Source of the DNA: Ilumatobacteraceae bacterium
GTDB taxonomy: Bacteria > Actinomycetota > Acidimicrobiia > Acidimicrobiales > Ilumatobacteraceae
NCBI GenBank assembly: GCA_023262255.1
Contig: JALRBT010000006.1
Location: 9,660 to 43,778 of the forward strand
Direction: 5' to 3'
DNA length: 34,119 bases
The position numbers were made by a program, and so were the translations under genes. Under the pieces are notes generated by a model that made no database searches, was not told the DNA's origin, and saw only the letters and a list, made by a program, of their open reading frames with translations. Shown one piece after another: positions 1-34,119 of this stretch. The stretch's first letter is position 1; the number at the start of each line of letters is the position of its first letter.

Positions 1-1
1 A

Positions 2-136
2 ACGGACAATCGTCGACACAAGCCGGTCGATGGCGCCGCGCAGTTCCGCCGCCACCTCGATGCACTGTCCGATGATTCACGAGAGCATCTCCGCGAACAG
101 ATTCGAATCGCGCGCGAACAGCGACAAGGTGGTTGA
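2..136 (+). CDS. C-terminal fragment of an unidentified protein (truncated by window start)
   Basis: Open frame from base 2 to TGA at 134-136, translating ...TDNRRHKPVDGAAQFRRHLDALSDDSREHLREQIRIAREQRQGG*; it abuts the mreB start. No family recognised. Confidence 0.45.
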   Translation, partial: TDNRRHKPVDGAAQFRRHLDALSDDSREHLREQIRIAREQRQGG

Positions 137-138
137 CG

Positions 139-1143
139 ATGGCACGTGACTTGGCTATCGATCTCGGAACTGCCAACACGCTCGTGTACAAGCAGGGCGA
201 GGGCATCATCATGAACGAACCGACGGTCATCGCAAAGAACCGTCGGACCAACGAAGTGCTGGCAACGGGTCATGAAGCCTGGGACATGATCGGGAGGACA
301 CCGAGTTTCATCGTTGCGGTGCGCCCCCTGCGTGGCGGTGCCATCACCGACTTCGAGACGACCGAACAGATGATTCGCCTCCTTCTGAAACGAGCCGGCG
401 TGTCGCGTTTTGCCCGTCCGAAGGTGCTCATCTGCGTACCCTCGGCCATCACCGAGGTCGAGCGCCGAGCCGTCACGGAAGCCACGCGTCGCGCTGGCGC
501 CGCCGACGCTCAATTGCTGGAGCAACCGATGGCAGCGGCCATCGGCGCAGATCTGCCAATCGAAGAACCGATCGCCAACATGGTGGTGGATATCGGGGGA
601 GGCACCACCGAAACCGCCGTGATCAGTCTCGGTGGCATCGTTACCTTGCGTGCCGAGCGAGTCGGTGGCTTCACCATGGACGAGGCAATCCAAGGGTGGG
701 TTCGAAAGGAGCACGGGCTCGCAATCGGCGAGCGCACGGCAGAGGAGATCAAGAAACAAATTGGAAGCGCACAGCCATCCAGTGCCGACCGTGACGCCGA
801 GGTGAAGGGACGCGATCTTGTGACGGGTCTACCCAAAACCGTCGTGTTGACCGCGGCGGAAATCCGAGAGGCATTGGACGAGGTGGTAACGCAGATGATC
901 GACTCCGTGAAGGAGTGCCTTGCCGTGACGCCACCGGAGTTGGCGCAGGATTTGTTGTTGCGCGGTATCTATCTGGTTGGTGGCGGTGCATTGTTACGTG
1001 GTCTTCCCGAGCGTTTGCAGTTCGAGACCAAGGTGCCCGTGCAATTGTCACCGCAACCGCTCGAAGCGGTGGTACTCGGAGCGGGTCACTGCATCGAGAA
1101 CTATCAGGCGTTGCGCGGTATGTTCATGGACGCTCGTCGCTGA
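139..1143 (+). CDS. mreB: Rod shape-determining protein MreB (actin-like)
   Basis: DLAIDLGTANTLVY N-terminus, VVDIGGGTTETAVISLGG phosphate loop, LVGGGALLRGLPE near the C-terminus. ATG at 139 preferred over TTG at 133. Confidence 0.93.
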   Translation: MARDLAIDLGTANTLVYKQGEGIIMNEPTVIAKNRRTNEVLATGHEAWDMIGRTPSFIVAVRPLRGGAITDFETTEQMIRLLLKRAGVSRFARPKVLICVPSAITEVERRAVTEATRRAGAADAQLLEQPMAAAIGADLPIEEPIANMVVDIGGGTTETAVISLGGIVTLRAERVGGFTMDEAIQGWVRKEHGLAIGERTAEEIKKQIGSAQPSSADRDAEVKGRDLVTGLPKTVVLTAAEIREALDEVVTQMIDSVKECLAVTPPELAQDLLLRGIYLVGGGALLRGLPERLQFETKVPVQLSPQPLEAVVLGAGHCIENYQALRGMFMDARR

Positions 1144-1160
1144 GCGCGGCGTAAAGTGAC

Positions 1161-1646
1161 ATGCACCTCCAGTTGCACGAACTGACCTGGTGGCTCGCGC
1201 TGATCAATGGTGTGGTGTGGCTGACGTGTGGAGTGACTGTCGGCTGGTGGTACGCACGACGAGACTGGCGGAGCTTTGCCATCGGAGGGCGAGTGTCCCG
1301 TCTACGAACGTGGGAGAGTCGGCACCTGTACGAACGGCGATTTTTGGTGCGACTCTGGAAGGATCGACTTCCCGAGGCGGGTACGTGGTTCGGCGGCATC
1401 AGCAAGCGGCATCTTCCGACCGAGCGCGACGGTGGACGTGCCCGATTTGCGGCGGAATCGTTGCGCGCGGAGCGCGTGCATCGTCTGCTGCTTTGGGTGA
1501 TACCGGTTACGATGCTTTGGAGTCGTGGCTGGTGGATCGTCCTCAACCTGGTCGTGGGTTTGGTCGTCAACGTTCCGTGCATCATCGTGGCCCGTTACAA
1601 CCGGGTTCGACTTGCCGGTCTGAATGCAACCACGTCGAACTCGTAG
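1161..1646 (+). CDS. CrtO-type (glycosyl-4,4'-diaponeurosporenoate acyltransferase family) membrane protein
   Basis: Pattern ...ERRFLVRLWKDRLPEAGTWFGGISKRHL...ESLRAERVHRLLL...VNVPCIIVARYNRVRL resembles the CrtO family (K-W-K-D/H-x-L, E-x-x-R-A-E-x-x-H, NVPxIIVxRYNRxRL). Confidence 0.65.
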   Translation: MHLQLHELTWWLALINGVVWLTCGVTVGWWYARRDWRSFAIGGRVSRLRTWESRHLYERRFLVRLWKDRLPEAGTWFGGISKRHLPTERDGGRARFAAESLRAERVHRLLLWVIPVTMLWSRGWWIVLNLVVGLVVNVPCIIVARYNRVRLAGLNATTSNS

Positions 1647-1656
1647 CCTGAAACCG

Positions 1657-2010
1657 ATGTTTCTCCGTGGCCGCTTGCAATGGACGTTGCTCGTGGTAAC
1701 CCTCGTCTCGGGGGCACTCGCATTCTTCTTCGCACAAAGAAACGACTCCGGGGTCGACGTGGTTCCCACCACCATCGCCTCAACCACGTCTACGACAACG
1801 ACCACCGTCTATCAGCCACCCATCACCTACGTGGTGCAACGAGGCGATACTTTGTTCGCGATTGCGTCGAGCTTTCAAGTGGACATGCAGGCGCTGATGG
1901 ACTTGAACGGCATCACGAATCCAGATCGGGTGGAAGCCGGTGACGAACTCGTCATGCCACCAGCGACGGGATTCCGGCCGGTTGCACCATCCACCACGAT
2001 GTTGCCGTAA
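1657..2010 (+). CDS. Membrane-anchored LysM domain protein
   Basis: N-terminal hydrophobic segment, Thr-rich linker, then YVVQRGDTLFAIASSFQVDMQALMDLNGITNPDRVEAGDELVMP (LysM). ATG 1657 chosen because the 1624 start overlaps the upstream gene. Confidence 0.8.
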   Translation: MFLRGRLQWTLLVVTLVSGALAFFFAQRNDSGVDVVPTTIASTTSTTTTTVYQPPITYVVQRGDTLFAIASSFQVDMQALMDLNGITNPDRVEAGDELVMPPATGFRPVAPSTTMLP

Positions 2011-2053
2011 CCGACGTCCTCATCCCGACTCAAAGAGTGGAGTGTCGACTCTG

Positions 2054-4027
2054 CTACCCGATGTCGTCGGCGCGGTGACGCTCCACGATGTCGACGATGT
2101 CGGACATGATCTGGGCCACTACATAATCCTTGGGCGTGTACACCGCAGTCACGCCGCTCTCGAGCAAGGACGTTCGGTCGTCGTCCGGAATGATTCCACC
2201 AACGATGACGGGAGCATCGACGCCGAGCGAATTCAGCTCGTGCAAAACGTCGGGAACCAACGCCTGGTGCGAGCCGGAGAGAATCGACAATCCAATGACG
2301 TCGGGGTCCTCGTCTCGCGCGGATTCGGCGATTTGGCGCGGAGTGAGTCGAATTCCGCCGTAGACAACCTCCATTCCGGCATCCCGTGCTGCGATGGCAA
2401 TCTGTTCGGCACCACTGGAGTGACCGTCCAGTCCCGGCTTGGCCACCAGTAGTCGCGGTGGTCCGCCGGCCAAGGTGCTCGAGCGTCGCGCAACTGCTTG
2501 CAGTTCGCTTCCACGTGGTGCGGCCACTCCGCCGACTCCCGTCGGGGCCCGATATTCACCGAACACCTCGCGCAGGGTGCCCGCCCACTCACCCGTGGTT
2601 CCGCCGGCTCGCGCGAGGGCTATCGACGATTCCATGATGTTGTGGTTTCCTTCGGCTGCCTGACGTAGCTCGCGCAGTGCGTCGGCCACTGCTCGTGAAT
2701 CGCGCTCGGCGCGCCACCGTTGTACGTCGGCGATGTGTGCTGCTTCCACCTGCGGGTCGACGCGGAGAATGTTGTCGTTACCACCCAGCGGCGAGACCGC
2801 GGTTTCAGTGAAGTCGTTTACACCGATCACGGTTTGTTCGCCGCTTTCGATGCGCCGCGTTCGCTCGGCCATCGAGGCAACCAGCCGACGCTTGAGTTCG
2901 TCCACCGCTGCGTACGCGCCGCCGAGCGCTTCTATCTCGCGCAACTCGGTGGTGGCCGCCTCCACCAGTTCGGCAGTGAGACGCTCCACCACGTGCGATC
3001 CATCGAGGATGTCTTCGTACTCGAGCAGGTCGGTTTCGAATGCGAGCACCTGCTGCATTCGTAGCGACCACTGCTGATCCCATGGCCGTGGCAGACCGAG
3101 CGCCTCGTTCCAGGCGGGCAACTGCACGCTGCGAGCACGCGCACGCTTGGAAAGCGTGACTGCCAGCATCTCCAACATGATTCGTTGCACGTTGTTTTCC
3201 GGCTGCGCTTCGGTGAGACCGAGCGAATTCACCTGCACTCCGTAGCGGAAACGAAGCGCACGCTCGTCGGTGATGCCATACCGCTCGCGTCCGATGGTTT
3301 CCCACATACCGGTCATTGCCCGAACCTTGCACGTCTCCTCGACGAATCGGATTCCTGCATTGACGAAGAACGACATCGAGGCAAAGACTCCGGGGAACCT
3401 GCCATCGTCCACCTGGCCGCACGCCCGGACGGCATCCAAGACGTCGATTGCATTCGCGAACGCAAATGCAATTTCTTGCTCCGGGGTGGCCCCAACCTCC
3501 TGCAAGTGGTAGGAACACACGTTCATCGGGTTCCACTTCGGGGCGTGGGAGTGGGCCCATGCAATCATGTCGACGATGATGCGACGAGATGCGAGCGGAG
3601 GGAAGATGAACGTGCCGCGCGAGAGATACTCCTTCAGCACGTCGTTTTGCGTGGTACCACGCAACACGACGCTGTCGACTCCCTGCTCGGCGGCATTTGC
3701 AACGTACAGCGCAAGCAGCCAAGCAGCGGTGGAGTTGATGGTCATCGAAGTGTTCATCGTTCCCGGAGGGATATCCCGCATCAGCGTCCGCATGTGACCG
3801 AGGTGGGCGACCGGAACGCCCACCTTGCCCACTTCGCCGCGGGCCAGGACGTGGTCGGGGTCGTAGCCGGTTTGGGTGGGAAGGTCGAAGGCGATGGACA
3901 GACCCGTTTGGCCCTTTGCCAAATTCGTGCGGTACAACTCGTTAGATGCCTCCGCCGATGAGTGACCGGAGTACGTGCGCATGAGCCATGGCACATCGCG
4001 TTGACCACGCCGACGTTGATCGGTCAC
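2054..4027 (-). CDS. ecm: Ethylmalonyl-CoA mutase / MeaA-like B12-dependent acyl-CoA mutase, catalytic plus B12-binding domain in one chain
   Basis: LAKGQTGLSIAFDLPTQTGYDPDHVLARGEVGKVGVPV, NVCSYHLQEVGATPEQE, SLGLTEAQPENNVQRI, C-terminal KPGLDGHSSGAEQIA and VVGGIIPDDD. Pattern is Ecm/MeaA rather than canonical MutB. Confidence 0.88.
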   Translation of the reverse strand: MTDQRRRGQRDVPWLMRTYSGHSSAEASNELYRTNLAKGQTGLSIAFDLPTQTGYDPDHVLARGEVGKVGVPVAHLGHMRTLMRDIPPGTMNTSMTINSTAAWLLALYVANAAEQGVDSVVLRGTTQNDVLKEYLSRGTFIFPPLASRRIIVDMIAWAHSHAPKWNPMNVCSYHLQEVGATPEQEIAFAFANAIDVLDAVRACGQVDDGRFPGVFASMSFFVNAGIRFVEETCKVRAMTGMWETIGRERYGITDERALRFRYGVQVNSLGLTEAQPENNVQRIMLEMLAVTLSKRARARSVQLPAWNEALGLPRPWDQQWSLRMQQVLAFETDLLEYEDILDGSHVVERLTAELVEAATTELREIEALGGAYAAVDELKRRLVASMAERTRRIESGEQTVIGVNDFTETAVSPLGGNDNILRVDPQVEAAHIADVQRWRAERDSRAVADALRELRQAAEGNHNIMESSIALARAGGTTGEWAGTLREVFGEYRAPTGVGGVAAPRGSELQAVARRSSTLAGGPPRLLVAKPGLDGHSSGAEQIAIAARDAGMEVVYGGIRLTPRQIAESARDEDPDVIGLSILSGSHQALVPDVLHELNSLGVDAPVIVGGIIPDDDRTSLLESGVTAVYTPKDYVVAQIMSDIVDIVERHRADDIG

Positions 4028-4037
4028 GCTGACAAGG

Positions 4038-4718
4038 CTAAGGCATCGTGGCGGAGCGGAGTCGTTCGAGATACTCGGTGCGGGGGATCACCACTCCTCC
4101 GAGGCTCGACAGGTGCGGCGTATGCCATTGAGCATCGAGCAGGGTCATCCTCGCAGAACGCATGATGGCGACGAGTGCCATGAGCGCCACCTTCGACGCA
4201 TCGCGCGAGAGGTGGAACATGGATTCGCCCGCGAAGAATCGTTTGATTCGAACCCCGTAGAGACCTCCAACCAGAACACCATCCTCGTTGTACGTTTCCA
4301 CACTATGGGCCCAACCACGGTCGTGCAGCTCGCAGTACTGATCGATGAATCTCGCGGTGATCCACGCCTTGTCGTCGGTACCTCGAGATGCGCATCCCAG
4401 CATCACGCGTTCGAAATTCGTGTTGATGCGAACGTGGTACCGACGCGCACTGCGAGCCATCGACCGTGTGATCCGCAACCCGTCCAAGGGAATGACGCAT
4501 CGCTCGACCGGGGACCACCAGAACAGCGTTGGGTCGTCGCTGCTTCGCTCCATGGCGAACAGTCCGTGGCGGTATCCGTCGATGATGGTGGATGGGCTGA
4601 GATCCGCACCCTGTCCGATGAGGTCGTCATCCTCCGGCCACGTTGCAACGGCCGGCCACTCGTACCCACAGGTGCCAATGGGTTGCGGCGTCCGATCCCA
4701 GCCACCGGTGGCGCGCAG
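4038..4718 (-). CDS. aat: Leucyl/phenylalanyl-tRNA--protein transferase
   Basis: LFWWSPVERCVIPLDGLRITRSM, GWAHSVETYNEDGVLVGGLYGV, FAGESMFHLSRDASKVAL, HLSSLGGVVIPRTEYL. Conserved N-terminus WPEDDDLIGQGADLSPSTIIDGYRHGLFAM lies upstream of the first ATG (4553); CTG at 4718 is the proposed start (see findings). Confidence 0.85.
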   Translation of the reverse strand: MRATGGWDRTPQPIGTCGYEWPAVATWPEDDDLIGQGADLSPSTIIDGYRHGLFAMERSSDDPTLFWWSPVERCVIPLDGLRITRSMARSARRYHVRINTNFERVMLGCASRGTDDKAWITARFIDQYCELHDRGWAHSVETYNEDGVLVGGLYGVRIKRFFAGESMFHLSRDASKVALMALVAIMRSARMTLLDAQWHTPHLSSLGGVVIPRTEYLERLRSATMP

Positions 4719-4758
4719 GAGCGCAAGGTCACCCCAACGAGAATCGTGGGGTCCGGTC

Positions 4759-5616
4759 CTAGTAGACGTAGAAACCGGCCTTGGATTTTCGACCGAGACG
4801 TCCCTGTGCGACCAGCTCCCTCAGGCGTGGTCGTGGCGCGAAGTTGTCGTCTCCGAACGACCGGTGCAGTGTCTCGAGGATGGACAGGGAGGTATCGAGT
4901 CCGACGAGGTCGAGGAGTGCAAACGGACCCATCGGGAAGTTGCAACCGCCCTTCATTGCGGTGTCGATGCCTTCCATGGATGCGGTGCCGTCCTCGAGCA
5001 TGCGAATGGCGTTGTTCAAATAGGGGAACAACAGCGCATTCACGATGAACCCGGCACGATCCAGCACGTGGACACCCTCCTTTCCGATGGTGCGAACGAA
5101 CGTCTCCGCACGCGCAATGGTGTCGTCACTTGCGGTGATTGGTCGCACGATCTCCACGAGAGGCAACACGGCTGCCGGATTGAAGAAATGGATGCCGCAT
5201 ACCTTGTCGGGACGTCCCGTGACCTTGGCCATCTCCACCACCGCCAGGGTGCTGGTATTGGAGGCCAGGATTGCCGACGTCTTGGCCACTGAATCAAGTT
5301 CACGGAACAGTGACTGTTTGGTGTCGAGGTCTTCAACGACCGACTCGATGATGATGTCGCAGTCGGAAAGTTCGGCGAGCTCGGTGGTGCCGCTGATGTT
5401 GGCGAGAATCCGGTCACGGTCGGACGCTGCGAGTTTGCCTTTCTCCACCTGTCGTGTCAGACCACCCGAAATCTGGCCGAGTGCCGATGACACCGAGGAC
5501 TCGCTTCGTGCACGAATGATCGACCGAATGCCGCCACGTGCGGCCACCTCGGCGATGCCCGTAGCCATGATGCCCGATCCAACGATGCCGATCGATGCCG
5601 GTGCGCTTCCTGCCAT
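4759..5616 (-). CDS. 3-hydroxybutyryl-CoA dehydrogenase family protein
   Basis: GIVGSGIMATGIAEVAARGG Rossmann motif, ASNTSTLAVVEMA, GIHFFNPAAVLPLVEIV, DRAGFIVNALLFPYLNNAIRMLEDG, C-terminal GRKSKAGFYVY. Confidence 0.9.
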   Translation of the reverse strand: MAGSAPASIGIVGSGIMATGIAEVAARGGIRSIIRARSESSVSSALGQISGGLTRQVEKGKLAASDRDRILANISGTTELAELSDCDIIIESVVEDLDTKQSLFRELDSVAKTSAILASNTSTLAVVEMAKVTGRPDKVCGIHFFNPAAVLPLVEIVRPITASDDTIARAETFVRTIGKEGVHVLDRAGFIVNALLFPYLNNAIRMLEDGTASMEGIDTAMKGGCNFPMGPFALLDLVGLDTSLSILETLHRSFGDDNFAPRPRLRELVAQGRLGRKSKAGFYVY

Positions 5617-5665
5617 GTCGCCGAGCGTACTGTTTGCCTGGTCGGCGTCACTACCGTGAGTGACG

Positions 5666-6445
5666 ATGGCGGCGGTGCATGTGGGCGAGTTGCTGAATGA
5701 CGACCGACGGATCGTGCCTCTCTTTGCCGTTCACAACTTCCGGGACTTGGGCGGCTACCCCACGGTCGATGGACGGCACACTCGCTGGCGCACCTTGTTT
5801 CGAGCCGACGGCTTGTACCGCCTCACTCCCGACGATGCTCTGGCCGTGGTGAATCTCGGAGTTCGCACCGTGGTGGACCTGCGAACGAACAACGAGATTC
5901 GAGAGCGTGGGACGTTTCCGGTCGACGATCACGACGTTGCGTACCATCATCTGCCGATCATCGACGCCACCTGGGGTGAAACCCAAACTCCGGAGTTCGA
6001 CGATGCCGTCGATTTTCTCGTCTGGGCGTATCGGGAGATGTTGAAGGAGGCATCGACCCGATTCGCCGATGCGATCACCCTGCTGTCGCAACGGTCGGTG
6101 TTGCCGGCGGTGTTCCACTGTGCCGCCGGCAAGGATCGCACGGGTATTCTGGCTGCCCTCGTACTCGGAGCACTCGGCGTCGATGCGGCGACCATCGCCG
6201 CCGACTACGGCTTGACACAGGATGCGATGCAACGGCTATTGGTGTGGGCCCGTGACCATCATCCGGAATTGGCACGAACGTATGCCACGATGCCGGCGCG
6301 ATTTGCGGCCGCAGATCCGCGTGCGATGGCGGTGATTCTCGACGACATCAGCCGTAGTCACGGAAACGTACGCAGCTTCGTGCGCGATATCGGCGTGAGC
6401 GAATCTGCGATTCGCGCCTTGGACGAAGCGCTTACGACTCGCTGA
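5666..6445 (+). CDS. Tyrosine-protein phosphatase (dual-specificity/PtpB-like)
   Basis: NFRDLGGYPTVDGR...LFRADGLYRLTPDD, active-site loop HCAAGKDRTGILAALVL. Confidence 0.85.
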   Translation: MAAVHVGELLNDDRRIVPLFAVHNFRDLGGYPTVDGRHTRWRTLFRADGLYRLTPDDALAVVNLGVRTVVDLRTNNEIRERGTFPVDDHDVAYHHLPIIDATWGETQTPEFDDAVDFLVWAYREMLKEASTRFADAITLLSQRSVLPAVFHCAAGKDRTGILAALVLGALGVDAATIAADYGLTQDAMQRLLVWARDHHPELARTYATMPARFAAADPRAMAVILDDISRSHGNVRSFVRDIGVSESAIRALDEALTTR

Positions 6446-7271
6446 TCGTCACGCTCTTCACCACGATGTCACCGGCTGGTGGAACACCGTTTGCTGCCGG
6501 GTCCGGATTAAAGAGGGCGCCCATCGCCTTCACAGCGGTGTCGAGTCCGTCAACGACCTCGCCGAACAGCGAGTAACTCGGTGGCAACGATGCACCGTCG
6601 TTGCCGGTGATGATGAAGAACTGACTGCCGTTGGTATCGGGGCCGGAGTTGGCCATGGCCAACGATCCGATCCGGTAGTCGCCGGCTCGGGGTAGTTCGT
6701 CGGCGAAGGAATAGCCGGGACCACCGGTTCCCGTTGCAGTGGGGTCGCCGCACTGCACGACGAAGTTCTCGATCACTCGGTGGCACTGGGTTCCGTCGAA
6801 GTACTTCCAGCGGGCAAGGGACACGAAGTTGTTCACCGTGCCGGGTGCGCGATCGGGCAACAGTCGTACGGAGAACTCGCCCTGGGTGGTGTCGAACGTG
6901 GCCGTGTAGGACTTGGCGGGGTCGATGCACAATTGGTGGGCATCGTCGAACTCGCGGCGCTGCTCGGCGCTGCCGTCGACTGGTGGGCACTCGCTCGTTC
7001 CGTAGACGAACGGACCACTCGGCTCGGCAGTGTCGATGTCCTGGGTGGCATCGGCGGCGGTATCGAAGGCATCGGATTCGGTCTGGATCGCGGCATCGTC
7101 GGAGTTGTTGCCCGTGATGAAGACGAATCCCACGAGCGCCACCACTAGCAGCACCACGACGCCGATTTGTGCGCCACGCTTGCGGGCCTTGCCCTGCTGT
7201 TGACGTCGAGTGAGCTGCTCTCGACGAGCATCGCGGTTCTTCTTTTGACGTTCACGCTTTGATGTACCCAC
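6432..7271 (-). CDS. Membrane-anchored cyclophilin-type peptidyl-prolyl isomerase
   Basis: Basic N-terminus plus one TM helix (IGVVVLLVVALVGFVFI); cyclophilin core TVNNFVSLARWKYFDGTQCHRVIENFVVQCGDPTATGTGGPGYSFADE, LAMANSGPDTNGSQFFI. Confidence 0.9.
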   Translation of the reverse strand: MGTSKRERQKKNRDARREQLTRRQQQGKARKRGAQIGVVVLLVVALVGFVFITGNNSDDAAIQTESDAFDTAADATQDIDTAEPSGPFVYGTSECPPVDGSAEQRREFDDAHQLCIDPAKSYTATFDTTQGEFSVRLLPDRAPGTVNNFVSLARWKYFDGTQCHRVIENFVVQCGDPTATGTGGPGYSFADELPRAGDYRIGSLAMANSGPDTNGSQFFIITGNDGASLPPSYSLFGEVVDGLDTAVKAMGALFNPDPAANGVPPAGDIVVKSVTISES

Positions 7272-7325
7272 GAGTGGGAAATGCTACCGACTCGCAATAT
7301 CGTCCGCGGATAGCGTTGTTTCGTC

Positions 7326-8588
7326 ATGGCGCTCATCGTGCAAAAGTACGGGGGAACGTCGGTTGCCGACCCGGAACGTATGCGAAACGTGGCTCGTCAC
7401 ATCGCCACTACCCGCGCTGCCGGTCATCAACTCGTCGTCGTGGTATCGGCGATGGGCAAGGCCACCGACAATCTTCTGCAACTCGCGCGACAAGTATCGA
7501 CCAATCCGCCGAGTCGTGAGATGGACATGTTGCTCACCACGGGAGAGCGAATCAGCATGGCCCTGCTGTGCATGGCGCTGCATGATGTCGGCGTGGATGC
7601 GGTGAGTTTCACCGGATCCCAGGTTGGAATCATCACCGACACCGTCCATACGAAGGCGAAGATTCTCGAGGTAAAGGGTGATCGCGTGCGCTCCGCGCTC
7701 GGCGACAACAAGGTGGCGGTCGTTGCCGGATTCCAGGGAATCAGCACCGCCAAGGAAATCACGACGCTGGGTCGAGGTGGCAGCGACACCACCGCGGTTG
7801 CGCTGGCCGCGGCCCTCGACGCCGATTCGTGCGAAATCTACACGGATGTTACGGGCGTGTTCACTGCGGACCCGCGCGTCGTGCCCCAGGCACGAAAGGT
7901 TCCGGTTCTGCAGTTCGATGAAATGTTGGAGATGGCGGGCGCAGGTAGCAAGGTGCTCGCCCTGCGCTCCGTGGAATTCGCCCGCAACCACGATGTGCCC
8001 ATCCATGTGAGGTCGAGCTTCACATGGGAGGAGGGCACGTGGGTGGTGGGTCGTCATCACGAAAGGATGAAGAACATGGAAGAGCCAGTCATCTCCGGAG
8101 TCGTACAGGATGCGAGCGAATCGAAGATAACGATCCTCGCCGTTCCCGATCGCCCCGGTGTGTCGGCGGACATCTTCGAGGCACTCGCGACGGCAAACGT
8201 GAACGTGGACATGATCGTGCAGAACACCTCCACGTCGGGAACCACCGACATCTCGTTCACGGTCCCCAAGGCCGATGTGTCGACCGCCGAGCCGATCGTG
8301 GCACGCATCGCTCGCGATCTCGGTGCAGGTGGAGTGAACCACGACGACGACATCGCCAAGGTGTCACTCGTTGGCGCGGGAATGAAGACGAGCCCGGGGG
8401 TCGCTGCGAAGATGTTTCGTGTCCTGGCGGACAACGGCGTGAACATCGAAATGATCTCCACGTCCACCATTCGAATATCCGTGGTGGTGCGCGCACCAAT
8501 GATGCAAACGGCGGTACAGGCACTCCACACCGCGTTCGGACTCGACAGCGGAGACGACTACTCGGCACCACTCCCAGAGCGCACGTAG
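7326..8588 (+). CDS. lysC: Aspartate kinase
   Basis: [59 protein letters not shown], two C-terminal ACT domains. Confidence 0.95.
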
Positions 8589-8591
8589 TAC

Positions 8592-10506
<1,915 letters not shown>

Positions 10507-10585
10507 GTGCATGAGCCGCTCGACGGTGCGCAACGCTGCCTCGTGACCGCCTCACCTCGTACGTTTGGGCAATCCAATGATGATG

Positions 10586-10663
10586 TGGTCGGGGTGAGAG
10601 GATTTGAACCTCCGACCTCCACGTCCCGAACGTGGCGCGCTAGCCAAGCTGCGCTACACCCCG
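10586..10663 (-). tRNA. tRNA-Pro (anticodon CGG), CCA encoded
   Basis: Reverse complement CGGGGTGTAGCGCAGCTTGGCTAGCGCGCCACGTTCGGGACGTGGAGGTCGGAGGTTCAAATCCTCTCACCCCGACCA: 7-bp acceptor stem, CCACG-TTCGGGA-CGTGG anticodon arm, GGTTCAAATCC T arm, terminal CCA. Confidence 0.95.
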
Positions 10664-10704
10664 AAGTGCGTTTTCACGCGACGTCAGCCTAACGGTGGGT
10701 TTCG

Positions 10705-11112
10705 TTAGCTGTTCTGCATCATCGGTGGCGCGGATTCGTGCCATGTTCCGCCGGAACACACTTCATTGACCGCGCGCCGCAGTCGTAGTGAATCGATGGG
10801 CTTCACCAACCACGCCTCGGCCCCGCTTCGTCGCGCCAAGTGAACGTCGGCGATTCGATCGAGCAACATCACCACGGGCACGTGTGGCAGGCGACCGCCA
10901 CTCTCATCGAGCCGCAGGTTCATGGTGACGGCCATAGCACCCATCGAACCCACTTGCAGATCCAGCACGGCAATGTCCGGTGTTCGTCGGGTAACGGCGG
11001 CCGTTACGTCACGACCGTCACGGCAGACGGTGAACGACGTCTCGGGAGTACCGAGTGCGGCGATGATGTCGTCGAGGACGTATTGGGCGTCGGTCGCCAC
11101 CAGAACATGCAC
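10705..11112 (-). CDS. Stand-alone response-regulator receiver domain protein
   Basis: PDIAVLDLQVG phosphoacceptor region, VVMLLDRIADVHLARRSGAEAWLVKPIDSLRLRRAV switch Lys. GTG start. Confidence 0.75.
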   Translation of the reverse strand: MHVLVATDAQYVLDDIIAALGTPETSFTVCRDGRDVTAAVTRRTPDIAVLDLQVGSMGAMAVTMNLRLDESGGRLPHVPVVMLLDRIADVHLARRSGAEAWLVKPIDSLRLRRAVNEVCSGGTWHESAPPMMQNS

Positions 11113-11153
11113 GTCGCAAGGTTATCTCTTGGCGTGGCTACCGTTGTCGGGGC

Positions 11154-12473
11154 ATGTTTGCAGCGGTCACACTCGGTCTGTTCATGATGATTGCCGGCAA
11201 CGTGCCACAACAGGCGGATGATGCGGCGGATCTCGCCAAGGTGGATGTCTTTGAAGTGAGTGGGCTCATCGATTCGGTGGTGGCAGGCGGAATCGAACAA
11301 GCGGTTGCGCGGTCGGAGTCGAGCGGCGCACAGGCACTCGTCTTGCAGGTGAACTCGCCCGGTGCGGTCGTCGACGAGGCTCGAATGCGCGAGGTGCTGA
11401 CCTCCATTCGCACCTCGTCGATTCCCATCGGCGTTTGGGTGGGCCCGAGCGGGGCGAAAGCACTTGGTTGGTCGGCGTTCCTCCTCGCCGTAGCCGACGT
11501 GTCGGCCATGGCACCACGCGCGACGGTTGGTCTCACCGGACTTCCCATCGAGGTCGATGGAGAGCCCGTGTCACTCGGTGGGGCGAGCACCTTGTTGCGC
11601 AGCGGAACGTTGGGTACCACCGACGCGCGGGACCGTGGTGTCCTACGCCTCGACATCGCCGATGAGGGAGTTCCCGTGCTGCGCAACATGTTGTTCGCAA
11701 TGGACGGATTGACCATCAAGGGGACCGAATTAGACACCGTGGTGGAGGCCATCAACGACACCGGAGCCATCACGCGCGAAGCAGCCACGACCCGATTCTT
11801 CAAACTTGGAACGTTCGAGCAACTGATGCACACGTCGGCGAGTGCGGCCCTTGCATACCTTTTGTTTTCGTTGGGCTTGGCACTGTTGATCTTCGAGTTC
11901 TACACCGCGGGAATCGGAATCGCCGGCTTCGTTGGTGCCGTTTGCACCGTGCTTGGTGCCTTCGGATTGACGGAGTTGCCCGTGCGTCCAATCGGCCTGG
12001 CACTGCTGATTTTTTCCGTGATTGCGCTGGCGATCGATGTCCAAGTCGGAATTCCCAGGGTGTGGACGGGCATCGGTTTGGTGTCGTTCGTCGTGGCGTC
12101 GTTTGCACTGTATGGCTCGGTTCAGGAGCAGGCACTGCGACTGTCGTGGCTCACGTTGATCAGCGGCGTCGCGTCGATGGCGCTGGCGTTCGTGGTCGGA
12201 ATGCCGTCGATGGTGCGAACTCGTTTCGCCACCCCAACCATCGGACGTGAGTGGTTGATTGGTTCGCAGGGAACGGCGGCAACCGACATTGCACCCGATG
12301 GCGAAGCAACCGTGCAGGGAGCCCGCTGGCGGGCGCGCACCAATCGCGCCACACCCATCGCCAGTGGTCAGCCGTTGCGTGTTGCATCGATCGACGGAGT
12401 CACGCTTGATGTCGAGCCACTCGAGGGTGCAGCCCGCGACTATCGCGAGATGCGTAAATCGCGCGTGGACTGA
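11154..12473 (+). CDS. NfeD-like membrane protein with ClpP-like N-terminal domain
   Basis: ALVLQVNSPGAVVDEARMREVL, GVWVGPSGAKALGWSAFLLAVADVSAMAPRATVG, multiple TM helices, C-terminal OB-like LIGSQGTAATDIAPDGEATVQGARWRART. Confidence 0.85.
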   Translation: MFAAVTLGLFMMIAGNVPQQADDAADLAKVDVFEVSGLIDSVVAGGIEQAVARSESSGAQALVLQVNSPGAVVDEARMREVLTSIRTSSIPIGVWVGPSGAKALGWSAFLLAVADVSAMAPRATVGLTGLPIEVDGEPVSLGGASTLLRSGTLGTTDARDRGVLRLDIADEGVPVLRNMLFAMDGLTIKGTELDTVVEAINDTGAITREAATTRFFKLGTFEQLMHTSASAALAYLLFSLGLALLIFEFYTAGIGIAGFVGAVCTVLGAFGLTELPVRPIGLALLIFSVIALAIDVQVGIPRVWTGIGLVSFVVASFALYGSVQEQALRLSWLTLISGVASMALAFVVGMPSMVRTRFATPTIGREWLIGSQGTAATDIAPDGEATVQGARWRARTNRATPIASGQPLRVASIDGVTLDVEPLEGAARDYREMRKSRVD

Positions 12474-12492
12474 AGTCGGAGTCACCGAGCAA

Positions 12493-13308
12493 GTGCCCAC
12501 GAGTTCCACCGACGTTCCGCTTCGACCAGCTGCAACGGTGATGCTGTTGCGCGACACTCCAACCGACCTCGAGGTGTTCATGATGCAGCGAACTACTTCG
12601 GCGGCCTTCGCCAGTGGCATGTACGTATTCCCCGGTGGTCGTGTCGACGACGTGGATGGTGCGGCGGAACTCAACGACCTGTGCGATGGTCTCTCCGACG
12701 CTGAGGCCAGTGATTTGCTCCGAGTTCCACGTGGCGGTTTGGCCTACTGGGTGGCTGCAATACGTGAGTCGTTCGAGGAGGCGGGTGTGTTGATTGCACG
12801 CGATCATTCGGGCGACTTCGTGAAACTCGAAGATCCGGAGGTGCAGCGTCGCTTCGCCAGGGCGCGACATGCGGTGCACGAGGGATCGCTCTCGCTGGCG
12901 GAGTTTTGTCGAGTAGAGCAGTTGCGTCTCGCCGTGGACACCATTCGATACGTGAGCCACTGGATAACCCCGGTAGGCGAGGCTCGCCGTTTCGACACAC
13001 GCTTCTTCGTCGCAGTGTCGCCGCCAGCCCAGGACCCGCTCCATGACGACCAGGAAACCATCGACAGTTTGTGGGTCACCCCGAACGAAGCTCTACTGCG
13101 CGCCAAACGGGGTGACTTGGCGATGATTCCGCCCACCGTTGCCAATCTGCAGTTCCTGGCCCCGCATCACACGACTCGGGACGCCGTCGCCGCAGCCCAG
13201 TCGATCGGCGTACCCACACCGATCCTGCCCAAGCTGCAATTCGATGATGATGGGCGGGTGGTAGGAATCGTGTTTCCCGACGACCCGCGGTACGGCGAAC
13301 TGCCGTAG
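12493..13308 (+). CDS. NUDIX hydrolase family protein
   Basis: GMYVFPGGRVDDVDG...AAIRESFEEAGVLIA (NUDIX-box-like). GTG 12493 with GGAG about 11 nt upstream; the longer ORF start at 12259 overlaps nfeD. Confidence 0.8.
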   Translation: MPTSSTDVPLRPAATVMLLRDTPTDLEVFMMQRTTSAAFASGMYVFPGGRVDDVDGAAELNDLCDGLSDAEASDLLRVPRGGLAYWVAAIRESFEEAGVLIARDHSGDFVKLEDPEVQRRFARARHAVHEGSLSLAEFCRVEQLRLAVDTIRYVSHWITPVGEARRFDTRFFVAVSPPAQDPLHDDQETIDSLWVTPNEALLRAKRGDLAMIPPTVANLQFLAPHHTTRDAVAAAQSIGVPTPILPKLQFDDDGRVVGIVFPDDPRYGELP

Positions 13309-13311
13309 TCG

Positions 13312-14499
13312 TTACCTCGGTTTCTTGCCGAGGGCGATTTCGACCGACTCCAGCAGTCGAGCCGAACAGCCCGCCATCTCGGTAACGGGAACGGTTGCTG
13401 CGACGATCTTCTTGGCAATGTCTCGGAAGACCTCGGCGGCGGCCGAAGAACCCGAGAGTGCCACCGGCTCGCCGATGTCGCTGCCGCTCGCTACGGCATT
13501 CTCGATGGGTACTTGGCCGAGCAGTTCGGCACCGATCTCGTTGGCGAGCGTGGTACCACCACCTTCGCCGAAAAGTGGATAGATGGTTCCGTGCTCGCAG
13601 GTGAAATGGCTCATGTTTTCGATCACACCCGCCACGCGCAGAAAACTTCGACGCGCCATATCTGCGGCGCGAATCGCCACCTTCTGTGCCGACACTGCGG
13701 GAGTGGTGACGATGATCAAGTCGGTGCGGGGAAGCATCCGTGCCAAGCCCATTTGTACGTCGCCTGTTCCCGGTGGCATGTCGATGAGGAGGTAGTCGAG
13801 GTCGCCCCAATGCACGTCGTTGAGAAACTGTTCGACCGCCTTCGTGAGCATGAGACCACGCCACATCAGCGCAGTGCCCTCATCCTCCACGAGCATGCCC
13901 GTACTCACCACCTTTAGCAGCCCCGAACCAACCGTTCGTTCGTTGGGAACGATGCGGGGCTTCTCGACCCCATCCACCCGACGCGCTTCGAGGCGGTCGC
14001 TCATGCCCAGCATTCGTGGGATGGAGAACCCCCAGATGTCGGCGTCGAGGACCCCAACCACATGGCCGTGTGACGCGAGCGCAACGGCCAAGTTGGCGGT
14101 GACGGAACTCTTGCCCACACCTCCCTTGCCGCTGGCGATGGCCAACACGCGGGCGGAATTGGGCACCGCGGTATCACCGGCATTTTCCCGCGCATTCCAG
14201 CGCGCCTTGGTCATCACCTCGGATCGCTCCTCGGCGTTCATCTCCCCCCAGACGATCTTCACCTTGCCGACTCCTGGGTGCGTCTCAAGGCGGGATTCGA
14301 TGTCGTTCTTTATCTGGGCTCGCAGCGGGCAGCCCTTGATGGTGAGTTTCACCCCGATGGTGACCACTCCGGCCTCGATGGACACCGAGTCCACCATGCC
14401 CAGATCGACGATGTTGTCGCCCAGTTCCGGGTCGATGACGGATCGGAGCAGCTGTCGAACTTCGTCGACTGTCGGTGGCGAAACGGCGCGGTCGGTCAC
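13312..14499 (-). CDS. Mrp/ApbC-family P-loop Fe-S carrier ATPase with N-terminal MIP18/DUF59 domain
   Basis: VIDPELGDNIVDLGMVDSV (DUF59), IASGKGGVGKSSVTANLAVALA (deviant Walker A), LLIDMPPGTGDVQMGLA. Confidence 0.92.
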   Translation of the reverse strand: MTDRAVSPPTVDEVRQLLRSVIDPELGDNIVDLGMVDSVSIEAGVVTIGVKLTIKGCPLRAQIKNDIESRLETHPGVGKVKIVWGEMNAEERSEVMTKARWNARENAGDTAVPNSARVLAIASGKGGVGKSSVTANLAVALASHGHVVGVLDADIWGFSIPRMLGMSDRLEARRVDGVEKPRIVPNERTVGSGLLKVVSTGMLVEDEGTALMWRGLMLTKAVEQFLNDVHWGDLDYLLIDMPPGTGDVQMGLARMLPRTDLIIVTTPAVSAQKVAIRAADMARRSFLRVAGVIENMSHFTCEHGTIYPLFGEGGGTTLANEIGAELLGQVPIENAVASGSDIGEPVALSGSSAAAEVFRDIAKKIVAATVPVTEMAGCSARLLESVEIALGKKPR

Positions 14500-14588
14500 G
14501 CCCTCAACCTACCGATGTGTCGGGTTTCGCTGGTTATGTACGACGGTGCTTGTCATCACACCCCATGTCGACGGTAGGTTGGGGAATC

Positions 14589-14909
14589 ATGATCACGCTC
14601 ACCCCTGCCGCAGCCATCAAAGTAAAGCAACTGCTGGAAACCGAGAACGCATCCGACCTCGCATTGCGAGTAGCCGTGCGTCCCGGCGGATGTTCCGGCT
14701 ATTCCTACGAGATGTACTTCGACGGCGATTTCACCGCCGAGGACAAGGTGGAGGCGTTCGGCGACGTGAAGGTGGTGGTCGATCCCGCATCGGCGCAATT
14801 GTTGGCTGGTGCGAGTCTCGATTACACCGACGGGTTGAATGAATCGGGTTTCAAGATCACCAACCCCAACGCAAACCGCACCTGCGGTTGCGGTCAGAGT
14901 TTCAGCTGA
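14589..14909 (+). CDS. Iron-sulfur cluster insertion protein (IscA/ErpA/HesB family)
   Basis: LALRVAVRPGGCSGYSYEMYFD and C-terminal NPNANRTCGCGQSFS supply the three conserved cysteines. Confidence 0.92.
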   Translation: MITLTPAAAIKVKQLLETENASDLALRVAVRPGGCSGYSYEMYFDGDFTAEDKVEAFGDVKVVVDPASAQLLAGASLDYTDGLNESGFKITNPNANRTCGCGQSFS

Positions 14910-14927
14910 CCGGTTTCGGCTGGAGTC

Positions 14928-15815
14928 TCAGCTGACCAGCGACTGAACCTCGACGGCGTCAAAGACGGCATCGAGTCGTTCCACGACGATGCCGTTCGCG
15001 TCGGTGATGAACAAAGCCGGTTCGTAGTTCATCGCCATCGCGGCGACGACGGCCGCGGTTTTCGTCGCATCGGGGTCGGCGTACACCTCCGCATGAAGAA
15101 ACGTGGTGGAGTCGCCAACGACCTTGCGGGTCGACAACAGCGCCTCGAGTGCCGGGGCGCACGTTCCCGTTGCGCAGTGCGCAGGGGTGCCGACCAAGAA
15201 CGCGATCGGTTTGCCGATCGCGAGCGCTTCACGCAACGTGATGTAATGCATCGGACACGATTCGAGTTGTCGAGTACACAGGGGCGAGACGCCACGAGCA
15301 TCGTCGAACGTCGGTGAGTCGAACGACGGAAGCGAATCTCCGATGCCCGGCACTGGTACTTCGCCTCGCGCAAAAACCTGGAATGCTGCGCCATCATCGG
15401 GGCCCCCGTCGAGAACCAGTCGGTACAGGCCTGGCTCGGTGATCGTGGCGCGAAACGGCCAGTAGGGAGTGGCCAGCCCCGCATCGTGTTTCGGGGCGAC
15501 GATGTCCTCCAGAATCACCGTGTCCCGGTCGCCATCGATACGAAGTATCCGAGCCGAGAGCTGGTCGGGAGTGGCGATGTCACCGTCGACGGTGAGCAGA
15601 CCTCCGTTGCTAGCGAGTGAGATGGGGACTCGAACCCTTCCCGCAACCAGATTCTGGGGAAATCGTTGAACGATCTGCACATCGTCGGGAAGTCCGCTCC
15701 CGCTGCCTGCACCGCCACACGCTGCGAGGAGTGATCCGAGCGAGATTGCGGCGGTGCCACCCATCACAACCTCACCCGACGTGCGCAAAAATGCCCGCCG
15801 TGTCGTCGAACTCAC
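14928..15815 (-). CDS. Predicted Tat-exported lipoprotein with thioredoxin-like domain
   Basis: SSTTRRAFLRTSGEVVMGGTAAISLGSLLAACGG (twin Arg plus lipobox LAAC); C-terminal PIAFLVGTPAHCATGTCAPALEALL...NYEPALFITDANGIVVERL. GTG 15815; the 518-aa ORF start is spurious. Confidence 0.7.
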   Translation of the reverse strand: MSSTTRRAFLRTSGEVVMGGTAAISLGSLLAACGGAGSGSGLPDDVQIVQRFPQNLVAGRVRVPISLASNGGLLTVDGDIATPDQLSARILRIDGDRDTVILEDIVAPKHDAGLATPYWPFRATITEPGLYRLVLDGGPDDGAAFQVFARGEVPVPGIGDSLPSFDSPTFDDARGVSPLCTRQLESCPMHYITLREALAIGKPIAFLVGTPAHCATGTCAPALEALLSTRKVVGDSTTFLHAEVYADPDATKTAAVVAAMAMNYEPALFITDANGIVVERLDAVFDAVEVQSLVS

Positions 15816-15857
15816 GCGACAAGGGTAGTGATGTGCGGTCCGTCTAACCTTGGGTGC

Positions 15858-16286
15858 ATGGCAGCACCAATTGGTCCGTACACACCGGTCGTTCGCGCCG
15901 GAGACTGGGTGATCGTTTCCGGTCAACTCGGCTTGCGCGATGGAAACATCGTGGAGGGCGGAGTGAAGGCACAAACCACCCAAGCGATCGCCAACCTGAA
16001 GACGCAGTTGGAGAGTGTCGGGGCATCGTTGCGTGACGTGTCGAAAACCCTCTGCTTTCTCACCGACATGGATACGTTCCCTACGTTCAACGAGGCCTAC
16101 GTGGCGGGGTTCGGCGCCCACCGTCCGGCGCGCAGCACCATCGGCGTTGCATCCCTGCCTGCGCAGGGCGCGGTGGAGATCGAGGCGTGGGCGTACGTTC
16201 CCGTTCGCCCATCGCGTCAGTCGGCCAAACCTGCTCGGTCGGCCAAATCGACGAAGCAGGCCACTCCGGCAAAACGGAAGCGATAG
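15858..16286 (+). CDS. RidA/YjgF/YER057c family protein
   Basis: APIGPYTPVVRAGDWVIVSGQLG, LESVGASLRDVSKTLCFLTDM, ARSTIGVASLPAQGAVEIEAWAYV, then a Lys/Arg-rich tail. Confidence 0.88.
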   Translation: MAAPIGPYTPVVRAGDWVIVSGQLGLRDGNIVEGGVKAQTTQAIANLKTQLESVGASLRDVSKTLCFLTDMDTFPTFNEAYVAGFGAHRPARSTIGVASLPAQGAVEIEAWAYVPVRPSRQSAKPARSAKSTKQATPAKRKR

Positions 16287-16290
16287 CCCC

Positions 16291-16446
16291 GTGGTTGGTG
16301 CAGTCATCCTCGTCGTAGTTCTCCTGGCATTCCCGGTCGTGGTCGGATTGGGCACCGCGATGATCGCCGCCGTCCTCGGTGAGTCGCTCCACCGAGATGC
16401 TCGTGTGCGCAACGAAACGAGCGAACTGCTCGAGCTCAACACCTGA
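16291..16446 (+). CDS. Small single-TM membrane protein (51 aa)
   Basis: GTG at 16291; VVGAVILVVVLLAFPVVVGLGTAMIAAVLGESLHRDARVRNETSELLELNT*. Fits the gap between ridA and the amidohydrolase. Confidence 0.5.
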   Translation: MVGAVILVVVLLAFPVVVGLGTAMIAAVLGESLHRDARVRNETSELLELNT

Positions 16447-17825
16447 GCACTGCGCCGCAATCGTCTGCCGATCTCGTCGTTCATTCGGCGAGGTTGCTCG
16501 CCACGATGGATGATGGGCGACGCGAACTAACCGATGGCTGGGTGGCCATCACCAACGGTGTGGTCAGTGCCGTCGGAAGCGGATTGCCACCAGCGGCAAA
16601 CGAACGAATCGACGCTTCAGGTTGCTTGGTGACGCCGGGACTCATCAACGTGCACCACCATCTGTACCAGAACCTCACACGTGCCTACGGTCCGATGACC
16701 AACTCGGCATTGTTCGGTTGGCTGCGAACGCTCTACCCAATGTGGAGTCTGCTCGACGAGGAGTCGGCACACGTCTCGGCGTGGGTGGGATTGGCGGAAC
16801 TTGCCTTGGCTGGTTGCACGACGTCATCGGATCACCTGTATCTGCACCCACGGGGTGGCGGTGACCTGTTGTCTGCGGAGATCGACGCGGCACGGGACAT
16901 CGGTATGCGATTCCATCCCACCTACGGATCGATGTCGCTCTCCGAGAAGGATGGCGGACTTCCTCCGGACGACGTGGTGCAGGACCACGACGAGATCCTT
17001 GCGGCAAGCGAGCGGGCGGTGAAGCAACACCACGATCGATCACGTGGAGCGATGGTTCGTGTCGCGCTGGCTCCCTGTTCTCCGTTCAGCGTGACGAAAC
17101 AGCTCATGATCGATTCGGCGAACCTGGCGGATCGACTCGACGTTCGATTGCACACGCACTTTGCGGAGAACGACGAGGACGATGCCTACTCACTCGCGAC
17201 GTTCGGTTGCCGCCCCACCCAGTACCTCGACGATGTCGGTTGGCTCCACGATCGCGTCTGGTTGGCGCACTGCGTGAAGCCCGACGATGACGAGGTTCGA
17301 CGTCTCGGTGACGCCCGAGTTGGTGTTGCCCACTGCCCGAGCAGCAACCTGATCCTCTCGTCGGGCATCGCACCGGTGGTGAAGTTGCGAACTGCAGGTG
17401 TTCACGTCGGCCTCGGAGTCGATGGCTCGTCGTCGGCGGATGCTGCTTCACTGTGGCTCGAGGCCCGTCAAGCGATGCTGCTGGCCAAACTCGTGAGTGG
17501 TGCCGACGCTGGCACGGCACGCATGGCGTTGGAGATGGCCACACGAGGTGGCGCCGGTTGCCTCGGTCGTCTGGGTGAGATCGGTGAGTTGAGTGTCGGA
17601 AGCATGGGTGACGTGGTGGTGTGGTCGTTGGATGGTCCGCAATTCGCCGGCGTCGTGGACGACCCGATCGAGGGCTGGTTACGGTGCGGGCCCACTGCGG
17701 CTCGGCACACCATCGTGAATGGTCGCGTCGTGGTCCGGGACCATCGGTTGGCAAGCAGCAGGATCGACGCGATGCTCGGCGATCATGCACGACTTGCCAG
17801 GCGAATGCAATCAGCCGTGCAATGA
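16443..17825 (+). CDS. Amidohydrolase of the TRZ/ATZ / 8-oxoguanine deaminase-like group
   Basis: GCLVTPGLINVHHHLYQNLTRAY, VRLHTHFAEN, VWLAHCVKPDDDEV, VAHCPSSNLILSSG, VGLGVDGSSSADA. First canonical start is TTG 16494; N-terminal ADLVVHSARLL lies upstream, so CTG 16443 is proposed. Confidence 0.85.
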   Translation: MSTAPQSSADLVVHSARLLATMDDGRRELTDGWVAITNGVVSAVGSGLPPAANERIDASGCLVTPGLINVHHHLYQNLTRAYGPMTNSALFGWLRTLYPMWSLLDEESAHVSAWVGLAELALAGCTTSSDHLYLHPRGGGDLLSAEIDAARDIGMRFHPTYGSMSLSEKDGGLPPDDVVQDHDEILAASERAVKQHHDRSRGAMVRVALAPCSPFSVTKQLMIDSANLADRLDVRLHTHFAENDEDDAYSLATFGCRPTQYLDDVGWLHDRVWLAHCVKPDDDEVRRLGDARVGVAHCPSSNLILSSGIAPVVKLRTAGVHVGLGVDGSSSADAASLWLEARQAMLLAKLVSGADAGTARMALEMATRGGAGCLGRLGEIGELSVGSMGDVVVWSLDGPQFAGVVDDPIEGWLRCGPTAARHTIVNGRVVVRDHRLASSRIDAMLGDHARLARRMQSAVQ

Positions 17826-17835
17826 CGGTTGAACG

Positions 17836-18408
17836 ATGATCGCCGACCTTCTCACTGCATTCGGGGTTGTCTTTCTGGCAGAGTTACCGGACAAAACCAT
17901 GTTCGCAACGCTGTTGCTGTCCACTCGATTCACGCACAAATCGGCAGTGTGGTGCGGGGTGACGACTGCATACACCTTTCACGTGGTGGTCGCCACACTG
18001 CTCGGTGGTCTGCTTGCGCGCTTGCCGGAGGACCCCATTCGATTCGGCGTGGGAGTGTTGTTCGTGGCGGCGGGTACGTCCCTCGCATGGGAGTCGTGGC
18101 GAAAGGATGACTCGAATCATGACACCGCACCCGAATCGCCTCGTTCGTGGGGTTCGGTCTATTCAGTTTCCGTCGCAACCGTGGGACTGGCGGAGTTTGC
18201 CGACATCACGCAGTTGGCAACCGCAAGTTTGTCCGCCACTAGCGACACACCATGGGCGGTAGCCGTCGGTGCGGCAAGCGCACTCGCGCTGGTCTCGGGT
18301 CTGGCAGTGCTCGTGGGATCGGCGTTGACCCGACGACTCAACCTGAAACTCATTCAGCGAGTCGCCGGAGCACTCTTCGTGTTGATCGGCGTCGCCATGT
18401 TTATCTGA
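17836..18408 (+). CDS. TMEM165/GDT1 (UPF0016) family membrane protein
   Basis: Two repeats: FLAELPDKTMFATLLLSTRF and GLAEFADITQLATASLSA; six hydrophobic segments. Confidence 0.85.
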   Translation: MIADLLTAFGVVFLAELPDKTMFATLLLSTRFTHKSAVWCGVTTAYTFHVVVATLLGGLLARLPEDPIRFGVGVLFVAAGTSLAWESWRKDDSNHDTAPESPRSWGSVYSVSVATVGLAEFADITQLATASLSATSDTPWAVAVGAASALALVSGLAVLVGSALTRRLNLKLIQRVAGALFVLIGVAMFI

Positions 18409-18411
18409 CGT

Positions 18412-19101
18412 TCACCCCGACCACTTCGAAGCACCGAATCGGTAGCCCACGCTCCGCACGGTTTCGATGAGGTGTGCGTGCTCTTCGCCCAATTTGGCGC
18501 GCAAACGTCGAACGTGAACGTCCACGGTTCGCGCACCGCCGAAGTACTCATAGCCCCACACTTCGGAGAGCAGAACCTCGCGGGAAAAGACTCGACCGGG
18601 ATTCTGCACGAAGTACTTGAGCAACTCGTACTCCATGTACGTGAGATCCAGCGGCCTTCCGCCGAAGGTGGCCTGGTACGTTTCAAGGTTGAGCCGTAGT
18701 CCCGCATGCTCCACCACCGACGATGACGGTGCCGCGAGTTCGTTGTAGAACATGTGGCGGAGCCGCGCTTCTAGCTCGCGCGGATGAAACGGAGTCAGAA
18801 GGAAGTCGTCGAAGAGATTCTCCCGTATTTCCAGGTCGCCGATCTGGGCCCCGGTGATCATCACGAGGATGCGGCGAACGGGTTGATCGAGCTTGCGAAG
18901 TGCACGACACATCGCCCAGCCGCCGTCGGGGTCGTCGTCACAAGACACGACGGCACCCATCCAGCCGTCGCTCGGCTGCAGGCGATTCATCACCTCCGGC
19001 GTCGCAACACCCTTCCAGGAGTATCCCGAAAGGTCGAGCGTGCGAGCCAGCTCCACGCTCGGGGTGTCGGGGTATACGGCGAGCATCCCGGCGGAGGTCA
19101 T
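18412..19101 (-). CDS. glnR: GlnR-like orphan OmpR-family response regulator
   Basis: Winged-helix PLDLTYMEYELLKYFVQNPGRVFSREVLLSEVWGYEYFGGARTVDVHVRRLRAKLGEEHAHLIETVRSVGYRF; adjacent to two glutamine synthetases. ATG 19101 overlaps the glnA stop. Confidence 0.8.
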   Translation of the reverse strand: MTSAGMLAVYPDTPSVELARTLDLSGYSWKGVATPEVMNRLQPSDGWMGAVVSCDDDPDGGWAMCRALRKLDQPVRRILVMITGAQIGDLEIRENLFDDFLLTPFHPRELEARLRHMFYNELAAPSSSVVEHAGLRLNLETYQATFGGRPLDLTYMEYELLKYFVQNPGRVFSREVLLSEVWGYEYFGGARTVDVHVRRLRAKLGEEHAHLIETVRSVGYRFGASKWSG

Positions 19102-20435
19102 AGGGATCGCAGGTAGGTGTCGATCTCGAATTGTGATACGTGCGTTTTGTACCTGCGCCACTCGGCGCGCTTGTTGCGCAGGAACCACTCGAAGATGTGT
19201 TCACCGAGGGCTTCGGCCACCAGCGATGAGGACTCCATCATCCTCAGCGCATCGTTGAGCGACTGTGGGAGTTGTTCAATGCCAAGTTTGGTGAGTGCGG
19301 CGTCGCCCATCTCGAACAGATTGGCGTCGGACTCCATCGGCAGCTCGTAGCCCTGCTCGACTCCGCGCAGACCTGCCGCGAGAATGACCGAGAAGGCGAG
19401 GTACGGGTTGCATGCAGGATCGGGCGAACGAAGTTCGATTCGCGTGGCAAGTTCGTTGCCGCGCTTGGGTACGGGTACTCGAATGAGACCGCTTCGATTG
19501 TTGCGTGCCCACGAAACGTGAACCGGCGCTTCGAAACCCGGTACGAGCCGCTTGTAGCTGTTGACCGTCTGATTGGTGACGGCTGCGATCTCCCCGGCGT
19601 GCCGCAACAGCCCCGCCATGAACGACTTGGCCGTGTCGCTCAAATTGTACGGATCGTTCTCGGAGTGGAATGCGTTGACGTCGTCCTTGAACAACGACAA
19701 ATGCAGGTGCATTCCCGAGCCCTGCACGGACTCCAAGGGTTTCGGCATGAAGGTGGCGTGCACGTTGCGCATCGCAGCGATTTCCTTCACCACGAAGCGA
19801 AACGTCATCACGCTGTCGGCCATGGTGAGTGCATCGGTGTGTCTCAGGTCGATTTCGTGCTGACTCGGAGAGTCCTCATGGAAGCTGTATTCCACGGGAA
19901 TGCTCATGGTCTCGAGCGTGCGGATGGTTTCCTTGCGCAGTGCGCTCGTGATGTCGGTGGTGGTGAGATCGAAGAATCCGCCATGATCGAGCGGCACGGG
20001 ACGACCATCGCTGGCGCCAGGTGCGAAGTAGAAGTATTCGATGTCCGGCGCGACGTAGAACACGAAGCCTTGGCGCCGTGCCGCATCGAGGTTGCGTCGT
20101 AGTACTTGACGCGGGTCGCCGTCAAACGGGGTTCCGTCGAGTTGTGCGATGTCGCAGAACACCCGGGCTTCGGCGGACTTGGAATCCACCCAGGGCAGTA
20201 CTTCGAAGGTGTTGGGATCGGGGAGTGCGAGGACGTCGGCTTCCTGAACGCGACCGTAGCCGTCGATGGACGAGCCGTCGAAGCTCATGCCGTCGTTGAG
20301 TGCATTCTCCATCTCCGCCGGGCTGATGGCGAAACTCTTGAGATTGCCGAGCACGTCCGTGAACCACAATCGCACCAGACGGATTCCCCGCTCTTCCACC
20401 GTGCGAAGCACGTAGTCGCGCTGGGCGTCACGCAT
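19098..20435 (-). CDS. glnA: Glutamine synthetase, type I
   Basis: MSFDGSSIDGYGRVQEADV, GSGMHLHLSLF, VTNQTVNSYKRLVPGFEAPVHVSWARNNRSGLIRVP, ELRSPDPACNPYLAFSVILAAGLRG. ATG 20435 has GAAGGG 9 nt upstream. Confidence 0.93.
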   Translation of the reverse strand: MRDAQRDYVLRTVEERGIRLVRLWFTDVLGNLKSFAISPAEMENALNDGMSFDGSSIDGYGRVQEADVLALPDPNTFEVLPWVDSKSAEARVFCDIAQLDGTPFDGDPRQVLRRNLDAARRQGFVFYVAPDIEYFYFAPGASDGRPVPLDHGGFFDLTTTDITSALRKETIRTLETMSIPVEYSFHEDSPSQHEIDLRHTDALTMADSVMTFRFVVKEIAAMRNVHATFMPKPLESVQGSGMHLHLSLFKDDVNAFHSENDPYNLSDTAKSFMAGLLRHAGEIAAVTNQTVNSYKRLVPGFEAPVHVSWARNNRSGLIRVPVPKRGNELATRIELRSPDPACNPYLAFSVILAAGLRGVEQGYELPMESDANLFEMGDAALTKLGIEQLPQSLNDALRMMESSSLVAEALGEHIFEWFLRNKRAEWRRYKTHVSQFEIDTYLRSL

Positions 20436-20481
20436 GTCGGGCATCCCTTCAGTCAACCGTCGCAACGGCGACGTTCACCCG

Positions 20482-20524
20482 ACCGGGCGCATGCCGCCGA
20501 GCGTGCGGCAACATGCGCCCCGGT
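20482..20524 (-). terminator. Strong intercistronic stem-loop between glnII and glnA, without a U-tract
   Basis: Minus strand ACCGG(G)GCGCAT(GTT)GCCGC-ACGCTCG-GCGGCATGCGCCCGGT: about 16 bp in three blocks separated by small bulges. Confidence 0.5.
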
Positions 20525-20527
20525 GGG

Positions 20528-21586
20528 CTATTTGCGACCCTTCTTCTTCGCCTTCGGCTTGCTCTTGGTGGACGGCACCTTTTCTTGTGCGCACACCGTT
20601 TCCAACAGCAATCGCGTTACGACGTATGGATCCATGTTCGCATTCGGTCGGCGATCCTCGGCGTAGCCCTTGCGATCCTTGGCAACCTGCCATGGAATTC
20701 GGATCGAAGCGCCGCGATTGGAGACGCCGTAACTGAACTGGTTCCAGGGAGCGGTTTCGTGCTTTCCCGTGAGACGGCTCTGGATGTCGTGACCGTAATT
20801 GTTCACGTGTTCCATGACGCGACCACCGATCGCCTTGCAGGCGGCTTCGATGGCCTCGTACGACGAGCGCATCGCCTTGGTGGAGAAGTTGGTGTGCGCA
20901 CCCGCTCCGTTCCAGTCGCCCTTCTGGGGCTTGGCATCGAACGACACCACGATGTCGAAGTCTTCGGCGATGCGATGCAGCAGCCAACGGGCTACGTACA
21001 ACTGGTCGCTCACGGCGAGGGCATCGAGGGGTCCAACTTGGAACTCCCACTGACCGGGCATCACTTCGGCGTTGGTACCCGAGATCATGAGTCCGGCATC
21101 GAGGCATGCCTGGGTGTGAATCTCGATGACATCGCGACCCATAACGCGGCCCGCGCCGACGCCGCAGTAGTACGGACCCTGCGGTCCGGGCTCTCCGTCA
21201 ACCTCGGGAAACCCGTAGGGCCGACCGTTGAGTCGCATGAACGTATATTCCTGCTCGATGCCGTAGATCATTCCGTTCGCCTTGTAGGTAGCAGCAGCTG
21301 CTGCGCAGGCCGCACGCGTGTTGGTGGGATGCGGTTCACCCGTGCTGGCGAGATACACCTCGCACATCACCAGAATGTTCCGACCCCCACGCAGGGGATC
21401 CTTGCACCAGAACACCGGCTTCAACATGCAGTCGGACGACTCGCCCGTTGCCTGCTCCGTGGAGGAACCGTCGAAGCCCCAGATTGGTGGTGTCTTCACC
21501 GAGTTGTCGATGATCTTGGTTTTTGAGCGAAGCATCGGCGTTGGTTTGGCACCGTCGATCCAGATGTACTCGGCCTGATATGGCAT
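20528..21586 (-). CDS. glnII: Glutamine synthetase, type II (eukaryotic-like)
   Basis: EYIWIDGAKPTPMLRSKTKI, PPIWGFDGSSTEQATGESSDCMLKPV, GDWNGAGAHTNFSTKAMR, GVSNRGASIRIPW. Confidence 0.93.
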   Translation of the reverse strand: MPYQAEYIWIDGAKPTPMLRSKTKIIDNSVKTPPIWGFDGSSTEQATGESSDCMLKPVFWCKDPLRGGRNILVMCEVYLASTGEPHPTNTRAACAAAAATYKANGMIYGIEQEYTFMRLNGRPYGFPEVDGEPGPQGPYYCGVGAGRVMGRDVIEIHTQACLDAGLMISGTNAEVMPGQWEFQVGPLDALAVSDQLYVARWLLHRIAEDFDIVVSFDAKPQKGDWNGAGAHTNFSTKAMRSSYEAIEAACKAIGGRVMEHVNNYGHDIQSRLTGKHETAPWNQFSYGVSNRGASIRIPWQVAKDRKGYAEDRRPNANMDPYVVTRLLLETVCAQEKVPSTKSKPKAKKKGRK

Positions 21587-21608
21587 GGATTGTTTCCTTT
21601 CGTGGAAC

Positions 21609-21624
21609 GTGACGTCTCAGTTTC
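21609..21624 (-). promoter_or_regulatory. Candidate GlnR-type operator half-sites upstream of glnII
   Basis: Minus strand GAAAC-TGAGAC-GTCAC, i.e. GaAAC and gTnAC elements 6 nt apart, 23-38 nt upstream of the glnII ATG. Confidence 0.3.
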
Positions 21625-21707
21625 GTACACCTGCGTGTCGGGGACATCATCCGTTTGTTAACGCGGTGTGAAAATTCCGCCGGAAGTGCGTTCAGTAGCC
21701 TGATTTC

Positions 21708-23447
21708 GTGGCAAAAACTGCTGCTTCACCCGTGTTGCGGGTGGGTCTTGCCCAGATCAATCCCCGAGTCGGCGACCTTGCCTACAACGTGGGCAAGGTG
21801 GAGGAGTTCCTGGCACGAGCCGAACACGCGGGGTGCGACCTCGTGGCGTTCCCAGAACTCACACTCTCGGGATATCCACCGGAGGACTTGGTACTGAAGG
21901 CCGGGTTCGTTGCCGACAATCGTGTGGCGCTGGAGAAGGTTGCTGCGCGAAGCGGTGGTTGCGCCGTGATCGTCGGGTTCGTGGACGTGGCGAACGACGA
22001 GCCGATCGAACGATCGAGCGCGAAACCACCGAGGTTGTTCAACGCCGCAGCCGTCTGTGCGAACGGATCGGTCGTCGGTGTGTATCACAAGCAGTTATTG
22101 CCGAACTATTCGGTCTTCGATGAGGCACGATACTTCGCGGCTGGTCACGACGATGTCACGTTGTACGACATCGCCGGCGTCGCCGTGTCGCTCAGCATTT
22201 GTGAGGACGTCTGGATCGCCGACGGGCCCGTGTCAAGGCAACGTGCCGCGGGCAGCCAGTTGTGTGTGAACATCAACGGCTCTCCATTCGACCGTGCCAA
22301 GAGTGGTGTACGTGAACGAACGATCATCAAGCGGGTAGAGGAAACTGGTCTTCCCATCGCCTATGTGAACCAGGTGTGCGGGCAGGACGAACTCGTTTTT
22401 GACGGTGGGTCGTTGGTGGTGGATGCGACGGGCACGGTGGTTGCTCGAGCCGACCACTTCACCGAGGAGTTGGTGGTGGTGGATGTCGCCGTTCCCGAAC
22501 CAAGGGTGAGCCGTTCGAAACCCGTCGCTCAGCCGAAGTCGGTCACTCATGCCGGCGCGCGAACCGACGTGACGTCCACCCGTCTCGCACCGGTCGCCGA
22601 CGAGCACGATGGAATCCTGTCGGCACTCGCCCTTGGCACGCGGGATTACGTGCACAAGAACGGTTTCACCGACGTGGTACTCGGTTTGTCGGGTGGAATC
22701 GACTCCGCGCTCGTGGCTGCGATTGCCGTCGACGCACTCGGCGCCGAACACGTGCACGGGGTATCGATGCCCTCGCGTTATTCGAGTGAAGGGTCGCAAA
22801 CCGACGCAGCCGTGCTTGCAGGCAACCTTGGAATCGACGTGTTGCGCATTCCCATCGAGCCGGCCTTTGGTGCGTATCTGGAGATGACGGCCGAGACGTT
22901 TGGTGGTCGTGAGGCCGACCTCACCGAGGAGAATTTACAGAGCCGCGTGCGCGGCACCACGCTCATGGCACTCTCCAACAAATTCGGTTGGATGGTATTG
23001 ACGACGGGCAACAAGAGCGAACTTGCGGTGGGATACTTCACCCTGTACGGCGATTCGGTCGGCGGATTCGCCGTCATCAAGGACATCTTCAAGACCGATG
23101 TGTACTCACTGAGCAGGCGAGTGAACGATCGCGCGGGTCGAGAGATCATTCCCGAATCGACGCTCACCAAGCCACCGTCCGCCGAGTTGCGCCCCGACCA
23201 GCGCGACGATCAGAGCCTGCCGCCGTACGACGTTCTCGATGCCGTGCTGAAGTTGTACGTGGAAGACGACCGAACCGCGGCGGAGATCATCGCGCACGGC
23301 TTCGATGAGTCGTTGGTTCGACGCATCGTGCGATTGGTGGACAACAACGAGTACAAGCGTCGCCAACTCCCGCCGGGAGTTCGAGTGACGAGCAAGGCCT
23401 TCGGCAAGGACCGCCGACTTCCGATTACGAACGCCTACCGCGGTTGA
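21708..23447 (+). CDS. nadE: NAD+ synthase, glutamine-hydrolysing
   Basis: Nitrilase-type N-terminus (VAFPELTLSGYPPEDLVL, SICEDVW) plus C-terminal VVLGLSGGIDSALVAAIAVDALG, LTTGNKSELAVGYFTLYGD. Confidence 0.95.
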   Translation: MAKTAASPVLRVGLAQINPRVGDLAYNVGKVEEFLARAEHAGCDLVAFPELTLSGYPPEDLVLKAGFVADNRVALEKVAARSGGCAVIVGFVDVANDEPIERSSAKPPRLFNAAAVCANGSVVGVYHKQLLPNYSVFDEARYFAAGHDDVTLYDIAGVAVSLSICEDVWIADGPVSRQRAAGSQLCVNINGSPFDRAKSGVRERTIIKRVEETGLPIAYVNQVCGQDELVFDGGSLVVDATGTVVARADHFTEELVVVDVAVPEPRVSRSKPVAQPKSVTHAGARTDVTSTRLAPVADEHDGILSALALGTRDYVHKNGFTDVVLGLSGGIDSALVAAIAVDALGAEHVHGVSMPSRYSSEGSQTDAAVLAGNLGIDVLRIPIEPAFGAYLEMTAETFGGREADLTEENLQSRVRGTTLMALSNKFGWMVLTTGNKSELAVGYFTLYGDSVGGFAVIKDIFKTDVYSLSRRVNDRAGREIIPESTLTKPPSAELRPDQRDDQSLPPYDVLDAVLKLYVEDDRTAAEIIAHGFDESLVRRIVRLVDNNEYKRRQLPPGVRVTSKAFGKDRRLPITNAYRG

Positions 23448-24612
23448 ACAGCAGGATCGTTGCGGCACTGAGCATCGCACAGGCGATGCTCGCGAGTGCT
23501 GCACCACTGACTCCCGACCACTCGTAGAGTGCCGTTGCTACGAAGGTCAGCACGCCACGACCGAAGGTTCCTGCACCGATGACGAGGCCGAATCCCTTCC
23601 CCGGTGCGGACGCAACGAGATTGGTGGCGATGGGCAACATGCTCACCACTCCGTACTCGAAACCGATGATGAAGACGGCAAGGGCAATCAAGCCCAACGG
23701 CAGGATCGAGTCGAAGCCCGCCAGCACGAGCGCACTCGGCACCATGAGTCCCGCACCAAGTGCGACGCTGCGTTCCTTCCCGATGCGATCCGTCAACCGC
23801 GCGCTCGACACCGATGAGAACAATTCGCCGGCACCGAGGGCGAATCCGACGGCGGCAATTCCGTTGGCGCCGAAATCGAAGTCGTCGGTGAGCCAAGCAC
23901 CGAACGTGACGAACAAACACTGGCTACCGCCCATGAGACCGAACATCGACAGCGGCACGAGCCAGTCGCGCGCGGCCAGGCGACCCACTGCACGCGGGGC
24001 GTGTTCGGTGCTCACCGGCACCTCGCCTGCGGCTCGAATTCGACGGTCGAGCCACACCGCACAAGCGGCGATCGACATTCCGCCGACGAGGGCGGCGATA
24101 CGCCACGACGTCGCTGCGGTGACGACACCGAGCAGCGAGACCCCCAACAACAAACTGAGTGCCCAGGACGTCTCGGTGATTCCCACCACTCGACCGCGAC
24201 GTTCGTAGGGCACTCTGTCGCTGATCCACGCGGCCATGCCGAGGTCGAAGCACGACTTGAGCAGATTCAACAACGTGAGACCGACGCACAGCACCACCAG
24301 GTTCGGGGCGCCAGCCATCATCATGGTGCCGACGAACGAGCCGAGCAAGCCCACGGCGAGAGAGGTGCGCCGAGACACGCGATCGACGAACGTGCCGAGT
24401 AGCGGCGCAAGAAACCCGGCGAGTTCGGAAATGCTGATCACCAATCCGACGCGAGTGATGGAGACGTCGAATCCCTGCGCTTGGCCCGCAATGATCGCGA
24501 TGAATGGCGGCGCAAACCGGTAGCACGTGTTCGCCGCGATACGAGTGACCGTGAGAGGTACGAGGTTGTCCCGCACCGCCGTGTCGTACGACGAATCCAG
24601 TAGCCGTCGCAC
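23425..24612 (-). CDS. Major facilitator superfamily transporter
   Basis: About 12 hydrophobic segments; loop GTFVDRVSRRTSLAVGLLGSF and SARLTDRIGKERSVALGAGLM. GTG 24612. Confidence 0.82.
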   Translation of the reverse strand: MRRLLDSSYDTAVRDNLVPLTVTRIAANTCYRFAPPFIAIIAGQAQGFDVSITRVGLVISISELAGFLAPLLGTFVDRVSRRTSLAVGLLGSFVGTMMMAGAPNLVVLCVGLTLLNLLKSCFDLGMAAWISDRVPYERRGRVVGITETSWALSLLLGVSLLGVVTAATSWRIAALVGGMSIAACAVWLDRRIRAAGEVPVSTEHAPRAVGRLAARDWLVPLSMFGLMGGSQCLFVTFGAWLTDDFDFGANGIAAVGFALGAGELFSSVSSARLTDRIGKERSVALGAGLMVPSALVLAGFDSILPLGLIALAVFIIGFEYGVVSMLPIATNLVASAPGKGFGLVIGAGTFGRGVLTFVATALYEWSGVSGAALASIACAMLSAATILLFNRGRRS

Positions 24613-24623
24613 GAGGATCGACC

Positions 24624-25262
24624 TTAGACGGCGTCGTTGGTGGTGATGTGCGTCGGCGTAACGAGTGCGATGAACTCGCCGGCGACCAGATTGCCATCCC
24701 GGTCCACGGCAAAGTGGCAGCCCTCCAGGTTGTGGAGTCGTCGATCGTGCACCTGCATCATGCGCCGCACCGTTCGAATGACGCCACTGTGACTCACCAC
24801 CAGCACGCGCGACGAAGAGCCGGTGATGTGGCGTGACGACGTGAGGACGTCGCGCAGCGCCTGCTCCGCCCGCGCAAACACCACCTCCGGGGCCTCGTGC
24901 CCCGGGGGAGTGCGACGGTTGCGCAGGTAGTCGGGCCACCCGGCTTCGATCTCGGGTTCGCGGAGGCCCTGCCACGGACCAACGTCGGTCTCGACGAGAC
25001 GGTCGTCGACTCGTACGTCGCCAACACCGAGCCGTACGGCGATGATCTCGGCGGTTTCACGTGCCCGCGAGAGGGAACTCGATGTCACCCCGTTGATCAC
25101 GATGCCGTCCGTGAGTAAGCGTTCGGCGGCTGCCCGTGCTTGTGCACGGCCGATCGGTGTGAGTCGGGTGTCGGCGCGTCCCTGCCATTTACCCAGCACG
25201 TTCCACTCCGACTCGCCGTGACGGACGACGATTGCCGAGTTCGAAGTGGTCTGTTCGGTCAT
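24624..25262 (-). CDS. Histidine phosphatase superfamily (phosphoglycerate mutase-like) protein
   Basis: SAIVVRHGESEWNVLGKWQGRADTRLTPIGRAQA (RHGE), SSSLSRARETAEII, VLVVSHSGVIR. ATG 25262. Confidence 0.9.
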   Translation of the reverse strand: MTEQTTSNSAIVVRHGESEWNVLGKWQGRADTRLTPIGRAQARAAAERLLTDGIVINGVTSSSLSRARETAEIIAVRLGVGDVRVDDRLVETDVGPWQGLREPEIEAGWPDYLRNRRTPPGHEAPEVVFARAEQALRDVLTSSRHITGSSSRVLVVSHSGVIRTVRRMMQVHDRRLHNLEGCHFAVDRDGNLVAGEFIALVTPTHITTNDAV

Positions 25263-25305
25263 GAGATGCAAGGAGGCAGAGTAGTGGCTTCTGTACGCTG
25301 ACCTC

Positions 25306-26028
25306 GTGGCGCGCTTGCTTCTCTTCGCATCGGCTCGTGAGGCGGCAGGTCGTTCACGCGAAATCGTTGCCGGCACCACCGTGGCGGAAGTATTGAACAC
25401 GGCCACGCAGCAATTCGGAACCTCGTTCGAAGCCGTGTTGGGATCCTGCACGGTGTGGCTGAACGGAGAGGAATGTAGTCCCGACGCCCAGGTGAGCGAC
25501 ACGGACGAAGTAGCGGTCCTGCCGCCGGTATCCGGTGGCGCCGACCTTTCGGCACTCACGCTCGAGCAAGTTCGGGCGCAGCGACAGGAGTTGCAGGAGG
25601 AGGAGGACGCGGTTTCGTTCGCCCGTCGAATGGCACAAGGGCGCCTGGACATCGCTCGCAATGAGCAGCGTCGTCGCAGTGATGGCGATCTGACGAATGC
25701 CGACATCACCGATGGCATCACCCGGGTGTTCGCCGAAGAGCGCGGGTCTGGCTCCAACCGTCCGCCACGGGACACTGCCGTGATGGTGGATCATCCACTG
25801 GTGGCCGAACTCGAGACGTTGTGCGTTGAGGTTGGCTTTGGAAGTTTGCGACAACTTGACGACGACGAACTGGAGGGTTGCTGTCAGCGACTCTCGGAGT
25901 TCGAGTCGCGGGTGTCGTCCCGGAGGAAATCTTTGTTCGGTCAGATCGACGAGTTGTCGAACGAACTGGTCCGTCGTTACCGAGCGGAGGCCACGAACAT
26001 CGACTCGCTGCTCGACGAAAAGCGTTGA
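25306..26028 (+). CDS. MoaD/ThiS-like ubiquitin fold fused to an RsiG-like (c-di-GMP-responsive anti-sigma family) coiled coil
   Basis: aa 1-78 MARLLLFASAREAAGRSREIV...VWLNGEE...DTDEVAVLPPVSGG (MoaD); aa 79-240 LTLEQVRAQRQELQEEEDAVSFARRMAQGRLDIARNE...RLSEFESRVSSRRKSLFGQIDELSNELVRRYRAEATNIDSLL (RsiG-like, E100-S104-R107-Q111-D115). Confidence 0.82.
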   Translation: MARLLLFASAREAAGRSREIVAGTTVAEVLNTATQQFGTSFEAVLGSCTVWLNGEECSPDAQVSDTDEVAVLPPVSGGADLSALTLEQVRAQRQELQEEEDAVSFARRMAQGRLDIARNEQRRRSDGDLTNADITDGITRVFAEERGSGSNRPPRDTAVMVDHPLVAELETLCVEVGFGSLRQLDDDELEGCCQRLSEFESRVSSRRKSLFGQIDELSNELVRRYRAEATNIDSLLDEKR

Positions 26029-26055
26029 CGATCCTGCACCGTGTTCCGAGAGTGA

Positions 26056-26412
26056 GTGGACATGCCCGGTAGAAAACGCCCGGATCTCGGTTCGTTCATT
26101 CGACAGCAGCGAGAGATTGCACAGCAGTCGATCCGTGACTTGGCCAAGCGCGCCGGAGTCTCGAATCCGTACCTGTCGCAGATCGAGCGAGGTCTGCGTA
26201 AACCGTCGGCCGACATCTTGCAGCAGATTGCACGCGCGCTGGAGATTTCCGCCGAGACGCTCTATGAGCGCGCTGGAATGCTCGATACGAAGGAATCCCA
26301 GGGCAATGCGGTCGTGGATGCCATCGCCACCGACCCACGTTTGTCCGACGACCAAAAGCAGGCAATGTTGGCGATCTACCGCAGTTTCGTGGCGGACGAC
26401 ACGACCAATTGA
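26056..26412 (+). CDS. XRE-family helix-turn-helix regulator
   Basis: LGSFIRQQREIAQQSIRDLAKRAGVSNPYLSQIERGLRKPSADILQQIARALEISAETLYERAG. Confidence 0.9.
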   Translation: MDMPGRKRPDLGSFIRQQREIAQQSIRDLAKRAGVSNPYLSQIERGLRKPSADILQQIARALEISAETLYERAGMLDTKESQGNAVVDAIATDPRLSDDQKQAMLAIYRSFVADDTTN

Positions 26413-26459
26413 GGCCCGACCTCGTCGGTGGCCGCCGCTTCCAGATAGGTTCAGAATCC

Positions 26460-27686
26460 ATGGCTGCTTCCCCTGTGCAGCGTGTTGCTGTGCTGTCCCT
26501 GCACACCTCGCCACTCGCCCAACCCGGCGTGGGCGACGGCGGCGGCATGAACGTGTACGTTCGTGAACTCACCTCCTCGTTGGCACGACTCGGCGTGGAG
26601 TGCACCACGTATACGCGCGCCTGGAAGCGCGGTTTGCCCGACGTGGTGGAGATCGAACCGAATCACCGACTGGTGCACGTGCGTGCCGGAGACGTGGATC
26701 TTCCCAAGGAGCAGCTGGTGGAAATCGTCCCGGAGTTCACCGACACGGTGAGCCACCACCTGCGCACGCATTCGCCCGCCGATGTGATCCACGCCAATTA
26801 TTGGTTGTCCGGGTTGTCGGGCCATCAACTGAAGCACGACCTGAACTTGCCGCTCATCACCACCTTCCACACGTTGGCCCGGGTGAAGGCGTTGCACGGC
26901 GATGCCGAGTCGGTTGAACGCCAGAAGATCGAGTCGTCAATCATCGGATGCAGTGATGCAATCTTCGTTTCGTGCGAGGAGGAACGTCGGCAGTTTCGCG
27001 AACTGTACGGCGCATCACCAGGCACGGTCGAGGTGATCACGCCAGGAGTCGACCGCGCGTACTTCTCGCCGGGAAGTCGAGTGGGTGCCCGAAGTGCGTT
27101 GGGCCTCGGTAAACAGCCTGTGTTGTTGTTCGTCGGACGAATCCAGCCGTTGAAGGGACTCGATGTCGCCATCGAAACCCTCGCCACGCTGGAACGTCGA
27201 GATGCCGTGCTCCTCGTAGTGGGCGGAGCGAGTGGCAGGGAAGGTAATCGGGAGTACGCGCGGATGGTCGCACTTTCCGAACGGCTTGGAGTTGCCGATC
27301 GAGTGCACTTCATCGATCCACAGCCGCACCACCTGCTCTCCACCTTCTACCGCGCGGCCGACGTGGTGTTGGTTCCCTCGCGAAGCGAGAGTTTCGGACT
27401 GGTTGCGCTCGAAGCATCGGCGTGCGGCACACCGGTGGTTGCCACCGCAGTGGGTGGGTTGATGTCGCTGATCGCCGATGGCGTCAACGGCTATCTCGTG
27501 CCGCAGCGTGATGCCTCATTGTTCGCAGCCCGAGTCACACAGGTGTTGGACGATCCCCACCTTGCGGCCCGACTGAGCGACGAGGCGGTGATTCGCAGTC
27601 AGCGGTATTCATGGCAGCACGCTGCGATGCGTATGCGCCGAACGGTGGCGGAGTTTGCCGCTCGCGATCTCGTGCTCTGCAGTTGA
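26460..27686 (+). CDS. mshA: D-inositol-3-phosphate glycosyltransferase (MshA-like, mycothiol biosynthesis)
   Basis: VAVLSLHTSPLAQPGVGDGGGMNVYVRELTSSLARLGV, VIHANYWLSGLSG, LLFVGRIQPLKGLDVAI, VPSRSESFGLVALEASACGTPVVATAVGGL. Confidence 0.88.
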   Translation: MAASPVQRVAVLSLHTSPLAQPGVGDGGGMNVYVRELTSSLARLGVECTTYTRAWKRGLPDVVEIEPNHRLVHVRAGDVDLPKEQLVEIVPEFTDTVSHHLRTHSPADVIHANYWLSGLSGHQLKHDLNLPLITTFHTLARVKALHGDAESVERQKIESSIIGCSDAIFVSCEEERRQFRELYGASPGTVEVITPGVDRAYFSPGSRVGARSALGLGKQPVLLFVGRIQPLKGLDVAIETLATLERRDAVLLVVGGASGREGNREYARMVALSERLGVADRVHFIDPQPHHLLSTFYRAADVVLVPSRSESFGLVALEASACGTPVVATAVGGLMSLIADGVNGYLVPQRDASLFAARVTQVLDDPHLAARLSDEAVIRSQRYSWQHAAMRMRRTVAEFAARDLVLCS

Positions 27687-27708
27687 GCGTGGTGCGAAGT
27701 CGGACGCC

Positions 27709-28176
27709 GTGAGCAATCTGTTCGACGAGGGTGAGCGCGCGAGTTTCGAGCGTCGCATCGACGAATGGCTTGCAACGGTGCACCAATCCCACCCCAACAC
27801 CATCTCTGCCGGTCGTGCGCCGAACGAATCGGACCGTTGGATGGTTCGTCTACGAGGTGATGTAAAGGAATTCACCACCATCTGGCTGCGACTCGGTCAA
27901 CGCACATTGCACTACGAGACGTACGTGATGCCGTTTCCCGAGGAGAACTCGGCGGAGGTCTTCGAGGTTCTCCTACGACGAAACGAAAGGCTGGTGGGCG
28001 CCCACTATGCACTCGGTGCAGAAAATGCGGTGTTCCTCACCGGGCAGTTGGTGCTCGCTGCATTGACGGAGTCGGAGTTGGATCGCATCATCGGCACGTT
28101 GTATGTCACCGTCGAGGCACAATTCGACGAACTCGTCCGTCGCGCATTTGCGAGTCGATTTTCGTCGGCTCAGTAG
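27709..28176 (+). CDS. YbjN-domain protein
   Basis: WMVRLRGDVKEFTTIWLRLGQRTLHYETYVMPFPEENSAEVFEVLLRRNERLVGAHYALGAENAVFLTGQL; directly downstream of mshA. GTG start. Confidence 0.75.
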   Translation: MSNLFDEGERASFERRIDEWLATVHQSHPNTISAGRAPNESDRWMVRLRGDVKEFTTIWLRLGQRTLHYETYVMPFPEENSAEVFEVLLRRNERLVGAHYALGAENAVFLTGQLVLAALTESELDRIIGTLYVTVEAQFDELVRRAFASRFSSAQ

Positions 28177-28186
28177 CCTTCGCAAC

Positions 28187-28984
28187 GTGGGAGCAGTTCC
28201 GGTGTTGGTGATCATCGGCGGTGGAAACATGGGTGCGGCCCTCGTGGAAGGGGCACTCCATGCTGGGAGGAGTCCCGGCGAGATCATCGTCGTGGAAGCA
28301 CGGGAGGACCGTCGTCGGGAACTGACGCACATGTTTCCCGGTGTCGAAGTAACCGAATCGATTCCCGCGTGTGGCGACGTCATCGTCGCGGTGAAGCCTT
28401 CACAGGTTGCGGAAGTCTGCACGGCTGCGGTGGCGCGCGGAGCATCGCGCATCATGTCGATTGCCGCGGGTGTGCGACTCGCAGCCTTGCAGCAGGCGAC
28501 CGGGGAGGCCGTACGTGTGGTGCGCGCAATGCCCAACACCCCGGCCCTCGTGGGAATGTCGGCAACCGCCGTCTGTGTCTCGGCCAACTGTGACGCCGCC
28601 GATCGGTCGTGGGCACGACAACTGATGGAAGGCATGGGAAGCGTGGTGGAGTTGGATGAGTCGATGCTCGATGCGTTCACCGGACTGATTGGTTCGGGTC
28701 CCGCATACGTTTTTTACCTGGCGGAATCGCTGTACCACGCGGCTCGCGCGGAAGGTTTCGACTCCGTCACAAGCGCCACACTGGTTTCGCAGTTGATTGC
28801 CGGATCGGCTGCGCTCCTGCAACGCGAACCCGATGGCGCCGAGCATCTCCGCCTGCGTGTAACGTCGCCGAACGGTACCACGGCGGCAGGGGTCGCCCAA
28901 TTGGAGATGCACGGCGTTCGTGACGCGATCATCAAGGCAGTTCGTGCGGCAACCGATCGCAGCAAGGAACTCGGTGACGCATAG
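28187..28984 (+). CDS. proC: Pyrroline-5-carboxylate reductase
   Basis: VLVIIGGGNMGAALVEGALHAG, VRVVRAMPNTPALVGMSATAVC, AFTGLIGSGPAYVFYLAESL, VTSPNGTTAAGVAQLE. GTG start. Confidence 0.93.
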   Translation: MGAVPVLVIIGGGNMGAALVEGALHAGRSPGEIIVVEAREDRRRELTHMFPGVEVTESIPACGDVIVAVKPSQVAEVCTAAVARGASRIMSIAAGVRLAALQQATGEAVRVVRAMPNTPALVGMSATAVCVSANCDAADRSWARQLMEGMGSVVELDESMLDAFTGLIGSGPAYVFYLAESLYHAARAEGFDSVTSATLVSQLIAGSAALLQREPDGAEHLRLRVTSPNGTTAAGVAQLEMHGVRDAIIKAVRAATDRSKELGDA

Positions 28985-29084
28985 CGTCGCTGCGGCAGGA
29001 TAGCAACCTTTCCGCGTGCGGTGTGAGCACGATTTCGACTCGAACGTCATCGATTCGACTCGCAAAATTTCGTCGAGTTGGGTG

Positions 29085-29112
29085 TTGCAAAATCTCCAAC
29101 ACTGCGTAAGGT
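29085..29112 (+). promoter_or_regulatory. Predicted sigma70-type promoter for the leader RNA/SAM hydrolase gene
   Basis: TTGCAA (29085-29090), 16-nt spacer, TAAGGT (29107-29112). Confidence 0.45.
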
Positions 29113-29118
29113 AGGACT

Positions 29119-29223
29119 TCATCAGATCACCGGACGGCGTGCCGTTCCGGGAGTCGCGCCCGAAAGGGTTGCGCCGTATGGGTCGGTGCCGTCGGGGGGT
29201 TGGCACCGACCCTTACGTTTTTC
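29119..29223 (+). ncRNA. Structured leader RNA / attenuator candidate upstream of the SAM hydrolase gene
   Basis: Hairpin 1 CCGGACGGC-GT-GCCGTTCCGG (29130-29150), hairpin 2 CGCGCCC-GAAA-GGGTTGCG with GAAA tetraloop, then terminator. No match to a riboswitch class I recognise. Confidence 0.45.
29179..29222 (+). terminator. Rho-independent terminator
   Basis: GGGTCGGTGCC-GTCGGGGGGTT-GGCACCGACCC: perfect 11-bp stem followed by TTACGTTTTT. Confidence 0.8.
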
Positions 29224-29254
29224 CGCAATAGCGTGACCATCCGGCGATCATCTC

Positions 29255-30136
29255 ATGACGAATCAGCGATACGACACTATCTCGTTCCTCTCCGACTACG
29301 GAGTACGCGACGAGTTCGTCGGCATCGTGAAGTGCGTCATCGCCGACCTTGCACCCCATGCGAAGGTGATCGACCTCACGCACGACATTCCACCGTTCGA
29401 CGTCCGCGCAGGTTCTCTGGCACTTGCCCGTTGCATCTCCTACGCGCCGACGGGCATCGTGCTGGCCGTGGTCGACCCCGGCGTGGGAACGACGCGTCGT
29501 GCGGTTGCGGTTTCCGTGGGGGGCGGGCGAGGGGTGTTGATCGGCCCAGACAATGGCTTGCTCTCGATGGGTACGGCATTGGCCGGAGGTGCCGAGTCGG
29601 CCGTGGTGCTCAACAATCCCGAGTACCAACTCGCCACACCCGGCACGACGTTTGCCGGTCGGGACATTTTCGCACCAGCAGCAGCGCATCTCTGCAACGG
29701 CGTGCCGCTTGCCGCACTCGGTGATGCAATCGATCCGAATGTGCTGCTGCCTGGTGTGGTTCCTCTCTCACGTGTCGAAGGTGAGGAGACGATTGCAGAA
29801 ATCACGTGGGTGGATCGCTACGGAAACTGTCAACTCAACGTCGGCCCGGACGAAGTTTCGTCGTACGGGAGCACACTGAGCATCACTTTCACCACAGCGT
29901 CCGGCGAGCGTTCGTCGCGATCGGCGGTGGTGGCACCGAACTTCTCTGCAATCGGTGGTGGTATCGGATTGGTCATCGATTCCTTCGGGATGTTGGCAAT
30001 CTCCGTCGATCGTGGATCGGCGGCGGATGCGCTGTCGCTCGGTGTTGGTGATGCCGTGACGCTGTCGGCACTCGACGACGTTGGTGGCGTTACCACGAAC
30101 GTTCGATTGCGCCGCAGCCAGTCGACGCCGGAGTGA
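29255..30136 (+). CDS. SAM hydroxide adenosyltransferase (DUF62 / SAM hydrolase family)
   Basis: ISFLSDYGVRDEFVGIVKCVI, VIDLTHDIPPFDVRAGSLAL, AVVDPGVGTTRRAVAV, GPDNGLLSM, GRDIFAPAAAHL, WVDRYGNCQLNV. Confidence 0.88.
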   Translation: MTNQRYDTISFLSDYGVRDEFVGIVKCVIADLAPHAKVIDLTHDIPPFDVRAGSLALARCISYAPTGIVLAVVDPGVGTTRRAVAVSVGGGRGVLIGPDNGLLSMGTALAGGAESAVVLNNPEYQLATPGTTFAGRDIFAPAAAHLCNGVPLAALGDAIDPNVLLPGVVPLSRVEGEETIAEITWVDRYGNCQLNVGPDEVSSYGSTLSITFTTASGERSSRSAVVAPNFSAIGGGIGLVIDSFGMLAISVDRGSAADALSLGVGDAVTLSALDDVGGVTTNVRLRRSQSTPE

Positions 30137-30240
30137 CGCTCGGTAAGGTGGTCGGCGTGCGTCCCGCTACAACGCTGGCACTGGGGTTGCTTCTCGCGGC
30201 CATCTTTGCGGCAGGTCTCGTTTCCATCTTGATGAGCTAG
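30133..30240 (+). CDS. Small single-TM peptide (35 aa, or 27 aa from the internal GTG 30157)
   Basis: MTLGKVVGVRPATTLALGLLLAAIFAAGLVSILMS*; 4-nt GTGA overlap with the upstream stop. Confidence 0.4.
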   Translation: MTLGKVVGVRPATTLALGLLLAAIFAAGLVSILMS

Positions 30241-30252
30241 CACCACGCAACT

Positions 30253-31758
30253 ATGCCCATGAACCTCGCAACCTTGCTCGACGGCCATCCATCTTCGGCG
30301 ACCGCACTCATCAGCCGCGGGAACGCCACTACCTATGGCGAGCTTCGGGACCACATCGGGGCGGTGCGCGGTGCGCTCGATGCACTCGGCGTGGGCTGCG
30401 GTGACCGAGTGGCACTGTTGTGCGGCAACACGGTGGAATTCGTGATCACGTACTTTGCGTGCCTCGGTCGCGGAATCGTATGCGTGCCGTTGAATCCCAC
30501 GGCACCTGCACCGGAGTTGCAACGTGAGCTTGGTGCCGTCGGAGCGCGAGCGGTGGTGATTGCGCCGTCGGCAGTTGCGGGCTGGTCACACGTCGACCGG
30601 TCCTCCTTGCCGCATCTTGCCCATGTCATCACCACCTCGGGAGAGGTACCGGGGGCCCTGCACTTTGCAGACCTCCTCACCAAGACGGCTGCGCCGGTCG
30701 TGGACGTACAGGCCGACGACCTGGCCATCATGCTGTTCACCAGCGGAACCGCCGGCTCACCGAAGGCGGCGATGCTGTCGCATGGCAACCTGCAGTCGAA
30801 CCTTGAGCAACTTGCCAAGGTTCGGAAACTCGATGGAACCGACGTGGTGTACGGGGTGTTGCCGCTCTTTCACATCTTCGGGCTCAACGTGGTGCTCGCA
30901 TATTCGCTGATGCGAGGCTCGGCGATTGTGCTGGTGGAGCGCTTCGACCCGATGACCGCCATCGACACCATCCGCGATCGCAAGGTCACGCTCATTCCCG
31001 GAGCGCCGCCACTCTGGATGGCGTTCGAACAGATGCCGAATCTTCCCAAGGATGCATTCGTCAACGTGCGCACCGCATTGACCGGCGCGGCAAAGATGCC
31101 CGAGCACACCACGCGTGCCCTCTACGAGCGCTTCGGCCTCCTGGTGACGGAGGGGTACGGCCTCACGGAGTGTTCCCCCGTGGTTACCACCACCACCGAT
31201 GTGGATAAGGAAACGGCACTCACCAAGATCGGGTCGATCGGCCGTGTGCTCCCGGGGGTGGAAGTGCGTCTCGTGGACGAGAACGGCGAGAACACCCTGC
31301 GTGGTGATGCCGGTGAGATTTGGGTGCGCGGTCCAAACGTGTTTCGTGGCTACTTCGAGGATTCCCAGGCGACCGCGCGTGCGCTCACGCCGGACGGATG
31401 GCTACGCACGGGCGATGTTGCGGTGATCGACGACGACGGCTTCTTGTACCTCGTGGATCGTGCGAAGGACCTCATCATCGTTTCCGGCTTCAACGTGTAT
31501 CCCGCCGAGGTGGAGGAGGCAATTCTCGAACATCCCGGCGTGGCACAGACCGCGGTCGTCGGGGTGGACCATCCACATACCGGTGAAACGGTGCGTGCGT
31601 ACGTGGTGTTGCGCGGGGGATCGCAGTTGGACGAGGACGCGCTCATCGATCACTGTCGAGCGCGACTGGCCCGCTACAAGTGTCCGACGAAGGTGTTGTT
31701 CGTTCCGCAGTTACCCGTTGGCTCAACGGGCAAGGTGTTGCGACGAGAACTTCGTTGA
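30253..31758 (+). CDS. AMP-dependent acyl-CoA synthetase/ligase (FadD-like)
   Basis: LFTSGTAGSPKAAMLSHGNL, EGYGLTECSPVVTT, GWLRTGDVAVIDDDGFLYLVDRAKDLIIVSGFNVYPAEVEE, PVGSTGKVLRREL. Confidence 0.93.
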   Translation: MPMNLATLLDGHPSSATALISRGNATTYGELRDHIGAVRGALDALGVGCGDRVALLCGNTVEFVITYFACLGRGIVCVPLNPTAPAPELQRELGAVGARAVVIAPSAVAGWSHVDRSSLPHLAHVITTSGEVPGALHFADLLTKTAAPVVDVQADDLAIMLFTSGTAGSPKAAMLSHGNLQSNLEQLAKVRKLDGTDVVYGVLPLFHIFGLNVVLAYSLMRGSAIVLVERFDPMTAIDTIRDRKVTLIPGAPPLWMAFEQMPNLPKDAFVNVRTALTGAAKMPEHTTRALYERFGLLVTEGYGLTECSPVVTTTTDVDKETALTKIGSIGRVLPGVEVRLVDENGENTLRGDAGEIWVRGPNVFRGYFEDSQATARALTPDGWLRTGDVAVIDDDGFLYLVDRAKDLIIVSGFNVYPAEVEEAILEHPGVAQTAVVGVDHPHTGETVRAYVVLRGGSQLDEDALIDHCRARLARYKCPTKVLFVPQLPVGSTGKVLRRELR

Positions 31759-32490
31759 TGCCGCTGTAAGGTCCGAGCCACCGCCTGCGCTCGGCACGAG
31801 GAAACCGAGGAAAAGTATCACGACACCGATCGACAAGGTGACCGTGAAGGCGCGTTCTTCACCGAGTCGGCCGGCGAGCGAACCGCTGCCGGACAGCACG
31901 ACCGTGCCGATGGCGATGAGCACGTTGCTCGCCACCAATCGACGTGCCGAAACAAGGTTGGTGCGACGTGCGGTGCCAACCGCAGGGGTTCGTCCCGTCA
32001 GCAGGCGAACGATCGACCACAATGCACCGATGATGATCACCGTGGCGGGGATCCCCGAGCCGATGGCAGCTATCAAGCGAGGAAGCATTCCGAAGTGATC
32101 CCGCGCTCGCGGAAATTCATCGGCAACGAACGGAGCAGTGGTCGGCGCCACCGCCATGACTCCGATCGCATATGCGCTGAGTAGTGCCAGCGCAGCGCGT
32201 ACTGGTCGCGCAATTCGATCACCGGCGAGTAGTGCTATGGTGCCGAGCGCGAGCCACGCCACGTTCAGGACCGCACCGGCGGTGAAGAACACTCGGAACG
32301 TGAGATTCGACCATCCGGCCGCCGTTGCCCACCACAATGCGAACGACCCGAGAAAGAAGAGCGCCATCGCCATTGCCCAGGCACCATGGTGCGACAGGCG
32401 ACGTCGATGCCACCGATCTGCGGTCACCAGGGCAAAGATGAGCGCGACCAAACTTGCGAACGCAGCAAGCGACACGGTGAGACGGTCCAC
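31723..32490 (-). CDS. Polytopic membrane protein of unknown function (about 7 TM)
   Basis: Repeated hydrophobic helices from LAAFASLVALIFALV to LSIGVVILFLGFLVP; no family recognised. Confidence 0.65.
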   Translation of the reverse strand: MDRLTVSLAAFASLVALIFALVTADRWHRRRLSHHGAWAMAMALFFLGSFALWWATAAGWSNLTFRVFFTAGAVLNVAWLALGTIALLAGDRIARPVRAALALLSAYAIGVMAVAPTTAPFVADEFPRARDHFGMLPRLIAAIGSGIPATVIIIGALWSIVRLLTGRTPAVGTARRTNLVSARRLVASNVLIAIGTVVLSGSGSLAGRLGEERAFTVTLSIGVVILFLGFLVPSAGGGSDLTAASTKFSSQHLAR

Positions 32491-32626
32491 GATGAGTGCA
32501 GGCTAGGGAACGCGGGGAAGTCACCATTTGTGCTGACCTGGACGAATTTCGTGTAGCAGGGTGGCATTGGACACGCACACCGACTTTACTAGTGAAACTA
32601 TGCGCAAGCACCGTACCCTTACATGC

Positions 32627-33343
32627 ATGACTGCACCCGATATGACTCCGCTCAAGACTGCAGCCAACCAGACCGTGCCTCAGCGACGTCGCCGGATTCC
32701 CAGTGCGGCAGTCAATCGACTGCCGGTGTATCTCCAGATTCTCACGGATTTGCAGTTGACGGAAACGTCCCGGGTGTCGAGTGACCAATTGGCAGCGCTC
32801 GCCAACGTGAACGCGGCGAAGGTTCGCAAGGATTTGTCGTATCTCGGTACCTACGGAACCCGAGGCGTGGGTTACGAAGTGGCGTTTCTCGTGTACCAAA
32901 TCAAGCGTGAACTCGGATTGCACTCGCAATGGAACACCATCGTGGTCGGCGCCGGCAATCTCGGATCGGCGATCACGGTCAACGGTGGATTCACGTCGCG
33001 CGGGTTTCCCGTCGTGGCAATCTTCGATGTCGACCCGCGGAAGGTGGGTACTCGGGTCGGTGATCTTTCCGTTCGCAATCTGGATGAGATGAAGGACTTC
33101 GTTCGCGCCAATGGAGTGCACATCGGAGTACTTGCGGTGCCATCGACGGCGGCGCAATCGGTGGCCGATGATCTCATCGCTGCAGGCATTGGTTCGCTGC
33201 TGAACTTCGCACCGGTGGTGTTGACGACACCGAAGGGTGTGACGGTTCGCAACGTCGACCTCGGTGTGGAGTTGCAAATTCTCGGCTACCACGAACAGAT
33301 TCGTGGTCAGGGCGCATCGCAGCAAACCCGCGTCACGGTGTAG
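32627..33343 (+). CDS. rex: Redox-sensing transcriptional repressor Rex
   Basis: AVNRLPVYLQILTDLQ...VSSDQLAALANVNAAKVRKDLSYLGTYGTRGVGYEV (winged helix), VVGAGNLGSAI (NAD-binding), LNFAPVVLTTPKGVTVRNVDLGVELQIL. ATG 32627 or 32600. Confidence 0.93.
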   Translation: MTAPDMTPLKTAANQTVPQRRRRIPSAAVNRLPVYLQILTDLQLTETSRVSSDQLAALANVNAAKVRKDLSYLGTYGTRGVGYEVAFLVYQIKRELGLHSQWNTIVVGAGNLGSAITVNGGFTSRGFPVVAIFDVDPRKVGTRVGDLSVRNLDEMKDFVRANGVHIGVLAVPSTAAQSVADDLIAAGIGSLLNFAPVVLTTPKGVTVRNVDLGVELQILGYHEQIRGQGASQQTRVTV

Positions 33344-33371
33344 TTATCCTGTCGCCATAGTGTGACGAGTG

Positions 33372-33980
33372 ATGCGTCAGTTGTCGTCATGGCGAACATG
33401 GGCGGCAATCGGTGTACTTCTGGTGCTCGCCACGGTGGTGCAATTGATTACCAGTCGCGGCCCGCGCGGTGACGAAGACGTTTCTCTGCAACCGACGGAG
33501 CGCCGGGTCGAAGCAATCGCCTCGGTGATGACGATTCAATCGAGTGAAGCGTTTGGAGTCATCGAGGGCATCACGGTGGGTTCGGCAACGCTCACGTTGG
33601 ACGATGGGCGAGCAGTGAACATCATGCGCGACACGCCCGGCGAGGTGAACTGCGCTGATCGCACCACACCGGCAGCCTGCGTCTTTTTGGCGGATCTACT
33701 CGGTGACGGTGTCGTGTGGTACGCACTCGTGAATGCCGACGGACCAGCCGCGAGAATGCTGGCACTACCCACATTGGTGGACCTGGTTGACGGGGGTGAT
33801 GTCGGAGTGCTGGAAAACGGTTGGTATGTACCGCTGACGAACGGTGTGGTTCGGACCTGTGCCGGCTCACCACGATCGCGAACGCTTCGCGCATTCATCG
33901 ACTCGTACTCGGAAACGGGAATCACCACCGTGTTGGATCTCGACCGCGATGAGGTAGTCGAAGTAATCTGCGACGGCTGA
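33372..33980 (+). CDS. Uncharacterised membrane-anchored/secreted protein
   Basis: N-terminal hydrophobic anchor WAAIGVLLVLATVVQLI followed by a soluble domain with Cys pairs; no family recognised. Confidence 0.6.
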   Translation: MRQLSSWRTWAAIGVLLVLATVVQLITSRGPRGDEDVSLQPTERRVEAIASVMTIQSSEAFGVIEGITVGSATLTLDDGRAVNIMRDTPGEVNCADRTTPAACVFLADLLGDGVVWYALVNADGPAARMLALPTLVDLVDGGDVGVLENGWYVPLTNGVVRTCAGSPRSRTLRAFIDSYSETGITTVLDLDRDEVVEVICDG

Positions 33981-33987
33981 GGTTTCC

Positions 33988-34119
33988 TCAGGCGTTCGGG
34001 GTAAGGCGAACGATTCGCGCAGCCATTGCATACGCAACCTCGGCGGGACCCTTTTCGTCGGGCCGTAGCAAGTTGGCCATGATGCGCAGCACCCATTCCA
34101 TGAGCGTTCTGCTGCGTAT
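33988..34119 (-). CDS. C-terminal fragment of an unidentified protein (truncated by window end)
   Basis: Minus frame IRSRTLMEWVLRIMANLLRPDEKGPAEVAYAMAARIVRLTPNA*. Confidence 0.35.
   Translation of the reverse strand: MRSRTLMEWVLRIMANLLRPDEKGPAEVAYAMAARIVRLTPNA

Follow-up and report, generated by a model that had tools for sequence, protein, structure and literature searches.

A natural MoaD-RsiG fusion in aquatic Ilumatobacteraceae, probably the precursor of two otherwise ordinary proteins

In eukaryotic ubiquitin-ribosomal protein precursors, an N-terminal beta-grasp protein is released at a Gly-Gly. Burial of the Gly-Gly tail should bar adenylation or thiocarboxylation, as is established for MoaD (PMC3227635, PMC4443979). 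MoaX of Mycobacterium tuberculosis, whose MoaD is encoded without a free C-terminus, is cut between Gly82 and Ser83, and this cleavage is required for activity (PMC4326299); the mycobacterial protease was not identified in that study. DRJAMM of D. radiodurans cuts MoaD-MoaE (PMC8832034), and HvJAMM1 cuts SAMP1-MoaE, an engineered fusion in the archaeon Haloferax volcanii, exactly after the VSGG tail, cleavage being undetected once the GG or the VSGG had been deleted (PMC4443979). The passages of PMC1779556 considered here describe ThiS-ThiG, ThiS-ThiF and ThiS/MoaD-sulfite reductase fusions, which are likewise sulfur-carrier domains joined to other proteins, and make no mention of a fusion to RsiG, to a membrane protein or to MoaC. 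The initial annotation knew of no description of MoaD joined to RsiG, and a search for the two together found nothing relevant in the open-access literature, subscription papers lying outside its scope.

The window analysed here is a stretch of 34,119 nucleotides from an Ilumatobacteraceae bacterium, and it carries such a fusion between a divergent gene and two downstream genes that are given as context:

24624..25262, minus strand: divergent histidine phosphatase gene (Pfam His_Phos_1, E 1.7e-38)
25294..25299, plus strand: likely -10 element TACGCT just 5' of the GTG start, from conservation by comparison
25306..26028, plus strand: moaD-rsiG fused gene, 240 aa plus stop, kept in 12/12 complete genus members
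25306..25539, plus strand: MoaD (ThiS-family) domain, aa 1-78, ending LPPVSGG (Pfam ThiS)
25534..25539, plus strand: Gly77-Gly78 codons (GGT GGC), invariant in 13/13 fused proteins, with predicted cleavage after Gly78
25540..26025, plus strand: twin-motif RsiG, aa 79-240 (Pfam RsiG; 6pfj; Foldseek 6pfv)
25603..25650, plus strand: c-di-GMP motif 1, E100-X3-S104-X2-R107-X3-Q111-X3-D115 (alignment of 98 homologues)
25903..25950, plus strand: c-di-GMP motif 2, E200-X3-S204-X2-R207-X3-F211-X3-D215 (same alignment)
26062..26412, plus strand: XRE-type HTH regulator (Pfam HTH_3, E 7.2e-14)
26409..27686, plus strand: MshA-like glycosyltransferase (Pfam Glycos_transf_1; NCBIfam MshA, E 2.8e-112, below cut-off)

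The reading frame is open without a break from the GTG at 25306 to the TGA at 26026-26028, as the initial annotation had stated, and its architecture and both of its family assignments were correct. In the HMM searches proposed there as a check, the two halves matched the ThiS and RsiG families respectively. The Pfam ThiS match covers aa 5-78 (E 1.9e-13, above cut-off), in agreement with the MoaD domain claimed for aa 1-78, while the NCBIfam moaD match (E 2.5e-12) lies below its curated cut-off. Both the ThiS/MoaD fold and the Gly-Gly tail are present, and LPPVSGG was found in 13/13 fused proteins, but the Gly-Gly is not the encoded C-terminus, as RsiG comes after Gly78. In the RsiG half, Pfam PF22802 matched two segments (E 1.4e-23; score 82.7 bits, cut-off 27), and the closest PDB entry to this half was RsiG of S. 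venezuelae (6pfj, aa 76-236, E 4e-16); elsewhere in the genome no second RsiG HMM match was found, leaving the fused locus as the only one. An AlphaFold model of the fusion (mean pLDDT 71.8) consists of the MoaD domain followed by two long helices (86-126 and 186-228), with residues 75-78 forming a low-confidence segment (pLDDT < 50). The best PDB match of this model in Foldseek was 6pfv, the RsiG-WhiG-c-di-GMP complex (E 1.8e-6, TM 0.68 by target), so that the antiparallel coiled-coil fold of RsiG is found in the model; mycobacterial MPT synthase appeared further down the list.

The motif E100-S104-R107-Q111-D115, noticed initially, held up: the published consensus E-X3-S-X2-R-X3-[Q/H]-X3-D is complete on helix 1, with S, R, Q and D in all 98 aligned homologues and the first position being E in 74 and D in 24. 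The initial annotation missed the second motif, which was found here on the second helix and fits four of five consensus positions, with Phe211 where the published motif has Gln or His. Its E, S, R and D were again present in 98/98 homologues, and the fourth position was F in 91 of the 98. The RsiG half belongs to the twin-motif RsiGs, one motif position being unusual, and binding of c-di-GMP and WhiG is predicted for it from the conserved motifs, from the fold and from WhiG and GGDEF proteins being encoded in the genome. It shares with RsiG of S. venezuelae the two c-di-GMP motifs, the second at four of five positions, the antiparallel coiled coil and a WhiG encoded in the genome (31-34% identity in structural alignment), and differs in the added N-terminal MoaD and in the Phe of motif 2.

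An architecture survey, another check suggested initially, placed the fusion in one genus of aquatic Ilumatobacteraceae and, as a separate event, in another genus (G462). The genus sample comprised 13 genomes; the fusion was uninterrupted in all 12 with a complete gene, at 66-100% identity, and the thirteenth gene is interrupted by a contig end. Named relatives are metagenome-assembled genomes of Ilumatobacteraceae or unspecified Actinomycetota, two of them with bay sample names, and two further named relatives are labelled Bifidobacterium breve, evidently wrongly. By the RsiG tree, the fusion must have originated twice, once in the genus and once in G462, although the branch of G462 is long. 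In the rest of the family, moaD and rsiG are adjacent separate genes (76 unfused junctions sampled), and the rsiG start codon overlaps the moaD stop in 50 of these pairs. GGAGG lies within the Gly-Gly codons of 41/76 unfused genes versus 1/13 fused genes; in this position it can serve as the rsiG ribosome-binding site. From these junctions, the fusion is best read as having arisen by loss of the overlapping stop and start between neighbouring moaD and rsiG. Separate translation of rsiG from an internal start was considered and rejected, since no internal start that has a ribosome-binding site is conserved among the fused genes.

The putative -10 element TACGCT occurs in 12/12 genus members, and in most of the family a hexamer of TAnnnT type is found at the same distance from the start; this suggests that the mRNA of the fused gene may be leaderless, beginning at MoaD. 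Across the family, a possible double use of GGAGGx as Gly-Gly codons and as rsiG Shine-Dalgarno sequence may explain why one to two residues follow the GG. Individual junctions had further peculiarities. In L004 (G202), an in-frame TAG follows GGF between moaD and rsiG (1735-1737 of the oriented locus), and the TAG-interrupted frame offers no ATG, GTG or TTG start for rsiG; L046 (G465) also has an in-frame TAG after GGF, its sole rsiG start being a TTG 33 nt downstream. In L020 (G341), a long MoaD extension after the GG overlaps rsiG in another frame.

Both halves show ordinary purifying selection. Taking as conserved the MoaD positions that are identical in at least 95% of 75 unfused MoaDs, 23/23 were unchanged in the 12 genus fusions, as were 23 of 24 family-conserved RsiG positions. 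Median dN/dS was 0.119 (MoaD) and 0.173 (RsiG) in fused genes and 0.147 (MoaD) and 0.113 (RsiG) in unfused ones, values that come from few comparisons, some of them near saturation. By comparison with their relatives, the MoaD and RsiG halves look functional. The residue after LPPVSGG was Ala or Ser in 13/13 fused proteins versus 24 of the 70 unfused ones with residues after the GG, although these counts are not independent. Because 70/76 unfused relatives carry such residues, mostly one or two, trimming was probably already needed there, and trimming after GG seems to predate the fusion.

Family searches in the 13 genus genomes were used to assess gene content. MoaE was present in all 13, and MoaC and E1 in 12 each; the genome analysed here has an E1 with an intact N-terminal rhodanese domain, and both expected partners of an MPT synthase carrier, MoaE and a MoeB/MoeZ-type E1, are encoded in it. 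Active Moco synthesis is likely in the genus. No other MoaD was found by the family searches in genus genomes, and the one further short ThiS protein resembles CysO/SAMP1 and ends in PAVAGGR. In L092 and L093 this ending lies one residue past the GG, and the CysO-like protein may need trimming too. Weak third ThiS matches lie in frames of ~660 aa, a length that points to the TGS domain of threonyl-tRNA synthetase as their probable source. A JAMM protein (Prok-JAB) was matched in 12/13 genomes, with no match in G479 (77% complete), and the active-site motif of the own genome's JAMM is intact: HSHTQTEAYPSATD. The JAMM gene occurs in unfused genera as well, and adjoins a cysM-like gene in G482, so its presence is not peculiar to genomes with the fusion.

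The partner expected for RsiG was found throughout: all 13 genus genomes have a FliA_WhiG match above cut-off. Open frames of 572-726 aa had raised the possibility that WhiG is itself fused in the genus; this was rejected, as the extra frame is the shadow of an upstream gene and WhiG begins at a normal Met, giving about 245 aa. GGDEF proteins were likewise present in 13/13, and in the own genome both carry EAL motifs and the active-site variants A/SGDEF. Outside the genus, G122 (L009; 96% complete) carries rsiG although no WhiG passed the family cut-off, and L120 (G240) keeps moaD with neither an adjacent rsiG nor a WhiG above cut-off, an apparent joint loss.

Taken together, the fused gene probably codes for a precursor that a JAMM protease cuts after Gly78 into two otherwise ordinary proteins. 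With the overlapping stop and start lost, a single polypeptide would be made, setting a 1:1 synthesis ratio of MoaD and RsiG, and the genome's Mec+-like JAMM metalloprotease would cut it after Gly78. MoaD would be released with a free Gly-Gly end, which the rhodanese-E1 could adenylate and sulfurate, and would join MoaE in MPT synthesis, both steps following the known pathway. RsiG would be released with a near-native N-terminus and, armed with c-di-GMP, would restrain the sigma factor WhiG; the terminus left by a cut after Gly78 is close to that of the separate proteins (e.g., ADLSALTLEQ versus MSETDFSGLDLAQ in G557). As in ubiquitin precursors, the beta-grasp part is N-terminal and ends in Gly-Gly, with release predicted; the partners and the protease differ, and no conjugation role is claimed. 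MoaX and bacterial MoaD-MoaE share the N-terminal MoaD joined at Gly-Gly to a second protein, and MoaX shares the lack of a free MoaD C-terminus, but here the partner is an anti-sigma factor instead of an MPT synthase subunit and the cleavage is a prediction. SAMP1-MoaE is similar in its VSGG tail followed by a second protein, whereas MoaD-RsiG is natural and bacterial.

The initial annotation had left open whether the MoaD part is a repurposed structural or docking domain or is cleaved off after the GG; the comparisons favour the second and disfavour the first. An uncut fusion, in which MoaD merely helps RsiG to dock or stay soluble and CysO provides sulfur for Moco, would be compatible with the intact fold and motifs of RsiG in the fused form and with the CysO/SAMP1-like protein, which the single E1 could charge. 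Still, retention of the LPPVSGG tail together with all family-conserved MoaD positions is unexpected for a docking domain, MoaE is retained in every genus genome, and in E. coli moeB complementation M. tuberculosis-type CysO with MoeZR gave background activity and did not support Moco activity, whereas MoaD1 and MoaD2 worked (PMC3227635). I consider an uncut fusion unlikely. As no other MoaD was seen and MoaE is kept, release of MoaD is the simplest reading; the preserved tail and constraint of this sole MoaD, the presence of JAMM and sister MoaDs with one to two residues past the GG favour cleavage.

Cleavage might instead be regulated, with JAMM activity or sulfur/Moco demand setting the release of active RsiG and linking carrier status to c-di-GMP/WhiG control. 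One polypeptide does physically join the two proteins, a JAMM protease has been shown to reactivate a linked carrier in an archaeon (PMC4443979), and the full-length MoaX that was left over hinted that cleavage is slow or regulated (PMC4326299). Against this, nearly all relatives have moaD and rsiG as separate genes, G240 keeps moaD without rsiG and WhiG, and GG-joined fusions to unrelated partners point to generic processing, making regulated release rather improbable. The fusion by itself is no evidence of cross-talk between MoaD and RsiG. The initial proposal that it couples c-di-GMP control to sulfur-carrier/Moco chemistry was not supported: moaD and rsiG have long been adjacent, moaD is retained in G240 with no rsiG beside it, and the fusion resembles the mere loss of a stop/start overlap. 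An assembly or sequencing error, which had been named as a possible refutation in the form of a frameshift joining two ORFs, can be dismissed for practical purposes. The named sequences are all metagenome-assembled, but 12 separately assembled genomes and the independent event in G462 carry the fusion, both halves are under purifying selection and the start signals are lost, so that such an error is exceedingly improbable.

MoaD is also joined to other proteins in the wider group. In 15/15 class-level Acidimicrobiia loci (L190-L203 and L209), which were picked for long open frames and from which no frequency can be derived, the LPPVSGG or IPPVSGG tail of MoaD runs straight into a polytopic membrane protein of 248-263 aa, and in 12 of these loci rsiG lies 2.2-3.5 kb downstream. 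Two examples of the membrane-protein partner were scanned and gave no confident Pfam match. At the order level, one genome (G079, L117) still has the MoaD-membrane protein fusion, with a weak cytidylyltransferase-like match, while other genomes of the order have the three genes in series. Outside the class but within the phylum, two genomes (L204 in G623 and L205 in G627) have MoaD joined to MoaC after LPP[LV]SGG.

MoaD as a cleavable N-terminal leader may thus be general in these bacteria, and the membrane-protein fusions suggest that many Acidimicrobiia may use a ubiquitin-like N-terminal leader that is cut at Gly-Gly. For moaD and rsiG, a stepwise route can be followed from neighbouring to overlapping genes and on to fusion. 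With the MoaD-RsiG protein, a transcription regulator would join MPT synthase among the partners in cleavable MoaD fusions. Whether a bacterial JAMM protease serves in maturation generally can be tested directly on such MoaD fusions.
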